From the NCBI GenBank assembly GCA_012862575.1, contig BLSF01000016.1:310001-374000 (forward strand): DNA of 64,000 bases. The letters are read 5' to 3'. Under the pieces are notes generated by a model. That model did not search any database. It was not told the origin of the DNA and worked only from the letters and a program-made list of their open reading frames with translations. Both the position numbers and the translations under genes were made by a program. This stretch comes from Parietichytrium sp. I65-24A (lineage: Eukaryota; Sar; Bigyra; Thraustochytrida; Thraustochytriidae). Shown in pieces: positions 1 to 64,000 of this stretch (its first letter is position 1; each line of letters begins with the position of its first letter).

Positions 1-2432
1 CTCTCTCAGACGAGCTGGAGTGAGCTTGTGAGTTAGTGAGAGGGGAGGCAGAGAGAGGGTTGAGGTTCGAGGAGGAATGTGTCGTGTTGATTGATTGATT
101 TCATTGATTTATTACTTGGCGAGCCCTCTTCTCTCTCACTGAATAGAGAGAGAGAGAGAGAAGGAGAGACGAGAGAGAGGGAGGGAGGGTGGCAACTTTT
201 GATGGACTTGTAGTTGTAAATCCGAGTTTTCTTTGCCTTTGTGAAAACGTATGAGGATTTCACACAACACAACTTTTCAACCCGGTTCGATAATCCTCAC
301 TACGCCATCGACTAGTACCCCTCTCCAACCTTCAGACTTGAAGGTAACTAGGAATACTACAGATTGGCATAGGCTCCTGCCATAATATTGGAGCTATCCC
401 CCCGACTAGTGCACCGGCACAGATTCCACCGTAGATGGCGTAGCGATTAGTTATATCTGAGTAGTTCGGGTTAAGGGTCTGATGGGACGGGGAACTGCTA
501 GTGATGTGCGGTAGATGGGATAGTTCTCACCTCTTTCTCTGCTCGCCAACATGCACACGTGCCCTTCCCTGCTCTCGATCTTCACTACTGTAAAGGCTAT
601 CTGAAAGGTTAGGCGTACAGCCTTCAATAAGACCTGCTACGCACGAGCGCAAATGGCCAGTGGCTATGATAAACACTAAGGAGGGGGAGAGAGGGTCTGG
701 TACAGTTTGTGAAGTGGGAGGTGTGTATTATTGAGGCTCATTAACGAAGTCGGTAGGTAGGCAGTAAGGAGTGGGCGACGGAGACGTATGAGTGTCCTTG
801 GCAGTTTGGCAGCGATGAAAACGTTGAAAACTGTGAAAACGATGAAAGGTCGCCCATTCACTTCGTGGCAGGCGAGGAGCAAGAGTAATACCAGTACCAG
901 TGGTACCGAGTACAGCGGAGATGGACGACGGAGACGACTGTTAGAGGAGAAGGCCTGGGTTCTGCGGCGGGTCCTGTCAAAAGTGACGGAGAAGTTGAAC
1001 TGCCTCGGCTTTTTTTCTGTCTTTAAAAACGCTTGGTTTGGTGTAGAAACAGAGCGCCATTCGGGTACAGTGTATAGATCCAAGTCACGAGGTGGTGATC
1101 AGTGCCTGTCAAATCAAAATGACAATCGGATGAAACGGACTTTGTGTGAACAAACGATAGCAGACGCCAGGGCGCAGCGTGTCCTTGATGTCACTTTGCC
1201 AAGACCACACTCCCGATTTCTCACACTCACGGCAATGGGAACACAAAACAGCGCCTCGATGTGCCATAGCGTCAACCAGGCCGAGCAAATCCAGGATGGA
1301 CATTGTACTCGAGTACTAGTACTCAAACTCGCACTGACCATGTCATCAAGTCATGACGATGAACTCGTCGTCCATCGCAGCGATGGATTCTAGCCACAGC
1401 GTGCGTGTCCGCATTCCTGTACTAAGTAGCGGTCTAAAAATGCTCACAACTGTCTCATCATGCCTCCTCGAGCAACAGTCCATCCCAGATGGCGTGATGA
1501 GCGATGTTTCTGGCCTCTGCCTTTTCTCTAACGGTAGTGAGTCTCATCGTTAGGCGATCTCGGGGTGTGTACCGGATGTGTGTACCAGATCGAGTCTGGG
1601 CAATTAGAGATGGCGGTTAATGACTGGTTAAGAGGCACGTAGCCCAGCCAGTGCGAATGTCGCCCTCCCTCGATGAACGCTGTGCAAATTTGCGCAGCTT
1701 AGGTGGCCAGTGACAACAGAATCTTGGTGATCAGGAAGAGCTCGCGAACAACGAACTGTACGAGAGCAACGTGCTGCTCTTACAGAGAGTTTGTTCGTTG
1801 TTCTGAGTGTGTTGGGTTTCGTGCTTTCGCTTTCCAAAGGCTCAGGTCTAACTGTGAATGTGAATGCTTCTGAATTCTGACAATTCTGATCATTCTGATC
1901 ATTCTGATCTCGAAGGCTCAGCTATGCTCAGCTTTCATTTTGTCCTCAACTGAGATCCATGCAGTCGACAGCAAATGTGTACAACTCCGGGTTTGAGATG
2001 GTTTGACTGCGTATTATACTTACTGGTCTGGGTACAGTACCGGCACTACTCTTCCTCTACCGAGACTGCCGGGACTACCGGGAGGCGTAGCATAACTATA
2101 GTGACTCAGTACAGTACCATAACGTCCCAGGAATATTTGGGCAAAAACAAAGGATAAATAGTTGAAAAATCTTTGAAAAATATAGGGAACAGGAGGAAAG
2201 AGGAAAGGCACTCACAAAGGGGTCTGTCTGTCCTCGCAGCCGTCCCCGGGCACACAGCTGTGGTGTGTATGTACTCTTGATTGACAGAAGACACAACAGT
2301 CAGTTGGTCGACGCCGTGCCGGGCTCCCAGTGTTGTTTGTTGTAGAGACTACGTTCAAGTGGCAACACAGATCGCGCAGCCGCACGGCTCAGAAAGTCCG
2401 GGAAAGAAAGATTTGTTTTTGTTTGCTTCAAG
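1..2432. other. Gene-poor stretch at left edge
   Basis: I see no gene I can support here. There is a GA/CT-rich simple repeat at about 125-190 and scattered short open frames. The longest is 201 codons at 788-1393 on the plus strand, with no recognisable domain and a composition that does not resemble the confident genes nearby. The last few hundred bases should contain the promoter and 5' UTR of the p24 gene that starts at 2433; no core promoter element stands out. Confidence 0.6.
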
Positions 2433-3227
2433 ATGAAGGTTGCAGCTTTGGCGGCTGTACTGTGCGCGGCGATGCTGGGAATTGCGGAGGGGCAAGTTAA
2501 GAAATTGGATACGAACGCGGATCCTGAGAAATCGGACGATGATATTTACGGGGGTGTCAAGCTGGATTTGGACGAGCTCGAAGACGAAGATGAGCCAGGC
2601 GTGGATGGCGGATCGTACGAGGAGGACGATAAGCGCGGAAACTTTCACATGGACGACTTCTCACCTTCGCACGTTTTCACGTTCAACCTTGAAAACTACG
2701 AAGAGTGCTTTTACGAAAATATTGCCCAAGCCCCGATGAGAATTCGTGGAGCTTATTTTGTCAGTAGCGAGAGCGGTGTCAAACTGAATGTCAAAGTAGC
2801 CAGGGTGACAAGCCCAAACACCGGGGAGGAAGAGGTTATGTTCGTAGAAAATGGCAAAAGTGAAGGGGTAGTATCGCTCACGGCGTCCATCCCTGGCGAG
2901 TACAAATTCTGCTTCTCGTCAGCATCTTCGGGCAGAAAACGTGTCACGTTTGCCATTCACATTGGCATCCGGAAAAGAGAGCACGCCAAAGCTGAGCACC
3001 TGACGCCTCTCGAGATGAGAATACGCGATTGCCACCACACGCTACAGCAACTCACTTCCGAGCAAAACTTTCTCATCCAGCGAGTGAACCGGCACATGGC
3101 CACACAGGACTCAACGGAGTGGCGCATTGGTTTTTACACCGTTTTCGAGTCTTCCTTTTTGCTCATTGTTAGCTTGGTGCAGGTCTTTTACGTGCAAAGA
3201 CTTATCAACAATCGCCAATGGGTCTGA
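2433..3227 (+). CDS. p24/TMED (emp24/gp25L) family cargo protein
   Basis: Type I membrane protein of the early secretory pathway. The family packages cargo, including GPI-anchored proteins, into COPII/COPI vesicles. The 264 residues run as signal peptide (about 1-20), a lumenal stretch rich in Asp and Glu (about 25-67), GOLD domain (about 80-178) with the two conserved cysteines C92 and C160, a coiled-coil-forming stalk (about 185-225, including the EHLTPLEMRIRD segment typical of the family), one TM helix (about 232-254) and a short tail ending QRLINNRQWV. It is a single exon, and the start is fixed by the signal peptide. Two things are odd. The acidic lumenal insert makes the protein longer than usual p24s (about 200-220 residues). 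The tail lacks the usual FF and dilysine/diarginine retrieval signals, so cycling between ER and Golgi may rely on a p24 partner. The family call is firm; the subfamily (alpha, beta, gamma, delta) is not resolved. Confidence 0.93.
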   Translation: MKVAALAAVLCAAMLGIAEGQVKKLDTNADPEKSDDDIYGGVKLDLDELEDEDEPGVDGGSYEEDDKRGNFHMDDFSPSHVFTFNLENYEECFYENIAQAPMRIRGAYFVSSESGVKLNVKVARVTSPNTGEEEVMFVENGKSEGVVSLTASIPGEYKFCFSSASSGRKRVTFAIHIGIRKREHAKAEHLTPLEMRIRDCHHTLQQLTSEQNFLIQRVNRHMATQDSTEWRIGFYTVFESSFLLIVSLVQVFYVQRLINNRQWV

Positions 3228-5315
3228 GAACCTGGACAGCTCAGGCTTTGAGCTCAAATCAAAGCTTCTTTGGCTCTTCGATTTTGGCCGCTTTGCGCGC
3301 CACGCGAGGCTCTCCTGGTGCGTGTTTCCTATGAAAGATAATTTTTACGCTGCACTCGCTGCACCAATTCTGCAGAACAGCAATTTTTCAACAACCTTGC
3401 CTATAGAGAGTTTTAGTTGATTCGTGGGAACATCATTGCAACTAACAGTGGTTAGCTTATAGTAGCTGGTAATTTTGTCGTCGCGAAACGTCTTTATTTC
3501 CTCCATTCATCTCTTATTTCCCTTCCGACGCTTCCGAAGACCACGAAACGGGAGTCAAAAAGCACATCGCTTCGCTTCGCTTCATACCACCTCGCATGCG
3601 ACGCTGTACAAAGAAGGTCGGAGGAAACAAAATGCCCCGCTGCGCGTCCCAGACCCACGATATCCCTCCATGACTCGATGACTCGATGACGGGCGCGCCA
3701 CCCTGGGCCACCTTTCCTGGTTCACAAAACGGAAGACCTGTCTATTCTGACCGGGATCCAGGGACTTGACAAACAATGTCAACAATTAAACTTGACGGAG
3801 CGCGCAGGGGGAAAATCAGCAGCCCGACCACGCTTCGACCTTTTCAGAAACCAGAAATCAGAAATCAGAATTCAGAATACAGAAACAAAAAGGGTAAAGA
3901 ATGTAAAGAAACAAAAACAAAATCGGGAAACAAGTGTTTGAATCAATCAATCGAGCCTTCCACTGTTGAAGATCCACTTGGTCCGTTCACGGCACTAGCT
4001 GCACCTAGTGACCGGTGGGCTCCTCTACTTGGTCCCCAGCGCACCTGTAGCGGTACAAATCATCCTGCAAGGTGTGCAGCCAAGCGTCGTCGTTGGCGAC
4101 CTCTTCCAGTCTTGCAAGAATGCCTGCGCCCTCACAACAAGACCACCTCTCGAGCTGCGCTTCTTCACAGCGCATTGACACTTCTTGTTCTCCCGCTCCA
4201 GTGAGGGCTGATGAAACGAAACTGCGACTCGGCACGTGACGCCTTGCCCCGGGTCTACGGGGCACGGCCACAGGACACACTCCTGCCTAATTGTATAGAG
4301 GCTCGAGTAAGGGATGGGTGGCTCTCCCTGGCACAAGGGCGCTCAGTGCCCCCACTACCTTCCTTTTCAGGCAGGCGAAAATGGACCCTAGCCTCTGGCT
4401 CATCAACTCCTACGTGCATTTATTTATTGAAAATCCAATTCGACCCAGGTGAAGACGTTTTCAGAAATGCATCAACCCAATTCGATCGGAGCTGGCAAAA
4501 GCCGAAGTGTGCGCACGCGCTCACCACCTATGCACCTAATCTTATACATCGACGGGCCAAATGGGCCACTGCTTTCTCTGCTCTGTGCGAGAAGCCCAAA
4601 GTAACTTGCAAGGGTCGGGCGCTCATCCCAGTTGGGTCAATCCGCGGACCACACCTCCAGCTCCGAACTTTTTGGATGATCCTTTTTTTCTTCCTTCTTC
4701 TCAGCTCAGTTTCAAGAATGGATGTTTCCAAAGGCGGAAATATGTTTCGCTTGCCAGCGTCTGCCAGCTGTGCAGAGATGTGCAGGATGAAATGCCAACC
4801 AAGGCAAAGAGCGCAAACTCGGGGAATAGAGGTAAGGTCCAACGCGCTTTCAGAGTTGCACCCATTCCGTTTCTTTGGCTTGTTTCAATGAGGTGGGGGA
4901 GTATTGGGAATTCGCTTTTAAAGTCGTGGCTCGCCTTACCGTCAAGTTGCTCGAGTCGACTCTGTGTGAGATGACCATTTGCCCTTGACCCCTTTTACCA
5001 TTCACCATTCAAACGCCGTCATACTGTGAGACACTTTTCTCCTCCTTCGCATGTGAGGTGTGCAACAACGCATGCCGAATGACCCAACCTTTCGTCGGAA
5101 AAATTTGACTGTGAAGTTGTCTTCCCACGTTTTGAAGGAAGATGTACAATCGTGATCAATCGTGGGCCAAGTCAATTTCTGGGCATGTGGTTCATTAATT
5201 CTATCTAAGCATTGGCTTCGTGTGAATTGCCCATCCGTGCCCCACGTCAGCGGGCAAGCTGGTCGAAGTATCAGTTTGCGGAAAGAAGAAACAGTGCCGT
5301 GCGTCACCTTTGCGT

Positions 5316-5342
5316 ACTAAAACTAAAACTAAAACTAAAACT
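5316..5342. repeat. Hexamer tandem repeat (CTAAAA)n
   Basis: Four to five uninterrupted copies of a CTAAAA/ACTAAA hexamer, directly readable. It lies in the long spacer with no nearby gene, and I see no function. Confidence 0.85.
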
Positions 5343-8091
5343 ATGCTCTCAATGCAATCCGCCTCGTAAAGTCAAAACGTTCTCTAGAGTCCCAGACTCT
5401 GCAAAGGAGAATATCTCAGTGGGCATATCCGCACATTCGGTCTTCCGCTTCCCCGCGACACGAGGCAGGCAAGCTGGCATTTGCACTTCAACTTGTTCGG
5501 GCTTGCCGCAAGCTAAATTAGAAAAATTACTTTGTTCGTAAAATCAAAATTGGCCTACAATGCGTCGCTCTTCCCAAAGTCCAGAATGAATGTACACCCT
5601 TTGCTTGCATTCTAATTATCTCCCCCTTTCCCCTTCTTCGTACTATGCACGAGTACTACATTACGCATTCTCAGCTCAGACTAGCCTACCCTCCAACAGG
5701 ATACGCAGTGAGACTCATCAAAATGACTATAAAAACTGGCGCAACTGGTTGACCTAGGCCTAGCCTATCTGTAGTGAGACACCACGATCGAGAGGGACAG
5801 ACGCTATGATGTACGAAATCAGTTCATAGCGTGTGGACTACGTTACTGAGTACCGTGAAACTTTGACCATGGCAGGCGCACACCCAGGCGTGGAAGAAAA
5901 AAATGGGCGTGGCATGTTTGGCGTAGGGCGTAATTGTTGAGTTGATGGGCTGCGATCGAAGGGGAAGCTGAGTTGCAAAGCGTAGTGCATAAGTTAGTGC
6001 ATAACGCATAGTGGGGTGATGGCAGTGGTGGAGCTCTATGCCGAAATGTGTGCCTGTGCCACCGTGCCGGCGGAGTTTACAGTCAAATCAGCTCACGTCA
6101 AAGCGAATCAAACACACCGACTTGTCGAGTGGACGGATGAAAGAATGGATCAATGGATGAATGTACATTCCCTCTGTCGGTTTATTGTTTCTCTGCCTTT
6201 GCCTTTCCCTTTGTCGGTGTCTGTGTCTGTGTCTGTGCCTGCTGTGCCTATGCCGTAATACTTGCTTGTGAGAGAGCTGAGCGCAAGAAGTGTGCGTACA
6301 GGGGCAGACGACACATGTGAGGGAGGCGAGCTAGCACTACGTTGGCGGCAAAAAAAGCTTAAGTATTTATTTGCATTTTCATTCCTTCTTTCCCCTTCAG
6401 ACCAAATGTCTGAGGAAAAAGTTCGTAGATCAGTGTCAAATAAGTGCCAAGCAGCGAAAGACTGAGAGGGACCCAATGTACCATGTCTCAGGATGTCTCA
6501 GGGATATGTTCGCGGCGCTGAGCTGGGAATGAGCCATGTCCACTGCGAATTTGTTTAGCTGTTTTCATTTGGATGATCATATCCTGACTTTGACAACCAG
6601 TATGTATGATGGTATGAATGCTTGAGCAATGACTCGAAATGAAATTTGTGATACTTGCTGCGCTGTGAGTCAGGGACCAAAGCTTGACTCAATCATTCCG
6701 GGCAGGAAACGTACAGTATGATTGATAAACCATTCCGGGAAACACAAATTTTGTCACCTCTGCTGCAATTGGGATGAAATCAACCCAAGACTTTCTTTGC
6801 TGTCTTGCGATTGATCGAGAAAAGCTCCGAGTTTCAAGCCGTGAAAAGAAGCAAGCTTCTGCGCTTTGGCTGAGAAACATGTGAAACTTACAGTCGAGAG
6901 AAGTCGACTAGGCTTACTAGGCTTATGCGAAACGTAAGCTCTGTTGCGTTCTCGGCAATAGCCTTTGCTAGAGGCTAAGTAGCACTGGTGCGCACTGTCC
7001 GCACGTTTTTTGTGTTGGGTTGTGATGCCTGCCTCTGCTTGCGCGTCAGAACTGTCAAAAACTGTGAGAACGCCATGTCAGATTGGACCAAGTGTTTTCC
7101 AGCTTTTCACGATTGCAATCCCAGCAGCTGCCTGGCCCGGGTTGCTAGGGCAGCGGCAGTCAACAGCAGCGCTTTGCTGTGCTTTGCTATGCTTTGCTGC
7201 GGCAGCTCCAATGCCGCTCGAGGGGGAAATTACTGAATGAACTCACAAGATGAGATATCCTAGCGTACTTTCAATACAACTGAGTCACCCACCCCAACGG
7301 AGTGAAACAGGCAACACGCGCAATGGAAAAGAAAGAAAGGCAAGGCAAGGAAAGGCAAAGAAACATCTTGCTACATTCGCAAAAGGCTTTCACGTTCCAA
7401 AGCAATTGGACGATTTACTTATTTACTGCACACAGAGCTTGCGAGCGAACCCGCGCAGGAGAACTTGCATGCTATACTTTCGCTCATAAAATCTTACAAT
7501 TATCTTCCGAGCGCTCAAAGTCTATCTTCTCAACTCTGCAATCAGCTCGCTTCCTCACCAACTTGATCGCTCCTCCTTCTTGCGGGCAGGCTACTGAGTA
7601 CCGATTTCCCCATTTCCCCAGAACAGAGGTTGCGCCTTGCTCCTTGCCCATTTCACGCTCTTCAAGCGAGTCCAAGCAAGGGAAACGTCGATCGATCAGA
7701 GTTTAGATCGACCGCCAAAGTGTCAAAACCTCCACGGAGATGGGGCGATGAAGATGGGGAGCAACGAAGGAGAAGGCAGAAAGAAGGCACAAGGCTACTA
7801 GTAGCGGGAAAAAAAGATGAACTACGCATAAAACGTAAGGCAGTCATCGACTGTGACTGCGACTGCGACTGCCAACTGCGAGTGGGTAGATGTGTCTCAC
7901 TCAGTACAAGAGAATGGGCTCGAGTGGCTTCCAGAGGGAGAAAAAGGAAAGGAAAAAAATTGATAGCTCAATAGCTCGAGGATCTTGACTTTGATGCTAC
8001 TGCACAAAGTACAGAAATCAAATCGACACTACCCGGCGTTTCGTGAGGGGCTTGCGCTATGCGAAAGTGTAGACGCGCGCCGAGGGGGAAA

Positions 8092-8120
8092 GGAGGAGGA
8101 GGAGGAGGAGGAGGAGGAGA
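8092..8120. repeat. GGA trinucleotide microsatellite
   Basis: About nine GGA triplets in a row within non-coding DNA. The Ser-rich open frame on the complementary strand is a by-product of the repeat. Confidence 0.85.
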
Positions 8121-9319
8121 AGAAAGGGAATATTGGCGCAGTGTGCGAACGACAGATGGGATAATATATGGTAGATAGAAAATAGATAGAATAGATTGCA
8201 GTTTGAGTCCACAAAGTGGTCACGAGTGACAAGAGCCCCCTTTCCTCCGGACCCGCACATCAATCTCTCCCGAACTCGCCACTAGGCAAGCGCGTAGAAA
8301 GGCCCTGGCAGCTGCCCCAGTGTGAGAGTTTGCGGAGTGAGCCCTCTTGCGTCGCTTTGGCCGAGGGGCAGCTGGGCACCGACTGAAAACCCTAAGCAGC
8401 CCGTCAGCCTGACACAGTCTGGTCGGTCGTGCGGCAAACTCCTTTCTTCAGCTTACTCTCGCCAGTCCACGTACCAGGTAGACGTTGGCAAGGTGTCGAT
8501 TGTTGTCTGATTGATTGATTGATTGATAGACTGACTGAGTGTGACTTTCTCTGTCTGCACACAAAGCAGTGGAGTCTGGCTGATTGGCCCGCGCACTAAA
8601 AGTCTTAAACCAAGACGGGAGAAGAGCAAAGCATCAACAAACCCCAATCGCTCGTCGCGTTGGTCGATTGATCAAAGCACGTCTATTACCCACCCTCCAA
8701 TACCAATCTTCACGTGCGAGTGGTGAGAGGTTTCACCCAGCTAGTCATAGATATCGGGCTTCGTAGCCCCACTCCTTACCGCAGTAGGCGGGCTCATACA
8801 ATCCTCCGTAGGAGACCAGAAAGAGCAAATTGCACAAGGCAGTCTCAGCCAGTCTGCTTTCGTTTCGTGCGTCTCAGTCGTTGCCACGCTGCAAACTCTC
8901 AGTTGTTCTGGGGCCGGGCAGTTGCATATCACATAGATTCACGTCGACCGGGCAATCAATTCCCACTATTTCTGCGAGCAAATCTGCGCCAAGTTCTCAT
9001 CGCAAGAATCGCTACTAGTTGTGAACCAGACAAAGCTTCTCCACTTCAAGTTTTTACACGTCGTCGGACGAGGGTGAACTCAAGTTGCAAGAGGCAGACC
9101 ACATAAAAGCTATTGTTGCTTGAGCTGAGCGGCGTGTGTTATAGTTTGGATCACATCAACGCTACGACTGAGGTAAAAGCCGTCGTGTTGGTGTACAACT
9201 TGGAAAGGATTGTGTGCTGTTCATCAGACCCGCAACAGCCCAAACCCACATTCACTCGGCCTTTTCGCCGATACAGCAACGGAGAAGAACAGTAAAGCAG
9301 TCCTCAGTCTGCAGACAAG

Positions 9320-9859
9320 ATGGCTATCGCGGAGCTAAATTGCGCGGAGCGAACGGAAGGAGTTCAGGCAATCACAAGCGTTCACACAGTGGGCAAGAGG
9401 CGGCGAAGTATCAACTTGTACATAAACACCACCAACTCGGCAAGCAACGTCGCATCGTCCACGGTCTCCACTTCCACTGTCTCCCCAGAGCGCAAAAAGT
9501 GTTCCGGGCTCGCTAGGGCACTAAGCCAGTCTCCACGACACAACGAGGCCGCCAGTAGTAACGCGATCTCGCACAAGGACTTTGACGTGGCCGTTCCATC
9601 CCCACGGATTGTGCGCCCGCCATCCCCGGCTCTCAACCGGTCACTCTTTGACGACAACCACGAGGAGTTCAACCAAATTCAATTTCGCAAGTGCTCGCAC
9701 TGTCATAGCCTCTTTGTGGGCAGCGAGCAGAGCGCCGATGGCTCCCACCGCCACCTCTTTTGCAGCGGGGAGTGCTACATCACAAGGTATGCAATGATGC
9801 GCATGTCCGCTCAGCGCAGGTCCTCGGAGCGGGTATCGAAATGGTCCCCTTCCCAGTAA
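9320..9859 (+). CDS. FCS-like zinc finger (FLZ-type) protein
   Basis: A 179-residue protein. Residues 1-115 are Ser/Pro/Arg-rich and look disordered. A zinc finger follows with C125-x2-C128 and C148-x3-C152, the second pair inside the signature FCSGEC, and a helical basic stretch (RYAMMRMSAQRR) comes after it. This spacing and the F-C-S-x-E-C core match the FLZ (DUF581) domain, which in land plants is a protein-interaction module that docks SnRK1/AMPK-type kinases. The first Met of the open frame was taken as the start. What is seen is the motif; the link to energy signalling is only an inference from plants. Other treble-clef fingers (MYM/TRASH) share part of the pattern and are the main alternative. 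Confidence 0.72.
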   Translation: MAIAELNCAERTEGVQAITSVHTVGKRRRSINLYINTTNSASNVASSTVSTSTVSPERKKCSGLARALSQSPRHNEAASSNAISHKDFDVAVPSPRIVRPPSPALNRSLFDDNHEEFNQIQFRKCSHCHSLFVGSEQSADGSHRHLFCSGECYITRYAMMRMSAQRRSSERVSKWSPSQ

Positions 9860-10296
9860 TCGACTGGCCCTGATACATACTGTACTTATTTATTCCTCTC
9901 TTTTGTACGTACCTTTTTACATAACTTTCACAATTGTCATACGTTTTCCACTCTTTCCATTTTCTCACTTGAACAGAACACTCACCTTCGGACTCTGCAA
10001 TACCCCACACCTTCTCCCAGTCGACAATCCCCCAACAGCCATGACGAGGCCAAAGTTGCCGAAGCATCTTTCCCTTTGCTTGATGCGCGTGGGCGTGGGC
10101 GTGAGACCGACAAAGATTCAAGGCATGGGAATGGGTTTCTAGCTACCACTCTGCCCCAATCACTCCTCTAGCGCGTGACAAAAGCTTTGCACGTGCACCG
10201 TGAGGGTTGCGAATGATCCGCCGAGGTTGAGGCGTGGTCCAATTTCTTTTGCAAGGCCGCTGCACGACGGATGAAAAGCGGCCAGGACGATGTGTG

Positions 10297-10337
10297 GATG
10301 ATGATGATGATGATGATGATGATAATGATGATGAAGG
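10297..10337. repeat. (ATG)n/(CAT)n microsatellite
   Basis: Roughly twelve ATG/GAT triplets with one interruption. Read in different frames and strands it gives poly-Asp, poly-Ile or poly-His, which explains several overlapping open frames here. Confidence 0.9.
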
Positions 10338-10986
10338 TTTCCGAGCCCCAGTTTGTCAAGAAGCGCGAAGACCACAAAGATTTCTGAAAGTGGACGGGGA
10401 TGGCATAGTCGCATGAAGCGATGGCGAGCTGCTCCTGCTCTTCCTTCCACGCTTTCTTTTCGTCGCCGCGGTCGCCTTCAAACAAGTCAACTGACAGCCA
10501 ACGCAGAATGGAGTAAATGCAAAAGCGGATGTACTGTTCATCTTTCTCCATTGATTGATAGTGAGTTCTGTGAAACTCAAACAAATCTTTCGTAAGAACC
10601 AACATGAGCATTGAAGAACCCACGCAAGACACCCTTTTTCCGGGTTCTCCCCTCTCACCATATCTTCTCTCTACTGTGAAAAACACTGAAAACTCCAATC
10701 TCTCCAAAACATGCCAAAACACCAAATCCAAGACCTTACACCTCTCCTACCCACAACCCTAGCCACCTTTTGTGCCAGACCTTCGAGTCATTTCATCATT
10801 AGGCTCCATCTACTACACGCGCTAGCTAGCTAGACACGTGAATGACGTGAATGAAACAAGATAGAGAGAGAGACAAAGGCAGAAAGCGAGCCTTGAGTGC
10901 GCGCACAGTGTGGCATACTTGCTGAACAGTCCCCGCACGCTGCGCACACTTCCTCCTTCCTTCCCTCTTTACGTGCCTCTTTGTCT

Positions 10987-11053
10987 CTAAGTAAAGAGGT
11001 CTGTGATCTGTGATCTTCTGTGATCTTCTGTGGTCTTCTGTGATCTGTGATCT
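10987..11053. repeat. TGTGATCT-type short tandem repeat upstream of the deacetylase
   Basis: Repeated GTGATCTTCT and GTGATCTGTGATCTGTC units end a few bases before the start codon at 11057, so they belong to the 5' UTR or core promoter region of the acetylornithine deacetylase gene. Function unknown. Confidence 0.7.
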
Positions 11054-11056
11054 GTC

Positions 11057-12778
11057 ATGTCGAGCTGGCAGGCGGCCGCGTGCGCTGTCCTCGGGGCAGC
11101 GCTGGTGCTGTCCTCGGCGCGCGCGAAGAGAACTCGTTCGGGCAACGTTGCGGGTAGCCAGGGGAGCAAGGGAGAGAGCGTGGACGCGCAGCTGGCGGCG
11201 CTGTACAGCGCCCACCCTGCGGTGGAGAACACGGGGGATTGGCTGGGGCTGAGGCTGGATGAGAATCGGTACATCGACCTGCTGGGCAAGCTGGTGGGCG
11301 AGGCGGAGAAACTGCAGAATTTCCCGCCGGAGATGATTCCCCGAGAGGAGCTGGCGGCCAAGCACGTTCTGGCCGCGCTGAAGGAGTACTCGCAGGAGAA
11401 TGGCGGACCGCTGCAGATTGAGGAGGTGCAGAATACTCCCGGAAGGAGCAATGTGATCATCAGGTACCCAGGCAAGGGCAAAGCGCCAAAGACGATCGGT
11501 CTCATCGGCAGCCACTTGGATGTGGTGCCTGCTACGGCGAGCGACTGGGAGCGGAACCCTTTTGCGCTCACGGTGGAAGGTGACAAGCTCTTCGCGAGGG
11601 GAACCACCGACTGCCTGGGCCATGTGGCGCTGATTACGTTATTCTTCGCAGAGTTGGCCAAGGCTAAGCCGGAGCTGGAGTCCAATGTGATCGCAGTGTT
11701 CATTGCGTCCGAGGAAGCCACCCACGTCCCTGACGTTGGGGTGGACGGTCTGCAAAAGAAAGGACTTTTAAACGATCTCAAAAACGGAACCACGCTTTGG
11801 GTAGACGCTTCCGATTCCGAACCTTGTAAGTTGTGCGCGTGTGGGGGAGAAAAGCGGCTTTGAGTTCAAATGTGATTTTTGCGCTTGCACCACGACGTTT
11901 TTCTGACTAAAAGGAGGGGCACTGTTTTTGAAATTGTCAAGGCATTGGAACCGCCGGCGCGCTTCAATGGCATCTTAAAGCCGTTGGCAAACGTTTTCAC
12001 TCTGGTTTCCCTGACGCGTCCATCAACCCAATCGAGCTCGTTTCCGAGGCGGTCAAAGAAATTCAAACCCGATTCTACGAAGACTACCCTCCACATCCAG
12101 AAGAAACTCGCTACAAATTCCGCAACCCTACCACCATCAAACCCACGCAGATGCACTGCGCAAAGGGCGGGCTCAACCAGATCCCTTCTACTGCCACTGT
12201 CTCGGGGGACATTCGCCTCACCCCATTTTACAAGGTTGACGAGGTTATCGAGACTGTCAACGGATACATCAAGGAGCTGAACGAAACCAAGTTTGCTGCT
12301 TTGGACACTCGCGGTCCCTGCTCAAAGTACGAGCTTCCAAACGAAGACAAGGTGGGAGTCCTTGAACTCACTTGGGGCGTAAGTTTTCACTCTTTTGGTT
12401 TTCCCTCCGGCTAGCTATTGGATTCAGCTCAAACTAATGATACCATTGGAACGTTACGTAACACAGCACGAACTGGAGGGCGGTGAAATTATGACCGGAA
12501 TTGCATGCGATTTGGACTCTCCAGGATTTTTGGCGCTGTGTGACTCAATCAAGAAGGTCCGTGGCTCCGTAAAGCCTTACTCGATTTGCGGAAGCTTGCC
12601 TCTTGTGGCGTCCATGCAGGCGGAGGGCTTTGATCTTCAGGTCACTGGCTTTGGCAGATCCGATGCTTACCATGCGGAGAACGAGTACTGCCTTCTCTCG
12701 GACATGAAGAACGCGACAAAGATTCTGTCCATGTTCGTCTCCAAGATGGAGGAGCAGTACAAGCGTGAAACCGCATAG
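11057..12778 (+). CDS. Acetylornithine deacetylase-like M20 metallopeptidase, plant type
   Basis: Predicted to remove the acetyl group from N-acetylornithine, giving ornithine for arginine synthesis. The three exons I place are 11057-11825, 11942-12378 and 12467-12778, joined by introns of 116 and 88 nt with GTAAGT donors and AG acceptors; the spliced product is 505 residues. M20 features: zinc-site SHLDVV (H153, D155), RGTTDCLGH (bridging D185), catalytic EE219-220, the dimerisation/lid segment with FHSG and FYEDYPPHPEE in exon 2, and YHAENEY near the C-terminus in exon 3. From memory the whole length follows the plant enzyme (At4g17830 type) more closely than bacterial ArgE. The first 23 residues form a signal-peptide-like hydrophobic leader, so the protein may be secretory or organellar rather than cytosolic. 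Substrate is inferred from family; another N-acyl amino acid is possible. Confidence 0.88.
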
Positions 12779-13036
12779 GTAGAAAAATACTCGATACATT
12801 TTTAAAAAAATTAGCTAACATCGGCAAAGAAAACAAGATGTGACCAGCACGTTTTTTGCGTCTTCTTTTTCTTTTTCTTTTTTTCACCAAAGGAAACATT
12901 AAACCAATAAACCTCACTTTCAGAACATGCGCATTTCGCTCTGCTACTGAGGCAGTAAAGAGAAGAGAACAAGTAGAAACCCTCCATCTGGGTACACAAT
13001 TCCAAGCTCGCTCCCACGGCGTTTGTTAAATACCGT

Positions 13037-16000
13037 TTAGAACGACTTTTCTTTCAGGTCGAGCACTCCAGTCCAATTCACGTTATCCGTGACGGTCTCT
13101 CCATAAATCGCATGAGCCTCCTTGATGCGCTTGTCCAACAGCAGCGCTGCCTCATCCTTGACTTGCACTTTATCCAAGGCCCGCTGGGCGACCCCGAATT
13201 CGCCAGCTTCGAAGGAGTGCAAGGATTGCTCGTAAAGAGCAATCTTACTTTGTTCCTCCTCGCCCACGGCCGGTCCGATTGGATCAAAGTAGCTGAGAGT
13301 GTGGAAGACGGCGACACTGTCCAATGGCACACTGCTCGACTCTGACGATTCAGTGTTTTGCGAACCCGACTGCGCTGTGGTTGATGCTTTGCTCGGGCAG
13401 CAGCGCCACAATTGCCCACAGCACTCCAAATAGTGGTCCTGCTGCTTTGTTGCTAGTCTGCTACCAGGTCTGCTGGCCCCACCACCTACAGACTCCAAAT
13501 CATTGCTTTTGTACAGGCGATCGGTCATCCGCAGAGGCTCGTAGAGGCGCAACGCCTTGTTTTTGCCTTTCACTGCGACTTTGCCCAACTCACGAGTCAC
13601 GAAAGAATCTGGCAAGTTGGCCAGTGTGCTCTCAGAAATGATTGTTTTTGCGCCAAATAATTTACACAAAGCCTCGAGACCTGCGCCACGATTAACGATA
13701 TACAGTTAGCGGCCATCTCAATGTGCAAAGCCAAAAAAAAGAAAAAGTGGGGGGAATAGAGAGCAGCGAGCACTTTGAACTTACGCGAGGCAGTGTTCAC
13801 CGGATCCCCAATGCAGCCCCATTTCAGCTTGTCCGATGATCCCAAATTGCCAGTTAAGACCTCTCCGGTGTGAATGCCAATTCGAATAGCCAGATTCTTT
13901 TTGTACCCTGCTGCGACCAGTGTATCTTTGAACTCTTCGTGAATCGTTTTCACAACCTCGTGCTGAGACAACGCGCTCGCAACAGCAAGCGCCGCATGGT
14001 CGGCAACATCGTCTGGCGTGTTCCAGAATGCCAAAATCCCATCGCCTAGCACTTCCCCCACCACACCGCCGAAAGACTCGATGACCTTCGTCATGTGCGT
14101 AAAATACACCGTCAGCAGGTGGAGAATGTCCTTGTCAGAAAGAACCTCTGTGATGCTCGTAAAGTCGGCCAGGTCAGAAAAGAGGATGGTGACCTCCCTT
14201 TTGCAGACGTGCAACTGTCTCGCTTGGTTCAGGTTGTGAACAATATTGTAAACCACAGTTTTGGGTACGAATTTGACAAACACTCTCAGAGAGTTCTTGA
14301 CGGACAACATGGTCTCTTGGATGCCTCTAATCTCGTCGATGCGGGAGTGGTACATTGCCCCCTTAGAGAAATCAAGGTCCTGAATGCGCTTCATCGCCCT
14401 CTCCAGGCGAAGCAAAGGCCACGTGATCGCGAAGGACATGAAAACCGCGCAAATTACCGTGATGATGCAAATAGCAGCAGCGAGACCGAGCAACCAATAC
14501 AGCGTTTTGTCGGCGCTCTGAAACGACTCTTCTGTTGAGTTTTTCAGATTTTGCTGCGAAGTAGACAGCTGGTTGATGACGTCGCGCAAGAACAAATCCA
14601 CTGGTATAGCGAGAACTACCGCAAGTTCCAACTTCTCAAGTACGTTGATCGCAGAGCTACGACCGGATATGAGCGGCACGGCGATTACCAAAGTTCGGTT
14701 AGGATTCAAACACTCGTCCCCGGAGCAATCCTCTTTCTCGCAAATGCTATCTCCGTCTTCTGCGTTGATAGTGTCGCTCAAATCTATGATGCACTGCCAG
14801 GGACTCTCCAGGTATTTAGCCCAGCTGTCTGATTCACCCCACGGCACTTCGGAAATCAAAGCGCGAGCAGACTTTCGCACCACCAGATCCGAGGAGTTGG
14901 TGGCGTACTCTATTGAAGTTCTACTGCGCCGCGAACTGGACGTTGCAACCAGCGCCCCAAGGTGTTCGCTCGCTGGCGTGTTTTGGACAATATAGAGCAC
15001 CGCTTTCTCCTCTAGGACAGCGGTCAGATTCAAGCTCGGGTTACTAACTGAGATGGTTGAGTTGATCAGATATGCCAACTGATCATAACAAAACTGACTC
15101 ATTTTCGACACCTCCAAGTCCACGCCAATGACCCCCTCCAGGCAAGAATAGTTGGAGCAGGATGTTACCGGCCAGGTGAATGTCAAGCCCACCTCGCCTT
15201 CCGAAACGAAATAGTATATGTCGGACCAGACACCACCTAGTCCGCTAGCATTGGGCTGTTGACTTTGCCCCAGATACCACGGGCGGTTCACCCAGTCTAT
15301 AGGCTCAGACGAAGTCTCTAAAATATTTCCCCACACAGGTTGGAGGGTGTCGGAGTTCACTGCATATGTCACCGCGTGGGTGCCTGAAGGGGGCGTTGAG
15401 TTTGACGGCTCGGATTGCGTATAAGTAGACTTGTATGAGAGATTCTCGCCCTCCAGCTCGCCAAAGTAGCTTCCTACGAGCTCGTTCGACTCCCACCCAA
15501 CATAAATTCGCTCGAGGGTCTGCAGCATGTTACTTGCAATCAATCGCATCATGAATGGCGCGATACTTTGCTGCCAAGCGAGCGTCAAATTACTAGTGTT
15601 CTTGAAGGACGGGTTTCCAAAATACGTATTGGCCGTTTCATCAGGAAGATACGCCTCCACCAGGAGTCTGCTGCTCTGGACGCTTGTCCAGACTGATTGG
15701 GCAGCGAGCATGGCAAGATCTATTGTGTTTTCTTCGATCAATATTTTGACGCTCTCTATGGTGTCGAAGGTCATGGTCAATGACAGCCTGCTAAGACTGT
15801 TTGCAGTTGACTCTCGCGTCTCGTTTAGTTCCCCAAAAATCTGATCCTGAATATCGTTCAACGAGTTCCTCCATGCAAGTTGCGAAGGCACGACCAGAGC
15901 GATGGATAACAGAATGACGACCAGCACATCTGCCACAATGAGCGCATTGCGGAGCGAGAGACTGATGTTCATCCCAAACGTCTTTTTATATCCCTTTCTG

Positions 16001-16425
16001 TCCTCCTGGTCATCGTTCGTTTCCATCGTGGTGATCTCCTCGCTCCCGTTCAGATGCTTGCGCACTTTGCGCAGTAGGATAAGCTCCGTGAAGGCTTTCG
16101 ACCCAATGGACCGCCGTGTTGACGAATTCGACGAGGCAGACAAACCGGACATTCCCTGGTACACCGAGTCGCCGTCCTCGTCGCCCTCCGGCAGCATCTC
16201 ATTCAACTGCTGTCTCTGATAGCTCTCGTAGTAATTTTGCGACCGGTTCGAGCTCACGGAGTTTTGTCGCGAGTGTCCGTTCTGCACCTGGTTCTGTGAG
16301 CTCTGTACAGGAAGACCAGGCACCGGAAAAGCGCGGTCCCCGATCCGCGAGCGCACAAAGCTATTGATACTCGTTGTCCTCGGCGCCATCAGCTTTTGCG
16401 CCTCCAGGTCGTGCCCATTCTGCAT
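13037..16425 (-). CDS. Transmembrane class III nucleotide cyclase with large Cache-like ectodomain
   Basis: Receptor-type adenylate or guanylate cyclase. Exon 1 is 16425-13785 and exon 2 is 13680-13037 with a 104 nt intron; the split codon restores the conserved NTASRLE motif. The product is 1094 residues: Gln/Ser-rich cytosolic N-terminus (1-155), TM1 (about 160-182), ectodomain (about 185-640) that looks like a double Cache sensor and has many N-glycosylation sequons, TM2 (about 642-669), HAMP-like linker (about 670-715), catalytic domain (about 740-935) and a C-terminal tail. Metal ligands D751 and D795 and the transition-state residues N877 and R881 are present, so it should be active. 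The purine-selecting positions read E791 and G870. The Glu is as in guanylate cyclases, but the second position is neither Asp (AC) nor Cys (GC), so I leave the base specificity open. The single catalytic domain implies homodimerisation. Confidence 0.9.
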
Positions 16426-16851
16426 TTTCGAGGTTGTTTCAGCGGCCGGCTACGCGCCAGGCGCAGCCCCTTCGAAACTGCGCCTGCCCGGCCCCTTCCC
16501 ACGAGTCCGGCCCGACTGCTGTAACTGCTGTAACTGCTGAAACTGCTGTACGTATCAAGTCGCCAACACACCTGCCTCCAAGCCCAACACGTGCACTCCC
16601 ACAGAACCCAATAAAAAAATATGATCTCCCGACGCGTTCCACGTTCCACGTTCCACTCTCTTGCTCGGACGGACCTACGGACCTGCTGCAGCTCCTGCTC
16701 TCCTCACACCAAATCGACGCCGACCAGTCTCGGTTGGCGTTCAACCATGCAAATAGCCAGCCAACCAACCAAGAAACTAAGGAAGCAAGCAGCCAATCAA
16801 TCAAAATCAGTCGATCCCACAAATCCTCAAACGGCCCAAAGCACCTCTGCT

Positions 16852-17771
16852 GCAGCACAGCCCCACAGCCCCACAGCCCCCTGCGACGAAGAAGTAGGTA
16901 GGTCCCCACACCTACGTAGCCTACTTAGCCTAATTAGCCTACGTGACCTACGTGCGCTCTGGGGACACACACACGAGAGAGACTGTTAGCGCGGCGGCTA
17001 CAGGGCAGCGTAGGCGCTGCTGAATCCCTCAAGTCAGTTTCAGTTTTATCTCTCCTTCTCTCTTTCCCCGACTCGCATGAGGCGGCTACGGTTTAGTATA
17101 GGACTATGACCTCCGAGGGGACTTTCGAGTTCTAACACCATCTACGTGATTGGGTAAGGCTCCGACAATTAGACATCACCTGTGTCTGTAGATGTCTGTA
17201 GAGGCACCGTAGCCCACGGTAAGACCTCGCATAGCACTATTTTAGTGATATTATTATGGTATTAATTAGTAGGTGTCTTAAGTGAAATGGGACGACTCTA
17301 GTGCAGGCAGTAGCTGTAGGGTGTGTTTAGAGTGTATGATAAGCCTCACTAGAAGTGACTCAAAGGTACGCGCGGACACCAGCGGTAGTGCTCGCTGACT
17401 GACTATTAGGTGTATGTATAGAAAAGCTCTGTGGAGTGGAGTGGGGACTAGTTTCGCTGACTGAGTAGCATACCTGGACTAGAGCTAGAGTGCGGAAAGT
17501 GTACTCGCGTGAGAGTGGGTTGGTTGGTGTTTTGGTTCGAGCCCAGCAGCTGAGAGAGGAACGCAAAGGAGAGAACGAAAGAGAAAGGAGAGAGCAGAAT
17601 AAGCACGTGGCCGGAGAAGAAAGAAAAAAAACAAAAAAAGAGACTCGGAAGAAGAGTCAACTCTGCTGTTGAGCGAAGAGGAAAGAATCAGGAAAGAATC
17701 AGGAGTCGGGGAACCAACCCACAGTTGCTGAGACGTAGATAAAAAAAAGTATGGGAACTGCGTCGGCAAAG
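16852..17771 (+). repeat. Direct duplication, copy A (likely unmerged haplotype)
   Basis: Near-identical to 17773-18680. It ends with the first 21 bases of the LRR gene (ATG at 17751) and is then cut by the N at 17772. Differences from copy B are scattered substitutions, a few small indels and repeat-length changes: 5 versus 6 units of the 9-mer near 16910, and one extra CCCACAG unit at the start. That pattern suits two alleles, not a functional tandem duplication. Confidence 0.85.
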
Positions 17772-17772
17772 N
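17772..17772. other. Assembly gap (single N)
   Basis: Ambiguous base at the junction of two near-identical 0.9 kb blocks; a coding start is cut immediately before it. Confidence 0.98.
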
Positions 17773-18680
17773 GGCAGCACAGCCCCACAGCCCCCTGCGA
17801 CGAAGAGGTAGGTAGGTCCCCACACCTACTTAGCCTACGTAGCCTACGTAACTTACGTGACCTACGTGACCTACGTGCGCTCTGGGGACACACACACGAG
17901 AGAGACTGTTAGCGCGGCGGCTACAGGGCAGCGTAGGCGCTGCTGAATCCCTCAAGTCAGTTTCAGTTTTATCTCTCCTCTCTTTCCCCGACTCGCATGA
18001 GGCGGCTACGGTTTAGTATAGGACTATGACCTCCGAGGGGACTTTCGAGTTCTAACACCATCTACGTGATTGGGTAAAGCTCCGTCAATTAGACATCACC
18101 TGTGTCTGTAGATGTCTGTAGAGGCACCGTAGCCCACGGTAAGACCTTGCATAGCACTATTTTAGTGATATTATGATATTAATTAGTAGGTGTCTTACGT
18201 GAAATGGGACGACTCTAGTGCAGGCAGTAGCTGTAGGGTGTGTTTAGAGTGTATGATAAGCCTCACTAGAAGTGACTCAAAGGTACGCGCGGACACCAGC
18301 GGTAGTGCTCGCTGACTGACTATTAGGTGTATGTATAGAAAAGCTCTGTGGAGTGGAGTGGGGACTAGTTTCGCTGACTGAGTAGCATACCTGGACTAGA
18401 GCTAGAGTGCGGAAAGTGTACTCGCGTGAGAGTGGGTTGGTTGGTGTTTTGGTTCGAGCCCAGCAGCTGAGAGAGGAACGCAAAGGAGAGAACGAAAGAG
18501 AAAGGAGAGAGCAGAATAAGCACGTGGCCGGAGAAGAAAGAAAAAAAAAGAGACTCGGAAGAAGAGTCAACTCTGCTGTTGAGCGAAGAGGAAAGAATCA
18601 GGAAAGAATCAGGAGTCGGGGAACCAACCCACAGTTGCTGAGACGTAGATAAAAAAAGTATGGGAACTGCGTCGGCAAAG
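17773..18680 (+). repeat. Direct duplication, copy B (intact junction into the LRR gene)
   Basis: Second copy of the 0.9 kb block, starting right after the N. It runs without a break into the LRRC57-like coding sequence, so this copy holds the working upstream region of that gene. Confidence 0.85.
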
Positions 18681-19445
18681 CCGAAGCTGACGGAACGAGA
18701 GGCCGTGGAGCAGGCGCACAAGTCCGGGCGCCTTGTGCTGAGCGAACGAAAGCTTGCAGCCGTGCCCGCAGAAGTGTGGCTGGTTGGGCCCAAGCTGCGT
18801 AGCTTGGACTTGTCGAAGAATGTGCTGGAAGAGCTGGGATCGCAGATCGGCGCTCTGGGCAAGCTTCAGGTTCTCAAGCTGAGCGGAAACGCGCTGCACA
18901 CTCTGCCGGCGGAGCTCAGCAGCCTCGAGGAACTGCGAGTGCTGGAGGCAGATCACAATTGCTTGAAGGAGGTTGCTGCGTTTTTACCGCGTACCAAGTT
19001 GCGGGAGTTGGACCTCTCCTTCAATCAACTGGAAGGCGTGGTGGGCCACCCGCTTCTGGCGATTCCGCCGAGTTTGGTGAGCTGCAACCTCTCCAATAAC
19101 CCCATCGAAGGATTCGCGGAATCCTTTGGTTTTCAAGCTCTTCTGAACCTTGAAGACTTGGACCTCGACAATTGCCGCATTCGAGAGCTCCCCGCCGAGG
19201 TCGGGGCCATGGAGAAGCTCACGTGCCTCAAGCTTAGGAATAATCTACTGGAGACACTGCCGTCTGAGCTCTTTGTCGGAACTAGGGTCAACAGGTTGCA
19301 CTTGGAAGGTAATCCCATCACGCTGAGGCACCTAGAGACGATTGATGGGTTTGAAGAGTTTTTAAATCGCAGAAAAGACCGTATCAGCAAAGGCATCACC
19401 CAAGGCCTGCATACCGATACCACAGTGTGCGGGCTCACAAGCTGA
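18660..19445 (+). CDS. LRRC57-like leucine-rich repeat protein
   Basis: A 261-residue single-exon protein with a short N-terminal segment and about eight LRRs (LxxLxLSxNxLxxLP pattern, residues about 45-225). A conserved C-terminal cap follows (LHLEGNPITLRHLETIDGFEEFLNRRK, about 218-244 region) that matches the C-terminus of animal LRRC57. It begins MGTASAK, with Gly2 and small residues at 3-6, so N-myristoylation and membrane anchoring are plausible, as for the MGNS start of animal LRRC57. Molecular function of the family is not known to me beyond being a protein-interaction scaffold. The start codon is the first ATG after a GA-rich leader. A truncated copy of the first 7 codons exists at 17751-17771 through the assembly seam. 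Confidence 0.88.
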   Translation: MGTASAKPKLTEREAVEQAHKSGRLVLSERKLAAVPAEVWLVGPKLRSLDLSKNVLEELGSQIGALGKLQVLKLSGNALHTLPAELSSLEELRVLEADHNCLKEVAAFLPRTKLRELDLSFNQLEGVVGHPLLAIPPSLVSCNLSNNPIEGFAESFGFQALLNLEDLDLDNCRIRELPAEVGAMEKLTCLKLRNNLLETLPSELFVGTRVNRLHLEGNPITLRHLETIDGFEEFLNRRKDRISKGITQGLHTDTTVCGLTS

Positions 19446-19767
19446 ATCGCTGCCAACTCATTCATTGTGCAATATTGTAGTAATAGTCGGCCTTGTTTTT
19501 CCAATCTCGACGCACTGGAACAATCACGAGATTCGAAAAGAAAACGATGGAACAGCAAGTACAAGAGCATTTTTTTGTTTGCTATGATATGCGTCCGCTC
19601 TTGCCAAGAGTCCACCTGCGAGTACTTGCTCGTTCTTCTTCAACACGAAGTGATAGTAAAACTTTTCGAAGCCTAAGTATGTATTCACACTTTGCAAAGC
19701 AACACGGAAAGAAGGACACATTCTAGATGATTAGATTTTATATGTAGGCAAGCGAACGTCTACTTGA
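19446..19767. other. Convergent 3' region between LRR gene and tetraspanin
   Basis: About 320 bases of non-coding DNA holding the two 3' UTRs, AT-rich near 19725-19745. Nothing else seen. Confidence 0.6.
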
Positions 19768-20622
19768 CTAAAAGGACTCGGTTCTGCCGTTATAACCGCG
19801 CCCAACAATTGGTCCTCCAGAGGAGGCATAGTATCCGTCTTCGTCCTCCTCGTCCTCCTTCGTGCACAGAATTTTAAACGCGCAGATCGTGGAGATGAGC
19901 TGAAGGAATACCAAGCCTCCGGAACCGAGGCCGAGGTAGAGGCTACCGCTCACAGCTAAAGTCCTGATCTTGTCCTTGCAGAAGAAGTCCTCGCCAAAGG
20001 CCAAGTCAACAACATCCTGCGATGCAGCACTGTAGGTCTCGTTAAACATGCTTTGGATCAAGAGGACACCTTGAGCTTTGTCGGCACAGGCCGCTCCAGT
20101 TAGCAGCGTTGACACGAAGTCCTCGGCGGTGAGGTTGTAGTCTGCGAACGCAAACGTTGCCTCAAAATCCACTCCACAGCACTGGAAGAGGTCTTGGGAG
20201 TTGACCCACTCTTCGGGACTTTCGATCGCAAATTCCACAAGAACGCTTTCCAAGTCATTTTGGGCGCTCTCCACGGCCTCGTCAAGGCTGGAAATGGTTG
20301 GCTGGTCATTCGCATACATGAGCAAGAATGTTGTCGCGACGATCTGAATGAGAATAAAGAGTAGCATCAGGATTGCGTAGAACCAGAGGAGGCCGCGACT
20401 TTTGATCGCGCTGCCCAGGCATCCTGCAAACGAGAGCAAAAACACAGCACCCGAGAGGATAATAGCCACAAGAAACGCCCACTCTGGCACCGCTTCAAGT
20501 GCTCCCGCGGACTTTGTCTTCAGCAAGAACACCGCGCCGACAATCCCGGCGGCGAGCGCCACGAGCGCAACGATGGTATTGGTGGCCACCAGCCATTTCT
20601 TCGTACAGTCCGAACCCCCCAT
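19768..20622 (-). CDS. Tetraspanin
   Basis: Four-TM scaffold protein of plasma or vesicle membranes that organises partner proteins into microdomains. From the Met at 20622 it has 284 residues: short cytosolic start MGGSDCTKKW, TM1 (about 11-34), TM2 (about 49-69) followed by the characteristic GCLGS, TM3 (about 78-103), large extracellular loop (about 104-220) with the hallmark CCG (148-150) and two further cysteines for disulfides, TM4 (about 220-243) and an acidic tail with tyrosines. The open frame extends 35 codons further upstream to 20727. I prefer 20622 because typical tetraspanins begin a few residues before TM1, and the Cys near the membrane faces are candidates for palmitoylation. 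Intronless. Confidence 0.9.
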   Translation of the reverse strand: MGGSDCTKKWLVATNTIVALVALAAGIVGAVFLLKTKSAGALEAVPEWAFLVAIILSGAVFLLSFAGCLGSAIKSRGLLWFYAILMLLFILIQIVATTFLLMYANDQPTISSLDEAVESAQNDLESVLVEFAIESPEEWVNSQDLFQCCGVDFEATFAFADYNLTAEDFVSTLLTGAACADKAQGVLLIQSMFNETYSAASQDVVDLAFGEDFFCKDKIRTLAVSGSLYLGLGSGGLVFLQLISTICAFKILCTKEDEEDEDGYYASSGGPIVGRGYNGRTESF

Positions 20623-21920
20623 CTGATGATCTCCCTGCGCCGCACGAGATCGACTTCGTTCCCTGTCTACCCCAGTCTGCCGGAAATCAGATTCCCAGTT
20701 GAACCACTCGCATTCACAGCGACGCACCTATGGCGCCGTAACACCCAGGTGTGCAACATTCAACAATCTTTGCATCCTCTTACCTTACTGCCGTCAAACC
20801 TAGTTTCGCCAGCTTTTGATTTGTTTTGAACATAATTATTGTTGTGCTCACTGGTTGTGCTCTGGGTATTGTTGAGCAAGGGGAGGGGGGTCATTATTGG
20901 CTCATGGACTCATTGAATCATGGAGGCCACTCTTCTCTGCTCTATCTCGTGATGAGTTACGGCGATGCTCACACTCACAGTATGCATCCTCGCAGGACCA
21001 CAAATACCACAAAACAAGTTATGTGTAGTACCGCACCTTTAGTAAAGCTTGTCGCGCTTGAACTGTGAGTACCAGTACTGTCTTTCCTCTTCCGAGACTT
21101 GCAAGCTTTGTGTCTTTGATGAAAGACGAGCCCCGAGTGTCTGGGGGCTGTATCTGTACCAATCAGTTCCGGTAGGAATGTCCAGCACGCCAGATTGTCA
21201 ATGCGTGTCTGCCCTGTCTGCCATCCCTTGCGCTGCCAGCGTCATGACATTTCATGACCTAAGCTTGCCGGTCTGTGGTTATCAGCGCTAATGGCGCCGG
21301 TACGGACACAAGTGCCAGTGCAAATCATGTTCCACCTCTGTCTTCTCGAGTCTCGATACATTTGCCCGCAGTGATTCCCGAGCGCCAAGTATGCACCAGT
21401 GTGAAAGGCTTCTTTTGGCGTCTGCAGCTCCGCGACTTGCCGAGTCTCGTTGCCGGCACGCTTTCGTTCGTTCCCATCTAACTTATCTCTTCAGAACAGT
21501 GCATTGTGCGCTGGGTGATCGATTCCAAAGTTGAATTGGTTGGAGTTGGTTGGTTTGATGTCACACACTCCTTTCCCATTTTCCCCCCATTCAGCTAGGA
21601 AAACAATTACTCAACCGCTAATCCACCCTTATCTATTGCTCGTTAACATGGCGCTAGTGTGAAGTGTGTACCAATGTTCCTTATGTTCGTATTGTTCATA
21701 TTGTTCTTCATGTCGGAAACGTTTAAGTCCTCGGGGTCCTCAGAGCCTGGGATCCCGATCCAAAACCCGTCAAAAATGACTGTGAGAAACTGAGCAGTGA
21801 ATTTGTATTGTAACCATTGATTGAGAGAAACTGAGCAGTGAATTCGTAACCATTGTTGAGAGATTGAGAAGTCAAGCAGTCAAGCAGTCAAGCCAAACCC
21901 AGTTGAATAAAATGCAATGC

Positions 21921-22010
21921 TCGGTGATCACTAAAACGGGGCCCTCCCGATCGGTGATCACTAAAACGGGGCCCTCCCGATCGGTGATCACTAAAACGGG
22001 GCCCTCCCGA
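21921..22010 (+). repeat. 30-bp tandem repeat, three exact copies
   Basis: Units 21921-21950, 21951-21980 and 21981-22010 are identical. Each contains two perfect palindromes, GTGATCAC and GGGCCC. A short run of TTCCCGGGG units follows directly (about 22011-22040). There are no spacers between units, so this is a minisatellite and not a CRISPR array. Confidence 0.95.
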
Positions 22011-23943
22011 TGGCCCGGGGTTCCCGGGGTTCCCGGGGTGGTGGTTCGAAACGCCTTGCTTTTCTCATAGTTGAGACGTGCACTGTCGCGACTGTCACTT
22101 ATCGCGGAGTTAGAACCAGACAATGTGACTAAGGTACGCGATGTCGGGTAATGTGCTATCGCCCTTCGTTTGACTCGATGCGATGTGATGTGATGCGAAA
22201 AAAGTCAGAGGCGGCGATTCGATTAACTTGATCAATGCAATGGAGGAAATACTTTTATCAAGCTGAAAGCTCTCCTTTGCCCAGTGCCGCTCAAGAGTAG
22301 CTTTTCACCAAACGGCACTGCGTTCTCACTCCAGGTCACATTTCTCTCTCTCTCTCTCTCATCACTCTCGCTTATCAATTCGCAGAGCGATGCACCCACC
22401 ATGCATCACCGCTTGCGCGCCAAGCTCGTGGTGGCCATCAAAATCAGGACTTCTCCGTCTTTGAAAGACAGAACGGCCAGCCGCCGCAGCCGCCGCCGCC
22501 GCACAATTAGTTCGGGGGATGGTGAATGATGGTGAAATGGAGGAAAATCAAGAAACGAGCACCTTCTCGCAAAGTTGCCACCGCCGCCTTGCCTGCTTAA
22601 TTCAATTGCTGAATTCTGGATTGCTCTTTGATTGCTGAATTGCTGAATTCTGAAGAATGTTAAAAAGCATCGTCGGTCGTCAACAAATCAGCTCTGAGTA
22701 GAGGAGTTGCAGAGATGAACGTTTACGTTGCCTGCACCTGGCCCATCCAGTCGCCGTGGCTAAGGCAGCCTCATTACTAGTAATGGTACTACTCTCCTGC
22801 GTATTTGAGCGGGGGCTCATCCGTACAGGACCTGGCTTAGTCCTTCATGGCCTAGCAGAGTGAGTAGAGAGCGCCAGAGCTCCAAGAAATCGCCAACAAT
22901 GACTATTAGCGGATATTAGCGGGGCATGTGATAACAACGACTCCGAAAAGTTTTTGATTGATTGATAAGGAGCAAATAGAGCATGGGTGACCTTTATTTT
23001 TACATTTTCAAAGTTAGAACTAACATGTAAATTACGAATAATTTCACAACTCATCATGATGCATGCATGTTCCGAATGACGGTGCTGAGGAGCAAATCAT
23101 TTGATGATCACGGGCAACGCGAGTCGCCAACTGTTGATTTTGTTTTTTGAATTTTGCAAAAGCAAAGGGCGCATCAGGCCTGAGTTATCGCTCGACCCTG
23201 CCCCGCGTCGAAGCCAGTGGACTCTTGGAAAAACACGTCAAGACTTCCGGTGGCTAGCCAATTCGGTGCGAGCGGAATCACAAAAGTTAGACTTTTTCGC
23301 GTTGTACCCAGCACGACAGGAGTCAGCAAGTGTTTTCCTGGCTTGCCTTTTCTCATCTTTCTCCTCGGCCACTCACTCCTCTTCAAGCCACGTTACGCGA
23401 GATTCGCGGCATCCGTCCTCTGAGCAACTCTCCCTACTCCTCCTGTCGCGTTCCTAACCATTCTGACCGTTCGCATCACTCGGGCGTTGCGGCTTGCATC
23501 GATCGCGCGACATCGCGTTACTCGAAACCCTCATAAGCCTCTCTCTCTCTGTCTCTCTCTGTCTCTCCTTGTCTCTCCTACTCTCTGAGTATCTCCGAGT
23601 CCGAGTCTCTCTCCCTCTCACCGGTACTGAGTACCATGGCAGTGGTACCATGGCGGTACTGAGTACTCGTCTCACAGTCAGTACTGCACCTGTCCAGCAT
23701 AGCCTCGGTCAGCGTTCGCCCTTCGCTCCTCGCTCCTCGCGGCCTTCCAAGAGCAACGACCAATGGCAATGACACCATTGAACGCATTGCGCTCGCACTC
23801 CTCAACGCATTGCGGGGAATCTGAATCACCCGAACTTGGGATGCCCAAGTTGGAAATAATGTTTATGGAAATTGGAGATTGGAAAATGTTAATTCGTTGC
23901 ACGCTTGCTGGGTCCGAAGCTTGCGAGGCTTGTGTGGCCCAGT

Positions 23944-23989
23944 AGCCTGCCGCACACCGGGGGCCCGGAGCGCTCCGGGGCCGCAGGCT
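23944..23989. other. Nested inverted repeat around a 16-bp perfect palindrome
   Basis: CCCGGAGCGCTCCGGG at 23964-23979 is a perfect palindrome. It is flanked by AGCCTGC (23944-23950) and GCAGGCT (23983-23989), which also pair. The surrounding DNA is much less GC-rich. It could fold as a cruciform or RNA hairpin; no gene link is seen. Confidence 0.8.
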
Positions 23990-24243
23990 CCGTGTGGTTC
24001 TGAAGAAGCAGAGTCGTCGCTTCCTCTTTGCCTTGTTTTATTTTGGCACCCTTAATGCTCTCCGTTGCATTGCATGCGTCCAAGTGCATGAACTGACTGA
24101 TTAATGTTGATTGCAGAACAGAACAGGACAGAACAGAAAATGAATGAATTATTTTTACTAACTGTAAAATAATTTTTTCTCAGGATTGCTTTTTTAGAAA
24201 TAAAAAATTTCAGAATTTAGAACTCGGAGCTCATCATCTTCCG

Positions 24244-25715
24244 CTTTGTTTTCTTTCTTTTCTTCTTTTTCTCTGCTCTACATACTCTACATTTTTACAG
24301 TGAGAAGTGTTAGTTTCCTCGGTGAAGTTAGTTTTCATCTAGTCCGCCTCCTCCAAGAGTGGTCTCCACAGACGGGCTTCTTGCACTTGTACCATGTCCA
24401 ATAAACGAAATACTAGTCTCGGCGGAGAAACTTGGGGCCCTATCCTCCTCTACCGCAGCGTCTAGCTCGGAGGAATGCGCACCGGCTATGCCTGATCAGG
24501 CGGCCGTGTAAGAGTCCGTGGAACTCCATTGCATTGAGTGAGAGTAGGGAGAGGGCTACATCATTCTTAACTTAAACCATAGCTGGCCCTAACCTGCTAC
24601 GGAGCAGAGGCGGAGTACTATTTTTACTGGATGATAGGCAGGTCCTAGCGGTCTGAGACTTTTCTCCCCTCTGGTCGTACCTGTTCCAGGACCTGATGAC
24701 TAAGCAATATCATAGAAGCTGACGGAAGAAGCCTGTGCAAATGCAAGGTCCTCCCTCACCCTCCTCCTCCTTCGTCCTCCTCTGCATTCCTCTCCGAAGA
24801 ATTGCTTTTCGCTGAAAGTATTTATAAGGTTGGATTCCATCGGAATCTGAAGTTATTTCTTCTCTTCTGAGTTCTGGTTCTGAAACCCGAGTTCTTAGTT
24901 GAAAGCACTTTTTTTGATTTCAGTCACTTCGGAGCACTCCGACCAATGACTTGGCCAAACATTGAACAGCCATTTTCTTTCCCCTCACTCGTACCGATCT
25001 CTAGCGATCGGTCCTGGCACTACTGCACTGTCTAGACTCTTTCTCTGTTTCTTTAGAAACTCTCACTTGACGCCTGATTGCTGCCTCTTTTCCTTCGTTC
25101 ATTCACATTCATTCATTCATTCATCTTAAACTAAGAAGAGTCCACTCCCTGTCGACTGACTGGCAGACTAAGTGAGAGATGCACTTCTGCGCAATACCTG
25201 TCTTCGGAAGTCCCATTCCGTCAGTGGTCTGAGTACTGTGAGTACTCTCTCTCTCTCTCACTCACTCACACGTCACAGATTCACAGTACTCGGTACCGGT
25301 ACTCTACTCACAGTGTCGGTGAGTACTTGGGTTATTAGGTACTGGTACCATTACTTGTACTCGACCTGCGCCCCTCCTTCCTTTCTTCCTTTCTTCCATC
25401 CCTCCCTCCCTCCCTTCCTCCCTCTCACCCCTCTCTCCTATCTCTCCCTCTCTCTCTCTCTATCGGTGCTCTCTAAGTTATCTCTCCTCGAGACACCTTC
25501 TTTCTTTGTTTCTTTCTTGCCTTACGAGGTGCTCAAGTGGCCAAGTGCCAAAGGTGCCAAGTGCTGTGTAGACGTAGAAGGAGAGAAGGAGAGAAGGAGA
25601 GAAGGAGTCGTCTCTGGCTCAATCTGAGTCAGCTGTCTTAGTTCTACTCGACTTGAGCAGAATCAGCAAGGAAGAAGCGGTGAAAGAAAGAAAGAAAGAA
25701 AGAAAGAAAGAAGGA
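24244..25715 (+). repeat. 1.5 kb direct duplication, copy A (ends at N)
   Basis: Matches 25717 to about 27225 almost base for base, with point differences, a 14-base gap relative to copy B (near 26027-26040) and simple-repeat length changes. It ends in a GAAA microsatellite immediately before the N at 25716, which is where an assembler would stop. Probably the second haplotype of the same locus. Confidence 0.8.
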
Positions 25716-25716
25716 N
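25716..25716. other. Assembly gap (single N)
   Basis: Ambiguous base following a GAAA microsatellite, at the junction of two near-identical 1.5 kb blocks. Confidence 0.98.
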
Positions 25717-27225
25717 CTTTGTTTTCTTTCTTTTCTTCTTTTTCTCTGCTCTACATACTCTACATTTTTACAGTGAGAAGTGTTAGTTTCCTCGGTGAAG
25801 TTAGTTTTCATCTAGTCCGCCTCCTCCAAGAGTGGTCTCCACAGACGGGCTTCTTGCACTTGTACCATGTCCAATAAACGAAATACTAGTCTCGGCGGAG
25901 AAACTTGGGGCCCTATCCTCCTCTACCGCAGCGTCTAGCTCGGAGGAATGCGCACCGGCTATGCCTGATCAGGCGGCCGTGTAAGAGTCCGTGGAACTCC
26001 ATTGCATTGAGGGAGAGTAGGGAGAGGTCTTTTTAAACGGGGCTACATCATTCTTAACTCAAACCATAGCTGGCCCCTACCTGCTACGGAGCAGAGGCGG
26101 AGTACTATTTTTACTGGATGATAGGCAGGTCCTAGCGGTCTGAGACTTTTCTCCCCTCTGGTCGTACCTGTTCCAGGACCTGATGACTAAGCAATATCAT
26201 AGAAGCTGACGGAAGAAGCCTGTGCAAATGCAAGGTCCTCCCTCACCCTCCTCCTCCTTCGTCCTCCTCTGCATTCCTCTCCGAAGAATTGCTTTTCGCT
26301 GAAAGTATTTATAAGGTTGGAGTCCATCGGAAACTGAAGTTATTTCTTCTCTTCTGAGTTCTGGTTCTGAAATCCGAGTTCTTAGTTGAAAGCACTTTTT
26401 TTGATTTCAGTCACTTCGGAGCACTCCGACCAATGACTTGGCCAAACATTGAACAGCCATTTTCTTTCCCCTCACTCGTACCGATCTCTAGCGATCGGTC
26501 CTGGCACTACTGCACTGTCTAGACTCTTTCTCTGTTTCTTTAGAAACTCTCACTTGACGCCTGATTGCTGCCTCTTCTCCTTCGTTCATTCACATTCATT
26601 CATTCACATTCATTCATTCATTCATCTTAAACTAAGAAGAGTCCACTCCCTGTCGACTGACTGGCAGACTAAGTGAGAGATGCACTTCTGCGCAATACCT
26701 GTCTTCGGAAGTCCCATTCCGTCAGTGGTCTGAGTACTGTGAGTACTCTCTCTCTCTCTCACTCACTCACACGTCACAGATTCACATGGTACTCGGTACC
26801 GGTACTCTACTCACAGTGTCGGTGAGTACTTGGGTTATTAGGTACTGGTACCATTACTTGTACTCGACCTGCGCCCCTCCTTCCTTTCTTCCTTCCATCC
26901 CTCCCTCCCTCCCTTCCTCCCTCTCACCTCTCACCCCTCTCTCCTCTCTCTTTCTCTCTCTGAGCTTATGTGCTCTCTCTCTCTCTCTCTCTCTCTCGGT
27001 GCTCTTTAAGTTATCTCTCCTCGAGACACCTTCTTTCTTTGTTTCTTTCTTGCCTTACGAGGTGCTCAAGTGGCCAAGTGCCAAAGGTGCCAAGTGCTGT
27101 GTAGACGTAGAAGGAGAGAAGGAGAGAAGGAGAGAAGGAGAGAAGGAGAGAGGAGTCGTCTCTGGCTCAATCTGAGTCAGCTGTCTTAGTTCTACTCGAC
27201 TTGAGCAGAATCAGCAAGGAAGGAG
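25717..27225 (+). repeat. 1.5 kb direct duplication, copy B
   Basis: Second copy of the block; it continues into the RING-finger gene's upstream region. Contains CT and CCTT microsatellites and ATTC repeats but no gene. Confidence 0.8.
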
Positions 27226-27480
27226 GGGAGAAAGGAAGAAAGAAAGAAGGAGAGAAGAAGCGGGGGGCGAAAGCTGCGCGCAGTGCCTTGTGGGAAACCC
27301 TTGCGGTTGCTGTTGCTGTTGCTGTTGCTCTTGTTTCGATTGGGAAGCCAGCACGAGTGGCGTAATTCAATTCAATCAATTCAATTCAATTCGCACGCTG
27401 TCACGGTCGGCGTCGGTATTGGGAAAGACTCGGAGAGGCAGACACGATTGCTTGGGGACAAAGACGCGGTCGGCAGTGTA

Positions 27481-29211
27481 ATGGACCTGGAGAGCGAAGG
27501 GGCGAGCTCCGCGAGGCAGCCTGTGGCGAGAGCATCGAGCCCTGGGTCGGCGACTTTGGCTCCCTCCCGCAGCCGGAAGCGGCAGCAGGATGGGTTGCGA
27601 ACGGAGACGAGGAAGAGGCTGAGGAAGGAGTATGAACAGATCGATCTGCACGGCGCGGGGGCCAGTGCGGGTTTGCTCCATCTCAAACCGAGCAGCAGTC
27701 AGAGCAATCTTGTGCAGGGGTATAGTCCGGTTATCGAGCCGGACGCTCTGAGGGATGGCATGGAACCGCTATACCATGTTGGGGACCAGATTGGCGTCGG
27801 CAGTAGTCATCGGCGCCCTGTTGCCTCGGTCCTCATGTCTTCGTCATCCTCTCGCTCCCATCATCACAGTAATCGACAATCTCAGCGCCTGCAAGTTGCA
27901 GCGCCGTCGTCTACTTCGCACAGCGCCCCTTCACCAGAAAACGCCGAGCAACATGCGCCCAAACAGCAAAGTAGCACAGGCATTGCCACCCCATCGGTCT
28001 CTGGCCTCCCCATAAGAAAGCGTAAACCCAGAAGAAAAGTTAGCATAGGTAACAGCAGGCGGCTTAAATCTGACAAGCCCGTTACAATTGCCAAGACACC
28101 TCCCAAGGAAGAGGAGAAGACCAAGGAAGAGTGTGGCATCTGCTTTGATGAGGTCACAGACCGTGGCATTCTCGATTCTTGCGAGCACGTCTTTTGCTTT
28201 GCTTGTATCGACCGCTGGCTGGAGCGCTGTTGCCGCTGCCCACACTGCAAGCGCACTGTACGAAGGCTGAAATCCACAAAGACCGGGACATCGCGAGCTG
28301 TGCAGCCTCGCGAACTGAAGGAAACCCTGGAAGAAGAGGAGGAAGAGGAAGAAGAAGAGTTTGATGATATTCACGATGTACTTGACCAAGTGTCGATCGT
28401 AGCAAGATCTCTGGGGTACAGATTTTTCTACGAGCATCGGACAGAACCTGGGCCTGGACCGGGTTCATCCCAATCTCTTCGTCTCTTCTTGCAACAGCCA
28501 GTTCATCAAACACAGGCGTTTGTTTCACAGTACCAGCCTATGCAACCGGGCTCCTCTTACCCATCGCATAGCCATTTCATGACTTCTGTTCCAGTTCAGC
28601 AAGTCCATGGAATGCCTTTTGCATCGATGTGTCCAGGGGATCGTATGGAGGTGCACCACTGGATGATGCAGCAACAACAGCAGCAGAGCCAGCAGCAGCT
28701 GTCTCTCGAAGCAGCCTACCAGCCTCTGTCTCGCCGCATGCCGGAACACAGCCCTGCAGACAGGGACTTTGGAATATGTCCCTTCGCCTCCGGGTTTGCG
28801 CAGCCACCTAGCCCTAGACCAAGAGGGTACTTTTGCGACACCAGAATGTGCATGCCAGCTGCTGTTATGGCTCAGTCAAACCAACAGATGCATGTTCCAA
28901 CTGGTAGCGTCTATCCGGCGACGGGCCCAAGCGCACACTTTGTTGCCGCTGGAAATCAGCGCTACTCGCAGCCAATCTCCTCTCCTCCGGCTCAAGTGAA
29001 TTCTACTGGGATGATGCAACTGCACAGGCACCACCAGCACCCTCAGCATGTCATGATGCAACAGCCCTTTATGCTGTCACAAGCCCCCCCTTCTCAAGAC
29101 CGCCAGCAGGCTATTGGAGGAGGGCATACAGGATTTTCGGAGACTTTCTGTCCCCAGCACCCACTTTACCAGGTTCAGATGGGTCAGGAGTTTCCGCGCA
29201 ACATGATGTAG
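27481..29211 (+). CDS. RING-HC finger protein, probable E3 ubiquitin ligase
   Basis: A 576-residue single-exon protein. Residues 1-205 are Ser/Arg-rich and disordered with basic patches that could be nuclear localisation signals (RSRKRQQ, RKRKPRRK). A C3HC4 RING follows at 218-256: C218-x2-C221, then C-x-H-x2-C-x2-C within SCEHVFCFAC, closing with CPHC at 253-256, and all eight zinc ligands are present. A run of about nine glutamates comes next, then a long Gln/Pro/Met/His-rich tail (about 320-576). The RING implies ubiquitin transfer; the rest gives no target. The frame is open upstream to 27283, but that part reads through a TTGCTG repeat and is likely 5' UTR, so I chose the ATG at 27481. 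Confidence 0.82.
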   Translation: MDLESEGASSARQPVARASSPGSATLAPSRSRKRQQDGLRTETRKRLRKEYEQIDLHGAGASAGLLHLKPSSSQSNLVQGYSPVIEPDALRDGMEPLYHVGDQIGVGSSHRRPVASVLMSSSSSRSHHHSNRQSQRLQVAAPSSTSHSAPSPENAEQHAPKQQSSTGIATPSVSGLPIRKRKPRRKVSIGNSRRLKSDKPVTIAKTPPKEEEKTKEECGICFDEVTDRGILDSCEHVFCFACIDRWLERCCRCPHCKRTVRRLKSTKTGTSRAVQPRELKETLEEEEEEEEEEFDDIHDVLDQVSIVARSLGYRFFYEHRTEPGPGPGSSQSLRLFLQQPVHQTQAFVSQYQPMQPGSSYPSHSHFMTSVPVQQVHGMPFASMCPGDRMEVHHWMMQQQQQQSQQQLSLEAAYQPLSRRMPEHSPADRDFGICPFASGFAQPPSPRPRGYFCDTRMCMPAAVMAQSNQQMHVPTGSVYPATGPSAHFVAAGNQRYSQPISSPPAQVNSTGMMQLHRHHQHPQHVMMQQPFMLSQAPPSQDRQQAIGGGHTGFSETFCPQHPLYQVQMGQEFPRNMM

Positions 29212-31282
29212 AGATTGATGGAGCTGTAGCCACGTTACCTCCCGTTCTTGTTCTTTTCGACTCGCCGTACACTTGCACCTACTTTGACCTCAGCCTTTTC
29301 CACACTGTAATGCCGTGCTCTGATTGATTTGATTTGATTCTCTAAAATTCGAACTGTTTTGCTTGCTTGATTTTATGTCTTTCCGTTGCAATACTTGGAT
29401 GGGAGCTGAGCCTGAGCCCGTTTTTCTTCCCAGAGAATTCTCGCTCTGGACGCTGAATCATCCGGAACAATGTGCCAAGGCAATAAGGTGCTTCTTTTAA
29501 AAAAGTCCAAGGTCATGTCATGAACATGATGCGAGAAATCAAAACTGCGACCTCGTGAACTGGACCGTTGCAAGTCGAGTTGCTGGTGTTACCTACCTAA
29601 CGTGCCTCATACATAAATGCCAAGCCTTTCGTTACCAGGCCGGTTGGATGCGGTTGGCAAGTGTTTGACACGAAATGCAGTCGCGTACCTCACGCAATCA
29701 CGACGAGCTGGAAGTCGAGAGAACTTCAACCGTGTGCTAGTAGCTAGTACCGCACTGTCAGCACCATCATGATAGATCGCAGCAGCGGCCAGGAGGAGTC
29801 GAGTGAGTCTTGCCCTTTCTTTCCCTGCTCCGCTTTTCACTTGCTAGGACACCATCAGTCAAAGTCAATGATTCAATTTTGATCCCAAATCTCTCACAAC
29901 TCACACACACACGCTGGCTTTTCAATAACTAACACTGCTCATTTACAGGACTAATACTCAGTACTCACTCGGTAGCTCCGTGCCCTGACTGTCCTGGCTG
30001 GCTCGCAGAATTGATTGAGAGATGAAAAGTTGCGAGGAGTAGACTCCCAGCACAGCAGAGTGGTGCGTGCTTTGACCAAATTTGCTTCGATTCACCTTAT
30101 TTTATAATAATTTAATAAAAATAAAAGATTGGTTGATTTGATTGATTGACAAAGCAGAGATAGGAATTTGGGGAGCGCAAAAATAAGACTTCTTACTATG
30201 ACAATACGCTGTGGTCACAGTGAGGAGAGGTTTCGACTTTCCGTGCAATCAGCTTAAGTGTGCACCTTTGTTATGGAATAGAGTAGGCGACTCTCATAGC
30301 CCACAGCAGAAGAAATCTTGTAACTGAACGTCGAGTTTGCAGATAACACTCCGCGTGAGTGGCAAGCGAGTTCTATTACCCGAGTCGGAGGCGTCTCTAG
30401 ATATCTCTCAATAGGCACTTCCAGCAAGAAGATGGATATATCGACAAATTTCGTAAAAGCACAGCTTCTCCGACCAGCTGACTGGTACCTTCTCATTATA
30501 ATCCATAGTGGAAGTAGATTAATAGAAGCAGACATTTATGCGTAAATCTGGTCATCCATAGAATGTCACTCGTTTCGATATCATGAAACGAACCCCAGCC
30601 AAACTGGAATAACTTTACTCTGGCTTTTCTCCATCCCACCATTGCATCGCGTCCGAAATCCGCAACCGCCTGAGTTCTCAATTGAGTTTTGAATTAATAA
30701 AATCAATTAAAAACATGATCCCCAAGTACCACAGATGATTGATGCATGTGAGGACTTTGTTCCTTTTTTGTTTCCCAACTCCCGCTGCCACTGTCATTCA
30801 CTCTCTCACTCTCTCACTCTCTGTTAGCCCGGAACAAATTGGCGCAGATTCTGGGTCCTAAGGCAATAACTACGGTAAATTGTAGAAGTCAAGGGGCTGT
30901 GGCGGTGAGACGAGCTTGCTGGCTGCCAGTACCAGTACACCTGACTAAGTGCAGCAGTAGCAGTGAATGTACTGTTCATAATGGAAGACGAGTGAGTACA
31001 GTGATGTGCAGTGAGTGCAACGCAATGAGAAAGACGTCCAGAGTGAAAAAAGAAAAACAATCAATCCTCAATCCTCAATCCTCAATCACGAAACGAAAAG
31101 GCCGCAAGAAGAGCAGGGGGCGACAGTCGGCGCTGGGCTCGACCGATCAAGAGGCGGGACGAGGAAGAGCAGCGCAGTGTCGCACGCAAAGGCATTGGCG
31201 AGAAAAAGAGAGACGAGGGCGAGGTGTGCAAGTTGGTGAAAATTTTGCCCGGGCCGGCTAGCGGCGTGGTAGAGAGAAAAAA
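29212..31282. other. 2 kb spacer without a supported gene
   Basis: Only short unconserved frames. AT-rich around 30100-30130 and 30690-30710. The final 250 bases before 31283 should be the promoter and 5' UTR of the ABC transporter. Confidence 0.55.
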
Positions 31283-34200
31283 ATGGAGACGGGTCGCCAG
31301 GAGGATGCGGCGCGGAGAACGCCACGGCCCAGCGCTTTCAAGCAGCTGATGGTGCTGACGAAGAAGCAGCTTCGGGTGGACATGAAGGCGCCTGGCCCGG
31401 TTATCCTTCGAACGATTCTGGGCCCCATCTTGCTCATCTTGTATGGAACGGCGTTCCTCTCCTCGTACAACGAGTATTACACGGAGTCTGATATTGTCAT
31501 CCAAACCTACGAAACGCTTCCTTTCGAAACGTTCAAGCCGCAGAGTATCATTGAGGACTACACACTTGGTAAGGATCTGTCGGAGGGCGTGGTGTGGGTC
31601 GATGGGGAGCCAGGCATAGACCTCAGTCCTCTACTCGACAGCTTCGTGGGACTCAACTTTACGAGCTCTGCAGAAAACTTCAAACTCACCAACCTCAACG
31701 ACGAAGACAAGTTTCAAGCCCTGTGCCAAGATGCTTCATACGAAAAGTTCCTTGCAGGCATATACTTCAGAACCGGCTCTCCATCGTGGAGCTATGCAAT
31801 TTTTGTCAATGGGACGCGCGCCCCAACCACCACCATGTCAACTGCTTTTGATTTCATGATCCATCTGACATCGGGCATCTCTGGACTCAAGCGAATGGTC
31901 GATGCGGCCATCCTCACCTTCGAGGGCGTCCCATACAACACGTCCATCGCTGCGACCCCGCTGATCCAAGCCCTCCCGACTACCGACCTTGGCAACTCGC
32001 TTTCATGGGCGCTGATCTGGCTTCCTGGGTTTTACGTCAACGTAGGCGCCATGTTCTCCCTAAATTTCCTCATTACTCCACTGATCGTCGATCAGCGTAA
32101 AGAGGTGGTTCGTCAATTCGTGTTGATGGGAGTGCGCTCCTTCGTCTACTGGGGTCACTACCTCCTCGTTTTTTCTCTTGAGCTGTTTGTGACGGCGATT
32201 CTTTACACTGTTTTGTTTGGTGTCATGAAGTTTCAGGCGCTCTCTAATCCTGTCTTCCTCCTCATCAACTTCACCCTGGTTCTCGTACAGTTTGCAGCCT
32301 TCGCGATTGTAGTACCGTATTTTGTCAAGACCGAGACCATCGCTGGACTCGTGCCTTTCCTCGCCATGCTTTTATCTAGCGGAACGTACTTGGCGGTCAT
32401 TTATCTCAAAGCCCCAATCGTCGTCCGTTGCATCATGGCGGTCCTCAACCCTTTCTGGGCGTCGCATTCATTTACCTCCCTCTACCTTGAGTGGGACTGG
32501 GCAGGGAAGAAGAGAGGGATTGTGGCTTCTACCGTCGTTGAATCGGGTATGGTGTGGTGCATCATTGCACAATTTGCCGGCGCGCTCTTTTTCATCTTTC
32601 TAGGATTCTGGCTTCATGGACCTCCAAGGCGGAAGAAAGTCTCCGCACAAGTTGCGCTCGAGAGCTCTCAGGACATGGCTGTCAACGACGACAGTCTGGA
32701 ACCTCTTCCCAACAACGCCCACGTTGTCCTCCGAGTGTCCAATCTGCAAAAGTCTTTCGCAATTGACGAAGGGCTGTGCTCCAAAGGAACGGAGCTCAAG
32801 GTTCTCAAGGGTCTCAACATGGAGGTCTGCCGCGGGGAAGTGTTTGGTTTTCTTGGCCACAACGGCGCCGGGAAAACGACCGCCATTGGCATTCTCGCTG
32901 GTGAACTCATGTATGACGGGGGCTCTGCCGAGTACAACTTTTCCACAGGAAAGTATGTCGTTGGAAGCGGGCACGATGACACCATTCGGTCGAGGATCGG
33001 TGTGTGCCCGCAGCACGACATACTGTTCGACAATCTCACGTGCAGGGAGCACCTTACGCTCTTTGCTCAGCTCAAAGGCGGCATTCGCATTAACCCCGGG
33101 CAGTCGGAGGAGGACGCGATTAGGGAGGAGGTTCGACAGAGGCTAGAAGATGTCAAATTTACCACCGCAAACGACGAAGACACGCCGGTCAAAACATATT
33201 CTGGCGGGATGAAGCGCAAGGTATCTATCGCCATCTCCCTTCTCGGTGATCCAGAGCTGGTAAGTTTTGCTTTTCTCCTCTTTGTTTGATGTACACTTTG
33301 TGCGTGCTTTACAAGACTCACGACCCGAATGATTGTTTTTAGGTATTTATGGACGAGCCAACGGCAGGGATGGACCCATTCAACCGCAGACAGGTGTGGA
33401 ACATGATTTCAGAAGCAAAAGTGGGCCGCAGCATCATTCTCACCACTCACTTCATGGACGAGGCCGATCTCCTCAGTGATAGAGTGGGTATCCTCAACAA
33501 AGGCAAGCTCGTCGCCCAAGGTAGCAGTCTATTCCTGAAACACAAATTTGGCGCCGGTTACACGTTGACATACGCTTCGAAGTCAGCGAATGCGGACTCT
33601 ATCTCCCAGGTTGTAACTGAGCTAGTGGGAACAGCGACGCTCAATTCGCAAGTACCAGAGCAAGACTTGATCAATTTTTCCTGGGCTCTCCCGCATCAGA
33701 CGGAGCACTCCTTCCCAACACTGCTGGAGTCCATTCATGCGGCCGGAGCCAGAAATGTGTCCCTCGACTTGACAACCTTGGAGCAGGTCTTTCTAGCCAC
33801 GGGAACCGAAACACAGGATGAGGACGACGAGGGCGAAACCAAACATGGCAACACGAAAGGAAAAGATCAAGCCGACGAGTTCAAAGTGGAGCTTGATAGC
33901 GAGAAAGAACATATTCGCCACATCTGGGAAAATCCAGGCCTGAAGCGAAGACTGAATGCCTTCCAGCAAATTTATTACGTCGGCAAACTGACGGCAATGC
34001 AGGGCCGCAGAAGTGCAGAGAATTTCATGTTTAACGTTGTGCTTCCAATTGGATATCTAGTGGGCGGATTTATTGCGGCGTACTCCTTGGACGAATCCAA
34101 TCTCTACCAGCCGGCTCCTGTTGTCTTTAACGCTGATGCTGTTGTTGTCGACCAGGTCACAAGCGACACTGGCTATGTCTTTGGGTTTGGCTCGCAGTAT

Positions 34201-36363
34201 TCGTCCTACGCGGGCGTTGATGCAATTGCTCTTCTCGAGTCTGCCCCTGGCCCAGACGTGAACAACTACTTTGATAAGTTTTACATTGGCGGAGTGTATT
34301 CCAATAATTATACGCTCACCTTCAACTCCACGATGACCCAAGCGCTGCCATTCATGCAGGGTTTGCTTGCAAACTTGACGCTCTTTGCCGCCGGCCAGAA
34401 TGCGTCGATCGACACGACGCTCATTCGGCTTGCATACGCAAAGGAAGAAGACTTCCCTCTGGTGGGTTTCTTGTTGCCCATGTTCCTCGGCATCGGTTTC
34501 ATGGCACTCGCATACCTTGTCATCGACGTGGTCTTCTACAAGGAGTACCAGTTGTACAGCGTGTTCCGCCTAATGGGCGTCTCTCGCATCAAGGTGTATA
34601 TGGGTATCGCATTTGAGACCTTTGTGATTGTGTTTCTGCCCTTTTTCTTGACCGCAATTATCCTGGCATTTGCGTTGCAGTCCACGATCGCAGGAAGCGG
34701 CGGACGATGGGTTGCGTTCATACTTCTCATGGTTGCTTATTGCTATGCTGTCATGCCGTTTGGGATGATGTTTGAGCCGCTCTTCAGCACGATTCAGCAA
34801 GCCAAGAACTGGTTCCCATTCATCTTTGTGGCGCTGAGTGTAATTCCCTTTGTGATATACTCAGTCACTCTTTCCAGCATTGACAACCCAGACACCGCTG
34901 CGCTAATCGGAGATCTTCTCTGCATTCTGCCACCGATGGCATTTCAACGAGGACTCGCCTCAATCATCGTCCTCTCCAAGGAGTATGACGACCCGGCCGT
35001 CACCTGGGAGATCGTCTGGAGCTGGGATGCACGAATATACTACTGCCTCCTCCTCATGATTGGAATGGGAACGTTGTGCTGGTTCATCGTCTATGCCCAA
35101 ATCCGACGCACAGTCCATCGCAGCGCAGGCGGTAAGGAGGCCGGGCTTGTACCAGAAGACGAAGATGTTGCCCTCGAGCGCGAATATGCCCTACAGGACG
35201 ACGATGGAGTGAACGCCAGGGACTTGGTTAAGAGCTTCAAGACGGAACCGGACACCGCTGCCTACAAATACCGCTTCCTTCGCCTCGATTACCTGTTTCA
35301 GCGACTGTTCTGTTTTGACCCGTTCAGGAAGGACTATGGCGTGAAAAAGGCTGTGAAGGGAGTAAGCTTCGGTATCAAGGAGAACGAGTTGTTCGTCCTC
35401 CTGGGCCCAAACGGTTCGGGCAAGACTGTGACCACGAAAACGCTTACCCGGGACCTCGTTCAAGATGGCGGATCGGTGGCCATGATGGGCAAATCGACAC
35501 CGGAAGGGTACGAAGCCCTTTACGAGGAGGGGAAAGTATCTTACTGTCCTCAATTCGATGCTATCTTCAGCAACCTTACCGTGCGCGAGCATTTGGAGTG
35601 CGTGGCAAATCTTCGTGGTTTGGATTTGAAAGATGCTTCTTCTCGCGCTCATCTCAGGGCGATTGAGACCATGCTTGGTCTTGGAATCCATGCCAAGAAG
35701 AAGGCGAGCAATCTGAGTGGCGGATACAAGCGTAAGCTTTGCCTAGCCATGGCTCTGGTTGGCTTTCCTGAGATATGCTTCTACGATGAAATCTCAACTG
35801 GAGTTGACCCTGGAGCCCGTCACATGATCTGGTCTGTTCTCAAGCCTGAGATGGAGGACCTTAATTTACCTTCCATTCTACTGACCACTCACTACATGGA
35901 CGAGGCGCAGCAGCTGGCAACACGTATTGGAATCATGATCAACGGAGAGATGATTACCACTGGCACTCTGGGGCGTCTGAAGGAGAAGCACTGCAACAAA
36001 AATTTCCTGGAGGTTACTTTTGCACAGGGCTACCCAGAGGACATTGAAGAGCAGTTGGTGTCCTACTTTGAGAAGGAAGGCCTTCAGCCGATCGTCCTCG
36101 AGAGTCTTGCTGGGCGCGTAAAGCTTCAATTTCCTGTGCGAGAGATGGCGTCAAACACAAAAAATTTGGCGCGTCTATTTCGTCTTGTGGAGGCTGTCAA
36201 GAAGAGCCTCTTTATCGAATTTTACAGCGTATCGCTCATGAACCTAGAGCAAATTTTCATCGAGCTCTCGAAGCGCCAATTCCAGTTGGATCAAGGTCAT
36301 GAAGTGGAGGGACCTTCTGCAGCCGTCCTCCTCGGTCTTTCAGACGACAGAAGCGCAGCTTAA
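31283..36363 (+). CDS. Full-length ABCA-subfamily ABC transporter
   Basis: ATP-driven lipid transporter of the ABCA type. Exons 31283-33259 and 33343-36363 are joined by an 83 nt phase-0 intron that falls exactly between ELV residues of the first Walker B; the product is 1665 residues. Order: TM1 (about 37-60), extracellular loop, five or six TM helices (about 250-455), NBD1 with Walker A GHNGAGKTT (about 526), signature YSGGMKRK (about 640) and Walker B VFMDEPTAGMD (about 660-670), then TM, a smaller extracellular loop, a TM block (about 1040-1255), NBD2 with Walker A GPNGSGKT (about 1346), signature LSGGYKRK (about 1448) and Walker B CFYDEISTGVD (about 1470). The catalytic Glu is present in both Walker B motifs; in NBD2 Ile replaces the usual Pro after it. 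Both H-loop histidines (TTHFMDEA, TTHYMDEA) are seen. Substrate unknown; phospholipid or sterol export is the family default. Confidence 0.95.
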
Positions 36364-36562
36364 TGCGACCACACCGACAAAGAAGAAAAAATAAAATAAA
36401 AAATAAAAAGAAGACTGTGTTTTATTGCTTTACATTTCTTGCCTGACCTGGCACTTTTCTTCTTTCAATTTCTGATTCCTTTTTCCTCCATGCCCTTTTC
36501 ATCTGGAGGCAACCTCCCCTAACATCTTGCACAATCTGTTTTCTATCTCAATCGATCGTCTG

Positions 36563-37831
36563 CTACTCATTGTCACTTTCCTCCTCTTCGGAGGAAGAAT
36601 CCGAGCCAAACATACCCTTGAGTCCGTCAAGTTTTTTGTCATCCTCAGGGGTCGCAAATTCAAGGGTGTCGAGATCAACAACCTCCTTAGTCCGCTCTTT
36701 AAGCTGGACTTCTTTGGGTGGAGCTGGGCGGCAATAAAAGATGTACTCCACCTTGTCGCGGTAGAATTCCGTAAACTTTTGAGCGTGCAGCTTGAAAATG
36801 CGATAGCACATGGATCTGAAACCTTTGCGAAATCCCATCTGTCCTCCGTAAGCGATCTGCTGGCCGGCGATGAAAGCGACGCGGACCGCCACGGGTGGTT
36901 GCGGCAGAAGATCGCGGCTAAAAGCAGGTTGCTCAAACTTTGAGTCGCCGACTACCCAGCTCATGGCTATGCGAGGAGGCACAGGGTTGCGCATAGAGGA
37001 CACCTTGCCCGCGAACGACCCCCAGTGAATAATTTTGTGCGAAAAATGCCATGCGCTTCCTTTGGTGCACGGCAAGCAACGGATGCTCTGGTACGCATCG
37101 GGGCGGCCACTGAATATGGACGCCAGCGGATCTACGTCCGGCAAGTCCTGCTCTGAGTAATACGGGTCCTCGCAGCGCGGCACTACATACATGCACGAGT
37201 TGTTCGGGCCGGCATCCGACAGAGCAAGCCACGTCGTGCTGAGCATCGGTGTGCCGTCTTCGCGAAACGAGCTTGGCCCGGACCCCATTCTATCGCGATG
37301 AGGGCCCCAGCCTTTCTGCTGCTTGAGCGGATCCACGCGCCAAGCAAACATGTCTCCGATGAACTTGCTCCCGCCCGTCATCTCCTCGATGGCGCCTGCG
37401 GCCTGCTCCACCACCGCCCACGCCTCGTCGTAAACAAAGATGAAGGACGCTGGCCACCCGTGTTGCATCAGCTGCTCCACGCCGAGCGCCAGCGCTTCCA
37501 CGAGCTCCTCTGCCAAACCGAGGTCCTCCTTCTCCATGTGGAAAAACCCGTTCTCCACCAGCTCCTCCTTCTTCGCGCGCCGTGCGTCTGCACCGATGTC
37601 CACACGCACGTCCATCACGCTCTTCGACGCGCCGCCGCTGCTCGAGCCGCTCACATGCAGGTGCGGGCACACCTTGCGCCAGTACGCGGCATCCTCCAGC
37701 GTCTCCAGCAGCTGGTCCTCGGCGTCCAGCGAATCCGCCTCTGCCTCTGCCTCAACCTCAACCTCTGCCGGCTTCTCCTGCTTCGCAGCGCCCTGCTGCT
37801 CGTGCTGCTCCACCGCAGTATGGGGCGCCAT
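36563..37831 (-). CDS. Phytanoyl-CoA dioxygenase (PhyH) family protein
   Basis: Fe(II)/2-oxoglutarate-dependent oxygenase. From the Met at 37831 it has 422 residues: an acidic N-terminus (about 10-50) and a PhyH double-stranded beta-helix (about 75-370). The iron-binding HxD is in GPHRD (H178, D180), the distal His in KIIHWGS (H269), and the 2-oxoglutarate-binding Arg is probably R287 in PPRIAMSW, so it looks active. The C-terminus is SDSSSEEEESDNE, a CK2-like acidic tail. The N-terminus shows no peroxisomal PTS2 and there is no C-terminal SKL, so a peroxisomal phytanoyl-CoA role is doubtful; many protist PhyH proteins act on unrelated substrates. The frame extends to 37891, but the upstream 20 codons come from a repeat-like stretch. 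It is convergent with the ABC transporter, whose stop is 200 bases away. Confidence 0.85.
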   Translation of the reverse strand: MAPHTAVEQHEQQGAAKQEKPAEVEVEAEAEADSLDAEDQLLETLEDAAYWRKVCPHLHVSGSSSGGASKSVMDVRVDIGADARRAKKEELVENGFFHMEKEDLGLAEELVEALALGVEQLMQHGWPASFIFVYDEAWAVVEQAAGAIEEMTGGSKFIGDMFAWRVDPLKQQKGWGPHRDRMGSGPSSFREDGTPMLSTTWLALSDAGPNNSCMYVVPRCEDPYYSEQDLPDVDPLASIFSGRPDAYQSIRCLPCTKGSAWHFSHKIIHWGSFAGKVSSMRNPVPPRIAMSWVVGDSKFEQPAFSRDLLPQPPVAVRVAFIAGQQIAYGGQMGFRKGFRSMCYRIFKLHAQKFTEFYRDKVEYIFYCRPAPPKEVQLKERTKEVVDLDTLEFATPEDDKKLDGLKGMFGSDSSSEEEESDNE

Positions 37832-39952
37832 CTCCCTCGTTACGCAAAACGTATGCGAAACGAACGCAAAATGTATGCAAGACGTATGCAAAACGTACGC
37901 AGAATGTGCGGAAAGTCACTACCCTCTGAGCCGGTCCACTCCCTCAAACCCTCAAACCCTCAAACCGTAGTACGTACGCGTGTGCGCCTCTCTCTCTCTC
38001 TATCTCTGTGTGTTTATGGTTTATGTGGATGTCTGTGTGCAGAGGGTGTACGCAAAAGTGTATGAAAGTGTATGAAAGTGTCCTCGCACTGAGTGGTGCT
38101 GCGGAGATGTTCCTCGTAAATTCGTAAAGAGGTGAGAGGTGAGAGGAAGCGGTAAAGAAAGGTTTGACTGTGGAGCTAATAGTCATTTCCATCGATCATC
38201 GATGGAGTCCATAGAGGATGGATAATGCAATGAACTTGAATACAATGGATGGAATGTTTCTCGTTTCCATTGCAATGCAGTAGGAGTAGTGGTATGACAG
38301 ACATACTTACTGCCTTTTGGCATCTTGGGCAAAGAGTAGGTACTCGAGGACTGAGCAGGATGGCAGTGATGAATGGCAAATGCAACGAGATGTAATGCAG
38401 GAGGCAAAAGCAGTTACCATGCTCGAAGAAGACCGCCAATGGCTTGCGTACTTGGGTACACAGAAGAGAAAGGAAATGCAGTAAATTATGTGCGAGGGCG
38501 TTGGAATGGAACTGTGCAGCAGCCGTCGATTGACAGTGAATGGCGACGTCCTCGCGAGAAATGTGTTTCTGGTTGCATAGTTCTTTGGCCGTTTACTGCT
38601 GCTCGCTTCGCAGGCATCATCAATGCGCGAGTCTGCCCATCTGCAATCTGCCAATGGACACTGTCACTCCACGGAGACGCGTGTAGCCATCCACCTAGAA
38701 ATTTTGGCTCAAACGTGCCGACGAGGCTGGTTGTTCGCATGAGACTTTATTTTAACGTGCGTTCTTCGCGTGGTCCTCAAGGGGGAGACAGATTCTCGCG
38801 CTTTTTTCGAGACCATGAAGTCGGCAGACTTTGAAGCCGATGAAGGTTGTTTTCAACAACTACAATTCTCTCTCAAAGAGTTTCATCCGGAGCAATGCAC
38901 CGGCACAAGTGGATACAAGGGCTCTTTTGAGAATCATACTCAAGGAGCGAAGGGACTGAAAGAACTGTTGATGATTTCGATTGTATTCCTTCCCCCCCCC
39001 CCTTTTCACCTTTGTACATCCCGGCCACCGTGCGCTTGCCATCACCTTCAAAACCAGCGTTTCTCGACAAGGTGGATGATGGGATCCACACAAAGAGTGG
39101 GGCAAGCAACCCACGCTGCCTATGCAACTTCTTCGGCATGGTCCTCCGGAGAGACCCTTTCGATACATTTACATTCGTTTGTTGGGTATCTCTCAGGACT
39201 GACGGGTTTCGCCCTGCCTTCTCAAACGCCTCGTCCAAGACGAGACTGACCTAGCGCTGATTTCTGAATTCTAAAATCTAACATCTAACATCTGAAACCT
39301 GAATCTGCTCCTATCCTCCGAAATGATTCATTCAATGATTAATTAAAATGACATTGGACCGATCGTCGCCATGCTCAGAAACACCTTTTCATTGAACATC
39401 ATCTCTTCAAATATAATAACCCATGTACGCCGTGGTAACTCCAGTTCCGATATTACCAGAACAGCTCATTTCCCCCCCAACAGTCCGTCAGTTCCGAAAC
39501 CAGAATCAGCCCCCGCGGCAGTCTTGATAGAAACTTGAATTAGGTCAGCTCACCGGAATCACCAAACTCACCGAAGAAAGGTGTCCGCGAGGACACAACG
39601 TACCGCAACTGTGTGCACCGTACGCCATCTCATCCCCAATTCTCTCTCTCTCTCTCTTTCACACACACACACATACATACACATACACAGGCGTTTGCCC
39701 CGCGGTCGCTTCGCGCCACAGCAGTCGACAAGCCCATTCCGGTCCGCGCAACCAGCGCCAAACAGCGCAAAGCAGCGCCAAACATCGCCAAACAGCGAGG
39801 ACGCGAGGACGCGATCCTCGCGTAGGGGCGAGGGAACAAGGAAGGGCTCCCCGGGAGGAACCCACCGCGGAAAGCAGAATTCAGCACTCGCGGGCCCCGC
39901 ATTTGGTTGTGTCTGCATCCCTTCTCCGCGAGGGCGCAGCAGTCCCCTAACG
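37832..39952. other. 2.1 kb spacer, no supported gene
   Basis: Repeats of AACGTATGC type lie just upstream of the PhyH gene (about 37845-37905), with AAGTGTATG repeats (about 38055-38085) and a CT then CA microsatellite (39640-39690). A minus-strand frame at 38873-39238 (121 codons) reads acceptably but matches nothing I know. Confidence 0.5.
39640..39690. repeat. CT/CA compound microsatellite
   Basis: A CT run followed by CACA and CATA units, about 270 bases upstream of the OSCA-like start. Length-variable DNA of this kind is common in the spacers here. Confidence 0.85.
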
Positions 39953-42149
39953 ATGGAGGGCGACGCTCTGCTGGCAAGTCCCCCGCGCGGCGCGGCGGCG
40001 GCGGCGAAGGAGGACGACAACGGTGGCNGCGGTGGCGCTGGGGTCGGTGGCGCTGGTGGCGCTGCGCGTGGCGCCGCGGGAGGACGGGGGTGCGCAGGCG
40101 CAGGCGCGGGCGGTGGCGGTGGGCGCGGCGTGCGCGTGGGGGTGCGCGCTGGTGGCGGTGTGGCTGGCCGCGGGCAGCGGACTGGCTCGCGCGTGGGAGA
40201 CGAGCGCCCGCGGCGCCGGAGCGTGCAGGCGGTCCGTGGCCGCGAGCAGCAAGGCGCTGCGAGGACCGGCAGAGCTGGTCCCCGGCGCAGCGGACGTGGC
40301 GCGGTTCCTTGGCGCGCAGTACGGCGCGGTGGAGAGCGTGCTGCTGCTCACGGACGGCGGAAGGCTCGCGCGGCTCAGGAGATTGAGGGCGCAGCTGGCC
40401 ACCGAGGACCGCACAGCGCGCGCCGTAGGGCTGGGGCTGGGGCTGGGGCGCGGCCGCGAGTATGAGTATGATCACGGGGCGCGCGGCCTGGCGGAGTGGG
40501 CGTGCTGTGCGGGCGTGAGGAGGGCGGCGCGCAGGGCGCGCAGGAGACGAGCCGAGCGGCGCGAGAGGTGGCTGGACAACTTGGACGAGGCCATCAGGGA
40601 CGAGCAGGACGTGGGCAGGGCGCCGGAGGGGCTCGGGTGCGCCATTGTCACGTTCGAGCGCGCGGAGGACGCCAGGGCCGCGCTTAGAGACGTGGTGGCG
40701 AGCGGGCCGGGCAGTGCTTGGGATGACCCCAGGGAAACCGTGCTGGGCGCTAGGCCCAGTGCGCCGTCGTCACCATCGTCAGTGGAGTTTGCAGACGACT
40801 TGCTTGACGAGGACTACGACGCTTGGGCGGCCGGCGGGATGGGGAGACCTGGCAGGGGAAATGGGAGCGCCGGCAGGTGGTCCAGGTGCTCACCACACGG
40901 TCAGGCGCATGCGAGATCCACCGACGATCCTGCGAAAGGGTGGTTTCTGGCGCCGGGAAATGAGAGCAAGTTGATGTTTGCACATGAGCGACTTTATGTC
41001 CGTCCAGCGCCGGAGTGCGACGACCTCGACTTTGAGGCACTACAACCAGCCTTTGACTTGCGCAATGCCTCTCGGGCACGACGATCCGCCATCGCGGTGA
41101 TGTCTGCCGTGGCTGCCGGATCTGGCATCGCCTACGGCATTGGGATCTCCATCCTTCTTGAACCATCGGCGTCGAGAGCCGCTTCGGGTTTTGCAACGGC
41201 CGCGCTTGTCACTGCCGGGGCTGCGGCGCTGTGGATCTGGACGCTTGGAGACAACTTTTTGCCCGACCGCCACACCGTCACCTATTCGATGCGGCAGCGT
41301 GAGGTCTTCGCTCGTGGCGCGCAACTAGTCTGTTTATTTTGGGTGTGTGCGTTGACCGTAGTGGTCGCCATCAGCCGTCATAATGCTGTCGTGTTGGCTG
41401 GGGCAACCATCCTGCATCAGGTTTGCGGAATCATCGCGACCATCACTCCCATGGGACGATTCACCCGTAGCTTTGGCACCAGGCAGGCCGCTGCCTCGTT
41501 CGCGCTAGGGTTTCTCAGTGCTGAGGCCTTCGCTAACTTTTCATGTGCGCTCATAATTGCCCCCTGGGTGCCGTACGTCCTGCCCTTCTCTAGCGCACTT
41601 CTTTTTGCCAAGGTAATCATTGAGCGCCATAAGCTTGAGGTAATGCGCGAGCCGATATCGCCAAGGTACGGTCCTGATGTTGCGCTTTGTGTGGTGGACT
41701 ACTTGCCTTTCGTGGCCCTTGCCTCATGCGCCATCCCAAGCGCCTTTGCCCTGTATAGCAGAAACTCCAACGCGAAGTTCTACTTGGATTTGGTCTGCGC
41801 CGTGCTGACGACTTTCTCCATGACGGTTCTCGCGCTCGGCTGGGGCCATCTGCGGCATTCCTGGCCGTTTGTGTACTCGTACCCTCCGTTGGAGTTTGAG
41901 CGCGATTACAATGGGGTGGAGTCGCATCCGCACGCGCGTGACCCACGTGACACACGTGAGGCTGCGTCGCCACAAGAGATAGATATCTCCTTTCAAGATC
42001 AGTCCGGAAAACAAAAGTATGCTTGGAACGCCGCTCCTACATCCGCACCGCTGGATGCCCTTCGCTCCATGCACGCAGAGGGGTATCTCCTTCCTGAATA
42101 CCATACCAAACCCCGTCCTGAACCAAGCCCAGTTCCTGACGTCCTTTGA
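39953..42149 (+). CDS. OSCA/TMEM63 (CSC1-like) mechanosensitive channel, interrupted by an assembly gap
   Basis: Probable osmo- or mechanosensitive cation channel. An N at 40028 lies about 25 codons into the gene. The ATG at 39953 (MEGDALLASPPRG) and the main frame (open to the stop at 42149, about 700 codons) are out of phase, so the gap must hide bases other than the single N. After the gap: TM0 (VALGSVALVALRV), TM1 and TM2 region, then a cytosolic domain with GCAIVTFERAEDARAAL (the conserved VTF patch), an acidic linker, RLYVRPAPECDDLDFEAL (counterpart of the APEPxDIxWxNL motif), and a block of about eight TM helices ending near WPFVYSYPPLEFE. The order agrees with the DUF4463/RSN1_7TM layout of the family. 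It is divergent in detail; a diverged TMEM63-like protein of other function is possible. The 5' part is extremely GC-rich, which would explain the gap. Confidence 0.62.
40028..40028. other. Assembly gap (single N) inside the channel gene
   Basis: Single ambiguous base within GC-rich repeats (GGTGGC/GGCGCTG). The reading frame differs on the two sides. Confidence 0.98.
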
Positions 42150-42435
42150 TTCGCAACATTCATTTGCTTTCATTTGCACCCTGCTTCTCTCAGGAGAAAA
42201 TAGTCCAGATTCCACTTCGCGCTTGGATTTTTCGGTAAAGTCCTGATTGCGAGTACCTGCTCGCTTGGAGGCTAGCTAGGGAAATACCACAAATACGCGC
42301 CTTGGCGGCATGTAGATAAAGTGACAGGTATTGCCCAGACCAAAGTCGCGATGCAAAAGAATTCTGTGAATTGTGTCATGTAGATTTTCACGATTCCTTA
42401 CAAACTTAGAACAATAATTACAGTCAGGTTTAAAT

Positions 42436-44616
42436 CTATATTCTGAATTGCTCGTGAAGTGTGCCAAATCCGACGACGCAGGTTTTGCTCAAATCAACAG
42501 ACGAAGCTGACGCGTTCTCCTTTTCTGTGGCTCCCTGAGTGCTACCAAGTGAGTTTGAAGACTTGGACGACGATTCTGGAACTGGTTTCGCCACAGGTGG
42601 ACAGGTGACTTCCGGGATGTAGACTGTCTGCGCCGGGGCAAGGACCCCGAGCAAGCGGTCCGATTTTCCGGAACAATAGTTGTGTACACTGGAGGACCAA
42701 GAGCTAGATGCCAAGTCCTCGTCGTCAGAATCCATGATCCCACTCGCCCGCCTCGCTCCTTCCTCGCGGAGCTGGTGCAACAAGTTAAGTGGTGGCGGCG
42801 CTGCCATTCCATGCATCTTGACTTCCATGTCATCCTGGTCCTCAGAGTAGTACAAGTCGTCCTCGTAGCTTGAGGAGAACCCTGGCCCATGTGCTCCGCC
42901 AGCTGCGTTGAGCGGGCTTTTGGAACCCGCAGAGAGTGGGCTTTCGTCCCCGAAGCCCGCTTTAAAGTACAAGTCATCATCTTCCTGTTCGTACCCATCT
43001 ACACTGAAAGCCACGTTTTCGATCGGAAAGCTATTATCGCCTTCTTCCTCCACCTCGCAATCTTCTTCACCTTTGTCGGCGTCGTATCCATGGCTGCAAT
43101 TCGTATCGGCAATTTTACTGGCGGAACTGACGTTCAGAGCGTCATCATCCATGTCGATTTCAGCGTCGGATCCGCCTTCCTCTCCGTGGGCGCCGGCTTT
43201 TTCTGTCAGGTTTCTTCTCTGTAGAGTGTCGCCCCCGTGAATGGAGCGCGGAGAGCACGCTTCGGCAGAAGTTGAACGTGCTGACGGACTGCCCAAACGC
43301 TGCTTCATTTCTTCTATGGGAATCGTTTGCCCAACGTTTGGATTTGTCTTCACGAGAATGGTGGGATTAGACACGACAATCTCAGCTGCAGGGTCCGACA
43401 ACTTGGCTGGATAAGGAGACGTTTTCGAGGATCGCTTGCGGGCAAACGAAAATCGTTTGGTTAGATGCGGTTTCCCATGGCGGTACTTGCCACTTCCTGA
43501 GCAAGACGCGAGATACCCGCTGTCGATCAAAAGTTGCTGCTGTTCCAAATGCACGTTGAGCGGGTGTTCTTTCGGAAGCAGACCATCTTTCACAATCACA
43601 GAAGGAACGGGCGATGTTGAGTGTCGATTCAATTTTCCTGAGCGTGTCGCGGACCACGTTGACTTGACTGATCCCGAGTGACTCACTCCAGACATATTGC
43701 GTTGCAATTTCCGGCTACCCACTTCCTTTTCCTTTTCTTTCTCCTTGACAGGAGCTTCATTTTCAAACTTTGCTTGCCGTCTCCGGTCGTTTCTCATGCG
43801 AGTGTAACTTGTGCCCCCTGTAGCAATGTCCACCAATGCACAGGCTGCATGCGGGAAATGTGGGATAAAATCTGCCAGTTCAGCGGCAACACGTCTTGAG
43901 AGCTCATAGTGACATCCTAAAACAATGCCGACCTCCTCGGGCATCCTCTGTCGTCTGGACTCTCGAAAGCTTTCCATCTTCGCCACACAATTATCCGTAC
44001 TCTCTTTCAAAACTCTTTCTGCAGCTTCCGCGCGATCGCGCTTAACTGAAGGCTGCTGCGGCGCTTCCGCCCCAGCCAGCTGGTTATGTTCCCCGACATC
44101 TTTGCATTCCTCTTCGACCGCTTCCTCACGAACAACACTACTTCGCCGACTGCTATTGCAGTGGGCAAATTTGCGCTTGCGGTCCTCAAGTGTATCGTCA
44201 ATATCGCGAATGTCTGACACCGCGGTTTCTAGCAGGGGGCGCAGAGCTCCTTCCAAGAAGACGTCATGCACTGGCTTGTATACTCTATCGACGGTGCTCA
44301 TCAGATGCTGCAGAGCTCTGCAGTATTTTGTGGCATCTGATGCTCCCTCGTTCCTCTTGTTAGGATCTGTTGGCTTGGCCACAAGCATTGTGTGCCGCGC
44401 AAGTTCCTCCGCGAGAGCCTGTGAGCAGGTCCCTAGGGCATCCAGGGCTCCGGCCCACGCTGCCATCGTCGCCTCAAGTCTCATGAGCGAAGTCTTGCTC
44501 TGCTGATATTGCTCTTGCTGCTTGCTAAAGACTCTGTCCTGCTGGTTGGGCGGAACTCCACCCGTGGTGCGGATCTGTTCCAGAAGCTTGCGCTTCAGCT
44601 TTTTCATCTGCTTCAT
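42436..44616 (-). CDS. BAR-like domain protein with long disordered acidic tail
   Basis: A 726-residue single-exon protein. Residues 1-260 are predicted long charged helices (opening MKQMKKLKRKLLEQI, then RLEATMAAWAGALDALG, YCRALQHLMSTVDRVYKPVHDVF, GCHYELSRRVAAELADFIPHF). The heptad spacing and the closing ADFIPHFPHA segment resemble BAR-domain proteins, which dimerise and sense or impose membrane curvature. Residues 260-726 are Ser/Lys-rich, then strongly acidic, and low complexity, with candidate phosphosites and no SH3 or PH domain. The call rests on pattern, not on an invariant motif; an I-BAR or another coiled-coil family is the alternative. It is convergent with the channel gene, 286 bases between stops. 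Confidence 0.6.
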   Translation of the reverse strand: MKQMKKLKRKLLEQIRTTGGVPPNQQDRVFSKQQEQYQQSKTSLMRLEATMAAWAGALDALGTCSQALAEELARHTMLVAKPTDPNKRNEGASDATKYCRALQHLMSTVDRVYKPVHDVFLEGALRPLLETAVSDIRDIDDTLEDRKRKFAHCNSSRRSSVVREEAVEEECKDVGEHNQLAGAEAPQQPSVKRDRAEAAERVLKESTDNCVAKMESFRESRRQRMPEEVGIVLGCHYELSRRVAAELADFIPHFPHAACALVDIATGGTSYTRMRNDRRRQAKFENEAPVKEKEKEKEVGSRKLQRNMSGVSHSGSVKSTWSATRSGKLNRHSTSPVPSVIVKDGLLPKEHPLNVHLEQQQLLIDSGYLASCSGSGKYRHGKPHLTKRFSFARKRSSKTSPYPAKLSDPAAEIVVSNPTILVKTNPNVGQTIPIEEMKQRLGSPSARSTSAEACSPRSIHGGDTLQRRNLTEKAGAHGEEGGSDAEIDMDDDALNVSSASKIADTNCSHGYDADKGEEDCEVEEEGDNSFPIENVAFSVDGYEQEDDDLYFKAGFGDESPLSAGSKSPLNAAGGAHGPGFSSSYEDDLYYSEDQDDMEVKMHGMAAPPPLNLLHQLREEGARRASGIMDSDDEDLASSSWSSSVHNYCSGKSDRLLGVLAPAQTVYIPEVTCPPVAKPVPESSSKSSNSLGSTQGATEKENASASSVDLSKTCVVGFGTLHEQFRI

Positions 44617-46909
44617 AGTGGCGAGAGCGGATTCCTTTGCGGCTCAGCGCTACTTGAGAGCTGCCCAACCCGACTGTGGCCGCAATGCGGCGCACGACTG
44701 GACGTTGTCTTCTAATAGATCCACACAACCACGCCAGCGCCAGGTTTGCACTGTGTCGAAAGCCGAGCGATTCGAGCTCGGGGCGGCCTCTCTTCAACCC
44801 AGCCTGGCTCTCACACCGTAGCCTGCGCAGGACGGCAGAGTGTGGGAAAGTGGTCGGGCGTTCAAGTGTACGCCGCAAGCTTGTGGCCCGTTATAAATCA
44901 ACAGGTGACCGCTTACTTGCTCCAGGTACTTGGCGCACTCGCGCGAATTGACCCATCCGATCGATCGTCACTACGCTACCTGGCTGAGCGGAGGGTGTAG
45001 TATTGTGAGTTCTGGTGTCCCTCCTGCACCTCCAGCAACTGGACATCCATAACAGCGCTAAGAGTGCAGCTTGAGAGACGGCTCTTATAGTAGCTCCGCC
45101 GTGTCATCGCTAACTGCTTTTTAAGTACGCCGGCAAGCTCTTCGGTCGGCAGTCAGAACTCTGACATCAGTCTGAGAACAAGTCGAGCAGAATTGAGATT
45201 GACTGACTGACTGACTGGCCACGAACAGCAGGAGCACTGTATCTTCAGCTCGACGCGTTTCGAGTCGCGCTCCCAATGGCCCGAGGAAGGAAAGGACCGT
45301 TCGTTCCTAATCGCTCCTCAAAAGGCTTTCTGACACAAACTAACATCTTGACGTAGTCAACGACAACCCAGCTTGCATCAAAACAGAAAATAGGTCCGTC
45401 TTTCATCACGATAGTGCTATCAACGTCGGCCAAGTGCAAGTCAAAGACCAAACACGATTGATCTTTGATAAGTAGTCAATTGTGATCATCTTCATCCTTA
45501 ACAAAGTTATCATCGACATGCCAAAAGTTCAAGTCGAAATTTTGAGCTAACGGCCATATTTCGACCAACCCACGGCACCCTCCCGATCCTTCAGCCCTAT
45601 TTTCCACTCTCAGCATATTTACTAGACGAAAAATTGGCGTCCTTGCGAATCAACTATGGAAATCACTACATCTCAGCGCACGTACCTCTATGGGCATGGT
45701 TATGGGAGTCGGTAGTGGGAGGTACGCCGCCGTTTTGGAACATTATTACGATCAATCGCTAGATAATTTTACACCACTGTCTCCCATGGGCATTTCCGAC
45801 GACGGGGCCAAAATGTTCAGCGAAACGAATAGAACTACCTATACATAGCCAAGTACTAAGGACCATGTCGTAACGCCTAGTTTCAAAATGTGTAGAATCG
45901 TTGCTCTTATAGGATTTCATAACATCTCTTACCGCTACAGCCAGAATTAGGAGTGCCATTAATTAATCTTAAATGGTTCCTACATAACCTATTTAAGGCT
46001 TCGTGATAGAAGGCAATAGCCCATGGGTGTGCGATCGCTGGTCTTAGAATACTGTGTGGTAGCTGGACGACAATACAATTCTTAACTTGCTCGTTAGGGG
46101 TGTGCTATTTCGGGCTTATTTCGTACTACAAAGCTAAAGAGAGCCGGATGCTAGTGATGGAAAGAGCGCGTAAGTACTGTTACGCATACCGTTATAAGTC
46201 GCTTCGCCGCCGCTGAGCTGATAGCATTTAGGAAAGAGAGCAGCCACATTGCCCCCTAGTAATCATTAGTAGCCCCAATGTGAAACAATTAACCTAAGAG
46301 TGGCACGAGTGCCAAGTGTAGGAATGGCTAGGTTATCCGAGACTAGGGGCCAACTCGTCAGCGACGCCTCTCCTACCGCTGAGAATAAGTTCTTAGTAGT
46401 AGCTTCACCCTCCTACCCTCATCACCAACTCTCCTACTCGCGTGAGCCGTATCTCCTAAGCCTCCAGTAAGGGCCTCCAAGACTCTCGACTTTTTCTTCC
46501 TCACTACGACTACTTCTCTCTTCTCTCTTCTCTCTCTCTCTTTGTGAGGGAGGTGGACTAGACGCGAGCATAGTGAGTCTCTAGTCTTTGATCGCCGCGT
46601 TGTTTGTGTAGCGAGTGCCACGCGACTCGCTAGGCTAGCTAGCAGCGAATTAGCTAGTGTCCGCCTTTTGTGTGCTGTGTGTCCTGTCCTCGAGTACCCT
46701 CACTTGCGCAGTCCCACAGTCCCACAGTCCCACAGCCCCACAGTCCCACAGTCCCACAGCCCCACAGCGACGCACTGCGCCCAGCCGAGTCGTTTTTGGC
46801 GTTGGTGTTGGCGTTGGTTTTGGTGTTGAAAGGCGGCGCAGGGTTGTCATTGTCACGTGGTGCAAGCAGTTGGGCCAAAAGGAGAGGAAGGACGAAGGAG
46901 GAAGGAGGG
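44617..46909. other. 2.3 kb spacer without a supported gene
   Basis: No convincing open frame; the sequence from 45000 to 46500 has frequent stops in all frames. It contains a short CT tract (46515-46542) and the CCCACAGT octamer array (46709-46767) upstream of the rhomboid gene. Confidence 0.6.
46709..46767 (+). repeat. Octamer tandem array CCCACAGT/C
   Basis: Seven to eight CCCACAGT or CCCACAGC units about 140 bases before the rhomboid start. The same octamer, in shorter runs, precedes the LRRC57-like gene (about 16858-16885 and 17780-17800), each time followed by a CGACG sequence. It could be a shared promoter-associated repeat; it is translated only if the frame is extended upstream of 46910, which I do not favour. 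Confidence 0.85.
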
Positions 46910-48082
46910 ATGGCGGTGGTGCGTTCGTCGGAGAGAGCGGAGGTGGAGGTGGCAGAGGCGATCGCAGTGAGGCCAGATGTGGACCTGGATGAGGTGCCCA
47001 GGCCGTCGCCGGGGTCGTATCGAAAGCTGCTGCGCGCGGCTTCGAGCTACGCGTCTTTCGACCTGCCGAAAGGAGTGGTGAATACGAAGACGTGGTACAG
47101 GACGGGCAAGCCGACGGTGTGCATGATCATTATGGCGACGTGCTCGGTGATGCTGATCGTAGAGATTGGCAAGAACGGGTGGAAGTTTGAGGACTTTAGC
47201 AGCAATCCGACCTTCGGGCCGAGTGTCGATACGCTGATCGCCCTCGGCGCCAAGCGGACGGATTTAATCGTGGACGAGAACCAGTGGTGGCGGCTCATCG
47301 CGCCGATGTTTCTTCACGGAGGTATTCTGCACTTCACATTTAACATGCTCGGGCTGTGGAGCATCGGCTTTCCACTGGAGAAGCAATTTGGGTCACTGAT
47401 CTTAGCCTACATCTTCTTGATTTCCGGCTTTATGGGAGTCATCATGTCTGCCATTTTCAGTCCCGCTATCGTTGGTGTGGGAGCTTCCGGCGGAATCTTT
47501 GGAATTTTCGGAGCTGCCTGGGCTGAGTTGTTCCAGAATTGGTCGTTGTTTCAAGGTCAAGCCGTGAAGAGCCTTATTCAACTTTTGGTTGCCACTGTAT
47601 TCAATCTTCTCTTGGGCCTCATGCCTTTCCTTGACAATTTCGCGCATCTTGGAGGATTCTTTTCCGGGTTTGTGGTTGGTCTTGGCGTTCTCGTTTCCGA
47701 CCGCTACACAAGGTTCGGGGAAATGAAGGAACGCAAGACGTACCAAATCGCCTTGCAGGTGGTTTCCGTGGTGCTCACCCCGATCATGATTGTTGTTGCA
47801 CTCTTCGTGCTCTATTTTGGTGTTGGCAACGGCGGCTCCGCATCGGAGTGGTGCTCGTGGTGCAAGTACTTGTCTTGCGCTCCGTTCCCTCCAAACGTGC
47901 CGGATGAGGACAAATGGTGGACTTGTGATTTGTGCTCAGACGCTGGTGTCAGCGCCAACCTCACCGGAACGTTGGTCACCATCCAATGTCCACAAACCAA
48001 CGACATTGTACAGACGATTGTCGACGAGGGAACCAACCTTGAAGACATGCTTATCTCTCTGTGCCGTGACCTTTGTTTGTGA
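46910..48082 (+). CDS. Rhomboid-family intramembrane serine protease
   Basis: Cleaves substrates within the membrane. From the ATG at 46910 it has 390 residues: cytosolic N-terminus (1-68), TM1 (about 69-86), the WWRLIAPMFLHGGILHFTFNML motif (L1 loop into TM2, with H141 and N145), GASGGIFGIFGA with catalytic S193, and DNFAHLGGFFSGF with catalytic H246. The Ser-His dyad is therefore intact and it should be active. A further TM sits at about 286-310, and the C-terminal tail is Cys-rich (WCSWCKYLSC, CDLC, CPQ, CRDLCL), probably lumenal with disulfides. The layout (6 + 1 TMs) is like secretase-type eukaryotic rhomboids. The frame is open further upstream to 46670, but that part only reads through the octamer repeat. 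Confidence 0.92.
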   Translation: MAVVRSSERAEVEVAEAIAVRPDVDLDEVPRPSPGSYRKLLRAASSYASFDLPKGVVNTKTWYRTGKPTVCMIIMATCSVMLIVEIGKNGWKFEDFSSNPTFGPSVDTLIALGAKRTDLIVDENQWWRLIAPMFLHGGILHFTFNMLGLWSIGFPLEKQFGSLILAYIFLISGFMGVIMSAIFSPAIVGVGASGGIFGIFGAAWAELFQNWSLFQGQAVKSLIQLLVATVFNLLLGLMPFLDNFAHLGGFFSGFVVGLGVLVSDRYTRFGEMKERKTYQIALQVVSVVLTPIMIVVALFVLYFGVGNGGSASEWCSWCKYLSCAPFPPNVPDEDKWWTCDLCSDAGVSANLTGTLVTIQCPQTNDIVQTIVDEGTNLEDMLISLCRDLCL

Positions 48083-48761
48083 AATGTAAATTGACCCCCA
48101 CCAGCCGTTGTTATCCTTCTACAAGATTAAGAATGTCGTCTTATATTTTCCGCTCATCTTGTTTGTTGCAAGCCGCCTTATACGCAGCTGTTGCAAGCCG
48201 CCTTATACGCAGCTGTGGATGCGATAATTCATCACAGTTAATTCCGAATATAGCCCTCGCTCGTTTATGGCGACGGCTTGGCCGTGCATTGGAAGCAGGA
48301 CTGTGAGACTTTCGAACCATGGAGGCGGGGTCCGCGTTTTGACGAAAAAAGTGTAAAAGGTCAGGCCCCCAAATTGACAGTTTACCCAATTCCAAAAGTA
48401 CAGCCCCCGGTGGAGAGATCCTCTTTCTCCTGATTTCGATCGAGAGAGTCGCGAGTACCGGTACCTAAGAAGCCTGTGAGATAGAGGAGCCCAGAGATTG
48501 GTGTGCTATGGGACACTTCTGATCGATAAAGTCAAAATCCGATTTTTCCTCTAGTTTGAATTCATTCGTGCATAAGAATATTTGTTTAGCTTTTTTGAAT
48601 AGGAATTGGAAAAAAAAATTAAAAAACAGAAGACACACAGTTGCTTAGCGCGCAAACCTGGCGCGCCATAGACAACAAGGACGTTTGATCATCATTCATT
48701 CGTTCATTCGTCAATCAACCTTCACAGTGGTTCTGGGATAAACAACGCGCGATCAACAGAC
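48083..48761. other. Convergent 3' region
   Basis: No gene. Contains a 25-bp tandem duplication (48166-48215), AT-rich DNA (48590-48630) and ATTC repeats (about 48693-48710). Confidence 0.6.
48166..48215 (+). repeat. 25-bp tandem duplication
   Basis: Two exact copies of a unit starting TTGCAAGCCG (48166-48190 and 48191-48215), 84 bases after the rhomboid stop codon, probably in its 3' UTR. Confidence 0.95.
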
Positions 48762-51377
48762 TTAATAACCTGCCTCGAGGGCTTCCCAAAAGCCGTCCGA
48801 CTCCTTCTCGTCGTGCTCAATTAAAAGCTCGACCAAAGGCGACTTGGTTTTCTTGCAGCAAAACTCTACAAAGACTTTTGCCTTTGCAATGCCCGCCTGC
48901 TCGTTTAGGCGACCCTCCAGGCCAGAGCCGAGCCAAAGGTACGCTCTGTGGATGTGGCGCCTTGTTTGGCCCTTCTTCTTTGCGATCTCGCGATCGTGGA
49001 GCAATAGAACAAACATAGATGTGCTCAGCAAGTCCTCGCTGTCGTAATTTCGCAGCCTGTCCCACTCGATAACGATTTCATCATCATCGTCATCGGCGAC
49101 CTCGACTTCGCTCTCCTGCTCGTCAATCCAAGAGTAAAGCTGCACGCGATATTTTTCATGTTTGCCAGACCGACTGGACTGACCGGATCGGGCTGATCGA
49201 GGGGAGCTAAGGTCGGATGCTTTGGAAGAATCGGTACTCGAGCGGTTCCCGGACAGTGTCGTCGGGGCAACTACTGAACGAGGCGGCGTTGCAGGAGTCT
49301 GTGGCCGGCTCGCGATCGCGTACTCTTCGTTGTACTTTGCTCGGTCCTCGTCCACGTCAGCTGAAGTCATTTCGGCTGCATCTTCAGCTTCCAAGCCTAA
49401 ACCAATCCAGAAGGCCTTGTTGTCAGCGTCCAAAACGTTTTTCAAGAAGACCATCTCATGGTCCCTAAAGGAAGGGAGAAACTCTATCTTCCATTTTCCG
49501 AACTTCTTAGCAGATGAGGTGTATTCCGCGACATCAGGGCATCGCGGCCCGGTCCATACGTAGTATTTCCGAGACTTGCTCACGTGCAGCAAGAACATCC
49601 CGCGACCGTCAAGCTCGTCGGGTCTGGCGACCACCGGCGTCTGGGCATCCGCTTGGCAACAGAGCTTGATGACAAGGGAAGGATCCTTTTGGGAATGCCT
49701 TGCCACGCGGTACAGCTGAGGAGCCGTAGGCACCTCTTTAATTGTCTTGCCCCAGGCTTGGAGCTGTCCAATGAAACCAGCATTTGGACTACATACAGGG
49801 CGCTTATCCTTCACAAAGTCAAAAGCCTCCTGGAAGGGCAGCTTATCACGCAGCATGACATACGATATCACAACAGTACAAGATCGTGACACGCCCATAT
49901 GGCAGTGTACGTAGCAACACCCTTTCGCTTTCCGGGCCTTCTCAATGAAGGCTATCGCTTCCAGCAAAAAGGGAGTGATCGATTCGGTTGCACTGTCAAT
50001 AACGTCCAGTGCGAGGTACTCAAAGTCTGAATCCGCCTCGTGGTAATTTTTGCACACAGTGTGCGCCATGTTCAAGATGTGCGTCACACCAGCCTCGAGC
50101 AAAACCTCCTTATTTCGAGCCACCCAGTCCCCGCCGACGCGCAGGAATGGGTAAATTTCTGTGGCTTCGCGACTGCAACGCTTGGCATCGTTGATGGCTG
50201 CCTGGCGGACTTCGTCCATGTCTGGGTCTTCGTTTGGCGCCTTTGCGTCTGCGACAGGCGGGCCGCCTCTCTTCAAAAGCGCCGCCTTTTGCAGATCTGC
50301 TGGGTTAAAAACAGGACGGAGTGGAGCTCCCGTGGCCCCACCTGCGCCGCGCAGAGCAGCAGCTAGAGGATGAGCGGCAGGCATGCCGGATCCAGCTCCA
50401 GACGGTTTCCGTTGTGCCGCAAGCGCGGCTTGGAGCATGGCAGCAGAGGGCTTGTTCGGTGCGTCGTCCTCTTCCTGGGCCTTCTTCTTCTCGGTCTTTT
50501 TCTTCTTGCCGTCGTCGCCGACATCTTTCGCGCCAATCCCTCTGATTGCCTGCATGAGTGCGGTAGAGCCGGGCGGCCCATCCGTGTCTGTGTCCTTGTC
50601 TTTGGCGTCCTCCTCTTTCCGCCGTTCCTTGCTGCGGTGTCGGGATGACTTTGTTGACGAAGAGGCCGAGGACGGCGAGGAGGATGCGGACGCGATCGAT
50701 GTGGATAGCGACGACGAGGACTTGGCCGCAGACCCTGTCTTCTTCAAGGATCTGTTCTTGGGCGACTCCTGCTTCGAGCGAACGTCCGAGCTGCCCTTCC
50801 GTTCTGAGGAGGATCCACGCTTGAGCGAGCGGTCCTTGCTTCTCCGCCGACTGCTGCTGGCAGCGCTGCTGGTGCTACTACTGGACGCGGAGCTGGCCTG
50901 CGTCTTGGAAGGTTCCCGGGAACGCGTCACTTTCTTCTGCGCCATCTCATCCTCATCCTCATCGGAAGAGGAGTAGTCCTGGCGCCTTCCCGCCGAGTCG
51001 TCCGCCTGCTGCTGCTGCTGCTGTTGCTGCATGTGCTTTTGAATCTGCTGCTGCTGCCTGCGCAGGCTGGCTTTGGACGACGAGAAAGATGACGTCGTTG
51101 ACCCTCTACCCGCGAGCTTATTCACGCGGTTCCCCATCGCCGAGGAACAAGATGCTGACGCCGATGCCGATGCTGATGCCGATGCAGGTGACGACGGAGA
51201 AGCGTTCGCCAACCGCGCGGACAGCCTGGCCACCCACGTGCCCACCAACCAACGACGACGACGCCACACGCTCCACCAAAGCAACGCCACCGCCAACGCC
51301 GCCTTGCGCCACCAGAATCGACCGGCCAGTTTGCAAAGTTTGCAGAGCTTGCAGCCTCTTAAAGCGGATGATTCCAA
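48762..51377 (-). CDS. Dual-specificity phosphatase with gelsolin-like repeats (MKP1-like)
   Basis: An 871-residue single-exon protein; a second good start is at 51137 (MGNRVNKLAG, a possible N-myristoylation signal), giving 791 residues. Residues 90-265 are Ser/Lys/Gln-rich and disordered. A short stretch STALMQAIRGIGAKDV (271-286) resembles a WH2 actin-binding motif. The dual-specificity phosphatase domain spans about 405-545 with HCHMGVSRS (Cys492, Arg498) and the likely general acid in ALDVIDS, so it should be active. Gelsolin/ADF-like repeats follow at about 555-665 and about 755-871 (FLLHVSKSRKYYVWTG, RAYLWLGSGLEGRLN). Phosphatase plus gelsolin domain is the layout of plant MAP kinase phosphatase 1. 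Substrate may be a MAP kinase, or cofilin by analogy with Slingshot. The N-terminal 80 residues, with a hydrophobic stretch, may be upstream sequence rather than protein. Confidence 0.87.
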   Translation of the reverse strand: MESSALRGCKLCKLCKLAGRFWWRKAALAVALLWWSVWRRRRWLVGTWVARLSARLANASPSSPASASASASASASCSSAMGNRVNKLAGRGSTTSSFSSSKASLRRQQQQIQKHMQQQQQQQQADDSAGRRQDYSSSDEDEDEMAQKKVTRSREPSKTQASSASSSSTSSAASSSRRRSKDRSLKRGSSSERKGSSDVRSKQESPKNRSLKKTGSAAKSSSSLSTSIASASSSPSSASSSTKSSRHRSKERRKEEDAKDKDTDTDGPPGSTALMQAIRGIGAKDVGDDGKKKKTEKKKAQEEDDAPNKPSAAMLQAALAAQRKPSGAGSGMPAAHPLAAALRGAGGATGAPLRPVFNPADLQKAALLKRGGPPVADAKAPNEDPDMDEVRQAAINDAKRCSREATEIYPFLRVGGDWVARNKEVLLEAGVTHILNMAHTVCKNYHEADSDFEYLALDVIDSATESITPFLLEAIAFIEKARKAKGCCYVHCHMGVSRSCTVVISYVMLRDKLPFQEAFDFVKDKRPVCSPNAGFIGQLQAWGKTIKEVPTAPQLYRVARHSQKDPSLVIKLCCQADAQTPVVARPDELDGRGMFLLHVSKSRKYYVWTGPRCPDVAEYTSSAKKFGKWKIEFLPSFRDHEMVFLKNVLDADNKAFWIGLGLEAEDAAEMTSADVDEDRAKYNEEYAIASRPQTPATPPRSVVAPTTLSGNRSSTDSSKASDLSSPRSARSGQSSRSGKHEKYRVQLYSWIDEQESEVEVADDDDDEIVIEWDRLRNYDSEDLLSTSMFVLLLHDREIAKKKGQTRRHIHRAYLWLGSGLEGRLNEQAGIAKAKVFVEFCCKKTKSPLVELLIEHDEKESDGFWEALEAGY

Positions 51378-52779
51378 TGAATCGTTGTCTCTTTTTGGCT
51401 CTTCTTCTCTTCTTCTCTATTTCAAGATGAAAAATGTAAAACAAAATAGAAAAACCTCCGTCAATCGCTCGCTCTCTTTGTCGCTCTGTCCACCAAATAG
51501 CCCACCAGCGACTCAACGAATGCAGCAATGAATTGCGCTACCTTTCCCTGCCTGTCTCTCTCTCTCTCTCTTTTAATATATCTCAATTGAAAGTTGAGGA
51601 GCCAAGAACAAGTCCCCCCCAAGGCGCCCTCTCCCGCACCTAGCGAGCCGTCCTCACGTCTCTGCGCCTCCGTTCGCGGATCGTTCCGCGACCTTTCGCG
51701 GAAAGTTCCTCGCAGCGGGGAAGGAAGGGCGTACGCGCGTGGTGTGGTGTGGTGTGTACGCGCTCCCTCTCCACAGTGTTCGTTCGGCACAAAGCGAACG
51801 CCCTTTCTTCCGTTCCTTTTCCCCTAATTACCCTGATTACCCTAATTCGCCGAGGGCAGCCGCGCCGACGTGACAGGCCCCTACCTTCTCCTGAGAATCA
51901 AGGGTGCGCGAGGACACTCTTTCCACTCTCTTTCCACACCGCTCACAAAGGAGAGACAGCGCCTCCTACTCTATTGCTAGCGCGGTGGCTAGGACTTCCC
52001 GGAGGAAGAGCACCTAGGAGGTGGGCAGAGTGTGCAAACCGAGGGACTACCGATTGTCTAGCGTTTACTGCTAGGGAGAGCTATCTTGTTGAACAACAAG
52101 CTTTTCCAGGAGGTAAGAGTGTATAGCGCTGGTGGTAGGAATGGGGGGTTCTGGCCGTGCGGATGACTACTAACGTATCTTTTGAGTCGGCTTAGGAGGG
52201 ATGTGCACTTTTCGTCAGTAGGAGCGTTGGATACGCATAGCGCTTTGCGCTAAGGTGTTTATAGGACATCCACCGTACACAAACATCGAACAAGACCTTA
52301 TAAGGCAATCATAAAAATTGCGGTAGCAGTATCTATCTCCTCGCGCTTCTAACCGATACTTATAGGAGTGGCTACACAAATTCAACTTGTTCACATCATC
52401 ACACCCACACGCACAAAATAGCTGAGGAACAAAATGAGCACACATGAACACAGCGAACATTCTCTCCAGAGCCGAGGAAGAACGAGGGACGTCCTGGTGT
52501 AAATATGTCTTTCACTTCACTATCGGTACTATTACTTATTATTAACTCTAATAAAATGAGCGGAACCCAAACCTCAAACCTGTGCGAAGGCTCCCAATCC
52601 GCACCGAGATGTTTTTCATCTTAACAAATATCGTTTCCTGTTTTTCCTGTTTCCTGTTTCCTCCATCCACCGGGCACGTATCTCAGTGGCCCAGTGTCCC
52701 CGGCGAGCCCCCCCCCGTCCCCTCTCTCCCCCACAGTATTTAGAAAAGCACACCATCCCCCCACAGGTGCGCGAGTGCC
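51378..52779. other. 1.4 kb divergent spacer between phosphatase and dynamitin
   Basis: Shared upstream region of two divergently transcribed genes. Simple repeats: CT run (about 51557-51572), GTGTG (51738-51757) and a short ATTACCCTRA array (about 51824-51848). No gene supported. Confidence 0.55.
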
Positions 52780-54027
52780 ATGGACGGTCAATGGCTGGTG
52801 TTCGAGACGCCGGATGTGGTCACCGGTGCGGATGCCGACCCCTCGTCCGCGGACCCAAGCGCGGACCCCGCGGAGGGTGCGCGCGACGACGGCGCGGACG
52901 GCGGCTTAGTGACGGAGCGCGTGCCGGCGGCGGAGCAGGCGTTCGAGGTGTTCGCCGGGCGCAAATTCGCCGCAGGCAAGCAGTACGCGCGCGACATTGG
53001 CAGGAATCGCAGCAAGGACTCTTCCGGTAACAACAGCACGCTGGAGTGGGAGTCCCCGTTCGAAAAATTTAACAGACTGCGCGCCGAGCTGGACGAGCTC
53101 CTCGAGGACCTCGGCGAGTCCGCTGATGAGGCGCAGGGGAACAGTTCGTCGTTCGACCAGCTCGCGCGAGGGGCCGCGGCGCTGCGCGAGAGAATGGCGG
53201 AAATGGACAGCCTCGTCAGTCTCCACTCCGGCGCGCAGATGTCAGCAGACCCGGACGCCGCAGCAGCACTTAATGCCGCGCGGTCCAAAGCGTTGGCCGA
53301 CCAACTGGCCAGGACGGAGCAGCAGCAAACCACAGAAGAGAACAATGGCGATGGCGATGGCAATGGCGATGGTAATGGAAGGAAGAAGAAGATGATGACT
53401 GGGGTGGTGAAATACGATCTATATTACTCGAAGGAGAACGGCAGCATGGCGTCGGGGCTGTCTCAGAGCGAGCTGGAGGCCAGGGTGCACAAGCTGGAGA
53501 CGCTGGTAGGGCTGGACAAGGCCGTGGCGCAGAGCGGGGCGGGCTTGCTGGGCGGAAGGCCGCTGGCGGCGGTGGTGCAGGAGCTGGAGGAGAAGGTGAG
53601 CGTGCTCGACGAGACCACGCTGATTAATTTGGCGCAGAAGGCCAAGTCGCTCACGGCCGACGTGGAAGAGCTGGCCAGGGTGAGGCAAAGACGCGGGTCC
53701 ATCAGCGGCGCTGCCGGGGCGGCAGGCGGCAGCGCGAGCTACTTGCAGTTCTTCAAGTCAGAGTCCGAGGTACACGCGCTCGTGGACAAGCTCAACAGGT
53801 GCGACGCCGTTGCAGGCACGCTGCCCACCATCATCGAGCGGCTGCGCACCGTGCAGGAGATCCACCAGCACAACGCCAACGTGCACTCGCGGCTTGACGA
53901 GCTCGACCGCGTGCACGAGGAACTCGCCGAAGCCAACCGCCTGGACCGTCAGCTCCTCGAAAACCTCAAGGAGGGTATGAAGGCGAACTTGGAGACCATA
54001 AACAACAACCTCGGTCTGACATCATAG
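52780..54027 (+). CDS. DCTN2: Dynamitin, dynactin subunit 2 (p50)
   Basis: Subunit of dynactin, the activator that links cytoplasmic dynein to cargo; p50 dimers form the shoulder that joins the p150 arm to the Arp1 filament. The 415 residues start with a short N-terminal peptide carrying the conserved FETPDVVTG motif (residues about 8-16; animals have YETxD), the part that contacts the Arp filament. It continues with an acidic low-complexity segment, then KYDLYYS (about 208-214), the conserved LEARVHKLETLVGLDKA segment (about 228-245), and long coiled coils to the end. It is a single exon that contains a Gly-Asn-Asp repeat insert (about 185-200). The length is close to that of animal p50 (about 400). 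Presence of dynamitin implies a functional dynein-dynactin system. Confidence 0.9.
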   Translation: MDGQWLVFETPDVVTGADADPSSADPSADPAEGARDDGADGGLVTERVPAAEQAFEVFAGRKFAAGKQYARDIGRNRSKDSSGNNSTLEWESPFEKFNRLRAELDELLEDLGESADEAQGNSSSFDQLARGAAALRERMAEMDSLVSLHSGAQMSADPDAAAALNAARSKALADQLARTEQQQTTEENNGDGDGNGDGNGRKKKMMTGVVKYDLYYSKENGSMASGLSQSELEARVHKLETLVGLDKAVAQSGAGLLGGRPLAAVVQELEEKVSVLDETTLINLAQKAKSLTADVEELARVRQRRGSISGAAGAAGGSASYLQFFKSESEVHALVDKLNRCDAVAGTLPTIIERLRTVQEIHQHNANVHSRLDELDRVHEELAEANRLDRQLLENLKEGMKANLETINNNLGLTS

Positions 54028-54114
54028 CTAGATATATATACACAAACATATATACACCAGAAAACCATTTCATGCTACTTTTCCACGCCTTCCTTCCGTG
54101 CAACACCTCACCTC

Positions 54115-54462
54115 TCACTTGCTGGCTTGGAGCACAAAGTCGCTCACGTCTGCAGCGCTCCAGTCGCGCACTTCCGGCGCGTCCCGCGACCAGTCCGAGC
54201 CGATGGAAGCGTGGTCCCTGCCTTTGCGGCCCTTCACTCCGTGGCTGTCCACCACGTTGCGCAGGTCTTCCGGCCCAGGCGCTGCGAGCCCCAAGTTGGC
54301 CAGCGCGTACACCAGCATGGCGCCTAGAAGAGCCATCGCCAGCGCCATCGGCACGCTGGCGGCCACGTGCCACGGCGTGCTGGCCGCCACTAGCTGCCAC
54401 ACATAGCCGCAAGTGAGCGCCGCCCCAGTTATCAGTGTCACGGCTCCTGACAGATCGCGCAT
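54115..54462 (-). CDS. Small two-TM membrane protein, unrecognised
   Basis: A 115-residue open frame from the Met at 54462: TM1 about 6-27 (AVTLITGAALTCGYVWQLV), TM2 about 32-62 (ASVPMALAMALLGAMLVYALANLGLAA), then a hydrophilic tail with three tryptophans or near (DWSRDAPEVRDWSAADVSDFVL). Codon choice is GC-rich at third positions, like the confident genes. I do not recognise a family. The frame is open upstream to 54948, but that part consists of repeat-derived Lys/Asn/Gln stretches. Convergent with dynamitin, 87 bases between the two stops. Confidence 0.5.
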   Translation of the reverse strand: MRDLSGAVTLITGAALTCGYVWQLVAASTPWHVAASVPMALAMALLGAMLVYALANLGLAAPGPEDLRNVVDSHGVKGRKGRDHASIGSDWSRDAPEVRDWSAADVSDFVLQASK

Positions 54463-55055
54463 CTCTCTCCGCAACTCTCTGGCAACCTCTTTCCTCGCAA
54501 AGGCGGTCGTTGGCCTCGCGCTTGTCGAGCTTTTGTCTGTGCTGTCGGTCCTCTCTTCCCACTTCTGTATGCTTGTCTGCCTGTCTCTGCTTGCTGCTTG
54601 CTGCTTGCTGCTTTGTGGTTGCTGCTTTGTGGTTGCTGCTTTGTGGTTGCTGCTTTTGGGCTCCAAGTGTGGGTGGCGGAACGGGAGTCTATGCAAGGTT
54701 GTGCGGCCGAGTTTGCTGCTTGTTTTCCTTTCTCTTGAAAATGGGCTTGCGTTCTTGTTCTTGTTCTTGTTCTTGTTCTTGCGCCGCTTGCTTCCGCTTG
54801 CGAAGATAGAGCGTTTGTTGTTTGGAAAAAGAGCAGTGATCGAACAGACGACAAGCGGAAGAAAGGAAGAAAGGAGGGCGCTTTGCGAGGGCAAGCCAAT
54901 CGATATCATTGGTACAGTACAACATTTACGCAGCGTTACACGGTTCAAGTCAGAAGAAGTTGTTCAGGAGCAAGGTCACTTTTTGTCACAGTTGTCGCAG
55001 TCGGCGCCGCTCTGATAGGCACGAAGAGCACCGAGAGAATGCTTCCCGGCGATTC
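54463..55055. other. Spacer with two short tandem repeats
   Basis: A 14-bp unit CTTTGTGGTTGCTG repeated three times (54611-54652) and a TTCTTG hexamer run (about 54743-54781). No further gene seen. Confidence 0.65.
54611..54652 (+). repeat. 14-bp tandem repeat, three copies
   Basis: Exact copies at 54611-54624, 54625-54638 and 54639-54652, preceded by related TTGCTGC units. The unit is not a multiple of three, which argues that the open frame across it is not coding. Confidence 0.95.
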
Positions 55056-56579
55056 TCAGTTGCCAGTGCTTTTGTGCTGGCTTGTCGATCCTAAACCGGC
55101 AGCACTATCGTTTGCAACTTTGTATTTGGAATTCTGGCGGGACGGAGTGGCCACGCGAACGAGAAGAATGGCCGCCATGGCACGACTGACGTGAAACAAG
55201 AGCCAGCGTAGCTCCCAAGACGCAGGTGACGAGTACAATTGCTCTGATGCCATCGGCAACGTTGAAATTACGAGCACAAGGAGTCCTATTCCAGCATGTT
55301 GAATTCGGCGGCAGAGATCGAGCATGGCAAGGTCACTGTGACTTGGGGCAGTTGAGCTTGAAACCATTCCAGGGTTCGGGGACTTTCGCATTGTGCCAGT
55401 CACAAGCTTTGTGAATTTACGGGCTTGAATGATGAAAAAGGTGGCCAAAGTAATCTCCATGAGGAGAAGGATCGCTACTTCCACGACTTGAATCTCTACC
55501 AAGCGCACTGTCCGAGTCAGAATCAATGTGCTGGTGGTGAACGGTACCCCAATCATCATCAGCGCAATACTAACGAAAACAAAGCGGTACCGTGTGAGAA
55601 CCGAGCCTGTACTCGATTTGGATGCTCTTTTCTTCCACGAATTCGTAAAGTCCACCCACACAACCACTATAAATAACCCCGAGCCAACTGTTGGCCCGAG
55701 TAGTAGATCTGTGAAAGCATCCCTCCATAGCGAGCCAAAGTTGCCAGTTCCCCACCATCCCTCATATACAAGGATGAGAGTGAACGCGAATGATGCCAGG
55801 AGATTCGAAGCGCACGCCATCATCGGAACTGGAGCGCGTGCGCCGTTCCAATGAAGCTTCAAGCTTTGGACGCTCTTGTACACAATATATGCGTGAAGCG
55901 CTGGCACGAAAGACCTGAATACTATGGAATATTGCCACGAAGTGATCAGTGCTTTCATCGGGAGGTCGGCCTCCATTTTGAACGCCACCTCAATTTGCCC
56001 GCTCAGGGTTTCGTTCGTAAAGTGAGACTCCCAATTGGACGGGAAAGCGCACTCAAATACGTAAAAATCTTGCTTGAGGTATTCTGTTCGAGAGTAGCCC
56101 ATGTCATCCGTGTACCACAGTCCCAGAGAGTCGACATAGTTTGGCCAATCAAGAGCAACAATCAATCCAGATACATTTTTGTCCAGAAAAAAGTCCAAGA
56201 AGAGTCCAGAGTACACATCGAAGTCTATGCATGGATACCTTTGCCTCGTGCCGGCAGGATCTTCCCTGAGCAGTGTGTCCCAAATGATATTAGGCCATAA
56301 CACAACCTTTCCTTGGAGATCGGTTTCGCAAAACACTTCGGAGCTTATGTCTGTAACCACCTTGCTTTCGAACGATGCGCCATCCCACTGCTTCCCCCAA
56401 AACTTTGACGTAATTCCGCACTTTGCAGAGCCCTCCACGCCAGAGGGTGTGACAAGCTTTGTCTCCCCCACATCCGCCCCACTCTCCTCCAGGAATGCTG
56501 CTCCGACCTTGAGGGCAGACGCGCAATGCAAGTGTGCGACCGTGGCCACGACCAGCAAAGAGAAGCTTCTCTTCATCAC
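55056..56579 (-). CDS. Receptor-like 7TM protein with four-Cys ectodomain, paralogue 1
   Basis: A 507-residue single-exon protein of a family I do not recognise. Signal peptide about 1-22; ectodomain about 23-213 with four cysteines (C54, C84, C117, C177) conserved in all three paralogues and the motifs GSAKCGITSKFWG, KVVLWPNIIWD, YPCIDF, ALDWPNYVDSLGL and YTDDMGYSR; then seven predicted TM helices (about 214-236, 251-272, 291-312, 331-354, 363-385, 427-448, 456-478). Cytosolic loops 2 and 3 and the tail are Lys/Arg-rich (SWKKRASK, ARKFTKL, TPSRQNSK), so the topology is N-out, C-in, like a GPCR. The stretch KVVLWPN...VSGLIVALDW faintly resembles a protease-associated (PA) fold. The GOST family (GPR107/GPR180/Wntless type: secreted-fold domain plus 7TM) is the other comparison. 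Function, ligand and G-protein coupling are unknown. Confidence 0.8.
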   Translation of the reverse strand: MMKRSFSLLVVATVAHLHCASALKVGAAFLEESGADVGETKLVTPSGVEGSAKCGITSKFWGKQWDGASFESKVVTDISSEVFCETDLQGKVVLWPNIIWDTLLREDPAGTRQRYPCIDFDVYSGLFLDFFLDKNVSGLIVALDWPNYVDSLGLWYTDDMGYSRTEYLKQDFYVFECAFPSNWESHFTNETLSGQIEVAFKMEADLPMKALITSWQYSIVFRSFVPALHAYIVYKSVQSLKLHWNGARAPVPMMACASNLLASFAFTLILVYEGWWGTGNFGSLWRDAFTDLLLGPTVGSGLFIVVVWVDFTNSWKKRASKSSTGSVLTRYRFVFVSIALMMIGVPFTTSTLILTRTVRLVEIQVVEVAILLLMEITLATFFIIQARKFTKLVTGTMRKSPNPGMVSSSTAPSHSDLAMLDLCRRIQHAGIGLLVLVISTLPMASEQLYSSPASWELRWLLFHVSRAMAAILLVRVATPSRQNSKYKVANDSAAGLGSTSQHKSTGN

Positions 56580-57536
56580 GCTACGCTTCGCGCTTCATGT
56601 GCAATTCTGCTTTGCCGAGCCTTGCCATTTGACTTGCCCCCTCCCCCCAACCAACTTCTTGCTCTAGTTGTCACGATCTATTCCACGCTTATGCTGGCTG
56701 GCATGTGAGGGCACGAAAAGAGTTGGCATCCCTACCGCTCTCCAGACTCCTCCTCCCACGACAAGTCACTCAGTACACAGTGCAAGCGGAGCAGTTTATT
56801 CCTCCTTACTGTTAATGCGTTTCATGGCAAATCTAAATCTCCACAGCATCCATGTAATCACCATTATTACTATCCGTTCACCCGATACTTGCCGCCACGG
56901 CGGCCGCTACCTCGCAGTCGAGATCGTGACGCCAGTCGCTTTAGGTGTTATTTGACTATCGACGTGTTTGCGACTGACGCGCAACTATTCCATGTTATGG
57001 TTCAATGTTCAATGCTAACTCCACCATCGAGAATCGAGAGAGGTGTGCAGATTATTTCAGAGTGAGCCGAATGAAAAACGGACTCATCAAGCGACCTTAT
57101 GATTATGCTTAGAGGTCGCACTGTGGGTAGGAAGATCAAGTTCGGAGAAACGAACCAGCTGGTATGAAATTGGCGAGTTCGTGAAAGGGCGTTCGAGCTT
57201 TTGAGTCGGAGTAACAGAATATTAGAAAGCACAAGTTGCGTAGCGTGGCCATTCTCCAGTCTGAGAAAAGGCAGAACTCGCAGAAGGAAACGTTGAATTT
57301 GCTCCTTTTCATATATATTCCGCGTGACCTTTTCGCGCTCTTTAAAATACATGATAGGCAAAATCCGCACAAGAAAATGCTCCCTTTCATCCATTCATGT
57401 GCGCCTTTTTCTTGCGCTCTTTGAGAATGGTAGGCAAAAAGAACACAAAATAAGTTTCGCCAAAAGAAGACCAATTGCTTTCCGGTGCTATGTTTTTTAT
57501 TCCTTTTTTTATTTATCGGTTTGGCTCACGAGCGGC
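56580..57536. other. Spacer between 7TM paralogues 1 and 2
   Basis: About 960 bases with no supported gene; upstream region of paralogue 1 and 3' region of paralogue 2. Short frames at 57002-57474 (minus) are AT-rich and unconserved. Confidence 0.55.
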
Positions 57537-59075
57537 TTATTGTGTTTGATGACCGCTGGTCAACTCTTTGCTGACGACGTTCGTGTTCGTCATTCCTGAG
57601 GTCTTTGCATTCCTCTCCTGAGCCGAGTTAGCCGTTTGAACTCGCCGGCTTGCTCTTTTCGTGGGCGTTGCTACTTTCACGAACGCAAAAGATGCTGCAA
57701 CGCGACACGTGTGCAGGAATGTCCATCTCATCTCCCACTGAGCCGGAGTGCGATAAAGGTTGTCCGATGCCATCAGGATCGTCGAAAGCATCAGCATTGC
57801 AATCGAGTATCCAGCATAACGAATTCGAGTGCATCTATCGAGCATTGCCGTGTCCAATTTGCCACTTTGGCTTGCAGCTCCATTGGCAACGCTGTGTACA
57901 AGATGAGTAAATCGCCTTGCTTCGGTCACGAAGAAAATGGCAAGTAAGAGTTGAAAGCACAACAGTGTCGCCGCTAGAGTAATTTGTATGTCAACCAAGC
58001 GAACCGTCCTGGTCAATATACCAGCCACTGTCGAGAACGGAATTCCAATCATTACCGTCGCTACGGTGATGAAGAGCAAGCGGTACCTCGAGAGGATCGA
58101 TTTCGGCCTATTCGAACGAGACGCTCTTTTTCTCCACGAGTGAGTAAAATCCACCCAAACAATAACAATAAACAGTCCAGACCCAACGAGAGGGCTAATA
58201 AGAAGATTTGTGAATGAATCCCGGAGCAGAGACGGCAGATTTCCTGTCATCCACCATCCTTCGTACATGAGGACAGACCCTAGCACGACGGAGGTGAACA
58301 AATTTATCACTATCGCCATCATCGGTATGGCAGCTCTCTTTCTGTGGTCGAGATGGATGCGCAAGCCCTTGTAAGCCCTGACAATGACCATGAAATGTAA
58401 GAACGGGAGCAAGGTTCGGAAAATGAAGAAGTAATGCCAGGACCTCAGCATGACTCGCATAGCAAGATTGGGTTCCATGGTCAGGTCCATCTCGAGGTGA
58501 CCGCTCAGAGACTTGTTTTTAAATGCAGTCTCCCAGTTGGAAGGAAAAGCGCACTCGAACACGAAAAAATCTGCATTCTTGTACTTGCTCCGCGAATGTC
58601 CCATGTCATCAGTGTAAAGTAGACCGAGAGATAGAAGATAGTTTGGCCAGTCAACAGCAACAATCACGCCAGCCACATCCACATCCAAAAAGAAATCCAT
58701 GAAGAAGGGTGCGGAGCTGTCGAAGTCAATACATGGATAGTTTTGCTTTGTCAGTTCCGGCTCCTCCGCAAAATACACATCCCAAATGAGATTGGGCCAC
58801 AGCACAACTTTGTTGGTAAAATTTGTTTCGCAAAAGCTTGGAGAGCTTAGATCTGTCACAAGTGTGCTTATAAATTGTGACCCATCCCACTGACTTCCCC
58901 AGAACTTCGAGGTGATTCCGCACTTTGCCGACCCCGACACTCCTGACGGCCACAATACTTTGCTGCTGCCCAGCTCTGCCCCGCTTTCTTCCAGGAATGA
59001 GACTCCCTTGTCCAGGGCCTGTGCAGTGGCGAACTGCCAGATCAATGCCGTGGTGGCCAGCAGCTTCCCGGCCAT
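57537..59075 (-). CDS. Receptor-like 7TM protein with four-Cys ectodomain, paralogue 2
   Basis: A 512-residue tandem paralogue in the same orientation as its neighbours. I start at the Met at 59075 because MAGKLLATTALIWQFATA is a good signal peptide placed like those of the other two copies; the frame itself runs up to 59180. It shares the four ectodomain cysteines and the motifs GSAKCGITSKFWG, KVVLWPNLIWD, YPCIDFD, DWPNYLLSLGL and YTDDMGHSR, then seven TM helices with EGWWMTGN, GSGLFIVIVWVDF, GILTRTVRLVDIQ and the end motif KVATP after TM7. The basic second cytosolic loop (SWRKRASRS) and Ser/Thr-rich tail suggest regulation by phosphorylation. The membrane half is closer to paralogue 1 than to paralogue 3. 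No frame damage is seen. Confidence 0.8.
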   Translation of the reverse strand: MAGKLLATTALIWQFATAQALDKGVSFLEESGAELGSSKVLWPSGVSGSAKCGITSKFWGSQWDGSQFISTLVTDLSSPSFCETNFTNKVVLWPNLIWDVYFAEEPELTKQNYPCIDFDSSAPFFMDFFLDVDVAGVIVAVDWPNYLLSLGLLYTDDMGHSRSKYKNADFFVFECAFPSNWETAFKNKSLSGHLEMDLTMEPNLAMRVMLRSWHYFFIFRTLLPFLHFMVIVRAYKGLRIHLDHRKRAAIPMMAIVINLFTSVVLGSVLMYEGWWMTGNLPSLLRDSFTNLLISPLVGSGLFIVIVWVDFTHSWRKRASRSNRPKSILSRYRLLFITVATVMIGIPFSTVAGILTRTVRLVDIQITLAATLLCFQLLLAIFFVTEARRFTHLVHSVANGAASQSGKLDTAMLDRCTRIRYAGYSIAMLMLSTILMASDNLYRTPAQWEMRWTFLHTCRVAASFAFVKVATPTKRASRRVQTANSAQERNAKTSGMTNTNVVSKELTSGHQTQ

Positions 59076-59828
59076 GGCGCGGGCCGAGGACACACACAAG
59101 GACGGACCCGACGCAACGCGATGCGCTGTTGGCGTGTGAACAACAACAGCTACAAAACCAACTACAACAACAATTTTCACGATGCGCCAGAAACTTATCG
59201 CCTAGCGTTGGCCTTTATTGAATGAACTACCCTTGCACCAGGAAAAACTCTAAAAGATGCCGTTGAAATGCACTTGCGACACTCGTACGTATCCATTCGC
59301 ACTGGGCGTTTTTAATAATTCATTGCATCCTTTGGCTGGTACCACGGAAATCTCGAGCGCTGGCTAGAATCCCACCTGGCCAAATGTTTCCTTCTCCTTC
59401 GAAGCCACAGGAGGAGGGGGAAAAGAGCCTTGCGTGTTCTTGTTGCACTTCTCAAATACTCAAAATTTGGTCACTCTAACCTTCGCGATGGTCATCTCAT
59501 ACTTGCTTGAGTTCGCTGCGGTCCACAGCTACGAATACTCAACTTTTCGCCCATCCTACCTCAATGCCATAGCGCCAATTTTGCAGTGTTAGCAAACAAT
59601 GGTGACCTGTGGTAATCCCTGCCACCAACCCAACGGCTCACTCCGAAGTGGAGGAAGCCTGCCTCGAGGCTCAGAACAGGAAGATGTTTGGTTTGAAGAG
59701 CTGCTCTTTACGTTATGATCAAGATCAATCTGATGGAAGGATAGAGTCTACCGAGGGTTCACTCCAACGAAGGATAAATACGTGAATTTTTGGCGACGCG
59801 GGTGAATGATTTGGTTCTTGTCAGAAAC
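59076..59828. other. Spacer between 7TM paralogues 2 and 3
   Basis: About 750 bases, no supported gene and no obvious repeat. Confidence 0.6.
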
Positions 59829-61391
59829 CTATTCTTTTAGGGAGTTTGTCGACATCATGGATGATGCTGAACTAGCGTTTCCTACGGAAATATTCTCTTT
59901 TACTGTCTGAGTCGCGCTTTCCTGGAGGGTTTCGTAAGCCACTTTGGTTTTTTTCTTCCTTTTTGTTGAACCAGAATGCGGTGTCGCAACTCTGATGATG
60001 AAATATGACGCAAGCAACCTGCTAAAGTTATATTGGAACCAGAAAATCTCCCAACCAAGGGGCCACTGGAACATGAGTCCGTCAACTGCGAGAAACAATG
60101 TGGAGATGATCAGGTAGACGATCACAAACCCTGTCTGACGTATTTTTCGACACGCTGCGAGCATGGCTTCATCAGCTGCATTGGTGGAGCGAAGAGCGGA
60201 GCTTGCGCGTACGACAGAAAGCACAAGCGATGTGAACTTGCGAGATTGCGTGAAAAAAAATACCGCAAGGACGAGCTCCAATAACAACATGAGGCCTGTG
60301 AGAGCCTCGGTCATGTCGACTACCCGCACGGTTCTCGTCAAGATTAAAGTGGTTGTCGTGGTTGGGGATGCGAACATCAAGCACCCGATAAACACAATCA
60401 AGGGCCTCTTCCTTGTTACGATTGAGGCTTTCGAATCCTTGGCTTTCGCCGAACGCCACTGAGTGGTAAAATCAGTCCACACCAATACTATGAACAATCC
60501 TGAGCCCATGAGGGGACCTAAGAGCACATCTGTCATTGCATCCCGGAACAATGAGTTATAGTTGCCTGTATTCCACCACCCTTCATATGCCAAGATGAAT
60601 CCAAGCACAACTGATGTGCAAATATTTATGAAGATTGCGAGCATGGGCAGAATTGGCTTCTGCGCCTTCCAGTGACGAAGCAACGACTGTAAGCCAGTCC
60701 AGATCACAACGCAGTGCATTATTGGGAGAACAATGCGAAATAAAAAGCCGTATTGCCAAGAGGTGATCTGAACTCTCATTGGAAGATCTTCTTCCATGAC
60801 GAAAGACAGTTCAACCACTCCGCTCAGAGCAGGGTCTGATAATGAAGTACTCCAGTTTTCTGGAAACGCGCACTCAAAGACTACAAAGTCTTGGCTTAGA
60901 AATTTGGTGCGAGAGTAGCCAAAGTCATCCGTGTACAAAAGCCCAAGCGAGTCAACGAAATTTGGCCAGTCCAACGCCACGATGACTCCGCTCACATTTT
61001 TGTCCATAAAGTACTCCAAAAAAAACTTTGTGAAGTCTATGCAAGGATATTGAGCTTGGGTGTTCTCAGGATCACTCGCGTATGAATCGTCCCAGATCTC
61101 GTTAGGCCACAAAACGACTTTGCCGCTCCAGTCTGTCTTGCAGAATTCTTCAGAGCTCATGTCGGTCAATACAGTGCTCTGAAACGTATAGCCATCCTCT
61201 TGTCGACCCCAAAACTTGGAGGAGATCCCGCATTTTGCCGACCCTTCCACGCCTGTTAGCGTTGTTTTGCCAAGACTCTCGCCACTCGGATGCAGGAACT
61301 GAGTTCCTGCGTTCGCTTCGCAGGAGGCAAACAGAGCAGCGGCAAGTACTATTGCAACGAGGCCAGATGAGAGACCTCTCGGGGACGCCAT
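59829..61391 (-). CDS. Receptor-like 7TM protein with four-Cys ectodomain, paralogue 3
   Basis: A 520-residue third member of the array. Start at 61391 gives the signal peptide MASPRGLSSGLVAIVLAAAL; the frame extends 13 codons further to 61430. Same ectodomain cysteines and motifs (GSAKCGISSKFWG, KVVLWPNEIWD, YPCIDF, ALDWPNFVDSLGL, YTDDFGYSR) with a 3-residue deletion after YPCIDF relative to the others. Seven TM helices follow with EGWWNTGN, GSGLFIVLVWTDF and LILTRTVRVVD, then RVATP after TM7. The tail is longer (about 45 residues), with a KRKKKTK basic patch and then Ser/Thr-rich sequence. It is the most diverged copy in the membrane part, so it may be functionally distinct. Divergent from the STAND ATPase gene, 1.4 kb away. 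Confidence 0.8.
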   Translation of the reverse strand: MASPRGLSSGLVAIVLAAALFASCEANAGTQFLHPSGESLGKTTLTGVEGSAKCGISSKFWGRQEDGYTFQSTVLTDMSSEEFCKTDWSGKVVLWPNEIWDDSYASDPENTQAQYPCIDFTKFFLEYFMDKNVSGVIVALDWPNFVDSLGLLYTDDFGYSRTKFLSQDFVVFECAFPENWSTSLSDPALSGVVELSFVMEEDLPMRVQITSWQYGFLFRIVLPIMHCVVIWTGLQSLLRHWKAQKPILPMLAIFINICTSVVLGFILAYEGWWNTGNYNSLFRDAMTDVLLGPLMGSGLFIVLVWTDFTTQWRSAKAKDSKASIVTRKRPLIVFIGCLMFASPTTTTTLILTRTVRVVDMTEALTGLMLLLELVLAVFFFTQSRKFTSLVLSVVRASSALRSTNAADEAMLAACRKIRQTGFVIVYLIISTLFLAVDGLMFQWPLGWEIFWFQYNFSRLLASYFIIRVATPHSGSTKRKKKTKVAYETLQESATQTVKENISVGNASSASSMMSTNSLKE

Positions 61392-62782
61392 CCCCGATGC
61401 CCTGGAACTATCACAGCAAGCACCACGCAATCGGTCTGCTCTGCCTCAGCAGCGCTGCTGCCTGCCCAAGTGCAACAGCTGCTCGACCGGTGCCCGGTCG
61501 GCGCACCCTATTCTTTTCGCGAACTAGTTTCACAGATTAATCGCATTAACAGCGAGTACGATCTTGAGTTTGTATGAGTCGCCTCAAAGCGACCTGATAT
61601 GACCTGACGGTCGCTTCATTTCAGTTTCTAGCCATGCGTTCCAATCGTGTGATGCCTTTTTGAGGTGGCTGAAAAGGCACTTCAAGTCTTGATTGACATG
61701 AGAAACTGCCACATCACAATGTACATTGCCAGATCTTGATAGCATGAAACGTCTCTAGCCAAAAAGTTGAATTCACCTTATTTCGCGACAAACAATGTAC
61801 CAGATAATAGGAGCCTTCCCAGTGTCACGGACTGAGAAATTTCTCTCGGCTGTATGCTCGCCACACAAAGAAAGAAAAAAAGAAAGACTCTCTTTGACAC
61901 ACACTGGTAACCCTAGTCAATGCAGCAGCAGCTGTGAGCTGACCGCAATTTCAGCTCTTGACTCGAAAACCGGATTCACGTCCTGCAAGCAAAACTGATT
62001 GTGAGGGTCTGGTCTCTGTGGCCGTTGGGAACTGAACGGAATTGTTGCGACCGTCACTGTCAATGCACAACGCTTCCGATCATCTAACAAGCCGAGTTAA
62101 GCATAGTACCCAGTCTGTACACTAACTGTAGAGCAGTACCAGTAGCGGTTCACGTGTGCTCGTATGCGATTCTGATTTTTTCCCTTCCTGCTGTTCCCTC
62201 CGCTACAGTAAAGTACTAAGTCATTACAGGTACTGGTACTGACTGTGTAAAATTCTGCTGCTAGCTGCTAGCTACTAATAACATTAATAATGACAATGTA
62301 GCAGTCATTGATGATAACGTTTCGTTGAACACGTTCAACAGCTTGAACATGTTCCAATGAACATGTTCTTTGAGTGAGAAGTGTAGGGGAAGTTGAATGT
62401 TGATAACAAGGAGGTGCAAAGAGAGCGAGTCAGAGTGTGCCAAGCCCGAGAATCGCGCCACTAGCTTTCGTGCAGAGACATATTCTGACAAGTTGGAGAG
62501 GCGCAATCTAATGTTTGTGGATTGTCGATTGTGAATTGGGTGTGGATTGTAAATTGTGAAACTTCGAGCGCGGGATTCCGCGCGAGTTAAGTCTGTAGCC
62601 ACGAGCACAGGCGAGCAGCTGCACACTCGGCGGCTTCGGAAGTGCGTAAAGGGTCTCCAGAGAACGAATGCCGCTACAGGGGTCTCTGGGAAAGCTCGGC
62701 TAGGCCAAGGAAAGCGGGACACATGGCATTGGCGTGGGAGGGCAAGCAGTGAGCCGCGATCCGGCTTTATTGACTGCCAGGG
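61392..62782. promoter_or_regulatory. Divergent intergenic region between 7TM paralogue 3 and the STAND ATPase
   Basis: 1.4 kb with no supported gene; it must hold both promoters. It includes a cluster of three GAACRYGTTC palindromes (62327-62368). An open frame on the minus strand (62261-62839, 192 codons) overlaps the ATPase start and looks accidental. Confidence 0.5.
62327..62368. promoter_or_regulatory. Cluster of three GAACRYGTTC palindromic elements
   Basis: GAACACGTTC at 62327-62336 (inside a longer GTTGAAC/GTTCAAC inverted repeat, 62324-62339), then the perfect palindrome GAACATGTTC twice, at 62345-62354 and 62359-62368. Three near-identical 10-bp palindromes within 42 bases of an upstream region look like binding sites for a dimeric regulator. 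Which of the two flanking genes they serve is not clear; they are about 415 bases from the ATPase start. Confidence 0.5.
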
Positions 62783-64000
62783 ATGGGTCGAGACCATGAC
62801 GAGAGCCACCTCAAACTCGGCGTAATGGAGGCGGAGCACGAAGCGTTTGCATCGCAGTTGATGGAGTGGATGCCCCTGATCATGGACGAAAGGATGCTGG
62901 AGAAAGTTAATGCGGAAGTAGATTTAGCCGGAACGACCGGTCGTCCGATGGTCGTCATTCATGGAGAGCAAGGCGTGGGCAAATCGACGTTTGCGGCATT
63001 TTGGCTTCGCAGGCTTGAAATTAGCATGCTCGCTCCTGTAGGCGAGGCAAAGTACAGGGCGATGAGTACGCGGGATCTCGCACGATCGATGACGAACGCA
63101 AGTATGAGTCTGCACTCCTCTCGGACAATGAAAAAGCGCGGCAAGACGGCAATCGTATTTCAACATTACACAAGAGTTTGCAGAGAAAGTCTATACCTCT
63201 CCACATTATTATTTCGCCTCTGTCACTTCCTGAAGGAGGGTTGCAGCTTGGGCACCAAATTGAATGTGAAGAGGAAGTGTAGAGAGCTTATCTTAGATTT
63301 GCCAACATTCTTAGAGGCCGTTTCGCGCTCCAAGAAAGCACTCAAGGTAGTCATTGTGTTAGACGATATCGAATTTTTGCAGGATGACGATGGCAAACCT
63401 ATCGATCCGGTCGCATGGCTTCCGCGCCAGATTCCAGCGTGCTTCAGAATCTTGTGTACGTGTACCTCTCGAGACAAAAGCCGAGCAATCGCAGCTCGAA
63501 AAAGCCTAGTGACCAGTATAGAAGATGCCAAAACGGAGTACAGCGAGAAGGAGATGGAGGAGATGCTGCATTATTCTCGGCATCGGTCGTGGATCGAACT
63601 TGAGCGAAGAGAGGCCAGCTTTATTGAGCTACCTGTGCAAATTTGCACACCAAGGCTTCGGGAGACATTTTCCCTGCTCAACAACGACGTGAATAGGCTG
63701 TTCAAGTGGTCTTCAACCCTTCAAGAAGCATTGACTGAGCACTGTGTAAATGTACCTGCACTTTTCTTCGGCTATCTGCACGGTATACTTTGCGCAGTTG
63801 TATATTTAAAGTTCGGCAGCAAGCAGAGCGAGTTGCAAAATGAGCAGGCTACTTTATTCGCTGAAAGCTTTGCACTTGAACTTTTGAAAAACTGTATTGG
63901 GGTGGGGTCGCTCTTGGACGCGGCCTTGGAGAAGATGGAAAGCATGATCGAAACGAGGCCAGACCGGGCAGATCTGGGCCTCATTGGACACCACTTGCTT
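62783..64000 (+). CDS. NACHT/STAND-type P-loop ATPase, 5' part (cut by window edge)
   Basis: Open without a stop from the ATG at 62783 to the window end (406 codons); a second possible start is at 62825. A short N-terminal helix is followed by a P-loop NTPase: Walker A GEQGVGKST (61-69), a segment VFQHYTRVCRESLYLSTLLFR (about 120-140) in the place where NACHT proteins have their H-F-x-G-x-S-x-x-S motif, Walker B VVIVLDDIEFL (189-199) with two consecutive Asp, and WLPRQIPACFRILCTC (about 212-227) as the sensor strand. This order matches the NPHP3/TEP1-like group of NACHT ATPases, which act as signal-switch scaffolds, usually with C-terminal TPR or WD40 repeats. That part would lie beyond the window. 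Function unknown; possibly ciliary or immune-like signalling. Confidence 0.72.
   Translation, partial: MGRDHDESHLKLGVMEAEHEAFASQLMEWMPLIMDERMLEKVNAEVDLAGTTGRPMVVIHGEQGVGKSTFAAFWLRRLEISMLAPVGEAKYRAMSTRDLARSMTNASMSLHSSRTMKKRGKTAIVFQHYTRVCRESLYLSTLLFRLCHFLKEGCSLGTKLNVKRKCRELILDLPTFLEAVSRSKKALKVVIVLDDIEFLQDDDGKPIDPVAWLPRQIPACFRILCTCTSRDKSRAIAARKSLVTSIEDAKTEYSEKEMEEMLHYSRHRSWIELERREASFIELPVQICTPRLRETFSLLNNDVNRLFKWSSTLQEALTEHCVNVPALFFGYLHGILCAVVYLKFGSKQSELQNEQATLFAESFALELLKNCIGVGSLLDAALEKMESMIETRPDRADLGLIGHHLL

Follow-up and report, generated by a model that had tools for sequence, protein, structure and literature searches.

A lineage-expanded family of candidate GPCR-type surface receptors in the thraustochytrid Parietichytrium sp. 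I65-24A

Three neighbouring genes in the window, the name used here for the whole analysed stretch of 64,000 nucleotides, belong to a protein family with at least 31 places (E <= 0.01) in the home assembly of 42.5 Mb and 172 contigs. This family is best explained, with a probability of roughly 60%, as an unnamed, lineage-expanded set of GPCR-type cell-surface receptors. Its role is probably chemosensory, and nothing points in particular to adhesion, which the preliminary description had named as the other option.

The first gene, R1 (55056..56576, minus strand), encodes 506 aa with a signal-like N-terminus, an ectodomain (55941..56510, minus strand; about residues 23-212, with the cysteines C83, C116, C53 and C176) and a seven-helix region (55149..55937, minus strand; about residues 214-476). 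Its paralogues R2 (57537..59075, minus strand, 512 aa) and R3 (59829..61391, minus strand, 520 aa) share 51% and 50% identity with R1, the spacing being 960 bases between R1 and R2 and 753 bases between R2 and R3. Adjacency on a single strand, in one tandem cluster of receptor-like 7TM genes, is thus as first proposed. The three genes read from the sequence as ATG-to-stop frames without internal stops, and on this reading of open frames they are putatively intronless, as first described. The longest frame, R3 with 520 aa, is far longer than any that arose by chance in 300 Markov-1 resamplings of positions 54901-61600, where frames did not exceed 259 aa. Identity between R1 and R2 at codon positions 1, 2 and 3 is 0.57, 0.73 and 0.39, and NG86 dS is saturated, with no value obtainable, in all three pairs; since position 3 falls far below position 2 and dS is saturated, the trio is regarded as a set of old duplicates under constraint at the protein level.

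The tandem array of three described initially is real, but it is a small part of a far larger family. The home genome was queried with R1, then with the C110 member and six divergent members (P0010, P0007, P0009, P0008, C114 and C32); the last three queries brought no new place and only the best candidates were scored, so that 31 is a lower bound. Single open frames account for 28 of these places, and three are split (C14, C6 and C42), by an intron or by decay. Full-length members form clusters of nine (C63), five (C111), three (C16), two (C14) and two (C33), and occur singly in C9, C90, C32, C87, C22, C114 and C110. A maximum-likelihood tree built from 28 7TM parts, in which several deeper forks are weak and long branches were flagged, shows every one of the five clusters that hold at least two full-length members as monophyletic, with support of 82/97 for the C111 clade and 98/97 or better for the other four.

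Residue conservation was counted over 27 members in R1 numbering, L083 being left out. The family-wide marks are C83 and C116 (26/27 each) and R465 in TM7 (25/27), followed by N258, G294, D345 in TM4 and P478 after TM7 (24/27 each) and by W307 (23/27); the D345 column holds proline in R1, R2 and R3. Four ectodomain cysteines had been called invariant, and C53, C83, C116 and C176 are so in the trio, but only C83 and C116 persist across the family, C53 being limited to the three window genes and the C176 column being cysteine in 4/27. Likewise, the five motifs that had been taken to define the family are invariant in R1-R3 but confined to the window subfamily. A retinal-binding rhodopsin was rejected, as the TM7 core (460-472) has no lysine in 26 of the 27 members. 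Within clusters, identity in the ectodomain and in the 7TM part is 61% and 46% in the window trio (ectodomain higher in 3/3 pairs), 37% and 39% in C63 (17/36), 29% and 37% in C111 (0/10), and 25% and 33% in C14 (0/1). From this contrast, which comprises few pairs, it is suggested that the window trio may share a ligand and that C111 may be diversifying.

The layout of these proteins is a hydrophobic N-terminus, signal-like by its hydropathy, then an acidic ectodomain of about 190 residues and then seven hydrophobic segments. Mean hydropathy over the 27 members peaks at the positions of the seven helices of the R1 model, the seventh weakly, and further peaks lie at N-terminal residues 2-20 and at 144-148 within the ectodomain. 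When sequences were scored one by one at a single threshold, fewer than seven segments came out in some of the 27 members, and in a few there was an additional one in the ectodomain. Mean net charge (n=27) is +2.9 in ICL1, +3.8 in ICL2, +3.8 in ICL3 and +2.9 in the C-tail on the inside, and -0.9 in ECL1, +0.1 in ECL2, -0.1 in ECL3 and -12.9 in the ectodomain on the outside; these averages place the N-terminus outside and the C-terminus inside. Of the N-glycosylation sequons, 82 fall within ectodomains and 33 elsewhere. The AlphaFold model of R1, built from the three window proteins, is of low confidence (mean pLDDT 42.3, pTM 0.41) and has helices at 214-245, 249-275, 280-318, 326-354, 359-397, 413-443 and 451-476. 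Hydropathy, weak at the seventh helix, loop charges and model helices agree with the seven-helix layout and orientation given in the preliminary description, and the predicted structure, which it had named as a check, contains the seven helices at a pLDDT of 42.3. With equally low confidence, the modelled ectodomain has strands at 52-59, 72-76, 92-94, 137-143, 171-177 and 194-198 and helices at 102-112, 124-133 and 180-186. Foldseek gave 884 matches to the R1 model at E <= 10, none of them at E <= 0.001, the best being sphingosine 1-phosphate receptor 3 (E 1.6e-3); the best 50 of the 884 comprise 46 GPCRs, two designed GPCR-like proteins and two fumarate lyases. Since Foldseek output for a model of such low confidence carries a warning that it has no meaning, these GPCR matches are taken as supportive at most.

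Pfam yielded no convincing family for the 27 whole proteins (best E 0.022, one member) or for the 27 ectodomains (best E 0.013, one member). The earlier statement that the family fits no named GPCR class holds as far as Pfam goes, and the Pfam results contain no confident full-length match to a described family, which had been named as its refutation. Profile searches of the PDB matched the designed transmembrane protein TMHC2_E (E 8.8e-5, 0.014 and 0.001), which is read as generic helix similarity, every other match having E > 0.2. GPCR classes other than class C, compared through Pfam alone, gave no convincing match. Viral contigs and prokaryote genomes queried with the window trio alignment, and phages queried with R3 alone, contained no relatives; viral, phage or prokaryotic kinship was set aside on these queries with window proteins. 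The titles and abstract openings of the open-licence papers that literature searches listed do not describe the family, and an account may exist elsewhere.

An affinity absent from the preliminary description is weakly suggested by profile comparison: TM3-TM5 may be related to class C GPCRs. When the 7TM part of 27 members was compared with 12 class C 7TM domains from the home genome, the score was 33.0 (hhalign probability 32.5%), in an alignment that spans TM3-TM5 in order; the reversed controls reached 20.3 and 15.9, and decoys no more than 20.1 (n=60) and 22.9 (n=40). With 28 members and 12 class C domains the score was 32.6, above every one of 200 local-shuffle decoys, the best of which reached 28.3; against a set of 16 class C domains it fell to 27.6, a level attained by 3/200 decoys, and the two halves of the class C set gave 31.1 and 22.6. 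The probability assigned by hhalign itself ranged from 10.7 to 39.7% across comparisons. Among six member subsets, with 10 decoys each, the score (decoy maximum) was 19.3 (18.3) for the window trio, 27.3 (25.5) for C63, 20.0 (23.6) for C111 with C87, 15.4 (21.7) for C33/C90/C32/C22, 15.1 (16.0) for C14 and 28.7 (22.6) for all members minus the window.

These scores bear on the strongest alternative, which we consider possible but doubtful: that the family is a divergent branch of the class C GPCRs, with a small ectodomain acquired and the Venus flytrap lost, and so is not a separate class. It is favoured by scores that beat most decoys with TM3-TM5 in order, which GOST, the only other 7TM family compared, does not achieve, and by the great expansion of class C in the home genome, where 82 class C 7TM matches were found, 81 of them over the cut-off and some being pieces of one gene. 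The class C hallmarks named in PMC3727952 include a cysteine pair, a PK motif in TM7, a basic TM3 end and, on the cytoplasmic side of TM6, an acidic residue. A lysine or arginine at the cytoplasmic end of TM3 (residues 308-318) occurs at least once in 26/27 members and is in keeping with such a branch, although any positive-inside loop gives the same. Against it stand the absence of Pfam 7tm_3 at E <= 1 in all 27 members, of the TM7 PK motif in all 27, and of the ECL1/TM3-ECL2 cysteine pair, for which both regions hold cysteine in 1/27. HMMER comparison of the family with the class C set, in both directions, gave nothing below E 0.07, the score of 27.6 with 16 class C sequences is within reach of decoys, and no class C structure is found among the best 50 of the 884 Foldseek matches. 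No Pfam match to a Venus flytrap was found, and the ectodomain is just about 190 aa long. The mechanism of such a branch would overlap with that of the best explanation; the descent differs.

The ectodomain had been thought PA-like or GOST-like. Against 13 PA domains it scored 22.3 over a short stretch of 39 aligned columns (probability 9.4%), a value reached by none of 200 decoys (maximum 16.3). By subset, the score (decoy maximum) was 16.3 (16.0, from 25 decoys) for the window trio, 16.9 (18.1) for C63, 25.4 (18.0) for C111, 18.8 (14.7) for the C33 group and 20.9 (14.3) for all minus the window. In a PA-profile HMM search, however, the family did not rise above shuffled letters, the top scorer being a shuffle, and the Pfam scan gave no PA (PF02225) match in the ectodomains; the PA-like reading has the element order and the hhalign score in its favour and the HMM search against it. 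GOST membership was rejected, and the GOST-like reading is not supported: GOST_TM (PF06814) has no Pfam match, and the 7TM part scored 12.8 against three GOST domains, within the decoy range (maximum 19.4, n=40). The same result weakens the proposal that these are secretory-pathway 7TM receptors or sorting proteins with a luminal ectodomain, of GOST or vacuolar-sorting type, rather than surface sensors. GOST proteins likewise combine a signal peptide, a luminal domain and 7TM, and the genome has four GOST matches, three over the cut-off, but the at least 31 mostly tandem places of the family are unlike these four, and we regard the proposal as improbable. A seven-helix transporter, channel or membrane enzyme with a small outer domain, which the conserved polar intramembrane residues N258, D345, Q374 and R465 would suit, is similarly unlikely, given the lack of a convincing Pfam family and that 48 of the best 50 of 884 Foldseek matches, though of a low-confidence model, are GPCRs or GPCR-like.

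GPCR-type sensing is favoured by the signalling context. G-alpha proteins are present in the home genome with 24 matches, 17 over the cut-off, read as about 13 loci, of which one has stops inside. An enrichment of G-protein and class C GPCR domains in thraustochytrids is reported in PMC6050695. Chemotaxis of thraustochytrid zoospores is the subject of a study in the reference list of PMC12221091. For a GPCR-type surface receptor the following mechanism can be proposed. The signal-like N-terminus would export the acidic, sequon-rich alpha/beta ectodomain of about 190 residues to the cell exterior, where it would be pinned by a C83-C116 disulfide and, in the window subfamily, by a second one, C53-C176. 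The ectodomain, perhaps PA-like, would bind a ligand or partner, and binding would be passed directly into a seven-helix bundle of distant class C kinship, without a Venus flytrap or a cysteine-rich linker; the basic intracellular loops would then couple to one of the G-alpha proteins of the organism. Tandem duplication would have produced cluster-specific receptors, each for different cues.

A further step, which we put forward tentatively and at somewhat less than even odds, is that the family constitutes a GPCR class not described before, in which a small disulfide-pinned, perhaps PA-type, sensor sits directly on the 7TM bundle, and which in this lineage has radiated in tandem into a second chemosensory repertoire beside class C. 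Little is known of how food and surfaces are sensed by single-celled heterotrophs that have swimming stages, and some 30 mostly tandem surface receptors missed by domain annotation would be a natural candidate set for such sensing; the family could also reveal how a small sensor domain drives a GPCR bundle.

Among known systems, the class C GPCRs (7tm_3, PF00003; including the stramenopile GABA-B-like receptors) share with the family an extracellular domain followed by seven helices, the weak profile similarity over TM3-TM5 and the same genome; they differ in the Pfam match, the ECL cysteine pair, the TM7 PK motif and the Venus flytrap, all missing in the family, and in size, the family measuring about 480-550 aa whereas many class C matches of the home genome lie in frames of at least 800 aa. 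PA-domain membrane proteins (PF02225) have a compatible element order, with a GKVVL-type strand after a cysteine, but carry one or nine helices where the family has seven. GOST proteins (PF06814) resemble it in signal peptide, compact N-terminal domain and 7TM, and differ by the lack of profile similarity, in the comparison with three GOST domains, and by the GOLD domain, an all-beta sandwich, whereas the low-confidence model gives the family ectodomain a predicted alpha/beta order. Hi-GOLD proteins have the same three-part layout, a likeness of description taken from PMC12716839. The protist RSF receptors, in the description given in the same paper (PMC12716839), are 7TM proteins without additional domains and are set apart by this description rather than by sequence; together with GPRch1-3 they share with the present family a 7TM architecture outside the known GPCR classes.

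In the three tandem paralogues of the 7TM receptor-like family (window 55056-61391, minus strand), the 7TM parts are less alike than the N-terminal ectodomains in all three pairwise comparisons, while the opposite is observed in the cluster of five full-length members on contig C111 of the home genome assembly, where the 7TM parts are the more alike in 10/10 pairs. Position 345 in TM4 (numbering of the first paralogue, R1) is occupied by Pro in each of the three window genes, and by Asp in the 24 other aligned members (24/24). Three further paralogues are split over two frames (C14:310562-312224, C6:538788-540650 and C42:235711-237596), which may reflect either introns or decay.

Elsewhere in the window, a 942-aa frame (13597-16425) carries a Guanylate_cyc domain (Pfam E 6e-17), and at 40001-42149 the 2 kb bin richest in GC (0.654) is overlapped by a 436-aa frame for which no Pfam match was found. 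Six G-alpha pieces, three per strand, lie within 9 kb on another contig of the assembly (C45:94234-103090), perhaps representing a pair or more of intron-containing genes. Genome-wide, the class C 7TM profile (PF00003) gave 82 matches, 81 of them over the cut-off, and the predicted class C repertoire is large.
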